Assembly: GCA_938045295.1 (NCBI GenBank)
Contig: CALINO010000012.1
Coordinates: forward strand, 1-64,000
DNA from: an uncultured Arenicella sp.
GTDB lineage: Bacteria > Pseudomonadota > Gammaproteobacteria > Arenicellales > Arenicellaceae
Direction: 5' to 3'
DNA length: 64,000 bases
The notes under the pieces are model-generated. The model made no database searches. It was not told the DNA's origin and saw only the letters and a program-made list of their open reading frames with translations. Positions 1 through 64,000 of this stretch are shown here, piece after piece (position 1 is the stretch's first letter; each line of letters opens with the position of its first letter). The translations under genes were made by a program, and so were the position numbers.

Positions 1-89
1 GTGAATGGCATTGTGAGCTTCTTGGTTCAGTAGTCACTCTTTGTTCCTCTTATACTCAACAGGTAGGTAAAATAAACTAGCAACTGGTT

Positions 90-689
90 TTAGCAATTGG
101 GTATTGGTGTGGTTTTGTTGCCTTTTAGCAGCTGCGCACGACCAGTGGCTGAGATTGTTATTTGGGTGCCAGCGCTTTCGCCCCGGTCGTCGCAAGCAGA
201 AAAAACAATTGAGGCACCGGCGTTAGATAACAGCCCGTTATTTTGAAAGCTAAAAAAGGTTTCTCCACCTAAGGCATTGATAACACCGCCTTGCGATTGA
301 ATATCAAATTGTCGAATTAATCGGTCATTGGCTGGATTGAAAACACCAACGCCAGCAATCGAGTTGAGCGCAGGTTGGTATATTAAAATTCCATTGCCCC
401 AATCATCGTCCGCACCATTACAAATGGGGTTATTAGCGCCCGCATTTAATGACGAGCACATCGATACGGGTATGCCAGAGGAAATGGCTTCATTACGAGC
501 CAATTGAAGCGCTTGATTGAATTCGCTGATGGGTATTTGTTGCCGGTTGTTCGCCAGCAGTGTGGTGAATGAAGGCAAAGCAAATGTGGCGATAACGGCA
601 ACGATGCCAATAGTTATAATAAGCTCAATTAGGTTAAAGCCCGAATTGAATTTGATTTTTCGCATTATTGAGTTGGAGCACTTGTTCAC
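90..689 (-). CDS. GspH/FimT-type pseudopilin
   Basis: This is a minor type IV pilin or type II secretion pseudopilin that would be processed by prepilin peptidase and inserted into a pilus or pseudopilus. The N-terminus shows a prepilin cleavage pattern, Gly then Phe with Glu at +5 (GFNLIELI), followed by a hydrophobic helix of about 20 residues. The rest is a soluble domain with Cys pairs, as in FimT/GspH proteins, and the length (199 aa) fits that family. The GTG start at 689 has an AGAG about 7 bases upstream. An ATG at 665 would give a shorter 9-residue leader and remains possible. No other pilus assembly gene is visible in the window, so the system it serves cannot be identified. Confidence 0.85.
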   Translation of the reverse strand: MNKCSNSIMRKIKFNSGFNLIELIITIGIVAVIATFALPSFTTLLANNRQQIPISEFNQALQLARNEAISSGIPVSMCSSLNAGANNPICNGADDDWGNGILIYQPALNSIAGVGVFNPANDRLIRQFDIQSQGGVINALGGETFFSFQNNGLLSNAGASIVFSACDDRGESAGTQITISATGRAQLLKGNKTTPIPNC

Positions 690-834
690 GTCAACACTCT
701 ATTTAAGTATAGTTACCTTAATTTAATTATATTAGAGGGCGCAAGTCAGTGGTAAATACGATGAACGGTCAATATGGCCGATTAAGTGGTGCATAATGCA
801 TGGAGTTAATGATTTTTGACATTGTTGGGGTGCT

Positions 835-1884
835 GTGACTATAAAAAGCGACGATATTCTTGTGCCTGAGCTGTGCCGAAATAGCTTTGTTTTGGCATTG
901 TTGGTGTATGAGCAATTGGCAATAAGTATTGCGTTCTTGTTTGTTAGCCAGAGCTTTGCTATTGAACGATATGCGTTTGTGTCGGTATATAGCCACATCT
1001 TATGCTTATTGGTGTTGGCGTGTCTTTGCCTTATTCGAGAAAAAATAAACCAACTGCCTAAACGCTTGGGCGTATGCGTTATTGTGTTGCTGATAAGTTT
1101 GGTTGGCCTGATCTTAGAGTTGCTAATTTTTGTGTTTTTACACACCGCCGAACCTTTATCTTCCTATTTGTTGAGTCAAAGCGCGGCCAGGCTGGCGGGC
1201 ATATTTCTGCTTTCGCTATTAATGGTGAGTTTTTTTAATACGTTGTCGGTACAGGTTGAGAACCGCAGCTCAGGGGTCAAGAATCATTATCAGGCTTTGC
1301 AAGCCCGCATCCGTCCGCACTTTCTATTTAATAGCCTGAACACCATTGCAGAGTTAACGCAGTTTGATAAAGATAGTGCTGAGCAGGCGATACAGTCGCT
1401 TTCAACGCTGTTTCGTGCAGGGCTCGGTGATATTGACAAATTGCACTCTATGGAAGATGAAATCAAGCTTTGCAAAGACTATTTGCAACTTGAGCGTTGG
1501 CGTTTGGGTGATAAATTGTGTGATTCTTGGCAGGTGAATGTGGCTGATCTTGGCAAATGGAAGGTGTCTAAGTTAATGTTGCAACCGTTAGTGGAAAATG
1601 CCGTTATTCATGGTGCCTTTGATACGGGGCATGTCAGTTTAAAGGTAGATGTTCGTGAAACAGAAGATGAACTGGCTATCTTGGTTGAGAATCAAGTTTC
1701 AGCGGCGAATAAGAGCCGCGTGAGTCATGATGGTAATGGAATGGCGATTGATAATATTCGCAGCCGTTTGCGGTTTTTATATGATGATAAGCACAAATTT
1801 AAAGTGCGCTCTGGTAACGATGTATACCAAGTATTCATTCGTATACCGAAGCTAACAGAACGAGAGTATGATTCGTTGTTATGA
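835..1884 (+). CDS. LytS/AlgZ-type sensor histidine kinase
   Basis: This is a membrane sensor kinase of the His_kinase (LytS/YehU/AlgZ) family. Four or more hydrophobic segments cover roughly residues 15-145. They are followed by the family H-box (RPHFLFNSLNTI, about residues 160-175) and an N-box (LQPLVENAVIHG) in the ATP-binding domain. The gene ends inside the start of the LytTR regulator gene (ATGA overlap), so the two form a translationally coupled two-component system. The GTG start is preceded by GGGG at close spacing. It resembles Pseudomonas AlgZ/FimS by architecture and partner, but the usual argH and hemC neighbours are absent, so the signal and targets are unknown. Confidence 0.9.
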   Translation: MTIKSDDILVPELCRNSFVLALLVYEQLAISIAFLFVSQSFAIERYAFVSVYSHILCLLVLACLCLIREKINQLPKRLGVCVIVLLISLVGLILELLIFVFLHTAEPLSSYLLSQSAARLAGIFLLSLLMVSFFNTLSVQVENRSSGVKNHYQALQARIRPHFLFNSLNTIAELTQFDKDSAEQAIQSLSTLFRAGLGDIDKLHSMEDEIKLCKDYLQLERWRLGDKLCDSWQVNVADLGKWKVSKLMLQPLVENAVIHGAFDTGHVSLKVDVRETEDELAILVENQVSAANKSRVSHDGNGMAIDNIRSRLRFLYDDKHKFKVRSGNDVYQVFIRIPKLTEREYDSLL

Positions 1885-2696
1885 CATTACGAGCGGTTAT
1901 TGTTGATGACGAGCCTTTGGCTCAAATGAGAATAAAAAGATTGCTTGTAGAGGCCGGTGGCATTGATGTGGTTGCAGTCGGAGAAAATGGTAAAGAGGCA
2001 ATCAGTTTGGTTGCAGAGTATGAACCCGATTTATTGTTTTTAGATATTCAAATGCCAATAATGAACGGTTTGCAGGCCGCTTATGACATAGCACAAAGGA
2101 ATAGCCCGCCAGCGATTATTTTCTGCACAGCGTACAATGAATTTACCTTAGAAGCATTTAAAACCAATGCCGTGGGTTACTTGCTAAAACCAATCAAACG
2201 AACTGAGCTATTAAATGCAATTGAAAACTCGGCCAAGGTAACAAAGGCTCAGCTTACCAGTTTGACCAGCGGTGATTTGGCGAGCAACGATTCAGAAAAT
2301 GGTTTAGTTGGCCAAATTGAAAATAATAGTTCGGTTAGTGGTAATGCTGAGGTCCCTGTTAATCAAAAAACTCTGTTGATACAAACGCAAAACAATATGG
2401 AGCGGTGGCCAGTGGACGCCTTTTTATATTTTCGGGTTGAAGGCAAATGCGTGGTTGCCGGTTTGCGAGAAGGCGGTGAGATGGTGGTTGACTATACCCT
2501 TAAGAGTTTGGAGCGCGATCTGGCCGATGTGTTTGTGCGAGTGCATCGGCAATCGCTGGTTAATTGCGGTGAGTTATCACGCCTGTTTCGCGATGAAAAT
2601 GGCCAAACCTGCGTTCAAATCAACGGTGTTGAATTGCCTTTTCCAGTAAGTCGCCGACATTTAGGTGAAGTGAAGCAATGTTTTATCAAAAACTAA
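1881..2696 (+). CDS. LytTR-family response regulator (AlgR-like)
   Basis: This is a cytoplasmic response regulator with an N-terminal receiver domain (about residues 3-120: acidic pocket DDE, phosphoacceptor Asp in LFLDIQMP, conserved Lys in LLKPIK). A Ser/Asn-rich linker leads to a C-terminal LytTR DNA-binding domain (about residues 170-270, including VHRQSLVN). It overlaps the kinase gene by four bases, so it is the cognate regulator. At 271 residues it is slightly longer than AlgR because of the linker. The downstream lipoprotein gene begins 19 bases inside this gene, so all three are probably cotranscribed. Targets are not shown by the sequence. Confidence 0.93.
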   Translation: MTLRAVIVDDEPLAQMRIKRLLVEAGGIDVVAVGENGKEAISLVAEYEPDLLFLDIQMPIMNGLQAAYDIAQRNSPPAIIFCTAYNEFTLEAFKTNAVGYLLKPIKRTELLNAIENSAKVTKAQLTSLTSGDLASNDSENGLVGQIENNSSVSGNAEVPVNQKTLLIQTQNNMERWPVDAFLYFRVEGKCVVAGLREGGEMVVDYTLKSLERDLADVFVRVHRQSLVNCGELSRLFRDENGQTCVQINGVELPFPVSRRHLGEVKQCFIKN

Positions 2697-3298
2697 TTAA
2701 GCTTGTTTTAATTGCGCTAGGTATTGGCCTGCTTGGGGCGTGTGCTAGTACCTCTCAGCCAAATAATACTCAAGATATTTGTCGGCTTTTTAGTGAAAAG
2801 CCTAAATGGTATAAAGCGGCGAAAAAAAGTACGCAAAAGTGGGGCGGAAACATTCAATTGCCGATGGCGATTATGTATCAAGAGTCGACTTTTCGGCGCA
2901 AAGCGAAGCCTAAGCGCAGTACTATTTTAGGGTTTATTCCGGGCAAACGCCCCAGCAATGCTTACGGTTATGCGCAGGCGTTAAAAAGCACGTGGGGTGA
3001 ATATGAGCGGGCGGTGGGGTCATCAAGTAAACGGCGTGATAATTTTGCTGATGCCTTTGATTTCATTCAGTGGTACATCAATAAGTCGCAAAAGCGTAAT
3101 GCTATTTCTAAATGGGACTATGACGCCCAATACCTTAATTACCATGAAGGGCAGGGTGGCTATTCGCGTGGTACGTACTTAAAAAAGCCATGGCTATTGA
3201 AAACCGCGGCGCGAGTAGAAGTGAGAGCCAAGCGTTATGGTTCTCAGTTGCTGACGTGTCAAGATCAGTTGAACCGTATGCGAACCGGTTGGTTTTAA
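2678..3298 (+). CDS. SLT-like transglycosylase lipoprotein
   Basis: This is a predicted outer-membrane lipoprotein with a lytic-transglycosylase-like fold. The N-terminus has a lipobox (LLGAC) after a hydrophobic segment. A catalytic-type Glu occurs in YQESTF, followed by AYGYAQ and an Asn-Tyr-His motif (YLNYHEGQGGY), which match the order of SLT motifs. Length is 206 aa. The start lies inside the response regulator gene in another frame, so translation is probably coupled. A role in peptidoglycan remodelling is inferred from the domain and from the linkage with a LytTR two-component system. The substrate has not been shown. Confidence 0.82.
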   Translation: MFYQKLIKLVLIALGIGLLGACASTSQPNNTQDICRLFSEKPKWYKAAKKSTQKWGGNIQLPMAIMYQESTFRRKAKPKRSTILGFIPGKRPSNAYGYAQALKSTWGEYERAVGSSSKRRDNFADAFDFIQWYINKSQKRNAISKWDYDAQYLNYHEGQGGYSRGTYLKKPWLLKTAARVEVRAKRYGSQLLTCQDQLNRMRTGWF

Positions 3299-3299
3299 C

Positions 3300-3325
3300 A
3301 AGAAGGCTTGCAAGTAAGCCTTCTT
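3300..3325. terminator. Terminator hairpin between the lipoprotein gene and gcvP
   Basis: A perfect 10-bp stem (AAGAAGGCTT / AAGCCTTCTT) with a 6-base loop starts directly after the lipoprotein stop codon. On the + strand it is followed by a modest T-rich tail (GTTATTGC). It lies between convergent genes and may act in both directions. Confidence 0.7.
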
Positions 3326-3373
3326 GTTATTGCTGTCCTTCTTGTTAGTACTGTGGATGATTCGATCGTTGAG

Positions 3374-6187
3374 TTATTCGTACTCACTCATCGACGGGCA
3401 GCTGCAAACCAAGTTTTTATCGCCATAGACATTGTCTATGCGACCCACAGGCGGCCAATATTTTACCGATTGGTCGGTGTGTTGGTCGGGGTGGCAGGCG
3501 GATAATCTTGAGTAGGGTGCGTCCAATTCATCATTAAGCACAAAGTGCGTGGTGTGAGGCGCATTGCTGAGTACGGAATTGTCACTCGCTACGTTGCCAT
3601 CGCGTACGTCTTCGTACTCGCTAAAAATACCTTGCATGGCGCGGCAGAAACGGTCTAACTCAGCGCGCGATTCGCTTTCGGTGGGTTCAATCATGAGTGT
3701 GCCCGGTACCGGAAAGCTCATGGTGGGTGCGTGAAAACCGTAATCGATTAAGCGCTTGGCAATATCGTCCACACTCACGCCATTCTCTTTCATTGGCCGT
3801 GTGTCAATAATGCATTCATGCGCTACTAAGCCTGATTCGCCGGTGAACAAAATAGGGTAATTATCTTTCAGTTTATGGGCGATGTAGTTGGCGCTTAAAA
3901 TGGCTACCTGAGTGGCTTTGCGTAAGCCTTCGGCGCCCATCATGCGTATGTACATCCACGAAATAGGTAAGATGCTGGCGCTGCCATACGGTGCGGCGCT
4001 AATGAGTGCGCCAATGCGCGAGGCATCCACGCCGTCTTTTGGCATATACGGAGCAAGGTGCTTGCCTACGCCCACTGGGCCAACACCCGGGCCGCCACCG
4101 CCGTGCGGTATGCAAAAGGTTTTATGTAAATTTAAATGCGAAACATCGCCACCAAATTTTCCGGGTTGTGCCACGCCCACTAAGGCGTTTAAGTTAGCGC
4201 CGTCGATGTAAACTTGCCCACCGGCGGCGTGAACCGCGTCACACACTTTGGTAACGTCTTTTTCAAACACACCGTGAGTTGAGGGGTAGGTGATCATAAT
4301 GGCGGCGATTTTGCCGTCGTTAGCGGCGATTTTTTCTTGTAAATCAACTAAGTCAACATTGCCACGCTCATCGCATTTCACCACCACCACTCGCATGTTG
4401 GCCATTTGCGCACTGGCCGGATTGGTGCCGTGAGCCGAGCTGGGTATCAGGCAGATGTCGCGCTCGGTTTCCCCGTTGGCTTCATGGTATGCCTTGATCG
4501 CCAATAGGCCAGCGTATTCGCCTTGAGAGCCTGCGTTCGGTTGCAGTGACATGGCGTCATAGCCAGTGCACGCACACAGCATTTCTTCAAGCTGGGCAAT
4601 CATCTCACGATAGCCTTGAGTTTGGTCTAATGGTGCAAATGGGTGAATGCTGGAAAACTCAGGCCACGTAACCGGCGTCATTTCAGACGCGGCATTGAGT
4701 TTCATGGTGCATGAACCTAATGGAATCATTGCTCGGTCTAGCGCAATGTCTTTTTCAGACAGTTTGCGCAAGTAGCGCATCATTTGCGTTTCACTGTGGT
4801 AGGCGTGAAACACTTCTTGCGTTAAATAATGATCGCTTCGTTGTAAATTTTCATCAATGGCACTCGCCAATTCAACGTCGTCATCTTGATGGCCAATGCA
4901 TTTTAATAGCGCATTTAAGTCATCGTCAGTGCAGGTTTCATCGAACGCAACAGACAGCGTTTGGCCGTCGCGCTGGTTCAAATTGTAGCCTGCGGTTAGG
5001 GCTTTTTCGGCAATGGCTGAGGCGTCAACATTACGTAACGTAACCGTATCGAACACAGTATTGTCGCAGTTCAAGCCCAGCTTGCTTGCTTGTGCCGCAA
5101 AGGTGCGAGCTAAAATATTGGTTCTTTGCGCCGTGGCACGCAGCCTTTTAGGGCCTTGGTAGCAGGCGTATAAGGTGGCCATAATCGCCAGCAATGCTTG
5201 AGCGGTGCAGATATTGGACGTGGCTTTTTCTCGGCGAATGTGTTGCTCACGCGTTTGTAATGCCAAGCGGTAAGCGGACTGGCCATGCACGTCAATCGAT
5301 TGGCCTACCAAACGCCCTGGCATTGAACGTTTGTATTTGTCTTTCACGGCAAAAAAACCGGCATGCGGGCCGCCAAACCCTAAGGGCACGCCAAAGCGTT
5401 GTGAGTTACCCACCACAATATCAGCGCCCAGTTCGCCTGGCGATTTCAGCATGGTTAAGGCTAGAAGGTCACTGGCCATAATCACCAACGCGCCGTTGTC
5501 ATGGGCAGCGCTCGCCAGTTGAGTTAACTCTTTTACGGTGCCGTAAGTGTCGGGGTATTGAATTAAAGTGGCAAACACATCGTCCCAGTTGGCTACGGGC
5601 TCGCTCTCATCAAACAGAATGAGCTCAATGCCAAGTGGTGCCGCGCGAGTGTTTAAAATTTCTAAGGTTTGTGGATGGCAATGTTTAGAGACTAAGCACT
5701 TGTTACGTTTGCCTTTAAGGGCGCGGTGCGCCAAGGTTAAGGCTTCGCCTGCCGCCGTGCCTTCATCAAGCAATGAGGCGTTGGCAATGTCCATGCCGGT
5801 GAGCTCACTGATCATGGTTTGAAAGTAAAACAACACTTCTAATCGGCCTTGCGAAATTTCTGGCTGATACGGCGTATACGCGGTATACCACGCTGGGTTT
5901 TCCATCACATTGCGTAAAATAACCTTCGGCGTAATGGTGTTGTAGTAGCCTTGGCCAATCAGTGATTTAACCACTTGGTTTTTACTGGCAATGGCCTTTA
6001 GCTCGGCCAGCGCTTGCTCTTCTGTGAGCGGCTTGTCTAACGCTAAAGGGCTATTGTCGGCAATGCTTTCGGGCACAACATCGTCAGTCAGTGCATCCAA
6101 AGAAGAATAACCAAGCTCGTTTAGCATGTCTTGGATGTCTTGCTCACTAAGGCCAATGTGGCGGTCGGCAAATTCAGAGTGGTTCAT
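3374..6187 (-). CDS. gcvP: Glycine dehydrogenase (decarboxylating), P-protein
   Basis: This is the PLP-dependent P-protein of the glycine cleavage system. It decarboxylates glycine and passes the aminomethyl group to lipoyl-H-protein. It is a full-length, single-chain bacterial type (937 aa) with two homologous halves. The PLP lysine lies near residue 689 in [17 protein letters not shown]. It follows gcvT on the same strand after 117 bases and shares the untranslated motif GAGCACAAT just upstream of its ATG with gcvT. The H-protein gene that usually accompanies these two is not between them or anywhere in the window. Expression is probably glycine-dependent through the riboswitch ahead of gcvT. 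Confidence 0.97.
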
Positions 6188-6310
6188 AATATTGTGCTCG
6201 TATTTGTTGCTCGAAAGTGTGTGGTGTCTAAAATCAATTGCTCAGTGCTAAATATTCAGCGGCTAGGTTTTAGGTGCTGGTCTTAGGTGGCAAAATTCTA
6301 GATGGATGGT

Positions 6311-7393
6311 TTAGATGAACGGGTAATTGGCAACGCGGGCGGTAAGGCGCTTATTGCGAATGGCGATACTCACGGCATCGCCCAGTGTTAACTTGGCGCT
6401 GGCATCAATGCGAGCCAGTGCAATTGATTTTTCCAGTGTGGGCGAGAAAGTGCCACTGGTGATTTCGCCAATTTTCTGTTCGTCAATGAAAATCTCTTGG
6501 TGGCTGCGCAACACGCCGCGATCTTCAAGTATTAACCCAATCATGGCAAAGCGTTCAGTGTCCGCCAGTTTAGACTTACCAATAAAGTCACGGTCATCAT
6601 GCATGCTAAGGGTCCACTGCAGACCCGAGTCTACTGGTGTATGGTCTTCGTCAAGGTCGTTGCCATACAATGCCATGCCAGCCTCAAGACGCAGCGTATC
6701 GCGTGCGCCTAAGCCGCAAGGTTGAACACCGGCTTTTAACAGTGCTTGCCAAAGTTGGTTGGCGTAATCGGCTTGCACAATAAACTCCAAACCGTCTTCG
6801 CCGGTATAGCCGGTGCGGCCAACAAAGTGTTGTTCGTGAAAACCGCCTTGAAAGCGCTTAAGTTGGCCAATGTTATTAGCAAAGTCATTGTCACCGGAGT
6901 TTTCCAACATCTCGCAAGTGGTTTTAATGGCGTTTGGCCCTTGAACGGCAATTAAAGCCAGTTCTGGCTTTTCGGTGATCTCAACCGAAAATGCCGCAGC
7001 GTGTTTATGCAGCCACGCCATGTCTTTTTCATTGGTGCTTGCATTAGTCACAAGGCGAACGTGTTGTGGGGTGAGGTAATAAGCAATTAAATCATCAATC
7101 ACTCCGCCGTTGTCGTTCAGCATGCAGCTGTACAGTGCTTTGCCCGGTTTTGAGGTGACCTTTTGAATGTCGTTGGCAAGTATCTTTTCTAAAAATGGCA
7201 GCGTGTCTTGGCCGGTAACGTCAGAAACGGTCATGTGCGACACATCAAACATGCCGCAATCTTTGCGCACTGCGTGGTGTTCTTCAACTTGCGAGCCGTA
7301 ATTAACCGGCAAAGCCCAGCCGCCAAAGTCTACAATTTTGGCATTAAGATCTTGGTGTTGTTGGTATAACGGAGTTTTATTCAGCTCGCTCAT
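6311..7393 (-). CDS. gcvT: Aminomethyltransferase, T-protein
   Basis: This is the T-protein of the glycine cleavage system. It transfers the methylene group from aminomethyl-H-protein to tetrahydrofolate and releases ammonia. The N-terminal folate-binding half includes DFGGWALPVNYG and FDVSHM, and the C-terminal barrel contains RDTLRLEAGMALYG. I chose the ATG at 7393 (360 aa); the reading frame extends five codons further to a TTG without support. GAGCACAAT directly precedes this ATG and also the gcvP ATG. The gene lies about 475 nt downstream of the predicted transcription start, with a tandem glycine riboswitch in the leader. Confidence 0.96.
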   Translation of the reverse strand: MSELNKTPLYQQHQDLNAKIVDFGGWALPVNYGSQVEEHHAVRKDCGMFDVSHMTVSDVTGQDTLPFLEKILANDIQKVTSKPGKALYSCMLNDNGGVIDDLIAYYLTPQHVRLVTNASTNEKDMAWLHKHAAAFSVEITEKPELALIAVQGPNAIKTTCEMLENSGDNDFANNIGQLKRFQGGFHEQHFVGRTGYTGEDGLEFIVQADYANQLWQALLKAGVQPCGLGARDTLRLEAGMALYGNDLDEDHTPVDSGLQWTLSMHDDRDFIGKSKLADTERFAMIGLILEDRGVLRSHQEIFIDEQKIGEITSGTFSPTLEKSIALARIDASAKLTLGDAVSIAIRNKRLTARVANYPFI

Positions 7394-7623
7394 ATTGTGC
7401 TCTAACAAAGTCAGTGTTGCTTAAAATTGTGCTTAAAGTGATGGTGCTCAAATTAATGCCATCCTTGACTGAGCGTTTGAGCTGGCAACGAGCTTACAGT
7501 CGTTGCTTAAGCAATACCTAACGGCACAGGGCAGATGAACGTATGTTCCGTATGGTGTGCACTGGTGGTGACAGATCGGCTTTAAACCGCACTGGCACAT
7601 ACCATTAAACACACAATACTTAT

Positions 7624-7862
7624 CTGCTCCTCTGTCCGGGTACCTGAAAGATTACCTCTTCGGTGGTTCATCATTGCCTCGCAGTTGTGCGCATGTGTTA
7701 TGCGTTGCAAGGCTGGCGAACACTCTCCAGAGACAACTTGATGAATGTGAGTTTAAATCACATTATCTTCTCCACGGTCCATTTGCCTGAGCGGTTGCGA
7801 GCACGTTGCGCCTTCGGCGGGCAGCCTGAGTAAAATAAGCCGCCACTCTCCCATGGAGGGGT
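7624..7862 (-). promoter_or_regulatory. Tandem glycine riboswitch (two aptamers)
   Basis: Read on the minus strand, aptamer 1 (7862 to about 7767) has GGGAGAGTGGC, GCCGAAGGCGCAA and CTCAGGCAAATGGACCG. Aptamer 2 (about 7737 to 7624) has TGGAGAGTGTTCGCC, ACCGAAGAGGTAA and TCAGGTACCCGGACAGAGG. These are the conserved gcvT-type glycine aptamer elements in the right order, with a linker of about 30 nt. The element sits in the leader of gcvT-gcvP and starts only a few bases after the predicted transcription start. The expression platform (7394-7623) was not resolved. Confidence 0.95.
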
Positions 7863-7874
7863 AGTTGCGGGGCG

Positions 7875-7880
7875 ATTATA
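7875..7880 (-). promoter_or_regulatory. gcvT-gcvP promoter -10 element
   Basis: On the minus strand a consensus TATAAT lies about 13 bases before the first riboswitch aptamer, so transcription would begin near 7868. No good -35 hexamer is seen at 17 bp, so activator help is possible. Confidence 0.6.
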
Positions 7881-8081
7881 ACCCACTATGTTGCTGTTGG
7901 GCTAGCGTGGTAAAGCAAACTGTGGCTCATGAAGGTTCAAGGCTGGTACAGCATGGAACGATAGTGTATAACGCCAAAATAGCATTATTGTAAGCAGCGT
8001 TGATGTACGGTTTTTCACTTCTATTATCAACAGGCTCCGTGTTTTAGACTGCTGCTGGAAAATTAATTACGAGAATTAAAA

Positions 8082-9185
8082 ATGTACAAACATTGCGATG
8101 CAGGTGCGTTGGCATCTCAGCAGATTAAGCAACTAATCGCTGATGGCGTTATTGGCTTGGCGAACCAGCCTGATGCCGACCAAATTCAGCCGGCCAGTTT
8201 AGATCTTCGCTTAGGAGCTACTGCCTATCGGGTACGTTCCTCATTCTTGCCGGGTAAAGAGCGTACGGTTGCTGAGTGTTTGGATAACATGACCATGCAC
8301 AGCGTTGACTTGAGTCAGGGTGCGGTGTTGGAAAAGTCGTGTGTGTACATTGTGCCGCTGCAAGAAAGCTTGAACTTGCCAGCGCATTTATCAGCCGCTG
8401 GTAACCCCAAAAGTTCGACTGGCCGTTTGGATGTGTTCACTCGTTTGATTACCGATCATGGTATTGAGTTTGAGCAAGTTCCGGCGGGTTATCAAGGCCC
8501 GTTATACGCTGAAATTGCGCCGTTAACGTTCAGCGTATTGGTGCGTGAAGGTTCTCGTTTATCGCAACTTCGTTTACGTTCGGGTGTTTCTTCGATCAGT
8601 GATGCAGCGCATTTAGACTTACAAAATGAGCAGCGTTTGGTTGACCGAGAGCTGTCTGAGTCTCAGGTCAAAAACGGCGTGCCGGTGAGTGTGGATTTAT
8701 GTGGTGATAAAAACACCGGTTTGATTGGTTATCGTGCCAAACGGCATTCGGGTGTGGTGGACATGGATAAACCAGCGGCGCATAAAATGGCCGATTATTG
8801 GGAACCCCTTTATGCCAGTTCAAAGCAGCTGATTCTTGATCCTGGTGAGTTTTATATTTTGGTGTCTAAAGAGGCCGTGCATGTGCCGTTTGATTACGCG
8901 GCCGAAATGGTGGCGTATGATACGCTAGTGGGCGAGTTTAGAGTGCACTACGCGGGCTTTTTCGACCCCGGGTTTGGTGCGCCAGAAGCCGGCGGCCTAG
9001 GTTCAAAGGCGGTGTTAGAAGTACGCTCTTTTGATGTGCCATTTTTATTGGAGGATGGCCAGAACGTGGGGCGTTTGGTGTACGAGAAAATGCTGCAAAC
9101 GCCAGATCGCATCTATGGCCAAGGAGTGCCGTCAAACTATCAAGCGCAAGGGTTAAAGCTGTCAAAACACTTTGTTACAGATTAG
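8082..9185 (+). CDS. dcd: 2'-deoxycytidine 5'-triphosphate deaminase (two-domain type)
   Basis: This enzyme deaminates dCTP toward dUTP for thymidylate synthesis. The protein is 367 aa, about twice the E. coli Dcd length, and shows two dUTPase-fold halves. The N-terminal half carries IQPASLDLRLG and GNPKSSTGRLDVFTR. The C-terminal half carries PGEFYILVSKEAVHVP, DPGFG and VGRLVYEKM. This double-domain form is known mainly from alphaproteobacteria and some gammaproteobacteria. The ATG follows a weak GAG-containing Shine-Dalgarno. It is transcribed away from gcvT and stands alone, converging on cmoB. Confidence 0.93.
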   Translation: MYKHCDAGALASQQIKQLIADGVIGLANQPDADQIQPASLDLRLGATAYRVRSSFLPGKERTVAECLDNMTMHSVDLSQGAVLEKSCVYIVPLQESLNLPAHLSAAGNPKSSTGRLDVFTRLITDHGIEFEQVPAGYQGPLYAEIAPLTFSVLVREGSRLSQLRLRSGVSSISDAAHLDLQNEQRLVDRELSESQVKNGVPVSVDLCGDKNTGLIGYRAKRHSGVVDMDKPAAHKMADYWEPLYASSKQLILDPGEFYILVSKEAVHVPFDYAAEMVAYDTLVGEFRVHYAGFFDPGFGAPEAGGLGSKAVLEVRSFDVPFLLEDGQNVGRLVYEKMLQTPDRIYGQGVPSNYQAQGLKLSKHFVTD

Positions 9186-9230
9186 GCGGCATTGCTGATC
9201 AGTTTCTATTGGTTCTGGGTCGCTAAGGGC

Positions 9231-10235
9231 TTATTTCTGCGCGATAAAAATGCCGCGTTTGGGGGCTGGGTAGCCTTCGATGGTTTTGGTGATGTCATTG
9301 GGGTCTAAAAACTCTTTTAATGAGTGAAACTGCATCCAGTCGGTGCTGCGTTGTTCTTCTAATGAGGTTGTGTTTTGATCAACGCAGCGGGCGTTTTTAA
9401 ACCCGGCCTCATTCAGCAAACTGAGTGTTTTTTCCACCGTGGTGATGCTCCATACATTGCGCATTTGAGCGTACCGTTCTTCGGGTTGCAAAATGCCGCC
9501 GTTAGCCTCGTCGACTATTAACGTTTCTAATACTATTTCACCGCCGTCTTTTAACAGCCCTTTCAGTTCTAAAATATGATTGATGGGGTTGCGGCGATGG
9601 TAAAGCACACCCATTGAAAAGACGGTGTCAAACACGCTGAGGTTGGTTGGCATGTCTTCAATGCCAATAGGCAGGAAGTCAAAACGAGAGTCTTGTGCGT
9701 ATTTTTGTATGGCGTTGTACTGCATTAAAAAGCGTGCGCTAGGGTCAATGCCCAGTACGTAGTCCGCACCATCGCCCAGCATGCGCCAGCAGTGGTAGCC
9801 TGTGCCGCAACCCACGTCCAGTACTTTTCGTCCTGTTAAGGAGCTGATGTGCGGCATGACTCGTTGCCACTTCCAATCAGAGCGCCACTCTGTGTCTATA
9901 AAGGTATCAAAGACTTGATAAGGGCCTTTGCGCCACGGTTTTAATCCAAATAAAGCGTCGTGCAGCTGTTTGCGTTGCGTTGCATCTAGCTTGTCAGTGT
10001 TGCCGATTTGAATGGCGTCTTGATCGAGCCTGATTTGGTCGGCTTCAATCGAAGGCAAGGCATCAAGAAACGTTTGCCATTTAGGTAGGTCGCCATGGCG
10101 TTGAGGGTTGGCACGCTCGGCGATGCGCTCAGCAAAATGTGAGTGGTGCGCTTGAAATTCTGGGCGAGCGAAAAAGCGTTCAACGTGTGGCAAAAAGGGG
10201 CGTGTCTGTGCCGGCAGCAAGGGTGATGAAGCCAT
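9231..10235 (-). CDS. cmoB: tRNA U34 carboxymethyltransferase CmoB
   Basis: CmoB transfers the carboxymethyl group from carboxy-SAM to 5-hydroxyuridine at tRNA position 34, forming cmo5U wobble nucleosides. The protein (334 aa) has an N-terminal extension followed by a Rossmann methyltransferase core. The core shows the SAM motif DVGCGTGYHCWRML, GIDPS, and the CmoB-characteristic FSMGVLYHRRNP. It lies three bases downstream of cmoA on the same strand, which supplies its unusual cofactor, so the pair forms an operon. Confidence 0.97.
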   Translation of the reverse strand: MASSPLLPAQTRPFLPHVERFFARPEFQAHHSHFAERIAERANPQRHGDLPKWQTFLDALPSIEADQIRLDQDAIQIGNTDKLDATQRKQLHDALFGLKPWRKGPYQVFDTFIDTEWRSDWKWQRVMPHISSLTGRKVLDVGCGTGYHCWRMLGDGADYVLGIDPSARFLMQYNAIQKYAQDSRFDFLPIGIEDMPTNLSVFDTVFSMGVLYHRRNPINHILELKGLLKDGGEIVLETLIVDEANGGILQPEERYAQMRNVWSITTVEKTLSLLNEAGFKNARCVDQNTTSLEEQRSTDWMQFHSLKEFLDPNDITKTIEGYPAPKRGIFIAQK

Positions 10236-10238
10236 GAT

Positions 10239-11045
10239 TTATTTAACTGCTAAGATCGAGACAAATTGTAAGTTCTGTAACCACGGCGTCACTATAGAAA
10301 AGCCGGCATTTTTTAAGCGTTTGGTGTGTGCGTCTAATGTCTCTGGAATCAATACGTTTTCAATGGCATCGCGCTTTTGGCTGATTTCTAACTGGCTGTA
10401 ACCTTGGTCTGCTTTGTAACGATGATGGATGTTGGTCATCATCTGATTGGTGTCTGGCTGAGCAAAGGTGATTTTTTCTGATAGAACCAGTGCTCCGCCG
10501 CTGGCAAGCCCTTGGTGAACGGTGTCTATAATGTCATCACGAGATTCTTTGGCAATGAATTGCAAGGTGAAATTCATCAACACCATGGCTGCATTGTTGA
10601 TTTGGGTTTCAAGTAAATCTTGTTCGATGAACTCTAGACGTAAGTTTGTGTAGGGGCTGGCATAATCTTTTGCGCGCGTAAGCATGGCCTTTGAATTATC
10701 TATGCCGATTAACGTTGCTTCTATATTGCTTGAATTGTCCCTTGAATCGTTATTTGGATTGAGGGTTGAGTGGTTTGGAGTAGTAGGCAGCGGCTTCAAG
10801 CCTTCCGCCATGGCGTGCAAGCCAGCGCCTAATGAGCAACCTAAATCATAGTAATTACGGTGCGGCATGCGAAACTCGCGGGTCAGGGTCGGTAGCATGG
10901 CCAATATGGCTTGATAGCTGGGTACCGATCTTGAGATCATGTCGCTGAACACCGAGGCCACTCGCTCATCAAATTGAAAAGGCGATACTTTGCCGTCATG
11001 ATTGGCCTCGTGCGAGGCGTACAGTGTGTCTTTATTATCAGTCAT
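10239..11045 (-). CDS. cmoA: Carboxy-S-adenosyl-L-methionine synthase CmoA
   Basis: CmoA makes carboxy-SAM from SAM and prephenate for CmoB. Family features are FQFDERVASVFSDMISRSVPSY near the N-terminus, the glycine motif DLGCSLGAG, GIDNSKAM and VLMNFTLQF. The length (268 aa) exceeds the usual 245-247 because of an Asn/Ser-rich insertion of about 20 residues (around 90-112) between the glycine-rich motif and the acidic SAM-binding motif. It is the first gene of the cmoAB operon and is divergent from the AEC transporter gene. Confidence 0.96.
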   Translation of the reverse strand: MTDNKDTLYASHEANHDGKVSPFQFDERVASVFSDMISRSVPSYQAILAMLPTLTREFRMPHRNYYDLGCSLGAGLHAMAEGLKPLPTTPNHSTLNPNNDSRDNSSNIEATLIGIDNSKAMLTRAKDYASPYTNLRLEFIEQDLLETQINNAAMVLMNFTLQFIAKESRDDIIDTVHQGLASGGALVLSEKITFAQPDTNQMMTNIHHRYKADQGYSQLEISQKRDAIENVLIPETLDAHTKRLKNAGFSIVTPWLQNLQFVSILAVK

Positions 11046-11195
11046 GGCATAGCGTTGCTGGTTGTGAATTCATGCAGTGCAGGGGCATTGCCTGATTGCA
11101 TTGATGCGTTGTAACGAATAAAGTTCGGATTATATATGATTGAAAACATCGCGCGCTTATTTCAGCGTGCTTAAGGTAGGAAGCGTTTAGAGGCA

Positions 11196-12077
11196 ATGCT
11201 GAGTCAAATATTCAATATTATTGCGCCCATGTTTCTGATTGTGGCCGTAGGTTATGTGTACGGTGTCAGAACTCAATTGGAAATGCGCATCACCAATCAG
11301 TTGATTATGAGTGTGTTTGTGCCGGCATTGATCTTTCATGTGATGATTCAAGACAGCTTTATGCCTCAGCAATACTTAGGGTTGATTCTTGCCGGCACTT
11401 TATTGATGCTTGGTTCTGGTGTGGTGGCATTTTTTTTCGCCAAGCTTATTGGTTTTAACCCCCGCTCTTTTATGCCTCCGGCGATGTTTTCTAATTGGGC
11501 TAATTTAGGCTTACCGTTGTACATTTTTGCCTTGGGCAGTGCGGCACTTGATGGTGGTTTGATGTTGGTCATTGTTGGCAATATCTTATGTTTTAGCATT
11601 GGTGCGTACCTTTATTCGGGCAAATTCAATATTTTAGAAGTTCTAAAAACGCCGATTATTGTGTCGGTGATATTGGGTTTGATATTTAATTTTGCTCATC
11701 TTGGCCTGCCTCATTTTATCGCCGTGCCATTGGATATGATGGGGCAAGTGGCGATCCCGTTGATGCTGTTTTCTTTAGGGGTGCGCTTGACCAGCGTTAA
11801 TTTTAATGACATGAAAATTGGTCTGATCATGGCGATTTTTTGCCCAGTTATCGGCGTAGCGTTGGCCTTTTTGATTGTTCAGGTTATTCCTTTAAACCCC
11901 TTACACAGAGATATTTTGATTTTGTTTGGCGCGTTACCGCCCGCGGTGATGAATTACATGCTGGCCGAACAGTATGACTGTGAGCCTGATCAAGTCGCGT
12001 CCATGGTATTGATTGGCAATTTAGCTTCAGTATTTACCTTGTCATTGGCATTGTTGCTGGTTTTACCAAAAACTTAG
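11196..12077 (+). CDS. AEC family transporter
   Basis: This is an inner-membrane protein of the auxin-efflux-carrier / malate permease family, about ten hydrophobic segments in 293 residues. Supporting stretches are FNIIAPMFLIVAVGYVYG at the N-terminus, SNWANLGLPLYIFALG and a C-terminal half with ALPPAVMNYMLAEQY. AGAGG stands just upstream of the ATG. The substrate cannot be inferred. It is divergent from cmoA, with an AT-rich shared promoter region (TTATATATG near 11,133-11,141). Confidence 0.88.
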   Translation: MLSQIFNIIAPMFLIVAVGYVYGVRTQLEMRITNQLIMSVFVPALIFHVMIQDSFMPQQYLGLILAGTLLMLGSGVVAFFFAKLIGFNPRSFMPPAMFSNWANLGLPLYIFALGSAALDGGLMLVIVGNILCFSIGAYLYSGKFNILEVLKTPIIVSVILGLIFNFAHLGLPHFIAVPLDMMGQVAIPLMLFSLGVRLTSVNFNDMKIGLIMAIFCPVIGVALAFLIVQVIPLNPLHRDILILFGALPPAVMNYMLAEQYDCEPDQVASMVLIGNLASVFTLSLALLLVLPKT

Positions 12078-12222
12078 TCATTTTGTCCATCAATGAAGTG
12101 GCAAGCTCGTGGCGTTTTTGGCAAATCACTTGCATTTTTTTTTCATACGGATACGCTTCCACACCAAGAATTTGCCTCTAATCCCAAACTAACGACGCCT
12201 GCGCGCATTGGATTGAAAAATT

Positions 12223-12735
12223 ATGAAACAACAAAGCAGTTATAGTTACGAAGAAATTATTGCTCACGGTAATGGTGAGCTTCCTGGGCAGAGCATGTCT
12301 CGCCTGCCATTGCCGCCGATGTTGATGTTTGATCGTATAGCTGAAATCACCGAAGACGGTGGTGAGTTTGGTAAAGGTAAAGTCGTCGCGGAGTTGGATG
12401 TAAATAAGGACCTTTGGTTTTTTGATTGCCACTTTAAAGGCGACCCAGTCATGCCTGGTTGTTTGGGCTTAGATGCGGTATGGCAGTTGGTGGGCTTTTA
12501 TTTGTCTTGGATCGGTGGCCCAGGTAAAGGGCGTGCGTTGGGCGTGGGTGAAGTTAAATTTACCGGCCAAGTTGAGCCGACTGCGAAACTAGTGCGATAT
12601 GAAATTGACATGAAGCGCGTCATTTCAAGACGGTTGTTTATGGGCATTGGCGACGCTAAAGTGTTTGTTGATGGTGAGCTTATTTACACCATGAGTGATT
12701 TGAAAGTGGGGCTTTTCGGAGCGGAAGAAAAGTAG
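12223..12735 (+). CDS. fabA: 3-hydroxydecanoyl-ACP dehydratase/isomerase
   Basis: FabA dehydrates 3-hydroxydecanoyl-ACP and isomerises the product to the cis-3 form, the branch point for unsaturated fatty acids. The hotdog-fold protein (170 aa) contains the catalytic His in [15 protein letters not shown] and the Asp in LGLDAVWQL. It is followed after about 105 bases by fabB, its usual partner. No recognisable FabR or FadR operator was found upstream. Confidence 0.98.
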
Positions 12736-12753
12736 CTAACCCTTGAGATACTA

Positions 12754-12773
12754 GTGTCATTTGTGTGTGACAC
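12754..12773. repeat. Inverted repeat between fabA and fabB
   Basis: GTGTCA and TGACAC are separated by 8 bases, within the 105-base gap. The stem is short and has no T-tract, so it could be an operator for an internal fabB promoter or a weak RNA hairpin. Confidence 0.35.
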
Positions 12774-12840
12774 ATTCAAATTAGTATAGTGAGAACTGAT
12801 AAGGTTTGATAAAGCCTTCAACTGATTAAGAGTGTATAAA

Positions 12841-14052
12841 ATGAAAAGAGTTGTTATTACCGGTATGGGGGTTGTGTCGAGTCTGGGCAATGATGTTGCC
12901 ACGGTTACTCAAAGCCTGAAAGACGGTAAGTCTGGCATACAATTCTGTGAAGACTACGCCGAACTGGGCATGCGCAGCCACATTGCTGGGCGTGTCCACA
13001 TTGATCAAAAAGAATTGATCGATCGTAAAAAGCTACGCTTTATGGGCGATGCGGCGGCGTTTAGCTATATTGCTATGGAACAAGCGATTGAAGATGCTGG
13101 TTTAGATCTAGAGCAGATTAAGGACACCAAAGTGGGCTTGATTACCGGCTCAGGCGGCGGTTCACCCGCGAACAATATTTTGGCGGCTGAAATTGCCAAA
13201 GATCGTGGGGTTAAGCGAGTTGGCCCTTACGCCGTGCCTAAGACCATGGGCAGCACTACATCGGCCTGCCTTTCAACCATGTTCGGTATTCAAGGCACCA
13301 GTTATTCAATTAGCTCGGCCTGTTCCACCAGTGCGCATTGCATAGGCCATGCGGCCGATTTAATTCGCGGCGGCCGGCACCACACGGTGTTTGCCGGTGG
13401 CGGTGAAGAGGAGCATTGGACTATGTCGATCCTGTTCGATGCCATGGGCGCAATGTCGAGCAAATACAATGACACGCCTACCGAAGCATCTCGCACCTAC
13501 GACGCCAACCGCGACGGCTTTGTGATTGCCGGCGGCGGCGGTATTTTAGTGCTAGAAGAATACGAACACGCCAAAGCGCGTGGCGCTAAGATTTACGCTG
13601 AACTGGTTGGTTTTGGCGCTACCTCTGACGGCTTCGATATGGTTGCTCCGTCTGGTGAAGGCGCGGTGCGTTGCATGCAGCAAGCGCTAGAAACGGTGAG
13701 CGGCTCGGTTGATTACGTCAATACTCACGGCACTAGTACGCCAGTGGGCGACGTAAAAGAACTGCAAGCATTAAAAGAAGTATTCAAAGATAAAATGCCG
13801 TTCATTAGCGCAACCAAAAGCTTGTCTGGCCACGCGTTGGGTGCGGCTGGTGTGCATGAGGCCATTTACTCGTTGATTATGATGAAAGAAGGCTTTATCT
13901 CTGCTTCAGCGAATATTAAAGAGCTGGACGAAGAAGCTAAAGGCTTGCCAATCGTATTGGAAAATGCGGCTGAAAAAGTAAAAACAGCAATGTCTAACAG
14001 CTTCGGCTTTGGTGGCACCAATGCAACCTTGGTCTTTCAAGACATTTCATAG
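12841..14052 (+). CDS. fabB: 3-oxoacyl-ACP synthase I
   Basis: FabB is the condensing enzyme that elongates unsaturated acyl-ACPs. It has the thiolase fold, with nucleophilic Cys in [14 protein letters not shown] and catalytic His residues in NTHGTSTP and [10 protein letters not shown] chose the ATG at 12841, giving [10 protein letters not shown] and 403 aa, which matches the E. coli FabB start; a GTG three codons upstream is unlikely. With fabA it gives the anaerobic-type unsaturated fatty acid pathway typical of many gammaproteobacteria. Confidence 0.98.
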
Positions 14053-14088
14053 CGCAAACGATTGCATCCCTTCGTAACGATCTTGCTA

Positions 14089-14113
14089 GAAGCCTCGATT
14101 TTTTCGAGGCTTC
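14089..14113 (+). terminator. Hairpin after fabB
   Basis: GAAGCCTCG and CGAGGCTTC form a 9-bp stem around a T-rich loop, 37 bases after the fabB stop. No T-tract follows the stem, so termination strength is uncertain. Confidence 0.5.
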
Positions 14114-14137
14114 ACATTCGGCTTCTATAATCAGCGC

Positions 14138-15163
14138 ATGAATCAAAACTCTCAATATCCGCACTCTTTGGTGCTTGGTTGGTGGCTGCTTGGTTGTGCG
14201 GCGGTCGTGTATTTAATGATCGTGGTTGGCGGCGTAACTCGGCTCACACAGTCTGGCTTGTCGATGGTGGAATGGGAGCCCATTATGGGCATTATTCCGC
14301 CACTCAATCACGCTGAATGGATGGCGGTATTTGAAAAGTATCGTCAGTCTCCTGAGTATTTGAAAATTAACGCAGGCATGAGCCTAGAGGCGTTTAAAGG
14401 GATCTTTTATTGGGAATACGGCCACCGTGTATTAGGCCGGGTGATTGGGTTAATTTACTTTTTGCCACTGTTGTTCTTTATTGTGCGGGGCATGGTTCCC
14501 AGGGAGTGGTTTGCTCGGTTGTTTGGGCTGTTTATCTTGGGCGGCCTGCAAGGCTTGATGGGCTGGTATATGGTCAAAAGTGGTTTGATGGATGTGCCAC
14601 ACGTTAGTCAGTACCGTTTAACCGCTCACTTAGGCTTGGCACTGGTTATATTTGCCTGCATGATTTGGTTTGCTCTGGACTTTTTGCGCGGTGAGCGTAG
14701 GCGTAATAGGGCGTCCTCCCCTTACTTGCTGTCTACCGCCATGGTGGTTAGCGTTGTGTTTATCATGATGCTCAGTGGTGGTTTTGTTGCCGGCACCAAG
14801 GCAGGCTTTATCATGAACACATTCCCTAAAATGAATGGCGCGTGGGTTCCGTCAGGGTTGTTTGCAATTGAGCCCGCTTGGCGCAACGTATTTGAAAACC
14901 CTGTGGCCATTCAGTTTGTGCACCGAAGTTTGGCGTTTGTTGTGGCAGGCGTGGTGGTCTGGAGTTTCGTTAAATCACGTACACAAGCATTTGCTACCGC
15001 TAATCATTGGGTGTTATTGATTGTGTTGGTTCAAGTGTGTTTAGGTATCTCAGCATTGGTAATGCGGGTGCCAGTGTGGTTAGGAGTGCTGCATCAGGCG
15101 GGTGCGGTGGCGCTGTTCACTGCGGCCTTGTATTCGGCGCACGTTGCTAGAAAGGCTCAATAG
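14138..15163 (+). CDS. ctaA: Heme A synthase (COX15/CtaA)
   Basis: This inner-membrane enzyme oxidises the heme O methyl group to make heme A for aa3-type cytochrome oxidase. The 341-residue protein has about eight transmembrane segments. Conserved features are GGVTRLTQSGLSMVEW after the first helix, EYGHRVLGR with a heme-ligand His, and matching His residues in the second half (QFVHRSLAF and LHQAGAVALF). It is not adjacent to ctaB or oxidase subunit genes here. It begins shortly after the fabB hairpin. Confidence 0.95.
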   Translation: MNQNSQYPHSLVLGWWLLGCAAVVYLMIVVGGVTRLTQSGLSMVEWEPIMGIIPPLNHAEWMAVFEKYRQSPEYLKINAGMSLEAFKGIFYWEYGHRVLGRVIGLIYFLPLLFFIVRGMVPREWFARLFGLFILGGLQGLMGWYMVKSGLMDVPHVSQYRLTAHLGLALVIFACMIWFALDFLRGERRRNRASSPYLLSTAMVVSVVFIMMLSGGFVAGTKAGFIMNTFPKMNGAWVPSGLFAIEPAWRNVFENPVAIQFVHRSLAFVVAGVVVWSFVKSRTQAFATANHWVLLIVLVQVCLGISALVMRVPVWLGVLHQAGAVALFTAALYSAHVARKAQ

Positions 15164-15376
15164 TTTATCGAGCCAGGATGGCTCACTTATTATCGATTAG
15201 TAGTACCGTGACCTGAGCGGAGTAGGTCGTGTGAAGTGTTACTAGCTGTTAAATTCAATTCATGAATTATTGGTTATTCATGAAATATAGTTATATCACG
15301 ATATTATTTTTGATAATAATTGTTTAAATACAATGGCTTAACAAGGTTTTGCGTTTTGTGTTTTTTGCTCATTTTT

Positions 15377-15405
15377 TTGACTTTTAGCCTCTCAAACAGA
15401 ATAAT
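15377..15405 (+). promoter_or_regulatory. sigma70 promoter of the candidate sRNA
   Basis: TTGACT (15377-15382) and AATAAT (15400-15405) are separated by exactly 17 bp. The predicted start is near 15412, and no coding sequence follows before the terminator at 15533. Confidence 0.6.
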
Positions 15406-15411
15406 AGAGTT

Positions 15412-15562
15412 CATCAAGTTGAACGAGACACAAAACATATTGTTATTGATCTCTCCTTCAACTCATCGTTTATAGGCCAGTTCGATTGTGTAGCTGGCTT
15501 GCACATCTCCTCCATCCTCCTTTGGTGGTTTGGGCGCGAACCTCAGTTCGCGCCTTTTTTTT
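15412..15562 (+). ncRNA. Candidate small RNA with C-rich (anti-SD-like) segment
   Basis: This stretch of about 150 nt runs from a good sigma70 promoter to a strong terminator and holds no plausible ORF. Predicted elements in order are: a long stem AGTTGAA / TTCAACT (15417-15463) extended by GAGA / TCTC; a second stem GCCAG / CTGGC (about 15476-15499); a mostly unpaired C-rich stretch with two CCTCC motifs (15505-15520); and the terminator. Two CCUCC motifs could pair with Shine-Dalgarno sequences, as in known C-rich-loop sRNAs. It resembles no RNA family I recognise. The remaining sequence of the 15164-15832 gap is AT-rich and otherwise featureless, apart from the rplM promoter. Confidence 0.5.
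15533..15562 (+). terminator. Strong intrinsic terminator
   Basis: GGCGCGAAC and GTTCGCGCC form a perfect 9-bp stem with loop CTCA, followed by eight T residues. It lies 370 bases after ctaA and 270 bases before rplM, so it most likely ends an RNA that starts between them. Confidence 0.9.
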
Positions 15563-15667
15563 GTCTGCAGTTTGTTGTCTGTAATCTTCACCTGCTGATA
15601 TGCGGCGCATTACCCAGGTGCGCAAACTGCGGGCCTTTATTTACCACGGCTTTAATGCTTTAAATGC

Positions 15668-15696
15668 TTGCCAAAGCCCACGTTCATCGTTATGAT
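15668..15696 (+). promoter_or_regulatory. rplM-rpsI promoter
   Basis: TTGCCA and TATGAT are separated by 17 bp, followed by a GC-rich discriminator (CGCGCG) typical of stringently controlled ribosomal promoters. The start near 15703 leaves a leader of about 130 nt, where autoregulation by L13 is possible by analogy with E. coli. Confidence 0.7.
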
Positions 15697-15832
15697 CGCG
15701 CGTCCTGCGAGTGTAATGCTCGTAATACAAGTTCAGATGCTGATTTATCACTGTCTGCACTGTAAGTACTGGCCACTGGTTTTTGAACTCTGGCAGTAAT
15801 GAATATAAACATAGAATAGTAGGTTTTTAACC

Positions 15833-16261
15833 ATGAAAACATTTTCTGCAAAGCCAGCAGAGGTGAAGCGCGAGTGGTACGTTGTAGACGCCACTGACAA
15901 AGTGCTTGGCCGTGTGGCGACTGAAATCGCCCTTCGCTTGCGTGGCAAACATAAGCCAGAGTACACACCTCATGTGGACACCGGTGATCATATTGTTGTT
16001 ATCAATGCTGAGAAAATCGCAGTAACGGGTAACAAAGAAGAAGACAAAATTTATTACCGTCACACTGGCTTCCCAGGTGGTATTAAAGACGTCAACGTTC
16101 GTAAGCTGCGTGAGCATGCTCCTGAGCGAATCATTGAAAATGCAGTGCGTGGCATGTTGCCAAAGAACCCATTGGGTCGCGCAATGTTCAAAAAACTACA
16201 CATCTATGCTGGTTCTGAGCACAAGCATCAAGCTCAAGAGCCTAAAGTGCTAGAGATCTAA
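15833..16261 (+). CDS. rplM: 50S ribosomal protein L13
   Basis: This is a large-subunit ribosomal protein of 142 aa, the same length as E. coli L13. Family stretches include [25 protein letters not shown] and [23 protein letters not shown] precedes the ATG at suitable spacing. It forms the conserved rplM-rpsI operon with the gene 12 bases downstream. Confidence 0.99.
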
Positions 16262-16273
16262 AGGAGAATTTAA

Positions 16274-16663
16274 ATGTCTGAAGTATATCTAGGCACTGGC
16301 CGTCGTAAATCTTCAACTGCGCGTGTACGCTTGCAGTCTGGTTCTGGCAACATCACGGTTAACCAACGTCCTCTTGATGAGTATTTTGGTCGTGAAACAG
16401 CGCGTATGGTGGTTCGTCAACCGCTTGCGTTGTTAGAGATGTTAGAAAATTTTGATATTAACGTGAATGTGCAAGGCGGCGGCGGAAGCGGCCAAGCTGG
16501 CGCTATTCGTCACGGTATTACGCGCGCTTTGTTGGCGTATAACGAAGAACTTCGCCCCACATTACGTGCAGCTGGCTTTGTTACTCGTGACGCACGTGAA
16601 GTTGAGCGTAAGAAAGTGGGTCTTAAAGGCGCACGTCGCAGACCTCAATTCTCGAAACGTTAA
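16274..16663 (+). CDS. rpsI: 30S ribosomal protein S9
   Basis: This is a small-subunit ribosomal protein of 129 aa. It starts with the family pattern [16 protein letters not shown] and ends in the basic tail RRRPQFSKR that reaches the P-site tRNA. A strong Shine-Dalgarno AAGGAG precedes the ATG. The gene is cotranscribed with rplM and ends in an intrinsic terminator. Confidence 0.99.
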
Positions 16664-16685
16664 TTCGTTTTGCGAACAAGTTAAT

Positions 16686-16716
16686 AAAAAAGCCGGCCTG
16701 TGTGTCGGCTTTTTTA
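16686..16716 (+). terminator. rplM-rpsI terminator
   Basis: AAAAAAGCCG and CGGCTTTTTT pair around a 10-base loop, ending in a T-tract, 23 bases after rpsI. Confidence 0.85.
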
Positions 16717-16872
16717 TTGCTCATTTTTATCGCTTATGGTTGCGCCGTTATTCTTTTTCCCTTGTTTGGTGCCTATTCGTTGTGCTTAATGAATTACTAA
16801 GGTGAATTGGTGCTGGTGAATCTTGTGCTCTGGCTTTAGAATTAGCCATTAACTATTATTTTGTCTTTTGTC

Positions 16873-17919
16873 ATGAAACCTATCAAAGTTGGAATTATTG
16901 GCGGCACTGGCTATACCGGTGTTGAGCTATTGCGTTTGTTGGTGGTTCACCCGCATGTTGAACTTACCCTAATAACGTCCAGGTCAGAGGCGGGGCGGCC
17001 TGTGGCTGACTTATTTCCAAGCTTGCGAGGTTTTACGGATTTAGCGTTTACGGCTCCGGATGAAGGCGCATTTAGAGAATGCGATATTGTCTTCAGTGCC
17101 ACGCCCAATGGCATTGCCATGACGCACGCGCGCCAGTTGTTGGAGTCGGGCGTGCGCTTGATTGATTTGGCGGCCGATTTTCGCATTAAAGACGTGGCCG
17201 TATGGGAGCAGTGGTATGGTATGGCTCATGCTTGCCCTGAGCTGGTGGCCGACGCTGTTTATGGTTTGCCAGAATTAAATCGAGAGGCGGTGAAACAAGC
17301 GCACATTGTGGCCAACCCAGGGTGTTACCCAACGGCCACCACGCTGGGCTTTCTGCCGTTAGTCACGTCAGGTCTTGTGGATGTGGCCGATTTGGTGGCT
17401 GACACTAAATCCGGTGTGACCGGGGCAGGTCGAGGCGCCAGTGTGGCCAACTTGTACAGTGAGGTGGCGGACAGCTTTAAAGCCTATGCCGTTGCTGGGC
17501 ACCGACACCACCCCGAAATTACGCAGAATTTATCGTTAGTGTTAAATGCGCCGGTAGGGCTTACCTTCGTGCCACATTTAACCCCAATGTTGCGCGGCAT
17601 ACACGCGACGCTCTATTCTAATCTGCTTGATAGCAACACATCGCTTGAAAGCGTGCATCAGTTATTCGAGCAGCAGTATGAAAATGAGCCATTTGTGGAT
17701 GTATTGCCATTGGGAGCACACCCTGACACGCGTTCGGTGAAAGCCTCTAACATGTGCCGTATTGCCTTGCACAAAGCGGGTGGTTCAGGCAAATTGGTGG
17801 TCTTGTCGGTTATTGATAATTTGACCAAAGGTGCGGCCGGGCAAGCGGTGCAAAATATGAACATTATGTGTGGCCTTGATGAAGCAACAGCATTAAGGAG
17901 CGCGCCGGTATTACCGTAA
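16873..17919 (+). CDS. argC: N-acetyl-gamma-glutamyl-phosphate reductase
   Basis: ArgC reduces N-acetylglutamyl phosphate to the semialdehyde in arginine synthesis. It has an N-terminal NAD(P)-binding motif ([17 protein letters not shown]), the catalytic Cys in ANPGCYPTA and His in GHRHHPEI. I chose the ATG at 16873 (348 aa, [11 protein letters not shown]); the frame extends four codons upstream to a TTG. No clear Shine-Dalgarno is seen. The following genes (membrane coiled-coil protein, bactofilin, erpA, anmK, M23, tyrS) match the order near argC in Pseudomonas. Confidence 0.97.
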
Positions 17920-17991
17920 TACTCAGCAACTAATCGGCTTAATTGAGTGTTAATAATTAAGGCCGGTGTTAGAACTTTGTGCTAAAAAAAT

Positions 17992-18699
17992 ATGTTAAGA
18001 AAAGCGACCAACGATTTATCCATTCGACCCAAAATGTCTTCCACTGTGCTAATGACGATTGTGGTGGCAGGGTTGTTTTTGTTTATTGTCGGCTTGTATT
18101 TGGCTTATACTCAAGGCGTTAAGAGTGGCCATAATCGCTATGAGTCGGATCGAGCCAGCATTGATCAGTTGCGCCAAGAAGTTTCGCAAGTAACGCTAGA
18201 CTTAGGCAAAGCCCAAGAAGCGTTAACCTTTGCGCAAAGGCAAAAACAAATTCAAGAAGAAGCGTACAAGCAAATTAATAAAGCGTACGTTAATTCTGAG
18301 CAAAAAAATGCCGTGCTGGGCTCTCGGTTGGATTTTTATCGAAGTATTATTTCACCTGAAGATGGCCAGAGTGGCCCTGCAATACAAGACTTAAAACACG
18401 CTTTTGATGGCGACCAGTTAACGTTTGATGTCACCTTGGTGCAAGCGATTAAACACAAGCATCAGGTGCGTGGTAACTTAACAGTCACGTTGTTCGAAAA
18501 TGATGTTGCCACGGGTCGTTGGCCGGTAAGCAGTGGCAGAAGCGTTAATTACCAGTACTTTCAACAGGTGTCTGGTTCAATCAATAAAACGGCATTGACG
18601 GATAATGCTAAAATTAAAGTAGAGTTAGCATTGCAAGGTGGCGAAAAGCTTGAAAGATGGTTTAATGTCGCGCCAAGCAATCAGGGCTCTGGAGCGTAG
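17992..18699 (+). CDS. Membrane-anchored coiled-coil protein (DUF6776-like)
   Basis: This is a conserved protein of unknown function, 235 aa. One transmembrane helix (about residues 17-39) is followed by a heptad-like region rich in Gln, Glu and Lys (about 50-105) and a beta-rich C-terminal domain. The topology suggests an inner-membrane anchor with a periplasmic body. It stops three bases before the bactofilin gene, so the two are surely cotranscribed and may act together in envelope organisation, which is inference only. The DUF assignment is from memory of the genomic neighbourhood. Confidence 0.75.
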   Translation: MLRKATNDLSIRPKMSSTVLMTIVVAGLFLFIVGLYLAYTQGVKSGHNRYESDRASIDQLRQEVSQVTLDLGKAQEALTFAQRQKQIQEEAYKQINKAYVNSEQKNAVLGSRLDFYRSIISPEDGQSGPAIQDLKHAFDGDQLTFDVTLVQAIKHKHQVRGNLTVTLFENDVATGRWPVSSGRSVNYQYFQQVSGSINKTALTDNAKIKVELALQGGEKLERWFNVAPSNQGSGA

Positions 18700-18702
18700 C
18701 AA

Positions 18703-19194
18703 ATGTTTGGTCAGTCAAAACCAAAATTAGAAGAAAAGCAAGAAAGCAGCAACGAGTTAAATATGAAGCGCAATAGTAAAGAAAAAGTAAGCAAGCCAGT
18801 TGAAACTATCGATACCTTGATTGGTGCAGGTTCTGTACTGCAGGGCGATTTGGAATTTACCGGCGGCCTGCGTGTTGACGGCCATATTCGAGGCCATGTG
18901 TCAGCTCAAGACAGCAGTAATGGCACGTTAGTGTTAAGTGAGTCGGGCGTGATTGAAGGCGATATTAATGTGCCTCACGTTGTGGTTAACGGCACCGTTA
19001 ATGGCAATATTTCATCTAAAGGCCACGTTGAGCTGCAAGCAAAAGCCAAAATCCAAGGTGACATACATTATAAAGCCGTGGAAATGGAGTTGGGTGCGGT
19101 ACTTAATGGCGGTTTAGTGTCTGATTCTGGTTCTGCAGTGTATGATGCTGCACCTAAGCCGGTTGAAAAGAAAAAACTTGAAGCCGAAGTTTGA
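18703..19194 (+). CDS. Bactofilin (polymer-forming cytoskeletal protein)
   Basis: Bactofilins assemble into filaments or patches at the membrane. The 163-residue protein has a short charged N-terminal tail, a central beta-helical bactofilin domain (about 40-135) beginning IDTLIGAGSVLQGDLEFTGG with regularly spaced Gly/Val turns, and a Lys/Glu-rich C-terminus. GGAGCG lies just upstream of the ATG. Pairing with the preceding membrane coiled-coil protein and an M23 peptidase nearby is consistent with cell-shape functions described for bactofilins elsewhere. Confidence 0.93.
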   Translation: MFGQSKPKLEEKQESSNELNMKRNSKEKVSKPVETIDTLIGAGSVLQGDLEFTGGLRVDGHIRGHVSAQDSSNGTLVLSESGVIEGDINVPHVVVNGTVNGNISSKGHVELQAKAKIQGDIHYKAVEMELGAVLNGGLVSDSGSAVYDAAPKPVEKKKLEAEV

Positions 19195-19256
19195 GGCCTT
19201 ATATAGGTTGATAAGTGCTCATCATGAGTGCATTGAAAGAGAAATAGGTAGTTATT

Positions 19257-19604
19257 ATGTTGGAAGTTGAACAAGCAGGCCCATTAGATTTCACATCAGA
19301 TGCCGCGTCTAAGGTCGCCGAACTGATTGCGGAAGAAGAAAATGAAGCATTGAAACTGCGCGTATATGTGCAAGGCGGCGGCTGTTCAGGGTTTCAATAC
19401 GGTTTTACTTTTGATGAAGATCAACAGGAAGACGATACCGCGGTTGATAAAGACGGCGTTCGGTTGTTGGTTGACCCCATGAGTTTTCAATACCTAATTG
19501 GTGCTAAAATTGATTACAAAGATGACATCGACGGTGCTCGTTTTATTATCAATAACCCCAATGCGTCGACCACCTGTGGTTGCGGCTCTTCTTTTTCTGC
19601 TTAG
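19257..19604 (+). CDS. erpA: Iron-sulfur cluster insertion protein ErpA
   Basis: ErpA is an A-type Fe-S carrier that delivers clusters to apoproteins. At 115 aa it is the usual length. It carries the three conserved cysteines: one in [11 protein letters not shown] and two in CGCGSSF at the C-terminus. It ends 46 bases before a bidirectional terminator shared with anmK. The position between bactofilin and anmK matches Pseudomonas. Confidence 0.97.
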
Positions 19605-19650
19605 TTTAAGCGAGCGTGCCCTTTAGCCACAAGGTGGCTTTCAAAGGTAT

Positions 19651-19681
19651 AAAAAAAGCGGGCCTTATGCCCGCTTTTTTG
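19651..19681. terminator. Bidirectional terminator between erpA and anmK
   Basis: AAAAAAGCGGGC and GCCCGCTTTTTT form a 12-bp stem with loop CTTAT. A-tracts and T-tracts on the two sides allow termination from both convergent genes. Confidence 0.9.
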
Positions 19682-19714
19682 TTTTTGCATTCTTTGTTTC
19701 TAAACTCACTATTT

Positions 19715-20809
19715 TTACGTGGTTTCAGGGAAAAATACCTCGCCTAACGACAATGATTGTTTGGCCCCAGTAACGCTGGGTAAATTACTGTCTATATTGT
19801 TCAGGCGGCAGTAACCTAGCCAAGCAAAGCCGACGGCTTCCACCCAGTCAGCCGGAATGCCCAGCTCATCTGTGGTGCTAATAGTATGGTTTGGCAATGC
19901 CGCTTTTAGGCTTTTTATCAGTTGCGTATTACGCGCGCCACCACCGCAAATAAATACCTCTCCCTCAAGGCTGCCTAACTGCTTCATTTCACCTGCAATG
20001 GTTTCAACCGTGAGCGCCAGTAAGGTGGCTTGTACGTCTTTCGGGCTGTAAGCGGAGACATCACCGAGCCAATCAAGGTTGAAGTAATCGGTGCCGGTGC
20101 TTTTAGGAAACGCGGTACTGAAATACGGGTCGCTCAGTAGGCGTAACAAGAGCGCATCAATAACCGTGCCAGACGCAGCCCACTCACCGCCGGCGTCGTA
20201 GGCCGTGCCTTGGTGTTTATTAGCCCATTGATCTAGTAAGGTGTTGCCAGGGCCGGTATCAAACCCAATGACGGTATCGTCCAGCTGACTTATGTTGGCG
20301 ATGCCACCAATGTTGATTAAAAATCTGTTTTTGCCGCCAAAGATGGCGGAATGAAAGGCGGGCATCAAAGGTGCTCCTTGTCCGCCTGCCGCTAAATCGG
20401 CTTGGCGAAAGTTACCAATGGTGATGCACCCGGTTGCATCCGCAATGGTTTGAGCATTGCCCAGTTGCAAGCTAAATGCCGGCGTTGCATTAGGTTCGTG
20501 GCGTACCGTTTGGCCATGATTGGCAATGGCGTTGATGTCGCTAATTTCAAACTCGGTTTTGTGAACTAATGTTTGGGCGGCTTGTGCGTAGTGCGTGGCA
20601 AGAGACTCGTGTAAGTCTGAATCTTCACAGCGGTTTAAATCGCCTGCCAGTGCAACGCGGTTTATCTGTTCGCGTAAGTGCGAATCAAAGGGGTGAAAAT
20701 GCGTTTCCAGCAATTCCAGATCGGTGTCAGAGCAAAAGCGAACCAGTGCGGCATCAATGCCGTCAACACTGGTTCCTGACATCATTCCAATTATTAATTT
20801 TTCCTTCAT
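19715..20809 (-). CDS. anmK: Anhydro-N-acetylmuramic acid kinase
   Basis: AnmK hydrolyses and phosphorylates 1,6-anhydroMurNAc during murein recycling. It shows the N-terminal phosphate motif MMSGTSVDGIDAAL, IANHGQTVRH, GFDTGPGNTLLDQW and ICGGGARN of the ASKHA-type sugar kinases. I chose the ATG at 20809 (364 aa) because MKEKLIIGMMSGT aligns in length with the E. coli start; ATG 20821 is possible. The neighbouring M23 peptidase gene upstream also concerns murein. Confidence 0.96.
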   Translation of the reverse strand: MKEKLIIGMMSGTSVDGIDAALVRFCSDTDLELLETHFHPFDSHLREQINRVALAGDLNRCEDSDLHESLATHYAQAAQTLVHKTEFEISDINAIANHGQTVRHEPNATPAFSLQLGNAQTIADATGCITIGNFRQADLAAGGQGAPLMPAFHSAIFGGKNRFLINIGGIANISQLDDTVIGFDTGPGNTLLDQWANKHQGTAYDAGGEWAASGTVIDALLLRLLSDPYFSTAFPKSTGTDYFNLDWLGDVSAYSPKDVQATLLALTVETIAGEMKQLGSLEGEVFICGGGARNTQLIKSLKAALPNHTISTTDELGIPADWVEAVGFAWLGYCRLNNIDSNLPSVTGAKQSLSLGEVFFPETT

Positions 20810-20872
20810 CGTGCCACTCATTGAGGGCCGCAACACAGTGCGCGGCCCAATACAGTGAAGCCAGAAAAGACT

Positions 20873-22471
20873 TTAAATTTTCTTGCTTTCCTTATTGGTC
20901 GCCTTGGCTTTCGCTAGCTGGTATTGGCTTTTTACATGATCAAGCTCTTTTCCGAGTTCGGCCGCGGCCAATAAAAACTGCGATTTTTTTGAACTATGAA
21001 TTGACGACGCTTTGGGTGTTTTGTAAGTAAGCGGGTTGCGGTGCGAGCCGTCCACGCGAAACTCGTAATGCAAGTGTGGGCCTGTCGACATGCCAGTGCT
21101 GCCAACGTAGCCAATCGTTTGCCCTTGCTTAACTCTGGCGCCGTTGCGTATGCCTTTCGCGTAGCCATTCATGTGCGCGTACAGCGTGCTAAAGCGGCCG
21201 GCATGGCGTAGAACCACGGTTTTTCCATAGCCGCCTTTGCGGCCAGCTAAAATGACTTTACCGTCAGCAGTGGCTCTGATGGGGGTGCCTCGAGACGCTG
21301 CGTAGTCTACGCCTTTATGCGCACGCCACTTTTTTGAAATAGGGTGCTTGCGTTTGCCAAAGCGAGATGAAATACGGCTGAATTCAACCGGTGAACGTAA
21401 GAACGTGCCTAACATGCTTTCGCCATCAGCGTTAAAGTAGCTGGCAATGCCGTTTTCGTTTTCAAAGCGAATGGCTCTGTGAGTTTGGCCTTGAGTGGTG
21501 AACTCGGCGGCCAGTATGTGACCGTCGCTGAGTTTTTCGCCGTCTTTATGGTGTTCGGTAAAGACAATATGAAAGGTGTCGCCTTTGCGAATGTCTTGCA
21601 CGAAGTCGATGTCCCAGCCAAAAATACGAATCATCTCCATGGTTAACTGATTGCTCAGACCGGCCGCATTTGCTGCCAGATAAAGCGACGAGTTTATTTC
21701 CGCTGAAATGGTGGTTTGAACCGTGTCAAAACTGACATCGTTCACTGCAGCATGCTTAACTTGCACGCCATCGAGTTTTACTACCAACTCTTTTAACGGG
21801 CTAAGAGGGTAATGTATTTCGCGCAGTGTGTTGTCGTTATCAAACTGAAAGTCGATGGTTTTTCCCACACGAATAGAGGTCAGCTGTTTGGCCACGGGGT
21901 GCAAAGAAATGTAATGCGGTATGGCCAGATCTAATTTTTCACGGCGAAATATGATGCCTAATGATTCGCCCTTTTTTATTTTATGCGGCCGGCTTACTAA
22001 TGCTTCAGCTTGCTTTAACTCGCGTCTTTCATTTGCGCTTGCCTTTTGATCGTGCTCTAGGGCCGCTTTACTACCAATAGCCAGCTCTGATGATGGCTCG
22101 CCAATCGAAGCCACTGATGCAAAGGTATTTTCTAAGGCGCTTTCTGCAATAATATCTTGGTATTCAGTACTGGGGGTTAGCGGGCTGGTATTTTGAGCCA
22201 CCGCAGAGTAAAAGCCATTCGGAATGGTATTTTCAGAAGCTGAAGCGTTGGTTTGCCCTACCAATAATGATGGTTCATGCGCAATGTTGGCGGTAGTGGT
22301 GTGGGTAATCCAACTGCCTGACAGAATTACTAAGCTGCCAAGAAACCAATGGCGTTTACGAAGCTGAGCATTAGCGCCGATTTGTTTTGCGGGAGGCTGA
22401 GCTTGTAATGCATTTGCAGTTATATTGGTTCCCTTAGCGATGGCCGCTAATAGTGCTTCGTTTATAGTCAT
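20873..22471 (-). CDS. M23 family murein endopeptidase (MepM/OapA-like)
   Basis: This is a predicted zinc endopeptidase that cleaves peptidoglycan cross-links. The 532-residue protein has an N-terminal cytoplasmic tail, one transmembrane helix (about 43-60), a LysM/OapA-like region (PHKIKKGESLGIIF, about 165-210) and a C-terminal peptidase M23 domain (about 365-490). The zinc ligands appear in HKGVD and HLHYEFR. The product would be anchored in the inner membrane and face the periplasm. It is transcribed toward anmK after a 63-base gap, so co-expression is likely. Confidence 0.93.
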   Translation of the reverse strand: MTINEALLAAIAKGTNITANALQAQPPAKQIGANAQLRKRHWFLGSLVILSGSWITHTTTANIAHEPSLLVGQTNASASENTIPNGFYSAVAQNTSPLTPSTEYQDIIAESALENTFASVASIGEPSSELAIGSKAALEHDQKASANERRELKQAEALVSRPHKIKKGESLGIIFRREKLDLAIPHYISLHPVAKQLTSIRVGKTIDFQFDNDNTLREIHYPLSPLKELVVKLDGVQVKHAAVNDVSFDTVQTTISAEINSSLYLAANAAGLSNQLTMEMIRIFGWDIDFVQDIRKGDTFHIVFTEHHKDGEKLSDGHILAAEFTTQGQTHRAIRFENENGIASYFNADGESMLGTFLRSPVEFSRISSRFGKRKHPISKKWRAHKGVDYAASRGTPIRATADGKVILAGRKGGYGKTVVLRHAGRFSTLYAHMNGYAKGIRNGARVKQGQTIGYVGSTGMSTGPHLHYEFRVDGSHRNPLTYKTPKASSIHSSKKSQFLLAAAELGKELDHVKSQYQLAKAKATNKESKKI

Positions 22472-22577
22472 AAATATTTAAGAAAGGGGGGAGCATCTAC
22501 GTGCCCTTACAAGTTTATTTGATCTCTTAATGTTTGTTATTATTTTTCAAATTTTAACCATTGATTCTGCAGGTATA

Positions 22578-22660
22578 TTGCCACTTTGGCAATGCCAACA
22601 TGGCAAAAGTATGATTAAAGCTTTGCAAGCTTTGTTGTTTAGGCCAAATTAAGCTTAATT
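22578..22660. repeat. Cluster of short perfect palindromes upstream of tyrS
   Basis: Within 83 bases there are four perfect dyads: TTGCCA-CTT-TGGCAA (22578-22592), TGCCA-ACA-TGGCA (22593-22605), AAAGCTT-TGC-AAGCTTT (22617-22633) and AATTAAGCTTAATT (22647-22660). They lie in the 332-base gap between the divergent M23 peptidase and tyrS genes. The first two look like adjacent operator sites; the third could form a short RNA hairpin. Nothing else was recognised in the gap. Confidence 0.6.
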
Positions 22661-22803
22661 TACTCGGCCAAGTCATGCGCCGAAGCTTACTTTTAAGCCC
22701 AAAAACGCTTATTATTCGCGCTTCATAAACACCATCGTGAAGCCTAATGATCCGCTTCGCGCTGATTGCTAAAAGATTAACTGTTATAAAAATAGAGATT
22801 AAC

Positions 22804-24039
22804 GTGGCTGACTCTGATAACCAATCCTCTGACCCATCCGTTTCATCATCGCCGTCACCGGTAATGCAGCAATTGTTGCGTGGAGCCGATGAAATAATTC
22901 CTCAACACGAATTAGAGGCTAAGTTAGCGACCAATAAACCCTTGGAAGTTAAAGCTGGCTTTGACCCAACGGCGCCTGATCTGCACTTAGGGCACACGGT
23001 GTTAATTAATAAGCTGCGGCAGTTTCAACAGCTTGGTCACAATGTTACGTTTTTGATTGGCGACTTTACGGGCTTAATTGGTGACCCAACGGGTAAAAGT
23101 GCCACACGCCCAGCGTTGACCGAAGCCGAAGTAAAAGAAAATGCCGTCAGTTATAAAGAACAAGTATTCAAAGTATTAGACCCAGAGCTAACCAAAGTAA
23201 GGTTTAATTCTGAGTGGATGAGCAAAATGAGCTCGGCGGATATGATTCGTTTGGCGGCGCAGCACACCGTAGCCAGAATGCTGGAGCGCGATGACTTTAG
23301 TAAACGTTACGCCGCGCAACAGTCGATTGCCATTCATGAGTTTCTATACCCTCTAGTGCAAGGTTATGACTCGGTGGCCTTAGAGTCTGATATTGAGTTG
23401 GGTGGTACGGATCAAAAATTTAACCTGTTAGTTGGCCGTGAAATGCAAAAAGCCTATGGCAAGCCGCAACAGGCGATACTCACGGTGCCCATATTAGAAG
23501 GTCTTGATGGTGTGCAGAAAATGTCTAAATCATTGGGTAACTACATTGGTATTACTGATGCTCCTAATGACATGTTCGGTAAACTCATGTCAGTGTCGGA
23601 TGAATTAATGTGGCGCTACTTTGAGTTGCTGAGTTTTCGCCCAGTGACCGACATAGAAGGCTTCCAACAGCAAATTGAGCAGGGTAAAAACCCGCGCGAT
23701 ATTAAGTTTCTATTGTGCGAAGAAATCATCACTCGCTTTCATGATTCTTCAGCGGCCGAAGCGGCTAAACAAGACTTTATTCAACGCTTCCAGAAAAATG
23801 CCATTCCTGATGATATGCCTGAGGTGGCGGTTGCCTTGGGCGAAGGCATGCCAATAGGCATACTCACAAAAGAAGCGCAATTATGCCAAAGCTCTTCAGA
23901 AGGCGGCCGAATGGTCAAACAAGGTGCGGTGAAAATTAACGGCGAAAAAGTATCAGACCCTAAGGCCTTAATCAGTGAAACCGAACCGTTTGTGTTGCAA
24001 GTTGGCAAACGAAAGTTCGCTCGTATTAACCCTAGTTAG
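22804..24039 (+). CDS. tyrS: Tyrosyl-tRNA synthetase
   Basis: This enzyme charges tRNA-Tyr. Class I signatures are the HIGH-like HLGH (in [12 protein letters not shown]) and KMSKS, followed by a C-terminal S4 RNA-binding domain ([17 protein letters not shown]). I prefer the GTG at 22804 (412 aa), preceded by AGAGA; the frame extends to an ATG at 22747 that would add 19 residues without homology to the family start. The HLGH form and gene context match the TyrZ branch found in Pseudomonas. Unlike in Pseudomonas, no rRNA operon follows. Confidence 0.96.
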
Positions 24040-24163
24040 TTGTTTAACTCAAGGGATGCTTCTAAGACCAGTTGAGGTAATGGCTTGATCTTAAGTCAGG
24101 TCTATTTGTAAACCTAATTAGGTAATGAGAATAACGTTAGAAAAATAATGACAGGCGACTACT

Positions 24164-25186
24164 TTGTTTAAAAAATACGAATTTTGGCACCCTAGAGTTT
24201 TTGAAGCCCCGTTTTATGTGTATCTTGGGTTTCAGTGCCTGATCAATCGTGTGAGTATTCGCAACCTGACTAAGGCCAATTACGCATTGAACCACGGTGA
24301 AATTGGCATTGGTTCTAAATACGAAAGTCAAATGGCCTTTGATCAAGGCTTTTTTATGCCCACGGTCTTAATTGACGACGGGCTGTCAGTGGAAGAAAAA
24401 AAGCAGCAGATTTTTGATTTTATTGAAGAGCACGGCTACCCGGCTATTTTAAAGTCAGACGTGGGTTGCGTGGGCAAAGGCATTTGCAAAATATCCAATG
24501 CTGAGGATGTGCACGACAAAGCGCCACTGCTAATGGGCAAGTACATCCTGCAAAAATTCACCTTAAAGCCGTATGAGTGCGGTGTGTTTTTTATGCGTCA
24601 TAAGGGCGTGCCTCGTATTAGTGGTATTAATATGAAGCACTTTCCCACGGTAGTTGGTAACGGCAAAGACGACTTGCTGACCTTGGCTAAAAATCACGAA
24701 CGATTTACTGAGCACTGGTATTCATTTCTGCAAGCCGTAGACACATCGCAAGTGCTGCCAGAAGGGCACGAAAAGCGTTTGTCGTTCATTGGCTCTCACA
24801 CATTGGGCTGCAAGTTTACCAATGATGAGCATTTGCGAACGCCAGAGTTAGAAGCCGCTATTTTCAAGTTTTTTGAGTCGCAGCCTGGTTATAATTTTGG
24901 GCGCGTAGACGTTAAGTGCGAAGACGAAGAAGCATTTAAGCGTGGCGAATTTGTGGTGATTGAAGTGAACGGCATTGCGTCGCTACCCACGCACATGTTT
25001 GACCCTAGCCTATCGGTTTGGCAAGCGTACGGCATCTTTTTTGAGCATGCACGATGCCTAGTTAACATTGCCAAAGAGCATGCACAACAACCGATGGACT
25101 TATTGTCTTACGCCGGCGTTATAAAAAAAGCCGGTGAAAATCAAACCTTGCTTAATAAAGTGCATCAACGTTTAATGGGGCGTTAA
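24164..25186 (+). CDS. ATP-grasp family protein, TTG start
   Basis: This 340-residue protein of unknown substrate resembles D-Ala-D-Ala-ligase-type ATP-grasp enzymes. Support comes from a nucleotide-binding segment (YPAILKSDVGCVGKGICKI, about residues 100-118), a central strand segment and a metal-binding C-terminal segment (VVIEVNGIASLPTHMFDPS, about 264-285). The only workable start is TTG at 24164, preceded by AGG at 8 bases; the next internal Met is near residue 56. A 7-codon ORF (ATG 24148, TAA 24169-24171) overlaps this start and could couple translation. The neighbours tyrS and purU give no clear functional hint. Confidence 0.75.
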   Translation: MFKKYEFWHPRVFEAPFYVYLGFQCLINRVSIRNLTKANYALNHGEIGIGSKYESQMAFDQGFFMPTVLIDDGLSVEEKKQQIFDFIEEHGYPAILKSDVGCVGKGICKISNAEDVHDKAPLLMGKYILQKFTLKPYECGVFFMRHKGVPRISGINMKHFPTVVGNGKDDLLTLAKNHERFTEHWYSFLQAVDTSQVLPEGHEKRLSFIGSHTLGCKFTNDEHLRTPELEAAIFKFFESQPGYNFGRVDVKCEDEEAFKRGEFVVIEVNGIASLPTHMFDPSLSVWQAYGIFFEHARCLVNIAKEHAQQPMDLLSYAGVIKKAGENQTLLNKVHQRLMGR

Positions 25187-25260
25187 TTTGGTTTTCGGCC
25201 TTAGCCAACGTTAGAATGGCGACAACGAAAAGCGACAATAAAAAGCAATAATTAAAAATA

Positions 25261-26115
25261 ATGAAACACACCTATCGAATTCTTTTTGATTGCCCTGACC
25301 GTGTCGGTATTGTGACTCGGGTTGGTGACTTTATTGCCCAGCACGGCGGCTCGATTTGTGATGCACACCATCACTCTGATAGTGATTCGGGTTGTTTCTT
25401 CTCACGCGTGGTGGTGAACGCAGATTCGCTCGACTTTGATATCCAAGAGCTGCGCCTCAAGTTCAAACCCATTGCCGATGAGCTGGATATGAACTGGCGA
25501 ATTATAGACAGCAGCGTGCCGAAAAAAGTAGTGGTGATGGCCAGCAAAGGCTCGCACTGTTTAACCGATTTGTTTGACCGCATGCGTTACCAAGAGTTTA
25601 ACTGTGAAATTGCCGCAGTCATTTCCAACCACGAAGACATGCGCGGTATTTCCGAGTTTTACGGTTACCCTTATCATTGCGTGCCGATTGATAAAAACAA
25701 TAAAAGCAAAGGCTTTGCCGAAGTGGAGCGTTTGGTGGATGATTATCAAGCCGACACCATTGTATTAGCGCGTTACATGCAAATTGTGCCGCCCGCGTTA
25801 TGTGAAAAGTACCAGCATCAAATTATCAACATCCATCACAGTTTCTTGCCGTCGTTTATTGGCGCTAAACCGTATCATCAAGCACACCAGCGTGGTGTAA
25901 AGTTGATTGGCGCTACCTGTCATTATGTTACTGAGCAATTAGATGAAGGCCCGATTATTGAGCAAGGCGTGCAGCGGGTGAACCACTCTAATTCAGTGGA
26001 AGACTTAGTTCGCCTAGGCCGCGACGTGGAAAAAACCGTCTTGGCCAAAGGCCTGCGAGCTCATTTGGACGATAGAGTAATGGTATTAGGGAACAGTACT
26101 ATTGTCTTTGATTAG
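25261..26115 (+). CDS. purU: Formyltetrahydrofolate deformylase
   Basis: PurU hydrolyses 10-formyl-THF to formate and THF, balancing one-carbon units with glycine cleavage. The 284-residue protein has an N-terminal ACT domain (YRILFDCPDRVGIVTRVGDFI) and a C-terminal formyltransferase-type domain with INIHHSFLPSFIGAKPYHQA and ATCHYVTEQLDEGPIIEQ. It is single-gene by spacing. No regulator site was seen. Confidence 0.97.
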   Translation: MKHTYRILFDCPDRVGIVTRVGDFIAQHGGSICDAHHHSDSDSGCFFSRVVVNADSLDFDIQELRLKFKPIADELDMNWRIIDSSVPKKVVVMASKGSHCLTDLFDRMRYQEFNCEIAAVISNHEDMRGISEFYGYPYHCVPIDKNNKSKGFAEVERLVDDYQADTIVLARYMQIVPPALCEKYQHQIINIHHSFLPSFIGAKPYHQAHQRGVKLIGATCHYVTEQLDEGPIIEQGVQRVNHSNSVEDLVRLGRDVEKTVLAKGLRAHLDDRVMVLGNSTIVFD

Positions 26116-26242
26116 TGTCAGAGTTTAGTGCTCAGGGAATTAGATTTAGGCGCGTACAGTTTATGACGATCAAGCCGAATCTTAATAGAACCCTTAGGCT
26201 TGTTAATAACTAAGCGCTCTAAAGATAGACAAAACCGTTCTA

Positions 26243-26270
26243 TTACAAACCATTTTGCTTGGCCTATACT
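26243..26270 (+). promoter_or_regulatory. Possible sigma70 promoter for a leaderless mRNA
   Basis: TTACAA (26243-26248) and TATACT (26265-26270) are 16 bp apart. The predicted start falls on the A of the ATG at 26277. Confidence 0.4.
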
Positions 26271-26276
26271 GATTTT

Positions 26277-26486
26277 ATGGGCACACAGCAGAAAAAAACA
26301 GTCGGCAATTCACCAGAGCAGGCAAATCAAAACGATTTGTCAGCGCGCGTGTCGTTGTCGTCAGTAAAACGGTCAAAACGAGAACGTTCTACCGATGTGC
26401 CACAAGCACTACAAACAGGGTCGATGGCGAACAGCAAAGCCAACAGTGAAAAAAACACCTTTGATTTTGTGGGTATCGCGGGTTAG
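26277..26486 (+). CDS. Small hypothetical protein, possibly leaderless
   Basis: This is an ORF of 69 codons whose ATG coincides with the predicted transcription start. The product is polar, rich in Ser, Gln, Asn and Lys, has a basic patch (VKRSKRER) and no membrane segment or known domain, and looks disordered. I do not recognise it. It stands alone between purU and the nitrite channel gene. Without conservation data it may be spurious. Confidence 0.3.
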   Translation: MGTQQKKTVGNSPEQANQNDLSARVSLSSVKRSKRERSTDVPQALQTGSMANSKANSEKNTFDFVGIAG

Positions 26487-26672
26487 TTAATAAACCTTAA
26501 GCGTGCATCGCCAAAACGTTCAATGCTTTCAACGGACGAGAGCCAATTAATACCATTTTAAACATTATTCACTTTAGATCAGATTGTTGCATTTTAGTGC
26601 GCTGAGTCACTTTGGCTGCCTGATTACCATGCAATTCTCCATCCATGCCTGTGTTTTACCGCATTTTAGGGG

Positions 26673-26688
26673 TGGCATGCTTATTGCT
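26673..26688 (+). promoter_or_regulatory. sigma54 promoter of the FNT channel gene
   Basis: TGGCATGCTTATTGCT fits the -24/-12 consensus (GG at 26674-26675, GC at 26686-26687), with start near 26699 and a 28-nt leader. The same 16 bases occur in the promoter of the MFS nitrate transporter (44464-44479, minus strand). No clear NtrC dyad was found in the preceding 180 bases. Confidence 0.85.
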
Positions 26689-26726
26689 TGCATTAAAGAA
26701 ACTAATGCAAACAAAGGAAATGAATT

Positions 26727-27569
26727 ATGGCTTACTTGGAACCTTCTGAATTTGTCACCAAGATGGTGGACGCGGGTGAATCAAAAATCTACATGTCTTC
26801 CAAAGACACTCTAATCCGCGCTTTTATGGCGGGCGCAATATTGGGCCTGGCAGCAATTTTTGCCATTACGGTGATTATTAAAACCGGTTCGCCTATATTG
26901 GGGTCGGTACTGTTTCCGGTCGGATTCATTATGCTGTACTTAATGAAATTTGACTTGCTAACCGGTGTTTTTACACTCGTGCCTTTGGCGTTACTTGATA
27001 AGCGCCCAGGCGTGACAACCGGGCAAGTGCTGCGCAATTGGGGGCTTACGTTTATTGGCAACTTCGGCGGCGCAATGACCACGGCGTTTATGATGGCGTT
27101 TATTTTAACTTACGGCTTCAGTGTCGACGGTGGCGCTATTGCTGAAAAAGTCAGCAGCATTGGTGAGTCGCGTACCTTGGGTTATAAAGAGCACGGCGCG
27201 GGCGGCTGGTTTACCATCTTAATTCGTGGCATGTTATGCAACTGGATGGTGTCTATGGGCGTAGTGGGAGCCATGATATCAACATCGGCCGGCAGCAAAA
27301 TGGCCGCCATGTGGATGCCAATCATGTTGTTCTTTTTCATGGGCTTTGAGCACTCCATTGTGAACATGTTCTTGTTCCCGTTCTCAATGATTATGGGCGG
27401 TGAGTTTACGATTGCTGACTACTTAATTTGGAACGAAATCCCCACCGTTCTGGGTAACTTGATTGGTGGCCTTTTCTTAGTGGGTCTGCCTTTGTACTAC
27501 ACTCATGTGCGTACCAGCCCTGAGCGAAAAGTAGCCAACTCAATGAAGCCAGCGAGTACGGCAGTTTAA
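26727..27569 (+). CDS. Formate/nitrite transporter family channel (NirC-like)
   Basis: This is a pentameric inner-membrane channel of the FNT family (280 aa, six transmembrane segments). The family pattern includes FLAGAILGL-like FMAGAILGLAAIF, FPVGFIMLYLMKFDLLTG, GNFGGA, LCNWMVSMG and GFEHSIVNMFLFP. The nitrogen context (cyanase, NasT, nitrate transport, NirBD) favours nitrite over formate, but this is inference. AAAGGAA precedes the ATG. A sigma54 promoter drives it and a terminator-like hairpin separates it from the downstream kinase gene. Confidence 0.93.
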   Translation: MAYLEPSEFVTKMVDAGESKIYMSSKDTLIRAFMAGAILGLAAIFAITVIIKTGSPILGSVLFPVGFIMLYLMKFDLLTGVFTLVPLALLDKRPGVTTGQVLRNWGLTFIGNFGGAMTTAFMMAFILTYGFSVDGGAIAEKVSSIGESRTLGYKEHGAGGWFTILIRGMLCNWMVSMGVVGAMISTSAGSKMAAMWMPIMLFFFMGFEHSIVNMFLFPFSMIMGGEFTIADYLIWNEIPTVLGNLIGGLFLVGLPLYYTHVRTSPERKVANSMKPASTAV

Positions 27570-27593
27570 TAATTTTAAATAGTGTATTTAATG

Positions 27594-27627
27594 GCCGCTG
27601 TACCGCCATGGTACAGCGGCATTTTTT
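27594..27627 (+). terminator. Intercistronic terminator before PP2C-kinase 1
   Basis: GCCGCTGTACC and GGTACAGCGGC form a perfect 11-bp stem with loop GCCAT, followed by A and six T residues that run directly into the ATG of the kinase gene. It would stop most transcription from the channel gene and leaves no room for a Shine-Dalgarno sequence. Confidence 0.85.
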
Positions 27628-29355
27628 ATGATGAATAGCTCACTGTCGATGCAAATCGGCCATTACTCTACAAAAGGCAGAAAATCAGTAAATCAAGATT
27701 TCCGCGGTGCGCTCATACCCGAAAGTGAGTTATTGCTTAGTAAAGGCGCGGCTGTGGTGATTGCTGATGGCATTAGCAGCAGTGATGTAAGCCAGCAGGC
27801 CAGCCAAGCTGCGGTTTCTGGCTTTTTAGAAGACTATTACTGCACGCCTGAATCGTGGTCGGTGCGAAAAGCCACAACCACGGTAGTGCAAGCCTCCAAC
27901 TCTTGGTTGTTTGCGCAAAACCAACGTAATCATGAATACCGGCTTAATCGTGATAAGGGGCTTGTTTGTACCTTATCAGGGGTGGTTTTCAAGTCCACCA
28001 TGGCGCATTGCTTTCACGTTGGTGATTCGCAAGTGTCGTTGTTGCGCGGTGGCGTTTTCTCAAGCATGACTCAACCGCACCGTGTGAATGTATCTGAAAC
28101 CGAGTCGTATTTGGCGCGAGCCATGGGTGCCAAACCTGAGTTAGACATAGATCATCATTCTTTGGCGGTGGAAGTGGGCGATGTGTTCATGCTTTGCTCC
28201 GACGGAGTGCATGAGTATTTAAACTCTCAAAGTTACGTATCACTATTTAATCAGTACGGCGATGACTTGAACCTTGCCGCTCAAAAAATTGTTGAACACG
28301 TCTATGAGCAAGGCAGTGCCGACAACCTCACCGTGCAGTTGGTTCGGATTCAAGCATTGCCCAAACCGCAGACCAGGGAATTGATGGGGCGCATTGCCGA
28401 TTTGCCAGTGCCGCCGACACTAAAGCCACGAATGTTGTTTGATGGCTATCGCTTAGTGAGAGAGTTACACGTCAGTAGTCGCAGCCAGATATGGTTGGCA
28501 ATCGATGAAGACACAAACGCCGAAGTGGCATTGAAAGTGCCATCTACAGAGGGGCGAAACTCAGACGATTATTTAGACCGCTTTTTACTTGAAGAGTGGA
28601 TTGCCAATCGTTTGGATAACCCTCATGTACTCAAGCCATACGCCAGCAAGCGCGCGCGCAACTTTTTATATTTAGCCTTTGAGCGAGTCAACGGCTGCAC
28701 ATTAACTCAATGGATGGCCGATAACCCCGAACCCAGCCTTGACCGAGTGCGCCTAATCATTGAGCAGGTTGCAAAAGGCTTGCAGGCCTTTCATCGCCAA
28801 GAAATGCTGCATCAAGATTTACGCCCCGATAACGTCATGATCGACGAGTCCGGCACCGCCAAAATTATTGATTTTGGTTCAACCTTTGTAGCCGGTGTTG
28901 AAGAAATTTCGCCCTCTACTGAGCCAATGTGGGCGCTGGGCACGGCGTCTTACATGGCGCCTGAATATCTGCTTGGTGAATTTGGTCAGCGCAATTCAGA
29001 TTTGTATTCCTTGGCCACCATTGCCTACGTAATGCTCGCGGGTCGCTTTCCTTATGGTACTGGCGTGGGCAAAGCACGCAGCCGAAGCCAGCAACGAAAA
29101 CTGGTGTACCGTTCAGTGCTGCACCCCACGCGCAGCACTCCCAGTTGGGTCGACTTAACGCTAAAAACAGCGTTGGCGGTGGATAAAAATAAGCGCTATC
29201 AAGAACTGTCTGAATTTATCTACGACCTGCGGCGACCTAATCCAAGTTTTGTAAACCAAACACGCCCGCCATTATTGGAGCGTGACCCCGTTAAATTCTG
29301 GCAAGGCGTGTCGGCCGTATTGCTGACTATACTTTTATTTGTATTAGCCCGTTGA
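27628..29355 (+). CDS. Bifunctional PP2C phosphatase / Ser-Thr protein kinase 1
   Basis: This 575-residue protein joins an N-terminal PP2C phosphatase (about 1-245: NQDFRG, VVIADGISSS, HVGDSQVSLL, LCSDGVHEYL, SADNLTVQLV) to a kinase domain (about 270-530) and a C-terminal membrane helix (about 557-574). Kinase features are the Lys in ALKVP (about 302), HQDLRPDN in place of HRD (about 395) and DFG (about 415). The glycine-rich loop is degenerate (HVSSRSQIW). A similar fusion is encoded in the nitrate cluster of P. aeruginosa between nirB and the nitrate transporter. Here it follows the FNT channel, suggesting channel regulation, which is inference. No Shine-Dalgarno is visible. A paralogue lies at 41094-42821. 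Confidence 0.92.
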   Translation: MMNSSLSMQIGHYSTKGRKSVNQDFRGALIPESELLLSKGAAVVIADGISSSDVSQQASQAAVSGFLEDYYCTPESWSVRKATTTVVQASNSWLFAQNQRNHEYRLNRDKGLVCTLSGVVFKSTMAHCFHVGDSQVSLLRGGVFSSMTQPHRVNVSETESYLARAMGAKPELDIDHHSLAVEVGDVFMLCSDGVHEYLNSQSYVSLFNQYGDDLNLAAQKIVEHVYEQGSADNLTVQLVRIQALPKPQTRELMGRIADLPVPPTLKPRMLFDGYRLVRELHVSSRSQIWLAIDEDTNAEVALKVPSTEGRNSDDYLDRFLLEEWIANRLDNPHVLKPYASKRARNFLYLAFERVNGCTLTQWMADNPEPSLDRVRLIIEQVAKGLQAFHRQEMLHQDLRPDNVMIDESGTAKIIDFGSTFVAGVEEISPSTEPMWALGTASYMAPEYLLGEFGQRNSDLYSLATIAYVMLAGRFPYGTGVGKARSRSQQRKLVYRSVLHPTRSTPSWVDLTLKTALAVDKNKRYQELSEFIYDLRRPNPSFVNQTRPPLLERDPVKFWQGVSAVLLTILLFVLAR

Positions 29356-29368
29356 GTACCGGTTTAGA

Positions 29369-29818
29369 TTAATACGTTTTATAAGGTAAAAATTTACCCG
29401 ACAACACCACATTTACACGGTCGCCGTTTGGGTCTTCTTCGCGCTGAATATCCATTGAAAAATCAATGGCGCTCATAATGCCGTCGCCAAACTCTTCATG
29501 TATTAGCTCTTTAATAGTGCTGCCATACACGTTCACCACTTCATACCATCGATATATTAATGGGTCAGTAGGCACGGCGGTGGGTATTGACCCTTTATAG
29601 GGGGCAATTTGCAACCAAGCGACTGCCTCGTCGGACAAGCCAAATAATTCACCCACAATCTCAGCTTGTGCTTTGTTGAAAGCCATTTGCCCTAAACAGG
29701 CCGCCGTAGTCCATTCTTTTGATAGGCCCACTTTATCTGCCACTTCAGCCCAAGTAATGCCGTTCTTTACTTTAGCAGACACAATGTGTTCGGTTACTTG
29801 CTCTCGGTTTGTAATCAT
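29369..29818 (-). CDS. cynS: Cyanate hydratase (cyanase)
   Basis: Cyanase converts cyanate and bicarbonate to ammonia and CO2, giving detoxification and a nitrogen source. The 149-residue protein has an N-terminal helical DNA-binding-like domain (TWAEVADKVGLSKEW) and the catalytic C-terminal domain with YRWYEVVNVYGSTIKELIHEEFGDGIMSAIDF, containing the Arg, Glu and Ser active-site residues. AGAGG precedes the ATG. A near-perfect sigma54 promoter reads into it, back to back with that of nasT, so it belongs to the nitrogen-limitation response. No cynT or cynX is adjacent. Confidence 0.96.
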   Translation of the reverse strand: MITNREQVTEHIVSAKVKNGITWAEVADKVGLSKEWTTAACLGQMAFNKAQAEIVGELFGLSDEAVAWLQIAPYKGSIPTAVPTDPLIYRWYEVVNVYGSTIKELIHEEFGDGIMSAIDFSMDIQREEDPNGDRVNVVLSGKFLPYKTY

Positions 29819-29862
29819 AAAAAGCCTCTATCTATTAGAAGGGTTAATGTTACAAATTGATG

Positions 29863-29878
29863 AGCAAGTAGCGTGCCA
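29863..29878 (-). promoter_or_regulatory. sigma54 promoter of cynS
   Basis: On the minus strand TGGCACGCTACTTGCT matches the sigma54 consensus (TGGCACG-N4-TTGC). The start is near 29852 and the leader is about 34 nt. It is divergent from the nasT promoter; the two -24 boxes create a 9-bp inverted repeat (CGTGCCAAC / GTTGGCACG). Confidence 0.85.
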
Positions 29879-29897
29879 ACAACTCAATGCAGCTAGT

Positions 29898-29913
29898 TGG
29901 CACGTTTTGTGCT
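29898..29913 (+). promoter_or_regulatory. sigma54 promoter of nasT
   Basis: TGGCACGTTTTGTGCT has a perfect -24 box and GC at -12, with one deviation (GTGC for TTGC). The start near 29924 leaves a 30-nt leader before the chosen nasT ATG. Confidence 0.65.
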
Positions 29914-29953
29914 AATCACTGTGTATCTTCAAACTTTTAATTTTAGAAAAAAT

Positions 29954-30544
29954 ATGGGCGTAACGTTTACAAGTCTGTTGCTGTTTGATGACGGTAGTAA
30001 TCAATCCGGTTCGTTGTTGCGTGACCGGCTTTTAAAATTAGGCGTGTCTGCTTTGCATGATGTGCGTCACTCTAATGAATTAGAAACTCAGGTGGCAGAG
30101 ACTGCGCCTGATATTCTGGTGGTTTGTGTGGATGCGTTGTCTGCGCCTGTGTTAGAGCAGCTTGCTGAAATTCACACAAAGACTCCGCTGCCGGTCATCG
30201 TGTTTGCTGAGACCAATGTGTTAGAGGTGGTGCAAACGGTTGTTGCAGCAGGCGTAAGCTCTTACGTGGTGGGGCATGTCGAAGACAGCCGTTTGCCCGT
30301 GACTTTAAATTTGGCAGTGGAACGTTTCAAGCAAATCAATTCTCTTAACACTGAGCTTGCGCAGGTTAAAGAGCGGTTGTCGGAGCGAAAAATCATTGAA
30401 AAAGCCAAAGGCATTATCATGAAGCAAAAGCACTTATCTGAAGATCAGGCGTATGCACAAATGCGTTCAACGGCGATGAACCAAGGCCAAAGCATGGCTG
30501 AATTAGGTCGTCGCATTGTGTCTGTCTTTGAATTATTGGAATGA
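29954..30544 (+). CDS. nasT: ANTAR-domain antitermination regulator NasT
   Basis: NasT binds leader RNA and prevents termination in nitrate-assimilation operons when released by the nitrate sensor NasS. The protein (196 aa from the ATG at 29954) has a receiver-like N-terminal domain without a clear phosphoacceptor pocket and a C-terminal ANTAR domain (about 130-190: IEKAKGIIMKQKHLSEDQAYAQMR). An upstream TTG at 29897 lies inside the sigma54 promoter, so it is rejected. No NasS gene accompanies it here; the next gene encodes an exported binding protein. Candidate RNA targets are the hairpins at 30727-30771 and the nirB leader. Confidence 0.93.
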   Translation: MGVTFTSLLLFDDGSNQSGSLLRDRLLKLGVSALHDVRHSNELETQVAETAPDILVVCVDALSAPVLEQLAEIHTKTPLPVIVFAETNVLEVVQTVVAAGVSSYVVGHVEDSRLPVTLNLAVERFKQINSLNTELAQVKERLSERKIIEKAKGIIMKQKHLSEDQAYAQMRSTAMNQGQSMAELGRRIVSVFELLE

Positions 30545-30572
30545 AAATTAAGGTGCGAACGATATTTCGCTT

Positions 30573-30587
30573 GCACCAAAATGGTGA
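30573..30587. promoter_or_regulatory. NtrC-like binding site upstream of the nitrate ABC operon
   Basis: GCACCAAAATGGTGA differs at one end from the NtrC dyad GCAC-N7-GTGC and closely resembles the classical glnA site. It is centred about 130 bp before the predicted sigma54 start. Confidence 0.7.
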
Positions 30588-30683
30588 GAAGTGACGCTTT
30601 TTGGCCCATTTCATTAGGCTCTATTAGTCACTTTATAAAGAATCAATACCTGTTATTTCTGAAAAAGCAGCCAGTTTAAAACT

Positions 30684-30699
30684 TGGCACACTTATTGCT
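30684..30699 (+). promoter_or_regulatory. sigma54 promoter of the nitrate ABC transporter operon
   Basis: TGGCACACTTATTGCT fits the -24/-12 consensus, with start near 30710. It leaves a 178-nt leader that carries the ANTAR-like tandem hairpin. Confidence 0.85.
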
Positions 30700-30726
30700 T
30701 CTTAGAAATTGACACTTTTAATGTCA

Positions 30727-30771
30727 GTCAACAACGGCGTTGACGATGCATTATTGAAGCTACGAAGCTTC
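30727..30771 (+). promoter_or_regulatory. Tandem hairpin resembling an ANTAR (NasT) target
   Basis: Hairpin 1 is GTCAAC-AACGGC-GTTGAC (30727-30744), a 6-bp stem with a hexaloop having A at position 1 and G at position 4. After 11 bases comes hairpin 2, GAAGC-TACGAA-GCTTC (30756-30771), a hexaloop with G at position 4 and ACG at 2-4 as in hairpin 1, but U at position 1. Two hexaloop hairpins in this spacing are the known ANTAR recognition motif. Downstream, GCTTAC / GTAAGC (about 30838-30860) may be the terminator stem, but its T-tract is weak. Confidence 0.65.
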
Positions 30772-30887
30772 TAAACATGAAATCACTATTACAGTGAAAA
30801 GCAACGATGCTTATCAGAGAGTTACTGGTGCGTCTTGCTTACTCGTACTCTCGGTAAGCGATAACCGTTTTATTAACGAGAATATTT

Positions 30888-32246
30888 ATGTTTTACAACT
30901 TCATTACAAAAAGCATTACCGTCGTCGCATTAGCCGTCGCATCATTTAATGTGTTTGCGGAATTAGGCGAGCCCGAAAAAGACGAACTTACCTTTGGCTT
31001 TATTAAGCTAACCGATATGGCACCCATTGCCATTGCTTACGAAAACGGCTATTTCGAAGATGAAGGCCTATACGTCACTATTGAAGCGCAAGCCAACTGG
31101 AAGGTTTTGCTTGATGGCGTTATCGACGGCAAGTTAGACGGCGCCCACATGCTGGCGGGTCAGCCACTGGCCGCTACGATTGGTTACGGTACTAAAGCGC
31201 ACATTGTGACGCCGTTCTCAATGGACTTAAACGGCAATGGTATTACTGTTTCTAACGACGTATGGGCGAAAATGAAAAAGCACATACCAGAAAAAGACGG
31301 CAAGCCAGTTCACCCAATCAAGGCCGATTACTTAAAGCCAGTAGTTGACGAATTTAAAGACGAAGGCAAGCCATTCAAAATGGGCATGGTGTTTCCGGTG
31401 TCTACGCACAACTATGAATTACGTTACTGGTTAGCGGCGGGTGGCATTCACCCGGGCTACTACGCACCACACAAAGGCGACACTGCCGGTACGATTGATG
31501 CCGATGCGTTGTTGTCAGTAACACCTCCACCGCAAATGCCTGCAACCTTAGAAGCGGGTACTATTTATGGTTACTGCGTGGGTGAGCCATGGAATCAACA
31601 GGCGGTATTCAAAGGCATTGGTGTGCCGGTAATCACCGACTACGAAATCTGGAAAAACAACCCAGAGAAAGTATTTGGCATGACCAAAGAGTTTACTGAG
31701 AAATACCCAAATACCACGGCTCGTGTTGTGAAAGCATTGATTCGTGCAGCTAAGTGGTTGGATGAAAACAACAATGCCAATCGCCCAGCAGCGGTGAAGA
31801 TTTTGTCTCAGTCAAACTACGTGGGTGCGGATTACGACGTGATTGCAAACTCAATGACGGGCACCTTTGAGTATGAAAAAGGCGACAAGCGTTCGGTGCC
31901 TGATTTCAACGTATTTTTCCGTTACAACGCCACTTACCCTTATTACTCAGACGCAATTTGGTACTTAACGCAAATGCGCCGTTGGGGGCAAATTTCTGAG
32001 CCACAAAGCGATGACTGGTACAAAAAAGTAGCGGCCGATGTATACAAGCCTGAAATTTACGCAGTGGCGGCTAAAGAGTTGATCGAAGAAGGCTTAATGA
32101 GCGCCGACGAGTTCCCAAGCTTTGATACAGAAACCGGTTTTAAACCTGAACAAACCGAGTTTATTGACGGTGTTTCATTCGATGGCAGCAAGCCTAATGA
32201 GTACTTGAAAAAGTTTGACATCGGTCTGAAAGACGACGTCCTTTAG
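30888..32246 (+). CDS. nrtA: Nitrate-type ABC transporter substrate-binding protein
   Basis: This is a periplasmic binding protein of the NrtA/CmpA/NasF family (452 aa). An N-terminal signal peptide ends near FNVFAELG. The body shows [33 protein letters not shown] and [20 protein letters not shown], which line the nitrate/bicarbonate/cyanate-family pocket. GAGAA precedes the ATG. It is the first gene of an operon with the permease and ATPase, under sigma54 and probably NasT control. Nitrate is the likely ligand from context, although the linked cyanase leaves cyanate as an alternative. Confidence 0.93.
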
Positions 32247-32279
32247 TTAACAGACCTTTAGATAGCGAGGGCTAGGAAA

Positions 32280-33284
32280 ATGACCGCAATAACGAATAAT
32301 GCTCAAAGTAAGTCTGATGAGTCAAACCAATTACTTGCCAGTGTTGGTAAGTATTTGTCTGGCATTGACATCAAGAGCATTGTCTACCCGATGATGGGTA
32401 TCATTATATTTCTGTTTATTTGGAGCGTGGCCGCGAGTCGTATTGATACCTCTCTTGGTCAATTTCCTGGTCCAGCTCATGTGCTCGAACAGTCGAAATC
32501 GCTGTATCAAGAGTACCAAGCTGAGCAAGACAAAGCGGCGGCGTTTTATCAGCGTCAGGAAGATCGAAACGCCAAGAAGCTAGCGAAGAACCCAGAAGCA
32601 AACGTTAAGATTAGAAAGTACACCGGCAAAGAAACCTTCTTTGCGCAAATCTTAACCAGTTTAAAAACAGTGCTTTTTGGTTTTTTGGTGGCGTCGCTAT
32701 TTGCCATTCCGTTGGGGGTGGTTTGTGGTTTGAGTGATGCGGTTTACAAGGGAATGAATCCGCTCATTCAAATCTTCAAACCGGTTTCGCCCCTGGCGTG
32801 GTTACCTTTGATCACCATGGTGGTCAGTGCGTTGTACGTGAGTGATGATCCGTGGTTTGAAAAGTCATTTCTTAATTCGGCGTTCACGGTGGCACTGTGT
32901 TGTTTGTGGCCAACTTTGATCAATACCGCGGTAGGTGTGGCGAATGTTGATAAAGACTTACTCAACGTGAGCCGAGTGATTCGCTTACCCGCATTGACCC
33001 ACGTGCGAAAAATTATTTTGCCCGCGTCGGTGCCGATGATTTTTACTGGCCTGCGATTGTCGTTAGCCACAGGCTGGATGGTGTTAATTGCCGCTGAAAT
33101 GCTCTCGCAAAACCCGGGCTTAGGTAAATTCGTTTGGGATGAGTTTCAAAATGGTTCATCAAACTCATTAGCCCGAATCATGGTGGCAGTGCTGGCGATT
33201 GGTTTGATTGGCTTTGCGCTTGATCGAATTATTTTAATAGCCCAGAAAGTTGTGAGCTGGGACAAACAGGCGGTTTTACGTTAG
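32280..33284 (+). CDS. nrtB: Nitrate-type ABC transporter permease
   Basis: This is an inner-membrane permease of the NrtB/SsuC/TauC type (334 aa). It has one N-terminal helix (about 37-55), an unusual charged segment of about 60 residues (about 75-118, rich in Lys, Glu and Asn), then five helices carrying the EAA-like loop (NVSRVIRLPALTHVRKIILPASVP). AGGA stands before the ATG, 33 bases after nrtA. The long charged insert after the first helix is also found in NrtB relatives. Confidence 0.93.
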   Translation: MTAITNNAQSKSDESNQLLASVGKYLSGIDIKSIVYPMMGIIIFLFIWSVAASRIDTSLGQFPGPAHVLEQSKSLYQEYQAEQDKAAAFYQRQEDRNAKKLAKNPEANVKIRKYTGKETFFAQILTSLKTVLFGFLVASLFAIPLGVVCGLSDAVYKGMNPLIQIFKPVSPLAWLPLITMVVSALYVSDDPWFEKSFLNSAFTVALCCLWPTLINTAVGVANVDKDLLNVSRVIRLPALTHVRKIILPASVPMIFTGLRLSLATGWMVLIAAEMLSQNPGLGKFVWDEFQNGSSNSLARIMVAVLAIGLIGFALDRIILIAQKVVSWDKQAVLR

Positions 33285-33293
33285 GAGATTATC

Positions 33294-34148
33294 ATGGCAA
33301 ATCATTTTTTAGAAATATCAAAAGTGGGAATAGAGTTTCCAACGCAAAATGGGGTATTCACCGCGTTAAAAGACGTTGACTTTAAAATTGATAAAGGCGA
33401 ATTCGTTTCCATTATTGGCCACTCCGGTTGCGGTAAATCAACCGTACTGAACATTATTGCCGGTTTGTACCGCGCCACTTATGGCGGCGTTATTTTAGAA
33501 GGCAAAGAAGTCACCGACCCCGGCCCTGATCGAGCGGTGGTGTTTCAAAGCCACGCGCTAATGCCTTGGTTGAGCGTGTATGAAAATGTAGCTCTGGGTG
33601 TAGAGCAAGTGTTCAAAGGCCAGAAAACAGCGGCTGAAATGAAGGATTGGGTAGAGCACAATTTGGCGCTAGTAAAGATGGATCACGCCATGCATAAAAT
33701 GCCGCATGAAATTTCAGGTGGCATGAAGCAGCGTGTGGGCATTGCTCGTTGCTTGGCCATGCAGCCCAAAGTTATGTTAATGGACGAACCATTTGGCGCG
33801 CTAGACGCTCTGACTCGAGCGAACCTGCAAGATTCAGTCATGGAAATTCAAAAAGAGCTTGATACAACGGTTGTACTTATCACGCATGACGTGGATGAGG
33901 CGGTATTGATGTCAGACAAAATTGTGATGATGTCAAATGGCCCGGCCGCCAAAGTGGGTGAGATTTTAGACATTGAGCTTGAGCGCCCACGCGAGCGTGT
34001 CGCTCTTTCAAAGAGCGATCAATTTAATTATTATCGCCAGCAAGTTCTCTCATTTTTATATGAAAAGAAAGGGGTGGTTAGTTTTGATGCGGCGAAAAAA
34101 ACGCAACAAGAAACCAGCTCCGATGTAATAGAGAAACAAGCAGGCTAA
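33294..34148 (+). CDS. nrtD: Nitrate-type ABC transporter ATP-binding protein
   Basis: This is the ATPase subunit of the transporter (284 aa). Walker A is GHSGCGKST, the signature is EISGGMKQR, Walker B is [12 protein letters not shown] and the switch His is in [10 protein letters not shown]. It is of the NrtD/CmpD type without the extra binding-protein domain of NrtC. It follows the permease by nine bases with AGGAG before the ATG. A structured spacer separates it from the porin gene. Confidence 0.95.
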
Positions 34149-34202
34149 CTATAATTAAAACAATAATTGCAAAATAGAAATCACAAAACAAATAAGAATT
34201 GA

Positions 34203-34239
34203 GCGACTTGATCAACGCATTCATGCCGCGTTAAGTCGC
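34203..34239 (+). promoter_or_regulatory. Two-part hairpin between ATPase and porin genes
   Basis: GCGACTT / AAGTCGC form an outer 7-bp stem and AACGC / GCGTT an inner 5-bp stem, with a GATC bulge on one side. No T-tract follows directly, so it may be a processing or mRNA-stability element rather than a terminator. Confidence 0.5.
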
Positions 34240-34272
34240 AATAGTAAAATCACTTTTTTACCGAGACTAATT

Positions 34273-35463
34273 ATGAAAATTAAATCGTCAAACACACTTA
34301 AATTATCGCTGTTAGCGCTTACCGCTAATGCTGCTCTGGTTACAGGCATTGCACAAGCAAACGAAAATAAGTTTTACGGTGACTTTCGCCTGCGCTATGA
34401 AACCGTATCGCAAGATAACGCTTTAGAAGACGCCGACGCACTTACGTTGCGCTCTCGCCTTGGGTTTAAAACCAAATCGGTTGAAGGGTTTTCTGGCTTA
34501 ATCGAAGTGGAAAACAACATTGAAATTATTGATGACTTCAGTGTGCCACCAACGGGCGATCGCACCGGTGAATTCTCAGTCATCGCCGACCCCGAGACAA
34601 CAGAAATAGATCAAGCTTATGTAAGCTACAAAAGCGACGTATTAACCGCCAAAGTAGGCCGTCAAGTCATTACCCTAGATGGCCACCGCTTTGTAGGCCA
34701 CGTAGGTTGGAGACAAGATCGCCAAACTTTCGATGCGGCAATTTTAACGTACAAGCCAGCTGATGGTTTTCAGATTAATGCGTCGTATATTGATAAGCGC
34801 AACCGTATTTTCTCTGATGAGCGAGACGTTGATAGTAAAGATCTTATCCTCAACACCTCATACCAAACTCCGGTTGGTAAGCTAGTAGCTTATGGGTATT
34901 TGTTGGAAGTGGATAACAACACCGATAACTCTTTAGACACGTACGGCGTTAGCTTTAACGGCAAGCAAGCTCTAGACAACATTACCATTCATTACGGCGC
35001 TGAATACGCCACTCAAGAAGCCAACGATGTGTCAGACGCAGACTACCTATCGCTGACATCGGGCATTACCGTTGCAGGCATAACCGCCAAACTAGGTTAT
35101 GAAGTATTAGGCTCTGACGACGGCCAACGCGGTTTCGCCACTCCTCTTGCCACACTGCATAAGTTCAACGGCTGGGCGGATCAATTTTTAGCCACGCCAG
35201 CGCAAGGCTTAGAAGATTTAAGTTTTTCTTTAAGCGGTAAAGTGTTGGGCGGAAAATGGGTGGCCACGTATCACGACTATTCGTCAGACGTTGCACTGAA
35301 TGGCCAAGACGATTTAGGCAGTGAATTAAATTTACTGTACGCCAGAAAATTTGAAAAAGGATTTTCAGCGGGTGTTAAATACGCCGACTACGACGCGGGT
35401 GACAGCGCGTTCAATAAAGTAGACGGTGAAAAATTCTGGCTATGGGGCGGATTCAAGTTCTAA
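34273..35463 (+). CDS. Outer-membrane porin, alginate-export-like family
   Basis: This is a predicted outer-membrane beta-barrel (396 aa). A signal peptide ends at IAQANA-like AQANE. Alternating strands follow (FYGDFRLRYETVSQD, LTLRSRLGFKT), with AKVGRQVITLDGHRFVGHVGWRQD typical of the family and a C-terminal aromatic end (FWLWGGFKF). The gene follows the nitrate ABC genes after 124 bases and precedes the operon terminator, so it probably gives outer-membrane entry for the same anion. This last point is inference. Confidence 0.85.
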   Translation: MKIKSSNTLKLSLLALTANAALVTGIAQANENKFYGDFRLRYETVSQDNALEDADALTLRSRLGFKTKSVEGFSGLIEVENNIEIIDDFSVPPTGDRTGEFSVIADPETTEIDQAYVSYKSDVLTAKVGRQVITLDGHRFVGHVGWRQDRQTFDAAILTYKPADGFQINASYIDKRNRIFSDERDVDSKDLILNTSYQTPVGKLVAYGYLLEVDNNTDNSLDTYGVSFNGKQALDNITIHYGAEYATQEANDVSDADYLSLTSGITVAGITAKLGYEVLGSDDGQRGFATPLATLHKFNGWADQFLATPAQGLEDLSFSLSGKVLGGKWVATYHDYSSDVALNGQDDLGSELNLLYARKFEKGFSAGVKYADYDAGDSAFNKVDGEKFWLWGGFKF

Positions 35464-35482
35464 GAAATTAGGGCATCGCTAC

Positions 35483-35546
35483 AAAAACGCCACCCAGCCA
35501 CAGTGCTCGGTGGCGTTTTTTAATTAAAGGTGGCGTTTTTTAATTA
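35483..35546 (+). terminator. Terminator of the nitrate uptake operon with duplicated 3' arm
   Basis: AAAAACGCCACC pairs with GGTGGCGTTTTT (35509-35520) to form a strong terminator. The 18 bases from 35509 (GGTGGCGTTTTTTAATTA) are repeated exactly at 35529-35546 after two bases. Either copy of the 3' arm could close the hairpin. Confidence 0.85.
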
Positions 35547-35606
35547 ATAAGGGTAAGCCTTACCGTTAGCTCTCTTTTAAATAGAATCTAGATTCAATCC
35601 AAAGAC

Positions 35607-36983
35607 TCAACGGTAACTCGGTAGCTCCACTACATAGGTATCCACGCTGCCACTATTGTTCCAGTCTGAACTAAACAGTATTCGCGTGCCACTTGGGCTG
35701 ATTACTGGGTGAGGTTCGGCAAAGTAACCAATAGAGCCACGTCGCCCAGTAGCGCGATGATGGGCAATTCGACATACGCTTGGGTCACTTGGGTCGGTGT
35801 TTACTAAATACAGCTCTTGTTCTAACAGCGTGTCGCCTTCAATGCCATAGCCAATACTCGAGACGGCCATCCAACCAGGGCGTTGGTGTGCAACGGCGCT
35901 AATATGAGTGCCTGAAAGCGTATAAGGGTAGCCATTCGCTGGGCCAACCAATACGCGGCAGCTTGCGTTTGTAGCATCGTGCATCACAACGCTGCCGATA
36001 CCATCACCGCATGAGTTACGCAGGTTAGGGTCAAAGGCAACAGCAAAATAAGCGTCGTGGCCGTTGTGCAGACGCCCGAGGCTGGAGTGCTCATTTCTTT
36101 TGCCTAAGTCGAGTTCTCGTTCAACGCTGAGGTTGTTAGACAATATTCGGCCACGATGAAAAAAGCGTTGGCCACTTGGCAATGACTGCGGAGCTTCGGA
36201 CTCAGCTGAGCCGCTTAAATTTGTAACGGTGTCGCTCGACACTCGATAACTAAAGCCAACAGAGCCGCACCGAAACCCGAACACATCATCGTCATACGAA
36301 ATCATTTGCACATCATTACCAGCGGTGACCTTGGCGCTTGAACACAAACCACTAAAATCTTTTAGTACACGGTGCTGGTTTTGCCGCACATCGTATTGCA
36401 TTAGCTCTTTGCCATTGGTGCGATAATTACCATTGGAAGTTTGCACCGTACGGCCAACGGCTTGATTTGGGTAATACAAAATATTGGGGTTAGAAGTACT
36501 CCAAAATAGTTGTTCAATATCCGATGGCACAATATCCAGACGGCTTAACAGTGCGTAGTTTTTGCCATCATAAAGGTAATGACCCTCGCCACGATGCCAC
36601 AGCACCATTAATGATTCGTCGGCGTTCCAAGCTTGAATGGTGCTGTATAAGGTTTTTATAACGCCGCTGTTGATAGCAGAAGAATTTGTGATGCGCGTAA
36701 TACGGCTTGCAAACACCTCGTCACGGTAGGTTTCACCCGGCGCTGGTTTTGCTCGCGCTTGCATCGGCTGATCGGATTTATCATTAACCGAAAACCCTTC
36801 ACACAAGGAGCCATTGTTAGCATTCGTGTCACGGCTAGAAGCGATGATTGACGGAATAATGAGCAATAAATCTTCATCACTGCTATCGACCTGTGCAGAA
36901 GAAATCTGACATGACATCGCTAAGAGTATGAACAAAAAAGCCCGCGCCAATAAGCTGTCAAGTGAACGTGTTTGCCAGTGCAT
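35607..36983 (-). CDS. Secreted hypothetical protein, propeller-like
   Basis: I do not recognise this 458-residue protein. It has a hydrophobic N-terminal segment (about 13-30) ending near SCQISSAQ, consistent with a signal peptide. The body contains repeats reminiscent of TolB/PD40 propellers: AWNADESLMVLWHRGEG, MQYDVRQNQHRVLKDF, and HPVISPSGTRILFSSDW near the C-terminus. It is probably exported. It converges on the nitrate porin gene and borders an accessory stretch with a pilin remnant. AGG precedes the ATG. Confidence 0.65.
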   Translation of the reverse strand: MHWQTRSLDSLLARAFLFILLAMSCQISSAQVDSSDEDLLLIIPSIIASSRDTNANNGSLCEGFSVNDKSDQPMQARAKPAPGETYRDEVFASRITRITNSSAINSGVIKTLYSTIQAWNADESLMVLWHRGEGHYLYDGKNYALLSRLDIVPSDIEQLFWSTSNPNILYYPNQAVGRTVQTSNGNYRTNGKELMQYDVRQNQHRVLKDFSGLCSSAKVTAGNDVQMISYDDDVFGFRCGSVGFSYRVSSDTVTNLSGSAESEAPQSLPSGQRFFHRGRILSNNLSVERELDLGKRNEHSSLGRLHNGHDAYFAVAFDPNLRNSCGDGIGSVVMHDATNASCRVLVGPANGYPYTLSGTHISAVAHQRPGWMAVSSIGYGIEGDTLLEQELYLVNTDPSDPSVCRIAHHRATGRRGSIGYFAEPHPVISPSGTRILFSSDWNNSGSVDTYVVELPSYR

Positions 36984-37052
36984 GAACCTACGCTAGCACA
37001 GTTAGCCGGGTCCTTAAGCAAACGTGAACATTAATTGAAGGTTGGGTTTTAA

Positions 37053-37256
37053 AAACTGACTCTATTTGGAAGTGTAACCGGAGACGGTTATGTTATTAGT
37101 TTTGAGGACGAGTCTGGTCAACTTGGTGGTTATTCGATCAAGTTTGTTCCTTATGAAAATCAAGGGCTGATTGAATGGGGTTGTGCTGGCGGTGATATGC
37201 CAAACCGATTTAGGCCATCAAAATTCCGAGCGGTTAAAGACGGCATTACGCCGTAA
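37053..37256 (+). pseudogene. Orphan C-terminal fragment of a type IV pilin
   Basis: An open frame of 67 codons runs from an in-frame TAA (37050-37052) to TAA at 37254 with no usable start codon. Its translation has the pattern of a major-pilin C-terminus: a Gly-rich strand (GSVTGDGYVISFED), then GLIEWGCAGGDM and a positively charged end (RPSKFRAVK). The N-terminal prepilin leader and helix are missing. The fragment lies alone beside a structured repeat, so it looks like the remains of a decayed gene. A second Cys expected in most pilins is not seen. Confidence 0.55.
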
Positions 37257-37266
37257 TACAAAGTAA

Positions 37267-37363
37267 AAGAGCGAAGCTCTTGCGGCATGGGTTGCTTTGA
37301 CTGATGCCATGGCATCAGTCAAAGCAAGGAACCTGCACAAGCCCACCGATGGGGTCGCAGGTT
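37267..37363. repeat. Hairpin-dense element with perfect 36-bp palindrome
   Basis: Three inverted repeats follow one another: AAGAGC-GAA-GCTCTT (37267-37281); a perfect, loopless 36-bp palindrome whose half is TTGCTTTGACTGATGCCA (37292-37327); and AACCTGC / GCAGGTT (37330-37363) with an inner CCCA / TGGG pair. The element sits just after the pilin fragment. No other copy was noticed in the window. The rest of the gap (36984-37525) shows nothing recognisable. Confidence 0.75.
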
Positions 37364-37525
37364 AAACCAAGATTATGCTCTATGGCTATTCCAGCGGAAT
37401 TAGGTGATGAATAATCTGAAAATATTGATTGCACTCAAATAATGATCTACATAGCCAGATATATGTCTGCAATCATCTTCTTAGGATTCAATCACCCCTT
37501 GGCCTCATATATGTCCTCTATTTTA

Positions 37526-38008
37526 TTATCCAGCAAGAAGCTCTCTGGCTTCTCTTGAATTTAAATTTTTCGAGCGTTCTCCATTAGCTGGCACGTTTGT
37601 ACAACTAAAAAATCCTGGTGAAGCCGGCTCTGGGATAGAGGGTGATCGACAGGCTCCAAAGCCAACACTCAGTGAATCATCGCCTAGTCTCACCGCTGTA
37701 ATTTGGCCCGGTGCGATCTCGGTAACCGGTGTCGGTACGCCAAAACGTGAGTTTGTTTGCCGTACATTAATACTAAAGCCACAAACATTCTGTACCAAAG
37801 CCGTCATATTTCGGCGAACTTGAATATTGTCCATGCATTGTGTAGCAAACTGCCCAGGCATGGTTGTGGGAGCAGGTGGTTCTGCTGGAACTGGGTCTGG
37901 TGTCGGCAAAGAACTCTGCTCTCCGCCGGAAGACGAACTACCGCCTCCGCATGCAACAATCAAACTTGTGGAAAATGTAATCAATAACAGCTTAAGGCTA
38001 TTTTTCAT
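37526..38008 (-). CDS. Small hypothetical lipoprotein
   Basis: This is a 160-residue predicted lipoprotein with lipobox LIVAC and a Gly/Ser-rich then Pro-rich linker (about residues 20-50). The C-terminal part holds five cysteines after the lipobox Cys and no domain I recognise. A strong Shine-Dalgarno (AGGGA) precedes the ATG, which supports expression. The neighbours are accessory genes of unknown role. Confidence 0.65.
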   Translation of the reverse strand: MKNSLKLLLITFSTSLIVACGGGSSSSGGEQSSLPTPDPVPAEPPAPTTMPGQFATQCMDNIQVRRNMTALVQNVCGFSINVRQTNSRFGVPTPVTEIAPGQITAVRLGDDSLSVGFGACRSPSIPEPASPGFFSCTNVPANGERSKNLNSREARELLAG

Positions 38009-38131
38009 GGTGTCCCTACCGTTTTGGTGCGGAAGTTATGTCTGCTTAGTGAGGCTGGATTCTAATATAGCGTTTGTCGAAAGTCAGCAAAAAGTTGTGG
38101 ACGCAACCAAACACTGCTTACTTGGACGGTC

Positions 38132-38200
38132 ATGGAAATAATTGTTGGTGTGATCGGCGGCTTGGTTGCGAGTATTATTTTTCTTTGGCTAATAGGATGA
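38132..38200 (+). CDS. Possible 22-residue membrane peptide
   Basis: A short ORF (ATG 38132, TGA 38198) encodes a peptide starting MEIIVGVIGGLVAS, nearly all hydrophobic apart from one Glu near the N-terminus, with a Trp near the C-terminal end. This is the pattern of a single transmembrane microprotein. GGA lies about 8 bases upstream. It occupies the gap between divergent lipoprotein-type genes. There is no homology evidence. Confidence 0.35.
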   Translation: MEIIVGVIGGLVASIIFLWLIG

Positions 38201-38266
38201 GAGGCAGGGTTTAGGAATAAGGTATAAAAGAGCCGCGTGATATAAGTGCCACCGCCGCCGTGAAAA

Positions 38267-40975
38267 TCACGGGGTTATCTGCCCCACAAACCAGCCGCTG
38301 CCCCAAGCTGCCGCCCAAATTAAATTTTTGTTGTGAGGGTCGGGTTTGGCATCAATGATCTTGTCGTGATTGCCGAGGTTGCGGTTTACTTTGTTCCAGC
38401 TCTTGCCTTTATCTAACGACAGATACACCCCGGGGTTCATAAACTGGCGATCCATGCGCATTTGGTTGGCTACCGTTAGCACCAAAATTTTAGAATCAAT
38501 GGGCGAAGACTCCACTTGCAACACCGCCGGTGCTTTAAAAATTAATCGCCATGATTGGCCATTGTCAGCGCTTACCCAAGCGCCTCCCTCTTCATAATTG
38601 CCGTTATAAAAACCGCCTGCGCTTAGATAAAGCTCACTGGTGTTTTCATCAATAAAAATGTTGTTAACACTTTTGATTACCTCAGGTAATTCAACCCGCT
38701 GCCAGTGAGAGCCTTGATCTTTAGAAAAATACAAACCGCCATTTTCGTCACTGGTGGCGGCATATAAATGATTTGGGTTGTTGGGGTGCAAGACAATACG
38801 CCTTAGGCTAAAGCTTGAGTGAAAGCCATTATTGCTAACCTCCCACGTGTGGCCACCGTCTTTTGATCGCATAAACCCATAGCCGCCTTTAACCGGCTGC
38901 CTTCGCGGTGCGCGGTATATTTCTGAGAACGCATCCTTGGTTACCGCTAAATACATATTGTTGGGCTCTTTCGGGTCAATCAATAGTGAATTATGCGCTG
39001 GCATCATGTTTGGCGGGCCTTGAATAACCTTGCCCGATGCTTTCGATTGTTGCCCATCGGGCAGTTCGAATAAGGTGGCGATATTGCCCCATGTTTTGCC
39101 GCCGTCAACAGACTTTCTTAGTTTGCCGCGATGGTCTTGCCGCCACGAGGTGATAAAAATAACGTTAGGATCTTGAGGGTGAACTGCCATTGCACCAATA
39201 GACACCATGCCGTCAATATTGGTTTGCCCTTCTATTTGTTTCATTGGGGCGTAGTGCTTTTGCCCCCACTCACCCAGAGCAGTGCTTTGCCAAACCCCGT
39301 GTTCGCCACTGGCGAATAGACGGCGTTCAGCGATGCCGGTATCGAGCAACATAAACCGCCCCGGTAAATCACTGTTGCCTCGACCCACCCAAACATCACT
39401 TCCGGGGCTGGTTTCAAAGTCGTCAATTTGTTGCCAAGTTTTGCCCTTGTCCGTAGAGCGCTGGGTTTGTTGTGCCACACTAATAAATAAATCGCCTTGC
39501 TTATTTATGGTTAACAGCCGGTTGCCTTCTTTTTCAGCGTGCACATTCATGTAGGCCTGAACATGCGAAAATTCCACATTGGCATCGGTTGGATTGTTTC
39601 GTTCAGCCCAATAGTCTTGGTCTGGATTGTTTAACCAATAATGACCGTGCCGAGCCACAACTTTCCAAGTGTTGCCGCCGTCTAAACTTTGCCAAACTTC
39701 GCCCGGGCCAAAGGTTCGATCGTGCTTTTTGTTATAAGTTAGGTATATCTCATCATTATCGTTGGGGTTAACCGCCACACGATTAAACACGGGCAGAATA
39801 GACTTAGGTAACTCAGGGAAGCGTTGTTTGGCTTGCTCGCGAGTGATTCCAAACCAGTGTGAAATGGTTCTGTAATAACGTTTTATTTCTTCTGGGTAGT
39901 GTATGCGTTGCAGATTGATTGCGAGGTTGCCGCTGATATTTTGCCAACTGTTGCCACCGTCAGTGCTTTTAAATACACCACCGATTGAGCGCACCGAAGT
40001 GCCTGCTTCATGGTACACCGTTTGGTCAACGGTATAGAGCGTCCACTCTTGTTTGCCTTGTTCGAAATGCGAATACAGATCACGGGGCAGGTTGTTGGCT
40101 AAGCCGGTTGCGCTGGGCTGCCAATTAAGCCCGCCATCAACGCTTTTCATTACCCCATGATTGGTGGCCATTACTAATTCATTGGAGTTTAATGGGCTAA
40201 CAACGATTTTTCCCACGTCCAAGTCTGCCGGAAAATTCGCCTTTATTTTCTGCCAACTTCTACCTCGGTCTGAGGTTTTTACTATATAGCCGTAATCCGC
40301 GTAAGACAGAATATTGCCTTGTGGGCGTGCGCGCGAACGATGGTTTTCTTTTACATTGAAAAAGTCACCCGCGCCAACGTACCAAACCTTGTCATTGTTG
40401 GGGTCAACCGCAAGCTCATTTAAACGCTTACCAATCTGCTCGTCGTACCAGCCTTTCTTAAAAGCGAGTGGGTCATAAGGGTTGATGCCAGCGCTCTGAT
40501 AACTTGGCGAAAGTTCTGATAATTTGTGCCAACGTTTGCCTTGGTCTTTGCTTTCATACACCCAGCCGTTCCAATCAAGCGCCATGGCATAGTTGGGGTT
40601 TTGCTTAGAAAATTCTAAGTCAATCACCCGTTTCATTTGCTGGCCTAGAGAGTCGTGGTCTTGAATGCTATTCCATGATTGCCCACCATCCCAAGAGCCA
40701 TAGGCTACGTGCATATCCGGTGCCATAAACATCACGTTTGAATTATCAGGGTGTGTCCACAGTTTTTCGTTATACCCTGACAAGCCGGGGCCGACGTTTT
40801 TCCATTCAACTAATGAGGAAGATTCAAGCTTCTGCGTGCGCAGTTGCTCAAAATAATCTGCATTAACAGGTTTGTCGATTGAGTGCTCACAACCGCTTAG
40901 CAGCAATAAAAAGCACAAAATAAGTGAGTGAGGGGCGCGCTTGATACTCAGAGTGTTCCAACAAGAAAAAGACAT
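38267..40975 (-). CDS. Asp-box (BNR/sortilin-like) beta-propeller lipoprotein
   Basis: This is a predicted lipoprotein (902 aa from the ATG at 40975) with lipobox LLSGC. The body carries about twelve Asp-box motifs of the type S-x-D-x-G-x-x-W: SWDGGQSW, SKDQGKRW, TSDRGRSW, SVDGGLNW, STDGGNSW, SLDGGNTW, STDKGKTW, SVDGGKTW, SKDGGHTW, SKDQGSHW, SADNGQSW and SLDKGKSW. This spacing suggests two seven-bladed propellers, as in VPS10/sortilin or GH74-type folds. Neither a catalytic function nor a ligand is evident. The cell-surface location and large repeat structure would suit binding of a polymer or protein. Confidence 0.82.
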   Translation of the reverse strand: MSFSCWNTLSIKRAPHSLILCFLLLLSGCEHSIDKPVNADYFEQLRTQKLESSSLVEWKNVGPGLSGYNEKLWTHPDNSNVMFMAPDMHVAYGSWDGGQSWNSIQDHDSLGQQMKRVIDLEFSKQNPNYAMALDWNGWVYESKDQGKRWHKLSELSPSYQSAGINPYDPLAFKKGWYDEQIGKRLNELAVDPNNDKVWYVGAGDFFNVKENHRSRARPQGNILSYADYGYIVKTSDRGRSWQKIKANFPADLDVGKIVVSPLNSNELVMATNHGVMKSVDGGLNWQPSATGLANNLPRDLYSHFEQGKQEWTLYTVDQTVYHEAGTSVRSIGGVFKSTDGGNSWQNISGNLAINLQRIHYPEEIKRYYRTISHWFGITREQAKQRFPELPKSILPVFNRVAVNPNDNDEIYLTYNKKHDRTFGPGEVWQSLDGGNTWKVVARHGHYWLNNPDQDYWAERNNPTDANVEFSHVQAYMNVHAEKEGNRLLTINKQGDLFISVAQQTQRSTDKGKTWQQIDDFETSPGSDVWVGRGNSDLPGRFMLLDTGIAERRLFASGEHGVWQSTALGEWGQKHYAPMKQIEGQTNIDGMVSIGAMAVHPQDPNVIFITSWRQDHRGKLRKSVDGGKTWGNIATLFELPDGQQSKASGKVIQGPPNMMPAHNSLLIDPKEPNNMYLAVTKDAFSEIYRAPRRQPVKGGYGFMRSKDGGHTWEVSNNGFHSSFSLRRIVLHPNNPNHLYAATSDENGGLYFSKDQGSHWQRVELPEVIKSVNNIFIDENTSELYLSAGGFYNGNYEEGGAWVSADNGQSWRLIFKAPAVLQVESSPIDSKILVLTVANQMRMDRQFMNPGVYLSLDKGKSWNKVNRNLGNHDKIIDAKPDPHNKNLIWAAAWGSGWFVGQITP

Positions 40976-41093
40976 CAAATTACAAACCTATTTAGTTTTC
41001 CGTAACCCGGGGTGTGCATCAGCTTAACATGAGCGTGCCCATTAAGGTGCTATGAATAACACAACATAAGTTGCCTCTGAGTTTGCTAATTAA

Positions 41094-42821
41094 CTAACTC
41101 GATAATAAAAAATAAAGACAAACCAAATTGCTGATTAACAAAATAGTGGCCAACAATTTCCACGCCAGTAATGGGTTGCGTTCCACTAGCGGCCTGTGTT
41201 CGGTGCGACTCAGCGTGGCTTTGCTGGGTTTGCTCATCTCTTTTTCGAACTCAGAGAACGCGTCAAAGCGATTATTCGGGCGAGGGTCAAGTGCTTGCTT
41301 GAGTACACGATCAAGCCATTGCGGAAGGTCTTTTCTTGAGGTTTGGGTATTCAGCGGGCGGTATTTCCATTGGCTGTATTTTGTGGGGTGGTCGTGGCTG
41401 GACTTAACGCAGTTGTAAGGAGTGCCGCCACTGACCATTTCATACACAATGCTGGCTATAGAGAACAAATCCGAACGCCAAGAGCTGACTCGGTCAACCA
41501 ACACTTCGGGCGCAATATAGTGCATGTCACCCTCGGGCTGTTCCAGCTCATCGTTAATATTAATTTCATCAAGCCCCGCTATTTTTACCGTGCCTAAATC
41601 AATCAACATCACTCGGCCGTCGCGATCGATCATGAAGTTTTCGGGCTTAAGGTCGCGATGCACCATTTGGTGGCGTTTAAGTGTGCGAACTGGTTTCACC
41701 ATTTGTTCTAAAATTTGCCGCACTTGCTCAAGTTCGGGTTTGGGATTGTCGATCATCCATTGCCTAAGCGTTTGCCCCTCAATGTATTCACACGCGTGAT
41801 ACAAAAATTTGGTGTTGGGCGGTGGTGGGTTGATCGACACAATATGGGGGTGGCTTAATTTACGCCCAATCCATTGCTCACGAGCAAAACTCTCTCGGTA
41901 GTTTTGGTCGTCGGTAAAATTCAGCGAAGGTACTTTGAGCACCACTCGGGTGTCGGTATTTAGGTCTCGTGCTAAATACACATGGCTGCGGGTGCTGCGG
42001 TGCAGCATGTGTTTAATTTCGTAATGATCCAGCTTATTGCCAGCCTCTAATTCATGGGGAATTACCAACCCCGCGACGTCTGTAATGCGCTCGGTTAACC
42101 GTTCAATTGGTAGACCGTCAACGGTAACAATTAAGCAGCTCACATTGTCATCGCTGCCCGCATCCAGTGCTTGTTTAATTAAACGTTTGCTGGCGGTTTC
42201 AAGGTCTTCACTGTCATTAACGGCATCAATAAAATGCTCAGTTGATAGGTGTTCATGCAGCCCGTCGGTGGTGAGAAAAAAGACGTCACCTTCGTGCACT
42301 TTTACTGAGCTGTAATCAAGCTCTAGCTGGGGGTCAAAACCCAGTGCGCGAGTGAGAGAGTTACGCTCGCCCTGAAAAAATGAATGGTCACGCGTGAGTT
42401 GTTCAAGTTTGTTGTCACGCAAGCGGTATATGCGGCTGTCTCCAACGTGCAACAGGTGCGCGGTGTGCGACTTAATCACTAAGGTACTAAAAGTGGTGAC
42501 GTAACCGTCTTCACGAATGTGATTTTGGTGGCCTTGTCGATACAGCCACGCATTAATGGCGCTGATTACTTTTTTTGCCGACTGCTTAACCGTCCAATAA
42601 TCGGGGGTTGAAAAGTAGTCCATCGCAAAATTAGTGACCGCCGTCTGGCTCGCCACTTTTGCATTTCGGCTGTTACTTACCCCATCAGCAATGCAGGCTA
42701 CGCCGCCTTTGAATTTTCTGGCCGCGTGTTCGTCTGGAAGATGCGCGGTAAAGGCGTCTTGATTTTCTTCCTTGAGGCCTGCAACAGAGTGCCCGCCAAA
42801 TGAGAGTTTGAGTTTTTGCAT
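41094..42821 (-). CDS. Bifunctional PP2C phosphatase / Ser-Thr protein kinase 2
   Basis: This is a paralogue of the protein at 27628-29355, exactly 575 aa if started at the ATG at 42821 (the frame extends 17 codons further upstream). The PP2C domain has ENQDAF, CIADGVSNS, VGDSRIYRL, TTDGLHEHL and SDDNVSCLIV. The kinase has LKVP, HRDLKPEN and DLG in place of DFG; the glycine-rich loop is replaced by LHRSTRSHVYL. A C-terminal membrane helix ends the protein. It lies downstream of the MFS nitrate transporter, with a terminator-like hairpin between and no Shine-Dalgarno sequence. The P. aeruginosa nitrate cluster has one such gene in the same place. Confidence 0.92.
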   Translation of the reverse strand: MQKLKLSFGGHSVAGLKEENQDAFTAHLPDEHAARKFKGGVACIADGVSNSRNAKVASQTAVTNFAMDYFSTPDYWTVKQSAKKVISAINAWLYRQGHQNHIREDGYVTTFSTLVIKSHTAHLLHVGDSRIYRLRDNKLEQLTRDHSFFQGERNSLTRALGFDPQLELDYSSVKVHEGDVFFLTTDGLHEHLSTEHFIDAVNDSEDLETASKRLIKQALDAGSDDNVSCLIVTVDGLPIERLTERITDVAGLVIPHELEAGNKLDHYEIKHMLHRSTRSHVYLARDLNTDTRVVLKVPSLNFTDDQNYRESFAREQWIGRKLSHPHIVSINPPPPNTKFLYHACEYIEGQTLRQWMIDNPKPELEQVRQILEQMVKPVRTLKRHQMVHRDLKPENFMIDRDGRVMLIDLGTVKIAGLDEININDELEQPEGDMHYIAPEVLVDRVSSWRSDLFSIASIVYEMVSGGTPYNCVKSSHDHPTKYSQWKYRPLNTQTSRKDLPQWLDRVLKQALDPRPNNRFDAFSEFEKEMSKPSKATLSRTEHRPLVERNPLLAWKLLATILLISNLVCLYFLLSS

Positions 42822-42834
42822 GTCAATAAAAATA

Positions 42835-42864
42835 GGGCGTATACCGTGAGTGCAGTATACGCCC
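42835..42864 (-). terminator. Intercistronic hairpin before PP2C-kinase 2
   Basis: GGGCGTATAC and GTATACGCCC form a perfect 10-bp stem with a 10-base loop. Read on the minus strand it is followed by TATTTTTATT, then GAC and the kinase ATG. It lies 38 bases after the transporter stop and mirrors the arrangement at 27594-27627. Confidence 0.75.
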
Positions 42865-42902
42865 TTAATCAAGCCTAAGGCTTATCTTGTTGAGTGGTAA
42901 GT

Positions 42903-44369
42903 TTAGGTGACGTTAATTAACTGAACGTTACCGTCGGCATCCACTTCGGTCATATGTCCTTTGGGTTCTTCTAAAAATAGTAGTGATACAAAGCCGAGCA
43001 CCGCGGTGCCGGCGATGACTAAGAAAAACGTTGAAGCATCAACCATGGTGAAAATGGTTAAATAAACCACCGCACCCACATTACCGTAAGCGCCCGTCAT
43101 GCCAGCAATTTGGCCTGTTAGGCGGCGCTTAATTAATGGTACCACCGCAAACACCGCGCCTTCGCCGGCTTGCACGAAAAATGAGCAAGCCATTGCTGCG
43201 GCAACAGCCAAGTACAGTGGCCAAGAGCTATCTACCCATGACATGACCAAGTAACCAACAGCCAGACCAGCGGTCAAGATTAGCAAGGTTGACTTGCGTC
43301 CAAAGCGGTCAGACAACCAGCCGCCACCGGGTCGAGACATAAGGTTCATGAACGCGTAAGCCGAGGCAACCATGCCCGCTTTGACTGGGTCTAGGGTGAA
43401 AGTTTCAGCGAAAAACAACGGCAACATAGACACCACAGCCAGTTCTGAACCAAAGGTGGCGAAGTACAAAATGTTCAGTACCGCTACTTGTTTGAATTTA
43501 TAGCGGTGCATCTCAGGCACTTCTTCGGTTAGCACTGATTTGTTAACGCTAATCGCTTTGCTGCAATCAACAATAAACAATACCGCCAAGCCAATCCAAA
43601 TTGCGATGGCCGCAGTTTGTGACAATAGTGAAACGCCGTTCGGTGATAACTTCCACGTTAGTAATGACAGTGCACCATACAATGGCACCTTCATTATCAG
43701 CATTAAGATTAAGTCGTTTTTGCTGGTCACTTCCATCGCGCCAACATTTTTAGGCTTGAAATAAGTAGCGCCTTTGGGCGTGTCAGTAACACTGAAGAAA
43801 TAGACAAAAGAATAGAGAAAACACACTACGCCGGTTGCGCCAATAGCGTAGCGCCAGCCGTCATCGCCACCAAACCACAAGGCAACGGTTGGTAATGTGA
43901 ATGCCGCGGCGGCAGAACCGAAGTTGCCCCAGCCACCGTAAATACCTTCTGCAGTACCAAGCTCTTTCGGTGGAAACCATTCACTGACCATGCGAATGCC
44001 GATTACAAAGCCCGCACCAACAAAGCCTAATAAAAAGCGCGCTATGGCCGCTTGCTCAAACGAATTTGCCATGGCGAACATGAGGCAGGGTACCGATGAG
44101 ATCAGTAGCAATACCGAGTACACTTTGCGTGGCCCAAACATGTCGGTCATCATGCCGACAATGATTCTCGCTGGAATGGCCAGAGACACGTTCAGTAGTA
44201 ATAACGTTTTAATTTCACTGCTGGTGAGGCCTAGCGATTTTGCAATGGCTTGCAACATTGGCGCTAGATTAAACCACACCACAAAGGTGATAAAGAATGC
44301 GACCCAAGTCAGGTGCAATATTTTTATTTTGCCGCTGAACGACAGAAGGTTAAATTTGCTTTCACTCAT
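42903..44369 (-). CDS. narK: MFS nitrate/nitrite transporter (NarK/NasA type)
   Basis: This is an inner-membrane transporter of the nitrate/nitrite porter family (488 aa, twelve hydrophobic segments). It shows the two nitrate-signature-like Gly-rich stretches ([21 protein letters not shown] and [14 protein letters not shown]) and [13 protein letters not shown]. The sequence is of the single-unit type called NasA in Pseudomonas. It is transcribed divergently from nirB-nirD-nasA from a sigma54 promoter and is followed by PP2C-kinase 2. The leader contains a hairpin that includes the Shine-Dalgarno sequence. Confidence 0.95.
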
Positions 44370-44373
44370 GGTT

Positions 44374-44405
44374 GATACTCCAGTGTATCGTTGAACATCT
44401 TTGTT
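44374..44405 (-). promoter_or_regulatory. Leader hairpins of the MFS nitrate transporter gene
   Basis: On the minus strand AACA-AAGA-TGTT (44405-44394) is followed after 4 bases by GATAC-ACTGGA-GTATC (44389-44374). The second hexaloop has A at position 1 and G at position 4, and contains the probable Shine-Dalgarno GGAG, 8 bases before the ATG. It could be a NasT target or a simple translational gate. The first stem is too short to be convincing. Confidence 0.4.
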
Positions 44406-44440
44406 ACTTAAAAAAAGTTACTTAAAAAGTTACTTAAAAA
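44403..44440. repeat. Triple GTTACTTAAAAA direct repeat
   Basis: Three copies of GTTACTTAAAAA start at 44403, 44417 and 44429 in the untranslated leader of the MFS transporter gene. The spacing (14 and 12 bases) suggests local slippage or tandem duplication. Confidence 0.8.
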
Positions 44441-44463
44441 ATAAATGACGAGATCAACCCTCA

Positions 44464-44479
44464 AGCAATAAGCATGCCA
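44464..44479 (-). promoter_or_regulatory. sigma54 promoter of the MFS nitrate transporter
   Basis: On the minus strand TGGCATGCTTATTGCT fits the -24/-12 consensus and is identical to the FNT channel promoter. The start is near 44453 and the leader is about 84 nt. Confidence 0.85.
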
Positions 44480-44521
44480 CAAATAAGTCTAGCTTGAATT
44501 TGGCTTTATCTAACCATGCGT

Positions 44522-44567
44522 GCAATTCATTAGTGCAATGCACATCCAGTGTGCATTTTTATGGTGC
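44522..44567. promoter_or_regulatory. Array of NtrC-like sites shared by divergent sigma54 promoters
   Basis: Three dyads of the form GCAC-N7-GTGC lie in a row: GCAAT-N5-AGTGC (44522-44536, imperfect), GCACA-TCCAG-TGTGC (44540-44554, perfect dyad) and GCATT-N5-GGTGC (44553-44567, good right half). They lie about 60-135 bp from both the transporter and nirB starts, a proper enhancer position for both. Confidence 0.7.
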
Positions 44568-44629
44568 AAGCCAATGCTGTTTTGTTTGTCATGTCATTGG
44601 TAATGACTGTTAATAATGCAATTTAAAGT

Positions 44630-44645
44630 TGGCACGCAAATTGCT
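44630..44645 (+). promoter_or_regulatory. sigma54 promoter of nirB-nirD-nasA
   Basis: TGGCACGCAAATTGCT matches the sigma54 consensus exactly in both boxes. The start near 44656 gives a leader of about 123 nt. Confidence 0.9.
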
Positions 44646-44675
44646 TTGTCTAGAATATTCGGTGCCGTATAAGCG

Positions 44676-44767
44676 GGTAATGTTGAAACATGACCTCCGA
44701 ATTCTTCATCTAACTCCTCAGATGTTTGTTAATGGCGGCGGCCATTGTTGGTCGCCGCTCTTTTTTT
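44676..44767 (+). promoter_or_regulatory. nirB leader: two hairpins and an intrinsic terminator
   Basis: The leader has a hairpin GGTAATG-TTGAAA-CATGACC (44676-44695, one mismatch), a second hairpin CATCT / AGATG with an 8-base loop (44707-44724), and a strong terminator with stem GCGGCGGCC / GGTCGCCGC (44735-44758), loop ATTGTT, then CTCTTTTTTT. The terminator ends 11 bases before the nirB ATG. This is the layout of NasT/NasR-type leader attenuation, though the hexaloops lack the A1/G4 pattern. Confidence 0.8.
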
Positions 44768-44778
44768 AGGCTAGAAAT

Positions 44779-47298
44779 ATGAAAGTTGTCGTAGTAGGAA
44801 ATGGTATGGTCGGTCACCACTATGTGGAGACCTTGGTAAAAAGTGATATCAATGCGGATATTACTATTATTGGTGGCGAAACGCGGCCAGCCTATGACCG
44901 AGTACATTTGTCTGAAGTGTTTGATGGAAAGGGGCCTGAAGATTTAGCGATGGGCTCGCGTGAACAATATGAAGAGTGGGGCGTGGATGCGCATTTCGGT
45001 GATTTTGCCAAAACCATTGATCGCGATAATCAAAAAGTGATCACCGAAGGCGGCCAAGCCTTTGCTTACGACAAGTTGGTTTTAGCAACCGGCTCTTACC
45101 CGTTTATTCCGCCCATTCCCGGGCATGATCAAGAGCATTGTTTGGCGTATCGAACCATTGACGATTTAGCCGAAATTAAAGCCTCAGCCAAAGGCAAAAA
45201 AATAGGCGTGGTCGTTGGCGGTGGTTTGCTTGGTTTGGAATGTGCAAACGCACTGAAAAACTTAGGCCTTGAAGCGCACGTGGTTGAGTTTGCACCCGGC
45301 TTGATGGGCGTGCAATTAGATGATGGCGGTAGCGAAATGCTGCGCCGAAAAATTGAAGCGCTTGGAGTTAATGTACACACCTCTAAAGCCACACAAAAAA
45401 TAGTAAAGGGCGATGAGCTTCGTTTGAAAATGGAGTTTGCAGACGAGACTGAATTAGAAACCGACATGATCGTGTTTTCGGCCGGTATTCGCCCCTACGA
45501 CCAGTTGGCTCGTGACGCCGATTTAAAAGTAGGCGAGCGCGGTGGTATTGAAATTGACTACCAATGCAAAACCTCCGATGAAAATATTTTTGCCATAGGT
45601 GAGTGTGCTGTTTTAGGCAACTTTATTTATGGTCTAGTTGCACCAGGTTATCGCATGGCCGAAGCCGCGGTGTCGCAACTAAGTGAAGACCGCACCTCGT
45701 TTACCGGTGCCGACATGAGCACCAAACTAAAATTGTTAGGCGTGGATGTGGGTTCAGTCGGTGACGCAAAAGGTCAAGCGGAAGACTCCAGAGCCTTTAT
45801 CTACAGCGATGAGCGCAATGACGTATACAAGCGTTTAAACGTGTCTTCTGACGGTAAAAAAGTATTGGGTGCCACCTTAGTGGGCGACACTGAAGACTAC
45901 GACACCTTGTTGCAATACTACTTGAACGACATGGAGTTGCCAGATTCTCCAGAGAATCTTATCTTGCCAGCCAGTGATGGTGAAAAACCAGCACTGGGCG
46001 CAGACGCATTACCCATGGGCGCGACTATTTGTTCTTGCTTGAATGTAAGCAAAGGCGACGTGGTTGAAGCCATCGACGGTGGTTGCTTAACCGTGGCTGA
46101 CGTAAAAGGCTGCACCAAAGCCGGTTCTGGTTGTGGTGGTTGCGCGGCGCTATTGAAAAACGTAGTGGATGCCGAGCTGAACTCTCGTGGTTTAGAAGTG
46201 AATACCGATCTTTGTGAGCATTTTTCACACACTCGCCAAGAGTTGTTTACCATTGCTCAAGCCAGCCAAATTCAAACCTTTGATGAGCTGATTGAAAAGC
46301 ACGGTCATGGTAAAGGCTGCGATATTTGTAAACCTGCGGTGGCTTCGATTATGGCGTCACTTTGGAATGATCACGTTCTTGAGTCTGACTTAGTGCCATT
46401 GCAAGACACCAATGATACGTTCATGGCTAACATGCAAAAAGACGGCACATACTCGGTGGTACCGCGTGTTCCTGGTGGCGAGATCTTACCTGATCAATTA
46501 ATCGTGCTGGGTGAGGTTGCAAAAAAATATAACCTTTACAGTAAAATTACTGGCGGGCAGCGTGTGGACTTATTTGGTGCTCGTATGAACGACTTGCCTA
46601 ACATTTGGGGCGAGTTGATTGATGCCGGTTTTGAAACCGGGCACGCGTATGCTAAAGCATTGCGTACGGTTAAATCATGCGTGGGAAGTACGTGGTGCCG
46701 TTACGGTGTGCAAGATTCTGTAGGCCAAGCCATTGATTTAGAAAATCGCTATAAAGGTTTGCGTGCACCACATAAATTCAAAATGGGTGTGTCGGGTTGT
46801 ACCCGTGAATGCGCTGAGGCACAGAGTAAAGACATTGGCGTGATTGCCACTGAAAACGGTTGGAACTTATACGTGTGTGGTAATGGTGGTATGAAACCAC
46901 GTCACGCTGATTTGTTTGCCACTGACCTTGATACTGAAACATTGTACAAATACATCGATCGAGTGTTGATGTTTTATGTACGCACCGCAGATCGTTTGCA
47001 ACGTACTTCTACTTGGTTGGAGAATTTAGAAGGCGGCCTTGATTATCTTAAAGAGGTTGTCATTGAAGATAAGTTGGGTATCTGTGCCGACCTTGAAAAA
47101 CAAATGCAGCACGTTATTGATACTTACCAGTGTGAATGGAAAACGGCCATTAACAATACTGAAAAACTAAAACGTTTCCGTCAATTTGTGAACTCTGAAC
47201 AAGAAGACTCTAATGTATTGTTTGTGGAAGAGCGTGGGCAAATTAGACCTGCAACAGAAACTGAGAAGCAACGCCCTGAACTAAAAGCAGTTGTATAG
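44779..47298 (+). CDS. nirB: NAD(P)H nitrite reductase, large subunit
   Basis: NirB reduces nitrite to ammonium in the cytoplasm. The 839-residue protein has an N-terminal FAD/NAD domain (VVVGNGMVGHHYVE; second nucleotide motif VVGGGLLGLECA), a BFD-like [2Fe-2S] segment (CSCLNVSKGD ... CGGC), and a C-terminal siroheme/[4Fe-4S] domain with CVGSTWCRYG and GCTRECAEAQSKD. It lies downstream of a sigma54 promoter and leader terminator. nirD and the nitrate reductase gene follow in the same operon, so nitrate-to-ammonium reduction is encoded together. Confidence 0.97.
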   Translation: MKVVVVGNGMVGHHYVETLVKSDINADITIIGGETRPAYDRVHLSEVFDGKGPEDLAMGSREQYEEWGVDAHFGDFAKTIDRDNQKVITEGGQAFAYDKLVLATGSYPFIPPIPGHDQEHCLAYRTIDDLAEIKASAKGKKIGVVVGGGLLGLECANALKNLGLEAHVVEFAPGLMGVQLDDGGSEMLRRKIEALGVNVHTSKATQKIVKGDELRLKMEFADETELETDMIVFSAGIRPYDQLARDADLKVGERGGIEIDYQCKTSDENIFAIGECAVLGNFIYGLVAPGYRMAEAAVSQLSEDRTSFTGADMSTKLKLLGVDVGSVGDAKGQAEDSRAFIYSDERNDVYKRLNVSSDGKKVLGATLVGDTEDYDTLLQYYLNDMELPDSPENLILPASDGEKPALGADALPMGATICSCLNVSKGDVVEAIDGGCLTVADVKGCTKAGSGCGGCAALLKNVVDAELNSRGLEVNTDLCEHFSHTRQELFTIAQASQIQTFDELIEKHGHGKGCDICKPAVASIMASLWNDHVLESDLVPLQDTNDTFMANMQKDGTYSVVPRVPGGEILPDQLIVLGEVAKKYNLYSKITGGQRVDLFGARMNDLPNIWGELIDAGFETGHAYAKALRTVKSCVGSTWCRYGVQDSVGQAIDLENRYKGLRAPHKFKMGVSGCTRECAEAQSKDIGVIATENGWNLYVCGNGGMKPRHADLFATDLDTETLYKYIDRVLMFYVRTADRLQRTSTWLENLEGGLDYLKEVVIEDKLGICADLEKQMQHVIDTYQCEWKTAINNTEKLKRFRQFVNSEQEDSNVLFVEERGQIRPATETEKQRPELKAVV

Positions 47299-47330
47299 AA
47301 AGTATAGATCACGGTAACAAGAGATAAAAA

Positions 47331-47654
47331 ATGACAAACAATGTAATCTGCCAGACTCGTGATTTGGTTGAAAATTCAGGTGTGTGTGCACTCATTAATA
47401 ATGAGCAAGTGGCGTTGTTTTACTTGCCAAACACCGAACAGAAAATTTTTGCCGTTGGCAACTGGGACCCATTTGGTAAGGCGAACGTAATGTCTCGCGG
47501 CCTTATAGGTAGCATAGGTGACGAGTTAGTGGTGTTTTCACCACTTTATAAGCAACGCTTTTCATTAGCAACGGGTCAGTGTTTAGACGAAGATGCAGCA
47601 TTGCCCACGTACAACGTGGCCATTGAAAATGATGACGTCGTACTAGTGAGTTAA
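47331..47654 (+). CDS. nirD: Nitrite reductase small subunit
   Basis: This is the Rieske-fold small subunit of assimilatory nitrite reductase (107 aa). Family stretches are ALINNEQVALFY, AVGNWDPFGKANVMSRGLIG and a C-terminal YNVAIENDDVVLV. It lacks the Cys-His cluster ligands of true Rieske proteins, as is usual for NirD. AGAG precedes the ATG. It lies 32 bases after nirB and two bases before the nitrate reductase gene. Confidence 0.96.
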   Translation: MTNNVICQTRDLVENSGVCALINNEQVALFYLPNTEQKIFAVGNWDPFGKANVMSRGLIGSIGDELVVFSPLYKQRFSLATGQCLDEDAALPTYNVAIENDDVVLVS

Positions 47655-47656
47655 TC

Positions 47657-50272
47657 ATGCAAGTGTCTACCACATGCCCTTACTGCGGAGTAGGGTGTGG
47701 CTTAACGGTGAGTTCTGACGATGCGCAAACCACGCCATTGGTGTTGGCATCGCAAACCCACCCGGCTAATTTTGGTCGCGCGTGCAGCAAAGGCAGTGCG
47801 CTTGCTGAAACCTTAGATTCTCAGCACACCCCCGAACGCTTAACGCACCCCTTAATTAATGGCGAAGTGGCTTCTTGGGATAGTGCCAGTAGCTTGATTG
47901 CCGAGCGCATTCAAAACACGGTGGCCGAACACGGCCCCGACAGCGTGGCTTTTTATCTGTCTGGTCAGTTACTCACTGAAGACTATTACGTTGCCAATAA
48001 GTTAGCGAAAGGTTTTTTAGGCACTGCTAACGTAGACACTAATTCACGGCTTTGCATGTCGTCTGCCGTGGCGGGCTATAAGCGCGCCTTCGGTTCCGAT
48101 ACCGTGCCGTGCTGTTATGAAGATTTAGAATTGGCCGACCTGATTGTGTTGATTGGTTCTAACACCGCGTGGACTCACCCGGTTCTTTACCAACGCATTG
48201 TGGCGGCCAAAGAATCAAACCCGAATATGAAAGTGGTGTTGATTGACCCGCGCAAAACGGTCACTGCCGATTTGGCCGACCTGCATCTGCCAATCACGCC
48301 AAGTTCAGATAACTTTTTGTTTCAAGGCTTAATGCATTACTTGAATCAAAATGAGTATTGCGACCAAGCCTACATTCGTGAACACACCGAAGGCTTTGAT
48401 AAGGTCATTGAGAGCGTTGCCGATAAAGACATCAACTTTGTGGCGCAACTGTGCGGCGTAGACGCCGACGATGTGGCCACGTTTTTTAATTGGTTTGCGC
48501 AAACCCGAAAAGCCATCAGCTTTTACTCTCAAGGCATTAACCAATCGGCCACCGGCACCGACAAATGCAACTCCATCATTAATTGCCATTTAGCCACGGG
48601 TAAAATCGGCTATGAAGGCGCGGGGCCATTTTCCATTACTGGCCAGCCCAATGCCATGGGCGGTCGTGAAGTGGGTGGTTTGGCCAATATGCTGGCCGCG
48701 CACATGGACTTCACTGAAGAGTCCATTGACCGTGTGGGTCGTTTTTGGCAAGCACCGAATATGGCCACCGAGCCCGGCTTAAAAGCCGTTGATTTATTTG
48801 ATTCAATCGCCGCAGGAAAAATCAAACTCTTGTGGGTGATGGCCACCAACCCGGCGGTTAGCTTGCCCAACTCATCTAAAGTGGCTGAAGCTCTTGCTAA
48901 CTGCGACACCGTTATCGTTTCTGATGTCACCAATACCGACACCACGGCGTTTGCCGACATTGTATTGCCAGCCTTAGGTTGGGGGGAAAAAGACGGCACG
49001 GTCACCAACTCAGAACGCCGAATTAGCCGCCAACGCGGCTTTCAAAAGGCAACAGGGTTGGCCAAGCCCGATTGGTGGGCATTGGCGCAAGTGGGTCAGA
49101 AATTAGGCTACGAGCAGGCGTTTAATTACACCGTGCCGGCCGATGTGTTTCGTGAGCACGCCGCGCTGTCGGCATTTGAAAATGACGGTTCGCGAGACTT
49201 TGACCTGAGCGCGTTAGCGCCACTTAGCAATGACGAATATCAAAACCTAGACCCCATTCAATGGCCGGTGAATGCCAGCAACCCACAGGGCACGGCTCGC
49301 ATGTTTACCGACGGTAAGTTTTTCACGCCATCAGGTAAAGCTCAGTTTGTGGCCTCTGGCTCAGCATTAGCAAAAGCGGTGGCCAAAGCACAGCAACAAG
49401 GCCAGCTATTGCTTAATACGGGTCGCCTTAGAGATCAATGGCACACCATGACGCGCACCGGCAGTGCTCCCAGATTAACCGCGCACGACGACATTGCCTA
49501 TCTTGAAATGCACCCTGAAGATGCATTGAACAGTGGCCTTAGCCATAACGCCATGGCGCGCGTAAGTAACGACCACGGTGTCATTACCTTGCAGGTAAAA
49601 GTTTTGGATACGGCCATGCCTGGGCGAGTGTTTGCACCCATTCACTGGAACCAACAGTTCTCTAGTGCCGGTGTGGTGAATCAGCTGGTGCCGCCTTACG
49701 TAGATCCCGTTTCCGGGCAGCCTGAATTAAAAGCGTCCAGCGTCACCGTGCAACCGGTGTTGCAAAAGCACTGGGCCAGAGTTGTGTCTAAGCAGCCGTT
49801 AGCAGATCTTAGCCAGTTCGATTATTGGTCAGTGAATAAGTTTGCCGGTGGTTACGTAACGCTGGTTGGCTATGACACTGATCAAGATTGGCGCAGCGCT
49901 TTCGGCTTAAATGACCGTAGCGATGTACTGGCGTTTAGCAACCCCATTGAGCGTTCTAATAGTTGGGTGGTTTGCCAGCAAGACGGCATTGATGCCATTG
50001 TGTTTGAGCACACTTGCGTTAGCAAGTTGCCTAGCAGAACATGGTTGGTTGAGGTGTACGAAAAGCAACACGTGAACGATGCCGTTAAGCTGCTGCGTGG
50101 CGAGCAAGGCATTACCGATGAGCTTATTTGTGCCTGCTTTGGCACCACTAAAAAGAACATCACTCAAGCCATTGAAGAAGGCGCAAGCTCGCAGTTAGAT
50201 TTAGCCAACACCTTTGGCTGTGGCTCTAAATGCGGCAGCTGCAAGCCTGAGTTAAACGGCTTTTTCAGCTAA
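47657..50272 (+). CDS. nasA: Assimilatory nitrate reductase catalytic subunit
   Basis: This is a molybdenum bis-MGD enzyme reducing nitrate to nitrite in the cytoplasm (871 aa). The N-terminus binds [4Fe-4S] through CPYCGVGC and a further Cys in GRACSKG. Mo-cofactor domains follow (NTNSRLCMSS-like DTNSRLCMSSAVAGYKRAFG, GPFSITGQPNAMGGREVGG). A C-terminal BFD-like [2Fe-2S] domain (ICACFGTTKKN ... CGSKCGSC) replaces a separate electron-transfer subunit. It is the last gene of nirB-nirD-nasA. No molybdenum cofactor gene or cysG follows. Confidence 0.96.
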   Translation: MQVSTTCPYCGVGCGLTVSSDDAQTTPLVLASQTHPANFGRACSKGSALAETLDSQHTPERLTHPLINGEVASWDSASSLIAERIQNTVAEHGPDSVAFYLSGQLLTEDYYVANKLAKGFLGTANVDTNSRLCMSSAVAGYKRAFGSDTVPCCYEDLELADLIVLIGSNTAWTHPVLYQRIVAAKESNPNMKVVLIDPRKTVTADLADLHLPITPSSDNFLFQGLMHYLNQNEYCDQAYIREHTEGFDKVIESVADKDINFVAQLCGVDADDVATFFNWFAQTRKAISFYSQGINQSATGTDKCNSIINCHLATGKIGYEGAGPFSITGQPNAMGGREVGGLANMLAAHMDFTEESIDRVGRFWQAPNMATEPGLKAVDLFDSIAAGKIKLLWVMATNPAVSLPNSSKVAEALANCDTVIVSDVTNTDTTAFADIVLPALGWGEKDGTVTNSERRISRQRGFQKATGLAKPDWWALAQVGQKLGYEQAFNYTVPADVFREHAALSAFENDGSRDFDLSALAPLSNDEYQNLDPIQWPVNASNPQGTARMFTDGKFFTPSGKAQFVASGSALAKAVAKAQQQGQLLLNTGRLRDQWHTMTRTGSAPRLTAHDDIAYLEMHPEDALNSGLSHNAMARVSNDHGVITLQVKVLDTAMPGRVFAPIHWNQQFSSAGVVNQLVPPYVDPVSGQPELKASSVTVQPVLQKHWARVVSKQPLADLSQFDYWSVNKFAGGYVTLVGYDTDQDWRSAFGLNDRSDVLAFSNPIERSNSWVVCQQDGIDAIVFEHTCVSKLPSRTWLVEVYEKQHVNDAVKLLRGEQGITDELICACFGTTKKNITQAIEEGASSQLDLANTFGCGSKCGSCKPELNGFFS

Positions 50273-50384
50273 CGGCCAATCTGGAAATCAAACGACAGCA
50301 GGCTAGGCGAAGCAAGCCTATTGTTTCGCTGCGGTGCAACAGAGTATGATGCTTTAATGCAATTATCCATGCTCTGTTTGTTCT

Positions 50385-51116
50385 ATGCCGGTTAAAAATT
50401 TTCTTACTATTGAGTCCGATTACGGTACGTTTATTGTTAATCGGCATTGCGCTCATCAAGCGGAAGTGTTGATCAAAACCGGCAAGCCGCACGTTCAAGA
50501 GGAATTGAACAAGGTGTTGGCCATTGTTAACACCTTGCCTGAACATTGCGTGGTACTGGATGCAGGCGCTAACATTGGGCTATTAACCATTCCGATTGCG
50601 CAATTAATCGCCCCTAAGCAGGGCGTTGTGCATGCCTATGAAGCACAACGCATGATGGCCTATGCACTGTGCGGAGGCGTGGTGCTTAATGACTTAGAGA
50701 ATGTGACGGTGCATCACCTCGCCATCGGCGCCGAGCTTGGCACGTTAAAGGCACACACACCCAACTACAGCCAATCGCAAGATTTTGGTCAATTCAGTTT
50801 GTTAGAACAGACCCAAGAAGCGCCATCAAGCGTGCAAGCCGTTACCATTGATTCGCTTAATTTACCGCGGTTAGATTTTCTTAAAATTGACATTGAAGGC
50901 ATGGAAATTGATGCGCTTATCGGCGCTCGGCAAACGCTTGAAAAACACCAACCATGGTGCTGGGTGGAATACTGGAAAATCGGTGCGCCAGAGATAAAAG
51001 CGCAATTTGCAGGCTTAGATTATGATTTCTACCTCATGGACGACCTTAATGTATTGTGCGCCCCAGTCAGCAAACTAGACAAAGCCGCGTTAAATATTAA
51101 TGCTAAGCGTGTTTAG
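50385..51116 (+). CDS. FkbM-family methyltransferase
   Basis: This is a predicted SAM-dependent methyltransferase (243 aa). The SAM motif is VVLDAGANIGLLTIPIA, followed by VHAYEAQRMM, an acidic strand and the FkbM-type LDFLKIDIEGMEIDALIGA. Relatives methylate sugars, lipids or small molecules; the substrate here is unknown. It is separated from nasA by 112 bases and from the cold-shock gene by 301 bases, so it is probably monocistronic. Confidence 0.88.
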   Translation: MPVKNFLTIESDYGTFIVNRHCAHQAEVLIKTGKPHVQEELNKVLAIVNTLPEHCVVLDAGANIGLLTIPIAQLIAPKQGVVHAYEAQRMMAYALCGGVVLNDLENVTVHHLAIGAELGTLKAHTPNYSQSQDFGQFSLLEQTQEAPSSVQAVTIDSLNLPRLDFLKIDIEGMEIDALIGARQTLEKHQPWCWVEYWKIGAPEIKAQFAGLDYDFYLMDDLNVLCAPVSKLDKAALNINAKRV

Positions 51117-51417
51117 GAACTTGATCTGGCATTTCAATTTGTGAGTTTCGACAGTGTTTGATAATAGCCTTAAAATACTCAAAGCCGCCATCTAGCTTGA
51201 TAAATAAAACTCCATAAAATAGCTGTACTTATGGTTACAGGGTCTATATAGTGCAGCCAGCTATAAGGGAAAGCACACTACTTTTATATTCTTCATTTCG
51301 CTGTTTTATCCGTAACTCCTCGTTCTGCCGTTTTTAAATTTAAGCTTTCTTTTTTACTTAGCAATTCAAGTCTTCTTGAAGTCACAACTTTAATTTAAAA
51401 ATACAGAGTATTATTTT
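51117..51417 (+). other. Long AT-rich region before the cold-shock gene
   Basis: This 301-base gap contains no ORF. It is strongly AT-rich near the csp start, with short dyads such as CTTC-TT-GAAG (about 51371-51380). A long structured 5' untranslated region is usual for cspA-type genes and would fit, but no cold box was recognised. Confidence 0.35.
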
Positions 51418-51627
51418 ATGTCTAATGCATTAAAAGGAACCGTTAAATGGTTCAACGAGTCTAAAGGTTTTGGTTTTATCGAGCAGCAGTCAGGTCCTGA
51501 CGTGTTTGCTCACTACAGCGAAATTACTGGCTCAGGGTTCAAAACTCTTACTGAAGGTCAAGCTGTTGAGTTTTCAGTGACTCAAGGCCAACGAGGCCTG
51601 CAAGCATCCAACATTGTTGCCGTTTAA
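51418..51627 (+). CDS. Cold-shock-domain protein, CspA family
   Basis: This is a single cold-shock domain (69 aa) binding single-stranded RNA/DNA. RNP1 is KGFGFIEQ and RNP2 is VFAHYSEI; the start has [11 protein letters not shown]. Several paralogues are usual per genome, so no specific csp symbol is assigned. RNase R, also linked to cold adaptation through RNA unfolding, is the next gene after 289 bases. Confidence 0.97.
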
Positions 51628-51916
51628 GTAACGACACAGTGTTACCGAGGTACTTCATTTAGTATTCGCAAGTGCCTCAGGTTTCATACACTATTCCAAA
51701 TAGTTACGTGAACATTTTTCTCACGCTGCGCCGAATAAGACTCTAGTATTTCTAGAGCCACGCAGAATTATTAGCATCCCCACCTATTTTAAGTCACTCC
51801 AGTCCGCGAGTGCTAAAAGCCAGATTGCGTTGCCTGTGTTGTATCTAAAGGGATCGATACACGACCTTGTGCATCAAGCAAAAAGAGCAATGGCTACTTT
51901 ATCAAAAGAATTATAA

Positions 51917-54199
51917 ATGACAACAGTTTCAAAACCGGCGATTAACGCCGTACATAGTCACCCGATTCCAAATCGTGACGCCATTATTCATCTGCTTAAA
52001 AAGCACGGAAAAGCCCTCAATCGACAACAGCTCGCAACACGAATGAAGTTGTCCGGTAATAAAGAACATGAAGGCTTACGCCGCCGCTTGCGTGCTATGG
52101 AGCGCGACGGGCAAATTAGCTTTGATCGCCATCTCGGTTACAGCCCACTTAATAAAAACGACCTGATTTCAGGCCGTGTGATTGGTCATCGAGACGGGTT
52201 TGGTTTTTTGGTCTGTGACCGAGGCGGTAATGATTTGCTGCTAAACAATCGCGACATGATGCAATTGTTTGACGGTGACCGGGTTGAGGTTCGAGTGATG
52301 GGCGTTGATGATCGTGGCCGCGAAAAAGCCGCCCTAGTCAACGTTATCGAGCGCAATACCACTCAGGTGTTAGGAAAACTTCAATTTGATCATGGTGACT
52401 ATTTTATAAAGCCTGAAAACAGCCGTAATGCCTATGAGATTGATATTGATCACGATCATATAAACGGCGCAAAAGCTGGGCAATACGTTGTCGTGACGCT
52501 TTCGCATTACGCCTGCCATCAATATAGAGCCTTCGGAAAAGTCACTGAAATACTCGGTAATACCATGACGCCAGGGATGGAAGTTGACGTAACCCTAAGA
52601 GAGCATGGCATTCCTCATGTGTGGCCTATTGAGGCTAAACGAGCTGCTAAATCGATGGGCAATAAGGTGGCTGATGTTGATAAGGCGGACCGTGTTGATT
52701 TGAGAAAGCTTCCCTTTGTCACCATTGATGGTGAAGACGCCAAAGACTTTGACGACGCCGTTTACTGTGAACAACAGAGCGATGGTTGGCGGCTTTGGGT
52801 CGCGATTGCCGACGTATCTCATTACGTCACACCCAATGATGCGCTTGATCAAGAGGCGCAAAAGCGAGGCACATCTGTTTACTTTCCGGGGCGTGTAGTG
52901 CCGATGTTGCCGGAAAACTTATCCAATGGCCTGTGCTCTTTAAACCCAAAGGTAGATCGTTTGGTAATGGTGTGTGAAATGACGATTGACGCCGCGGGAA
53001 AAATGACCGGCTATCAGTTCTCAGAAGCCATCATTCATTCCCATGCACGTCTAACCTACAATCAAGTAAACGCGATACTGACTGCACCAAAATCAAAACT
53101 TGGACTACGAATGCATGATAAATATGCTGATTTAGTGCCACACATTACTGCCTTGCATCAACTTTATGGCGTATTAGAGCAGGCGCGAGCGATACGTGGG
53201 TCGATTGATTTTGATACGCAAGAAACTCAGTTTCAGCTCAACAAAGCACGCAAGATTGATCGTATAGTCCCGGTGATGCGAAATGACGCTCACAAGCTAA
53301 TCGAGGAATGCATGTTGTGCGCTAATGTGGCTACAGCTCGATTTTTAGAAAAACATAAATTACCTGCGCTGTATCGAAACCACAGTGGGCCAAAAGAAAA
53401 AAAGCTGGAAAGTTTGCGTGCTTTTCTTAAAGAAAAAAACCTGAAACTCGCTGGGAACGATAAGCCAACACCCAAGCACTTTGATGGTTTGATGAACAAA
53501 ATCAGCGAGCGCTCTGATGCCAGCCTTATACAATCAATGATGTTGCGTTCACTAAGCCAAGCCCAATACAGCGCAAACAACGAAGGCCATTTCGGTTTGG
53601 CGTATTCGGTCTATGCCCACTTCACCTCACCGATTCGCCGCTACCCAGATTTGCTGGTACACCGCGCCATCAAGTCGGTCATTCGCGAGCAACATAGCGC
53701 TAGCCGTGTGAGTCGTGCATTGAAATTGACCTTTAGAAAGTACACGCATCAAGGCCAAGCTGATGTCAGCTACCCATATAGCAAAGCAACGATGAACGGA
53801 TTGGCGGTTCAATGTTCAGCGCTGTCTCGACGTGCCGATAAAGCAAGCTGGGATGTGGAAGCATGGCTGAAGTGTGATTATATGCAAAAGAATGTTGGCA
53901 AAAGCTACGCCGGCGTAATCACCACGGTTAAGCACTTTGGGCTGTTCGTTGAACTTAAAGAAACAGGAATTGAAGGGCTAATCCACATTAGCGCTCTAAC
54001 AAATGACTTTTTTCGCTTTGAAGAAGCTAAACAAGCCTTAATCGGTAATAGAGCAAACGCGTGCTATGAGATTGGAGATGTCGTTCAAATACGTGTCGCC
54101 GATGTGGATATGGAGCAGAAAAAAATCAATTTTCAATTGGCGAACTCACTCTCTGATAAAAAGCGCAAAGGTCAAAAACAAGCAAGAAACAAGCATTAG
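51917..54199 (+). CDS. rnr: Ribonuclease R
   Basis: RNase R is a processive 3'-5' exoribonuclease that degrades structured RNA. The 760-residue protein has an N-terminal helix-turn-helix (about 20-80), cold-shock domains (about 82-235: SGRVIGHRDGFGFLV), the RNB catalytic core (about 265-590, metal-binding DAKDFDDAVYCE), and a C-terminal S1 domain (about 650-735: YAGVITTVKHFGLFVEL). The basic tail is short compared with E. coli RNase R. It stands downstream of a cold-shock gene, not in the nsrR-rnr-rlmB context. Confidence 0.95.
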   Translation: MTTVSKPAINAVHSHPIPNRDAIIHLLKKHGKALNRQQLATRMKLSGNKEHEGLRRRLRAMERDGQISFDRHLGYSPLNKNDLISGRVIGHRDGFGFLVCDRGGNDLLLNNRDMMQLFDGDRVEVRVMGVDDRGREKAALVNVIERNTTQVLGKLQFDHGDYFIKPENSRNAYEIDIDHDHINGAKAGQYVVVTLSHYACHQYRAFGKVTEILGNTMTPGMEVDVTLREHGIPHVWPIEAKRAAKSMGNKVADVDKADRVDLRKLPFVTIDGEDAKDFDDAVYCEQQSDGWRLWVAIADVSHYVTPNDALDQEAQKRGTSVYFPGRVVPMLPENLSNGLCSLNPKVDRLVMVCEMTIDAAGKMTGYQFSEAIIHSHARLTYNQVNAILTAPKSKLGLRMHDKYADLVPHITALHQLYGVLEQARAIRGSIDFDTQETQFQLNKARKIDRIVPVMRNDAHKLIEECMLCANVATARFLEKHKLPALYRNHSGPKEKKLESLRAFLKEKNLKLAGNDKPTPKHFDGLMNKISERSDASLIQSMMLRSLSQAQYSANNEGHFGLAYSVYAHFTSPIRRYPDLLVHRAIKSVIREQHSASRVSRALKLTFRKYTHQGQADVSYPYSKATMNGLAVQCSALSRRADKASWDVEAWLKCDYMQKNVGKSYAGVITTVKHFGLFVELKETGIEGLIHISALTNDFFRFEEAKQALIGNRANACYEIGDVVQIRVADVDMEQKKINFQLANSLSDKKRKGQKQARNKH

Positions 54200-54332
54200 T
54201 ATTCTTCACTTCGATTTGAAACCAAAAATGGCTATTAAGGGCATATAGCTGACTTTCAGGTCTAGTTGAAGCTTTGCAAAGTAACTTATTCTGGTTAGCC
54301 TAAATTTTCTGTGCTTTACAGTGAGTAGCTTA

Positions 54333-56288
54333 TTAATTAAAACCAATAAAAGACAGCAGCCGCTGTTCCAGCTCGGTTGTTTTTTCTACCTCTAATTGTT
54401 CGCTCCATTTAGCATTAAAGGCTTGTGCGCTGCTTTGCAGCTGGCTGAGTAAGTCGGTTTTATTTAACAGCGGGTTGTTTGAAAAATGAACCCCGGTGCT
54501 TGGGTCTAGCCACGTTTGCCAGCCATTGTTTGCGGCGCGAATGCAAAAATCGGTATCGCAAAAAAGCCGTTGCATGGTTGGATCTAGTGGCGCGGTTGTT
54601 TCAAATACATTGGCGCGTATTAGAGCCGAAGAAAAGTTGACCCAAGGTTGGCGTAAGCCGGTTGACTGAGTGCGCGGCGTGGCCAAATAATTGGGCTTGA
54701 ATTGCATGCTTGCGTACATTGAGTCCAGCCCTTGATCGTTACCGCCAATAATGCCCAGCGACTTATTGTGGCTAAAGTGGGCTAGTAATGTTTGCAGGTA
54801 ATCGTGAGGAATGCGGGCGTTTTCGTGCAACAGCCAAATGTAATCACAACCGTGTTTTAGTGCTTGTTCAATACCTCGGTTAAACGCGTCGGCATGGCGG
54901 TGGTGTTGAGTATTTAAATGGCGGTGTTCAACACTGTAAAGGTATTGCGGGTCAAAAGCGGCTACGTTGCTAAGTGAGTCTACGCTCTTAAGCAGTGCTT
55001 GAGTGTTGTGCGAATGCGCTATTACAACCGCAACACGGGGGGGCGAATCAGGTGCGGCCAATGTGCCTGTATTTCGTGTTGTAAAGCGGGCAATATGCGC
55101 ACTCAGAGCATTCACTGCGTCAGCCGCGTTTACGTTATTCCAAATGTGGGCGGCCACCTCGATGTCTTTTTTGTCTTCGCTTTTATGTAGATTAAGATAC
55201 AGCGGCTTATTGGCGCTTGGTGCCCAGGTTAATACCTCTGGCAATAACGATGCTGAGCGAATGTCGGGCAGTACGGTTGGCAACAACAGCGTTGGCTTAC
55301 CCAGTGCGCTGGCAATGTGATAGGTGACGGTGCCTACCGAAATAACCGCATCCACGGCGTTGATAATATGAACTAAATCATCAACGGTTTTGGATTGTTC
55401 TGCCAAGCTAAGAAAGCCGGGTGGAGGGTTGTTGTGTTCAAACGCGCTGACAATGTTGTAGTTCTGCGCCACTAAGGCATTGACTATTTCAGCGGCTTTA
55501 TGGCTAGGCATTTTGCGTAATAATGATGACGCAAGTGGGTGCAGCAGTACGGTCTTTTTGTCTTTTGCCAGTGCGGATGAAATGCGTTGTTTGATTGCGG
55601 CTGTTTTTTCTTTGCTGGTGACAATGTTCGGTTGAATATTGCTTTTAGGCAGCAGCTGATTAATTGAAAAAGCATGACTATTAAACTGTGCGGCCGCGAC
55701 CTCATCAAAGCTTGGCATGTTTTGAATGTGTGCAAAGTCGATGTAAAAGTCAAAGCCCAAAAACTCATTCAATGGCATAAAGCACGTGCTTAATTTAATG
55801 CTGTTTTCGTGCAGGTATATTGGGGAAATGCGTTCTTCGAGTTCTTGCATTAGGAAAAACTCGGGTTGCATCGGAGCCAGTAGCTTGGTTAAGCGTTGTA
55901 ACACACCGAGGCCAATGTAGTTGTCGCCAAGCCCAGTGCCAATACCGTTTATCAATACAAATTTAGGTTGTTTGGGGTTCTTGCTGTGTTGGCTTACTTC
56001 ATTGTGTAGTTCTGAGACGCTGCCAAAGCCAAGGTTGCGAAAACTCTTTGGGTACGAGGGCAAATCAACCAGGTGTTGGGCGTCGTGGTCTGGCAGCTGG
56101 TTTAGTTGCGCGGCTTGCTCGCCCAAAGATTGTTTTAATAAACCGGCGTAATTGCGTGAGGTGATGTAAATGTGCGACGGGGGCACGGCGCTATGATCAA
56201 TGTCAGCGCACGAGCGAATCGTGAGTGGGCGCGAAAACGGCGGCCTGGCATTTAGTTCAGACCCACGATTAATGTAAAACTGCGGCAT
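54333..56288 (-). CDS. Two-domain glycosyltransferase (GT9-like plus GT2-like)
   Basis: This 651-residue protein appears to join two glycosyltransferase folds. Residues about 110-400 resemble the heptosyltransferase-like GT9 fold (LINGIGTGLGDNYIGLGVL, TVLLHPLASSLLRKMP, AVISVGTVTYHIASALGKPTLLL). Residues about 415-610 resemble a GT2 domain (VAVVIAHSHNTQALLKSVDSL, FNRGIEQALKHGCDYIWLLHENARIP). It begins 16 bases after the VCBS-repeat gene, so they are one operon, and it may glycosylate that exported repeat protein or a related surface polymer. This is inference; the GT2 DxD is not obvious (LLHENA). Confidence 0.7.
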   Translation of the reverse strand: MPQFYINRGSELNARPPFSRPLTIRSCADIDHSAVPPSHIYITSRNYAGLLKQSLGEQAAQLNQLPDHDAQHLVDLPSYPKSFRNLGFGSVSELHNEVSQHSKNPKQPKFVLINGIGTGLGDNYIGLGVLQRLTKLLAPMQPEFFLMQELEERISPIYLHENSIKLSTCFMPLNEFLGFDFYIDFAHIQNMPSFDEVAAAQFNSHAFSINQLLPKSNIQPNIVTSKEKTAAIKQRISSALAKDKKTVLLHPLASSLLRKMPSHKAAEIVNALVAQNYNIVSAFEHNNPPPGFLSLAEQSKTVDDLVHIINAVDAVISVGTVTYHIASALGKPTLLLPTVLPDIRSASLLPEVLTWAPSANKPLYLNLHKSEDKKDIEVAAHIWNNVNAADAVNALSAHIARFTTRNTGTLAAPDSPPRVAVVIAHSHNTQALLKSVDSLSNVAAFDPQYLYSVEHRHLNTQHHRHADAFNRGIEQALKHGCDYIWLLHENARIPHDYLQTLLAHFSHNKSLGIIGGNDQGLDSMYASMQFKPNYLATPRTQSTGLRQPWVNFSSALIRANVFETTAPLDPTMQRLFCDTDFCIRAANNGWQTWLDPSTGVHFSNNPLLNKTDLLSQLQSSAQAFNAKWSEQLEVEKTTELEQRLLSFIGFN

Positions 56289-56304
56289 TAAATTTAGTCG
56301 GCTT

Positions 56305-59300
56305 TTAATCAGTCACGCCATTAATGGTGACTGTTACCGTCGTTGTTGAGGTGTCGCCATCGGTATCCACAATGGTGTAACTAAAAACTTCGCTTAAACT
56401 TTCACCATTGTTTAGATCATTAACAATGGTGTTGCCATTATCAAGAGTATAGGTATAGGTGCCATCACTATTTATGTCCATAGTGCCGTAGGTGCTAGTG
56501 ATGGGCGAACCAACAATGCTGGGGGTAGACATAAAAGCAATTTGTGAAATGCTAATCGCCGTATCTGCGCCTGATGTGTCGGCGCTGTTAAACCCTAGCC
56601 CTGTCGAGGGGACGCCACCAGAAATTACATTGCCTGTTAAGGTGACAGTGCCTTCATTAATGGCAACGGCATCTGGTGCCGCGGTGGGCGCAGTGTCGGT
56701 GAGACGAAATTCCACATTGGTAGTGCCGGTATCACCTTCGTTGTCGGTTACCACTAAGGCAAAAAAGTCTTGCGCAGGGTCCGCGCTTGAATGATCAAAC
56801 GAACCTGGTACGCCTGCCACCTCAAAGGTAAAGCTCAGCGTGGTGTTGAAGTCAGAGACACTGACACCATTGATGCTCAAGGTGCCGACGCTACCAGCAA
56901 TATCGAGGGTGTTGCTTGGGCTGGCGGCTAGCAGAGTGCTTAGGCTTAAATCAATGGCACTGCCGCCTTGCGGGGTGATTTGCAAAGCCGTGCCCGAGCT
57001 GAGTAAACCGGCCGATGCAGTCAGTGTGAGTTGCCCCGCTGGAAAACCTGCATTTTCGGCAGAAGAGTAGCGAAACCCACCGCTAACGGCGGTGGCGTTA
57101 AAGGCAGCGCTGGGGGCAGGGTCTTCTACCCCGTCTATGTCCACCGTGAGGGTGGCGGTGTCGGTGTCGCCGTCACCGTCAGTGATTGTGTAAACAAACG
57201 CTTCTCGTAAAAACTCACCACTTTTAAGGCCTTGTACGGCTGGATTGGTGTTGTCTAAGGTGTAGGTATACACGCCTGCGTTGTTGATATTAAAGGTGCC
57301 GTAGTCGCTGGCAAGGTTGCTGCCGGGGGTGCCGTCGGTGCTGCCAAAGTCAATGTCCGAAACCGGGGTGGCATTGGGGTCAATGAGGGTGTCTTGATTG
57401 TCACCCGTTGCAGCAGATAAAGTACCTACCGCATTGCCAGCAATGGGCGTTTGGCCCTCAAAGAGACCAGCGCCCAAGTCTCTGATTCTGTTGTCGTCAT
57501 TGGCGATGGGCACGGTGTCGGCGATGTGAATGTCGAGATCCGTGGGGGCTGAGCTGATATTGCCCGTATCGGTGGCGATAATGGTGAAAGTGTCGATGAT
57601 GCTGTTGTCCCCGCCCGAGTGATCGCGAGAGGTTCCTGTGGGGTCAAAGCGGTAACTGACTTGAGCCGAGCTTGCGCCCGCGCTGTAGCCAGTGAGTGTC
57701 AGTGTGCCATCACTGCTGACGATAGACTGATTGCTGGTAGTTAAATTTTGTAATTGCGCTAAGCTTAGGGTCAGTAGGCCGTTGTCTTCGTCCGTGATGC
57801 TGAGCGCCGAGGCGCTGTTTAAGCCCGATTCGGCATTGAGGGTGAATGTGCTGGTTGTGGTGGCGTTTTCAAGCACAGAAATATCGCTGCCTGCCGCAGC
57901 CGTACCACTGTTGGGGATAATGACGGTGGGTCGCTCGTCGACGCCATTGATGGTCACCGTTAAGCTTGTGCTCGAGGTGTCGCCGTCGGTATCCGCAATG
58001 GTGTAGTTAAAGACTTCGACTAAGGATTCCCCGCTTCTAATGTCTTGAACGTCCGCGTTGCCGTTGTCCAGCGTGTAAGTGTAAGTTCCATCGGCGTTGA
58101 TATCCATAGTGCCATAGGTGCTGGCAAATGGAGTGCCGACTGTTTTAGTGCCACTGAAGTTGATGCCACTCACACTAATTGCGGTATCTGCACCGGTGGT
58201 GTCGTTGGTAGTGATATCGCCTGTTACTGTATTAGGGATGGCGTCTTCGGTAATGCTTGCATTATCTTGTGCGGCAGTAGGTGCCGTATCGCCTAAGCGA
58301 AACTCAACCGTTTGATTGCTTGAGTCATCTTCGTTGTCGATAACCGTAAAGGCAAAACTGTCGCCAATAAATTGATCTTGGGTGTTGTGGATATAGTTAC
58401 CAGTGCTATTTCCACTCTCACGTGTAATTTCGTAAATAAACGACACCTGTTGCGTGATGGTGTTGTAGTCGGTTATTGATAGAGTGCCAGTGTCACCATC
58501 AATATCAATATTAGTGAAGCTTGAGTTGGTTAATTGATTCAGCGTGATGGCGATAGGGCTGCCGCCTGGTGGCGTGATCAACAAAGCAGTGCCTGTTGCT
58601 TTTAAGCCTGCTGGCGCGCTAATGTTCAGCTGCCCGTTTGGGAAGGCCGCCGGTTCGGCAACCTGATAAAGGTTACCAGATGTGTTGAACGATAACGTTG
58701 GGGGGGCGTCTTCAACGCCATCAATGGTAATAAAAATGTCGGCGTTGTCGGTGCTGCCGTCACCGTCTTCAATGGTGTAGTTGAATGTTTCGACTAACGT
58801 TTCACCGGCCTTTAAGCCTTGAACATTTGCGTTGGTGTTGTCTAGGGTGTAGGTATACACCCCTCCTGAATTGATGACGAAAGAACCGTAGGTGCTTGCT
58901 AAAATACTGCCAACCGTATTAACGGAGCTACCAAAGGCAACCCGTATGACTGGATTGAGGTTGGTTTCGGTAAGGGTGTCGGCATTATCACCGATAGCCG
59001 CACCCAAATTGCCCACTGCATTGCCCGCGATGGCTGAAGAGCCTTCAGGCATGCGGCGAGCATCGTTTCGCGCGATGGGGTCAATGTCTTCAATTAGAAC
59101 AGTCAGGGTGCCGGTGCCCGAGTCACCTTCACGGTCAATGAGTTCAAAATCGAACTCTTCTAAAAACTCCGTGCCACCAGAGTGATCAAATGCCTTACTG
59201 TCGCTGATAAACGAGTAAGACAGTGTGCCGTTTTGCGCGTCAAAGCCAGTTAACGTTAACGTGCCGTCTGTGCCTGTGATTTGAATGTTGCTGGTTACTA

Positions 59301-61752
59301 AATTATTTAACTGAAACAGGCTCAGTGACGTGGTGGCGTTGGCTTCATTGGTAATTGACAGTGCTGTTATTTCAGCAAGGCCGGCGGCGGCCGACAACGA
59401 GATGTTACTAAACGCCGTGGCCGATTGGTTTTCCACCACGCTGGATTGGCCGCTTGCGGTGCTGTTGGTGTCTTGTATTGTGATCTCAGGGGCGGGGTCG
59501 TCAAAGCCATTAATCGATACACGTAATGAGTTCCCACTGGTGTCGCCGTCGCCGTCTTCAATGCTGTATGAAAAAAACTCGGTCAGGCTATTGCCGCTTT
59601 TTAATGCTTGTACGTCGGGGTTAGTGTCATCAAGCGTGTATGTGTAAACACCCGAGCTACTAATATTCAAAGTGCCGTAGTTCCCATTTAAATCGTTGCC
59701 AATAATGCCGCTTGCTGAGCCAAAATTCACCTCGGTGACCGGGTTTGCGTTGGTGTCGATAATTGTGTCGGCCACATCGCCAGTGGCGGCGCCGGTAGCA
59801 AACACAGCGTTGCCAATAAGAGCACTGCCATTTTCGGTTACCGAAGGGGTGTCGGCATTGGCTTGTGGTTCGGTGTCGGCAATTAAAATTTCCAACGTTT
59901 GTGCGGCACTTTGGTCGCCTTCAGTATCGGTGATTTGAAATGAAAACGGCTCAATAACACTGTCGTCTCCAGCACTGTGGTCTTGAGCGTCACCACTTGG
60001 GTTATAGGCGTAAGACAAGGTGTTGGTTACCGTGCTGTAATTGCTTAAACGCAGCTGCCCCAATGCGCTGTTGATGGTGATGGGGCTGGTATTGAGATTC
60101 GACAGTTCGGCCAAGGTAATATTAGTGCTGGCATTGCTGCTGTTCGTTACTGACAGCGCGGTGCCTGATACGGCCAGCCCCGCAGTGGCACTAAAGCTTA
60201 TTGTTTTTACCGTCAGGCTGTTGTCATTTTCAAGCACCGAGGTGTCGCCTGCAACCACGCCGTTATCATCGTTAATGGTAATAACAGGTAAGGCGTCTTC
60301 AATGCCATTGATGGTAATGCTGACGGTTGTGGTGTCAGTGTCGTTATCACCATCGGTAATTTCATAGCTTAGAATGTCGGTTAAGCTCTGGCCACTTTTT
60401 AGTCCTTGAACCGATGGATTAGTGTTGTCTAGCGTATAGGTGTATATGCCTTGATTGCTGATGGTGAACGAGCCGTAACTGCCATTAATATTGGCGCTGG
60501 TAACCGGGGTTGGGTTGGTATCAAACATAATGTCGGCATTATCGCCAATTGCTGAGGCCGTAGTGCCAAAAGTATTGCCAGCAATCGCTGACATGTCTTC
60601 ATCGATACTGCGTATGTCTGGGTTAGCAACCGGTGATGTGTCTAAGATGTTAATGTTTAACGCGCCGGTGACGGTTTGCGTTTGGCTGCTGTCTTTTAAT
60701 GCGATATTGATGATTTCATTAAGTATGTCGTTCACTGCACCCGAATGGTCTTGGCTGTTACCCGTTGGGTCGTAACGGTAATCTAACTCTCCAGTGGTTT
60801 GATTAAAGCCGATGATGGTAAATTCACCGCGCGCCTCTAGCGGTATGGCAAGAGGAGACACACTGGCATTATTTAATTGCGTTAGAGTAAATTGGCTGCC
60901 ATTGAATTCAACGTACTCGAGGCCGCCAGGCGCAAACAAAGTGAATTGACTTTGTAGCTGTGAGTTTTCTTGAACACTCACAGTGTCGGTGCCCGTAATG
61001 CTGGGTAGCACTTGCCATGTAATGGTGGCGGTGTCAGTGTCTCCGTCGTTGTCTTGTAATGTATAGACAAAGGAGTCTTGTTGCCCACCTAGGTTGGCGG
61101 GAGGGGTGTATTCGAAATCACCATTGGGTTGAATGCTGATGCGCCCGCCAAGGTCGGTTAGCTCGTCGTTAACGGCAATGACCTGGGCACCATCAACGAT
61201 GATGTCTGAGCCGCCAATGATATTGGTGACTACGTTTTCTAAGAACGGTGAAGCCCCATCAAAAATAAAACCGTCATCTATTGCTTGAGGTAGGGCGTTG
61301 ACGCGAATCGTGGCCGTGGCCTGAACCATTGTTCCGTTTGAGGCGGCTACTTGGTAAGTAAAACTGTCGGTGCCAGTAAAGTTGATGTTAGGTAAATATG
61401 AAAAGGAGCCGTCTCTTTGCAGTGTAAGCGCCCCGTTTCTCACATCATCAAGCACTGAAGCCGTGGCATTCGCATTGGTTTGATCATTGCTTAATACACC
61501 TTGCGCAACCGGTACGTTTAGCAATGTGTTTTCATTAACCAGATAGCTATCATCATTAGCTAAAAGATCTTCGTTTAATAGATAATTCAGAATGGCCGAT
61601 AAAGAGCCAGCGCGTTTTTTCCGGTCAAGGCGATCGTCAGTGTCTTGGGTCAGGGCATATGCATTATTGTTGCCTAGATCGAAGACGTTGTCGGCAATTA
61701 ATATCGATCCGCCGACGGCACTCAATAATGATAATTTTTGTACTGTTTTCAT
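56305..61752 (-). CDS. Giant VCBS/cadherin-like repeat surface protein
   Basis: This is a 1815-residue predicted exported protein, probably an adhesin or surface-layer component. A hydrophobic N-terminal stretch is followed by two bacterial Ig/cadherin-like domains (about 85-155 and 160-250). Then a compound unit of about 265 residues is repeated six times. VCBS domains with the core TYTYTLDN centre near residues 437, 704, 967, 1226, 1495 and 1768, each linked by a second domain type (ITNE...LTLTG...DHSGG) and Asp/Gly/Thr-rich DGDGDT loops, probably Ca2+-binding. The protein stops right after the last VCBS domain, with no RTX nonapeptides, LPXTG or obvious type I secretion signal. AGGG precedes the ATG. 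Confidence 0.85.
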   Translation of the reverse strand: MKTVQKLSLLSAVGGSILIADNVFDLGNNNAYALTQDTDDRLDRKKRAGSLSAILNYLLNEDLLANDDSYLVNENTLLNVPVAQGVLSNDQTNANATASVLDDVRNGALTLQRDGSFSYLPNINFTGTDSFTYQVAASNGTMVQATATIRVNALPQAIDDGFIFDGASPFLENVVTNIIGGSDIIVDGAQVIAVNDELTDLGGRISIQPNGDFEYTPPANLGGQQDSFVYTLQDNDGDTDTATITWQVLPSITGTDTVSVQENSQLQSQFTLFAPGGLEYVEFNGSQFTLTQLNNASVSPLAIPLEARGEFTIIGFNQTTGELDYRYDPTGNSQDHSGAVNDILNEIINIALKDSSQTQTVTGALNINILDTSPVANPDIRSIDEDMSAIAGNTFGTTASAIGDNADIMFDTNPTPVTSANINGSYGSFTISNQGIYTYTLDNTNPSVQGLKSGQSLTDILSYEITDGDNDTDTTTVSITINGIEDALPVITINDDNGVVAGDTSVLENDNSLTVKTISFSATAGLAVSGTALSVTNSSNASTNITLAELSNLNTSPITINSALGQLRLSNYSTVTNTLSYAYNPSGDAQDHSAGDDSVIEPFSFQITDTEGDQSAAQTLEILIADTEPQANADTPSVTENGSALIGNAVFATGAATGDVADTIIDTNANPVTEVNFGSASGIIGNDLNGNYGTLNISSSGVYTYTLDDTNPDVQALKSGNSLTEFFSYSIEDGDGDTSGNSLRVSINGFDDPAPEITIQDTNSTASGQSSVVENQSATAFSNISLSAAAGLAEITALSITNEANATTSLSLFQLNNLVTSNIQITGTDGTLTLTGFDAQNGTLSYSFISDSKAFDHSGGTEFLEEFDFELIDREGDSGTGTLTVLIEDIDPIARNDARRMPEGSSAIAGNAVGNLGAAIGDNADTLTETNLNPVIRVAFGSSVNTVGSILASTYGSFVINSGGVYTYTLDNTNANVQGLKAGETLVETFNYTIEDGDGSTDNADIFITIDGVEDAPPTLSFNTSGNLYQVAEPAAFPNGQLNISAPAGLKATGTALLITPPGGSPIAITLNQLTNSSFTNIDIDGDTGTLSITDYNTITQQVSFIYEITRESGNSTGNYIHNTQDQFIGDSFAFTVIDNEDDSSNQTVEFRLGDTAPTAAQDNASITEDAIPNTVTGDITTNDTTGADTAISVSGINFSGTKTVGTPFASTYGTMDINADGTYTYTLDNGNADVQDIRSGESLVEVFNYTIADTDGDTSSTSLTVTINGVDERPTVIIPNSGTAAAGSDISVLENATTTSTFTLNAESGLNSASALSITDEDNGLLTLSLAQLQNLTTSNQSIVSSDGTLTLTGYSAGASSAQVSYRFDPTGTSRDHSGGDNSIIDTFTIIATDTGNISSAPTDLDIHIADTVPIANDDNRIRDLGAGLFEGQTPIAGNAVGTLSAATGDNQDTLIDPNATPVSDIDFGSTDGTPGSNLASDYGTFNINNAGVYTYTLDNTNPAVQGLKSGEFLREAFVYTITDGDGDTDTATLTVDIDGVEDPAPSAAFNATAVSGGFRYSSAENAGFPAGQLTLTASAGLLSSGTALQITPQGGSAIDLSLSTLLAASPSNTLDIAGSVGTLSINGVSVSDFNTTLSFTFEVAGVPGSFDHSSADPAQDFFALVVTDNEGDTGTTNVEFRLTDTAPTAAPDAVAINEGTVTLTGNVISGGVPSTGLGFNSADTSGADTAISISQIAFMSTPSIVGSPITSTYGTMDINSDGTYTYTLDNGNTIVNDLNNGESLSEVFSYTIVDTDGDTSTTTVTVTINGVTD

Positions 61753-61789
61753 AGTTAACCCTAACCCAGATTTTTAAAATTATGTTTGA

Positions 61790-62326
61790 TTAGCTTATTC
61801 GAGTTAACCGAAAGCTGTAGACATCGCCGTCATCTCTTACCACAAAGCTATTGCTGTTGGCGCAATCTAAGGTGAATGATTGCGCTAAATTATTCGCCAG
61901 ATTGACAACCTCACCATGAGTGGGGGATGTTTGTGGAGACCCTACAGGGTTAGTGCTTGCAGCCCCAGTAGTTAAATCCACTGTGCCCTCATCTGTTACC
62001 CGCCCCCTGCTGGTGGCATCAGTGTCAGTGCTAATAATGCACCAGTCTGTAACTAGGCGTATGTCGTTTCCAGTAATTGTGATTTGTACTTGTGACTGAG
62101 GATCTCCTTGGTTAAAACTTACCCCATTTTCTTGATACTCAGTCATTAACCATGTGCTGGTGCCGTCAACGCACAACATATCAGGCCCAGATGTTTGGGC
62201 ATGTGCTGGAGATACAACGGCATTAAGCATTGGCTTGCTCCAGTGTTTAGGGAGTGCAGCGGATACCGCTGCCCCAGTTAAAACCAAAGCAATTTTTCGG
62301 CGAGTGCCGATTAGTGTGTTTGTCAC
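61790..62326 (-). CDS. Small exported protein upstream of the VCBS gene
   Basis: I do not recognise this protein of about 178 residues. The N-terminus has a twin-Arg-like signal (GTRRKIALVLTGAAVSA) and a signal-peptidase site after AHA. Four cysteines and a mainly beta-predicted body follow. GTG at 62326 is preceded by GGGTAG; a TTG at 62338 is also open. It is the first gene of a likely operon with the giant repeat protein (37-base gap) and the glycosyltransferase. Confidence 0.6.
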   Translation of the reverse strand: MTNTLIGTRRKIALVLTGAAVSAALPKHWSKPMLNAVVSPAHAQTSGPDMLCVDGTSTWLMTEYQENGVSFNQGDPQSQVQITITGNDIRLVTDWCIISTDTDATSRGRVTDEGTVDLTTGAASTNPVGSPQTSPTHGEVVNLANNLAQSFTLDCANSNSFVVRDDGDVYSFRLTRIS

Positions 62327-62434
62327 GTTTCTACCCAATAGATCAACTTTACAATCTAAATTTATCTTGCTTGTGTGTTCAAGACAATAGTGGATAAGCC
62401 GTTAAGTTGACATTTGTTTACATTTCAAGAGTGT

Positions 62435-62453
62435 TTTTGGTAAATTACCAAAA
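62435..62453. promoter_or_regulatory. Perfect 19-bp operator-like palindrome
   Basis: TTTTGGTAA-A-TTACCAAAA is a perfect dyad with a one-base centre. It lies in the 206-base gap between divergent genes and overlaps a possible -10 region downstream of TTTACA (62417-62422). It looks like a binding site for a dimeric repressor, family unknown. Confidence 0.6.
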
Positions 62454-62532
62454 TAACTAAAAATTATAAGCTAATTATTTTTTGTTATGTTAATTTGGGT
62501 CAACTTCTAAATCGATACGCTTGTTCATTATT

Positions 62533-64000
62533 ATGGCCTCTACCCCTTTACCACGGTTTGAAGACCACGAAAATCAAGAAACCAAATACACCACGTGCTA
62601 CATGTGCGCGTGTCGTTGTGGCATAAAGGTAACGGTTGAAAATGAACAAGTAAGGTTTATTCAAGGTAACCCCGATCATCCGATTAATAAGGGTGTGTTG
62701 TGTGCCAAAGGCAACGCTGGGATCATGAAGCAACAATCGCCGGCCAAGCTAAAATCACCCTTGTTAAGGCGCCCAGGTACTGAGCGCGGTGACGGCGTGT
62801 TTGACGAAATTTCATGGGATGACGCGCTCAATATCCTGACTAAGCGTTTAAAGCGCATTCGAGAGACCGACCCTAAAAAGTTGGCCTTTTTCACTGGCCG
62901 AGATCAAATGCAAGCCTTAACCGGTTTTTGGGCCAGTCAGTTTGGCACCATTAACTGGGCGGCGCACGGCGGTTTTTGTTCGGTGAACATGGCCGCCGCT
63001 GGGCTGTACACCATGGGGCATGCGTTTTGGGAGTTTGGCGACCCTGATTGGGAGCGCACCAAATATTTTATGATGTGGGGCGTGGCCGAAGACCATTCGT
63101 CTAACCCGATTAAAATCGGCCTGAAAAAAATTAAGGAAAACGGCGCTAAGTTTGTGTCGGTGAACCCGGTGCGCACGGGGTATCAAGCCATTGCTGATGA
63201 GTGGGTTGCCATTAAGCCCGGCACTGATGCCATGCTGGCTCTGTCTATGGTGCACGTGCTGCTTGAACACCAATTGATTGACCATGAGTTCTTAATTCGT
63301 TACACCAATTCAGCCTACTTGGTGGTTGATACCCCAGGCCAGCAAGGCGATGGCTTGTTCTTGCGTGGTGACGCTGGCGAGCCCTTGGTGTGGGGCTTAG
63401 TGAAAGAACAATACGTGGATGGCACTCAGCCCGACGTTAGCCCAGCGTTGTTTGGCAATTACCGTGCCCCTGACGGGCGTCCAGTGCGCACGGTAATGAG
63501 CATGCTGGTTGATAAATATCAATCGAAAGAATACGCCCCTGAGGCCGCGGCTAAGATTTGCGGGGTGCCGGCAGAAACCATTGAACGTTTGGCGCTGGAA
63601 ATTGCCCATGTGGCGTTTAAAGAAACCATCACCATTGATGTTGAATGGACCGATTGGGCAGGGCGTAAGCAAGACAAATTCATTGGTCGGCCTGTTTCTA
63701 TGCACGCCATGCGTGGCATATCGGCGCATTCTAATGGCTTTCAAACTTGCCGAGCCATTCATTTATTGCAAGTGCTGTTAGGTACGATTGATTGCCCGGG
63801 TGGGCATTTAGCCAAGCCGCCGTTTCCTAAGCATATTCCGCCGGGTATTAAGCCGGCGAAAGAGGTGGCTCCGAATACGCCACTCAATTCTGCGCCGCTG
63901 GGGTTTCCTACTGAGCCAGAAGATTTGGTGATTGATGACGAAGGTAAGCCGTTGCGCATTGATAAGGCTTACTCTTGGGATGCGCCGATTGCCAATCACG
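62533..64000 (+). CDS. Molybdopterin oxidoreductase, SoeA-like (3' end cut by window)
   Basis: This is an open frame of 489 codons that runs off the window. It encodes the N-terminal half of a bis-MGD enzyme of the DMSO reductase superfamily. The N-terminus binds [4Fe-4S] through TTCYMCACRCGI with a later Cys in GVLCAKGN. Mo-cofactor segments follow (FFTGRDQMQALTGFWASQFG, VNPVRTGYQAIADEWV, MHAMRGISAHSNGFQTCRAIHLLQVLLG). No signal peptide is seen, so the subunit is cytoplasmic. This cysteine pattern and the lack of export resemble the sulfite dehydrogenase SoeA; thiosulfate/polysulfide reductase relatives cannot be excluded. An Fe-S and a membrane subunit gene would be expected beyond the window. 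Confidence 0.82.
   Translation, partial: MASTPLPRFEDHENQETKYTTCYMCACRCGIKVTVENEQVRFIQGNPDHPINKGVLCAKGNAGIMKQQSPAKLKSPLLRRPGTERGDGVFDEISWDDALNILTKRLKRIRETDPKKLAFFTGRDQMQALTGFWASQFGTINWAAHGGFCSVNMAAAGLYTMGHAFWEFGDPDWERTKYFMMWGVAEDHSSNPIKIGLKKIKENGAKFVSVNPVRTGYQAIADEWVAIKPGTDAMLALSMVHVLLEHQLIDHEFLIRYTNSAYLVVDTPGQQGDGLFLRGDAGEPLVWGLVKEQYVDGTQPDVSPALFGNYRAPDGRPVRTVMSMLVDKYQSKEYAPEAAAKICGVPAETIERLALEIAHVAFKETITIDVEWTDWAGRKQDKFIGRPVSMHAMRGISAHSNGFQTCRAIHLLQVLLGTIDCPGGHLAKPPFPKHIPPGIKPAKEVAPNTPLNSAPLGFPTEPEDLVIDDEGKPLRIDKAYSWDAPIANH

Follow-up and report, generated by a model that had tools for sequence, protein, structure and literature searches.

The window, a stretch of 64,000 nucleotides from an uncultured member of Arenicella (a genus that we take to be gammaproteobacterial), holds 669 bases between the ctaA stop at 15163 and the rplM start at 15833, and the question raised by this locus is whether a small RNA (sRNA) is made from the gap and, if so, how it would act. 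An earlier note on this DNA had proposed such a candidate; the gap that it described agrees with the gene coordinates, and Pfam supports CtaA and L13 as its borders (Table 1). The candidate itself gained support from its conservation, from a conserved promoter of its own, from a separate promoter for rplM and from its likeness to studied anti-Shine-Dalgarno (anti-SD) sRNAs.

Table 1. Features of the ctaA-rplM-rpsI region, in window coordinates
Feature	Position	Strand	Basis
ctaA (COX15-CtaA)	14138-15163	+	Pfam PF02628, 2.4e-108
Conserved distal motif CATGAAATATAGTTATATCA, candidate activator site, about 80-100 bp 5' of the -35 element	15279-15298	+	Column identity, pattern counts
Sigma-70 promoter of the sRNA, TTGACT-17-AATAAT	15377-15405	+	Consensus scan
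Predicted sRNA, about 150 nt	15412-15562	+	Start inferred 7 nt past the -10 element; end at the U-run
5' stem-loop 1	15417-15463	+	MFE fold; sequence not conserved
Stem-loop 2, immediately 5' of the C-rich core	15473-15501	+	Fold; sequence variable, stem tends to persist
Near-invariant C-rich core, two CCUCC (15509-15513, 15516-15520)	15505-15530	+	Alignments
Anti-SD hairpin, stem CC-U-CCA/UGG-U-GG	15509-15528	+	MFE and centroid folds
Intrinsic terminator and U-tail	15532-15562	+	Terminator scan; stem-loop 15532-15555, then T's
Separate rplM promoter, TTGCCA-17-TATGAT, then CGCGCG	15668-15696	+	Promoter scan
rplM (ribosomal protein L13)	15833-16261	+	Pfam PF00572
rpsI, next after rplM	16274-16663	+	Pfam PF00380

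The sigma-70 promoter with 17-bp spacing that had been described for the candidate was found, with its -35 element TTGACT at 15377-15382 and its -10 element AATAAT at 15400-15405, and it matches the consensus at 10 of 12 positions. Across 30 loci, the window included, a promoter with at least 10/12 matches was present in the same stretch at 28, compared with 4.4% of dinucleotide shuffles. The terminator was likewise borne out, with a 10-bp stem, a 4-nt loop and a T-run up to 15562. The region 15410-15562 folded at -48.2 kcal/mol (z = -4.55), and none of 200 shuffles was equally stable; the claim of a structured noncoding RNA thus held, while its length of about 120 nt gave way to a predicted length of about 150 nt. 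Together with conservation, the promoter, the fold and the terminator suggest that the sRNA is transcribed.

Covariation of the stems, which the earlier note had suggested checking, gave a divided answer. Changes on both sides affected 3 of the 8 modelled pairs of the terminator stem (26 distinct rows), a count that is not unusual beside the shuffle mean of 2.4, whereas the terminator's covariation score of 0.186 was attained by none of 500 shuffles. The anti-SD hairpin gave no covariation signal because its pairs hardly vary. A coding origin was considered and rejected: small ORFs overlap the region, but the conserved block consists of a hairpin and a terminator with loops of variable length, and therefore no conserved reading frame is expected.

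Farther upstream, CATGAAATATAGTTATATCA showed a mean column identity of 0.86-0.91 among the 16 genus members aligned, the highest value upstream of the transcribed region. Of the 18 genus genomes, 13 contain the pattern CATGANNNNNAGTTATANC, which occurs 16 times in all, 13 times at the sRNA locus; the reversed control gave 3 matches, equal to the 3 occurrences of CATGANNNNNAGTTATANC elsewhere. From its position and conservation, CATGAAATATAGTTATATCA may be an activator site for the sRNA promoter.

Within the predicted RNA, column identity reached 0.99-1.00 from 15509 on in the core of the 16 genus members, compared with mostly 0.3-0.6 in ordinary flanks and a mean of 0.06-0.53 over stem-loop 1, and the core CTCCTCCATCCTCCTTTGGTGGTTTGGGCG was invariant or almost so in 28 order-level rows. 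The core is predicted to form a hairpin whose 8-nt loop (15515-15522, UCCUCCUU) displays the second CCUCC. The earlier note had placed both CCUCC motifs in an unpaired C-rich stretch; in the window RNA this applies to the second motif (predicted mean unpaired probability, 0.90) and not to the first, which is mostly paired (0.33). In the whole 64-kb window the string CCTCCNNCCTCC has a single occurrence, where 0.01 would be expected. The 50 nt on the 5' side of the core had mean z values of -2.66 in the 16 genus members, -2.39 in 14 others and -1.67 in the window. By plain count, stem-loop 2 was found at 25 of the 30 loci against 20.7 expected (16/16 against 11.1 in the genus), which is mildly above chance.

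Two near-duplicate loci, L011 and L030, were omitted from alignments A1 and A2 in favor of L010 and L029, so that A2 comprises 28 of the 30 element rows. Fourteen further rows of A1 were picked by an exact-pattern scan, and identity there is partly by construction; the same scan of the genome contigs gave at least 117 matches, mostly due to chance. L075, L081 and L088 show the element and are absent from A1.

We then followed the element outward through the taxonomy. In a DNA search of 60 relatives and the window's own genome, the 3' part (about positions 95-158 of the query) was recovered from 15 of the 17 relatives in the genus and also from other families within the order. At an E value of ≤1, the tally was 51 of 61 genomes, many of these being chance matches; at E values below 1e-6, 31 genomes, the own genome included, were found among the matches listed. 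At E ≤ 0.01, a covariance model built from 28 rows (R1, whose E values are rough) matched 87 of the order's 109 genomes, with 49 at 50 bits or more among the matches listed. At E ≤ 0.001, an even draw of 274 class genomes gave 117 with a match and 157 with none. Two of the 18 genus genomes, both 81-82% complete, had no R1 match. Of 299 genomes drawn from the phylum, 17 matched at E ≤ 1e-5; 14 of these were in the class, and the three outside it were weak (27-28 bits). Many class members in this draw had no match, and all 20 nonmatching genomes that were listed belong to the class. Gammaproteobacteria as defined by GTDB take in the former Betaproteobacteria, and therefore part of the 117 matching genomes may be betas; R1 misses some betas, as genome G215 exceeds the cutoff of the betaproteobacterial family RF02278 yet has no R1 match. 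On these counts, the predicted sRNA is widespread but patchy in the class.

Possible paralogues in the window's own genome were rejected. RF02278 matched five places there at E ≤ 1, and the four besides the element scored at most 23.3 bits and resemble ordinary terminators. One further place matched R1, at 18.9 bits, and the genome has a single clear copy of the sRNA.

The Rfam search that the earlier note had suggested returned RF02278 as the best match (43.3 bits, E = 2.4e-7 in a search of 681 bases, model positions 1-64 of 64), below the family's gathering score of 50 bits. RF02278 is the Betaproteobacteria toxic small RNA and takes in NcS03, NcS05, NcS27 and NcS62 of Burkholderia, bdhR1, and S17 of Bordetella. 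When 20 class-level loci were scanned against all of Rfam, no family reached its threshold over the element. RF02278 exceeded its cutoff in 1 of 185 class genomes and matched 22 of the 185 at E ≤ 1e-5; Escherichia coli, used as a control, gave no RF02278 match at E ≤ 1e-5. Among 16 loci scanned with this model, three passed the cutoff (L060, L061 and L140), while L092, L106 and L122 did not.

A 15-nt core, TCTCCTCCATCCTCC, is common to the window element and the three loci over the cutoff, and two of these (L061 and L140) adjoin rplM on its upstream side, as the window element does. In its fold and its alignment to the model, the window element resembles RF02278 in having two hairpins, a C-rich one with anti-SD motifs and then a terminator. 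The CU-rich anti-ribosome-binding-site motif that RF02278 carries in an unpaired region corresponds to the second CCUCC, the first being mostly paired. Independent transcription is a trait of RF02278; the window element has a conserved predicted promoter from which it would be transcribed. The two differ in that the first stem of the window element has 5 pairs around a U-U mismatch where the model has 8, and a loop of 8 nt rather than 7. Moreover, the window element is gammaproteobacterial, with one clear copy, whereas RF02278 belongs to the Betaproteobacteria; its relatives in Burkholderia are reported in several copies at several loci (PMC4603805), and toxic sRNAs are stated to be currently found only in beta-proteobacteria (PMC7011215). 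Because core and place are shared, the window element is very probably homologous to RF02278. With 43.3 bits against a cutoff of 50 and a host outside the Betaproteobacteria, it was therefore not filed as a member; judged by its sequence, it is a gammaproteobacterial variant of the RF02278 kind, with a first stem shorter than that of the model.

Other families came less close. The Neisseria sRNAs NmsRA/NmsRB and NgncR_162/163 (RF02877) also have anti-SD motifs in a C-rich region and a terminator hairpin; the full-length match to the RF02877 (NmsRb) model was weak (33.8 bits; cutoff, 52), and the meningococcal NmsRs are tandem siblings between dsbB and lrp, described in a text that does not mention rplM (PMC5362039). 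Weak full-length matches over the C-rich stretch and terminator were obtained for SorY (RF02651, 28.9 bits; cutoff, 111) and mmgR/suhB (RF00519, 23.2 bits; cutoff, 41). We suspect that the latter two likenesses reflect convergence, with mainly C-rich sequence and a terminator in common. Searches of the open-access literature by core sequence, or by rplM with sRNA terms, found no gammaproteobacterial rplM-linked form.

Two tandem sRNA cores about 130-155 nt apart were observed at L186 (1133-1335) and also in G252:C83 and G369:C6, and they recall the tandem siblings of Neisseria. A separate observation concerns glycine riboswitches. The window has a tandem one on the minus strand at 7622-7863 (60.8 and 40.3 bits), 5' of two ORFs on that strand (365 and 937 amino acids) that we take, judging from sequence, to be gcvT and gcvP. 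At L182 (1501-1869), a tandem glycine riboswitch lies within about 190 nt after the sRNA core on the same strand. Neisseria siblings of such a kind are reported to control glycine-cleavage genes (PMC13104608).

The position of the element next to rplM was assessed in a class-level set of 67 loci from 65 of the 117 matching genomes, 27 of the loci given as such by the R1 search and 40 taken from its better-scoring places. In 49 of the 67 loci, rplM followed a core-like motif and invariably shared its strand, with a median distance of 214 nt from core to rplM ATG (range, 139-746); in the remaining 18, rplM was not in the examined stretch, 3 of these having fewer than 600 bases downstream. Among the order-level loci, rplM was found in 27 of 30; L003 and L027 had none within 1.5 kb, and L009 ends at the contig end. 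The element also stands 5' of rplM in Andreprevotia (L061), in Neisseriaceae (L092), in Pseudogulbenkiania (L106) and at two loci of Burkholderiales (L122 and L140), all of which are presumably betaproteobacterial groups. We further assume that the Burkholderia gene BCAL3348 is rplM. The ncS27 gene of Burkholderia is located between BCAL3348a and BCAL3349 (PMC4603805), and another study names BCAL3348 among the genes for ribosomal proteins (PMC5688073).

This frequent place 5' of rplM in the same orientation, together with a terminator after the core at the loci examined, would also be expected of a cis-acting leader or attenuator of rplM-rpsI, in which transcription would start at 15412, usually stop at the terminator and read through when L13 is needed. 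We consider this improbable, since a separate, conserved promoter precedes rplM downstream of the terminator: among 14 genus members, the -10-like hexamer before rplM runs straight into CGCGCG in 13 and into CTCGCG in the remaining one. Furthermore, in some relatives additional DNA, at most about 1 kb, stands before rplM, with terminator-rplM spacings of 1084 nt in L004, 902 nt in L012 and 747 nt in L015. From the separate promoter and these long spacers, the sRNA and rplM look like neighboring transcription units. The loci whose examined stretch does not include rplM, among them the genus member L003, also speak against a leader, as do the RF02278 relatives, which are multicopy at several Burkholderia loci (PMC4603805) and reported as trans-acting.

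Two side observations concern the DNA between the sRNA and rplM. Palindromes like CTACAGGATGTAGG were seen between the sRNA terminator and rplM in L004, L008, L010, L012 and L015. In the rplM leader itself (window 15771-15801, plus strand), a motif resembling GGCCNTTGGTTNNTGARCTCNGGC, which forms a small hairpin in the consensus, was present, and it was found in the same place in 13 genus loci; this motif could be an L13 autoregulatory site. No Rfam leader family reached its threshold in the window.

The predicted RNA begins about 250 bp past the end of ctaA on the same strand, and relatives such as S17S are reported to be processed from a longer RNA, so it might instead be the 3' end of a ctaA read-through RNA or an sRNA freed from the ctaA 3' untranslated region by processing. 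This is very unlikely, because a good promoter is kept between ctaA and the core; moreover, outside the genus no ctaA occurred in the 1.5 kb examined (L016 and L018-L030), while promoter and core remain.

Our preferred reading, held with good confidence, is that the locus encodes a trans-acting sRNA, about 150 nt long and transcribed independently, that most likely represses translation at Shine-Dalgarno (SD) regions, probably with Hfq. What can be read from the DNA for this reading is the promoter, the predicted fold, the terminator, the deep conservation, the synteny with rplM, the separate rplM promoter and an Hfq gene in the window's genome (97.6 bits); from the action of characterized relatives together with that gene, we infer that the sRNA is a repressor that depends on Hfq and masks SD sequences, and its transcription, processing, Hfq binding, targets and physiological role belong to the same inference. 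The RNA would be transcribed from its own promoter and end at the Rho-independent terminator, with a U-tail that would suit Hfq. Its C-rich 3' hairpin would display UCCUCCUU as a mimic of the anti-SD tail of 16S rRNA, and RNase E may trim away the variable 5' domain, as in a betaproteobacterial relative. The exposed loop would then pair with SD regions in a number of mRNAs and so repress their translation, probably with the help of Hfq.

The relatives on which this proposal is modeled have been studied in several genera. S17 of Bordetella pertussis is reported to depend on Hfq, to be cut by RNase E from 190 nt down to 67 nt and to repress BP2158 directly; of the 92 genes raised in its absence, 70 have complementary sites at or near the ribosome-binding site (PMC11722255). 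Growth inhibition upon expression in E. coli counts among the traits of RF02278; S17 itself is reported to be hardly toxic (PMC11722255). Overexpression of NcS27 in Burkholderia cenocepacia is reported to slow growth, with the opposite effect from an antisense to its CU-rich end (PMC5688073), and NcS27 has been described as a regulator of metabolic shutdown upon nutrient deprivation (PMC10987360). The Neisseria NmsRs are reported to act via anti-SD motifs and to be under RelA control (PMC5362039). It is scarcely probable that the sRNA mainly binds a partner other than SD sequences, for instance by sponging up an RNA-binding protein or ribosome-associated factors: the core is kept over about 25 nt, although 8 nt would be enough to pair with an SD sequence, and in order-level relatives the invariance spans the whole hairpin and the UUUGGGCG linker, but relatives with nearly the same core are reported to repress mRNAs, and S17 likewise has a 27-nt stretch identical across species (PMC11722255).

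To return to the SD-directed repressor, the genome contains 59 sites of the form AGGAGG-N4-9-ATG, and the pattern reversed gives 7; the 59 include the antisense of the sRNA itself and five copies of a single repeat. Thirty of the 59 were scored, and 16 of these 30 have an open frame of at least 40 amino acids in the examined stretch. A stricter SD pattern left a single site besides the sRNA's own antisense. Many mRNA targets, which the earlier note had proposed, are plausible for the sRNA. Among the 30 scored sites, the strongest predicted duplex apart from the own antisense was at dprA (CCAAAGGAGGGUGG, -33.0 kcal/mol). The pairing of dprA with the sRNA was predicted to be weaker in all 17 relatives, and therefore some other constraint may explain why the site is retained; we name no target. 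The SD region of dprA in these relatives (L261-L278) was exactly GRCCAWGGAGGGTC in 9 of 17 and differed at one position in 2 more; GRCCAWGGAGGGTC at the dprA start is possibly a small SD-sequestering hairpin.

We tentatively suggest, as one possible history, a single ancestral sRNA gene linked to rplM-rpsI that would form an unrecognized family across much of the Gammaproteobacteria in the wide sense and act as a general brake on translation when growth slows; the Burkholderia and tandem copies would be later duplications, and the genus would have gained an activator site of its own. Most sRNAs are narrow in distribution, and thus one that keeps both its sequence and its position in roughly four in ten of the class genomes sampled (117/274) would be unusual. 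Annotation based on Rfam would miss nearly all of it, since RF02278 exceeds its cutoff in just 1 of the 185 class genomes. In the suggested history, mRNAs with strong SD sequences would form the regulon to be repressed, by an RNA copy of the ribosome's anti-SD tail that is made next to genes for ribosomal proteins. The finding links the betaproteobacterial "toxic" sRNAs, whose role is only partly understood, with a wide set of other bacteria and with the rplM locus. It makes both the role of a general anti-SD sRNA and its stay beside ribosomal-protein genes directly testable.
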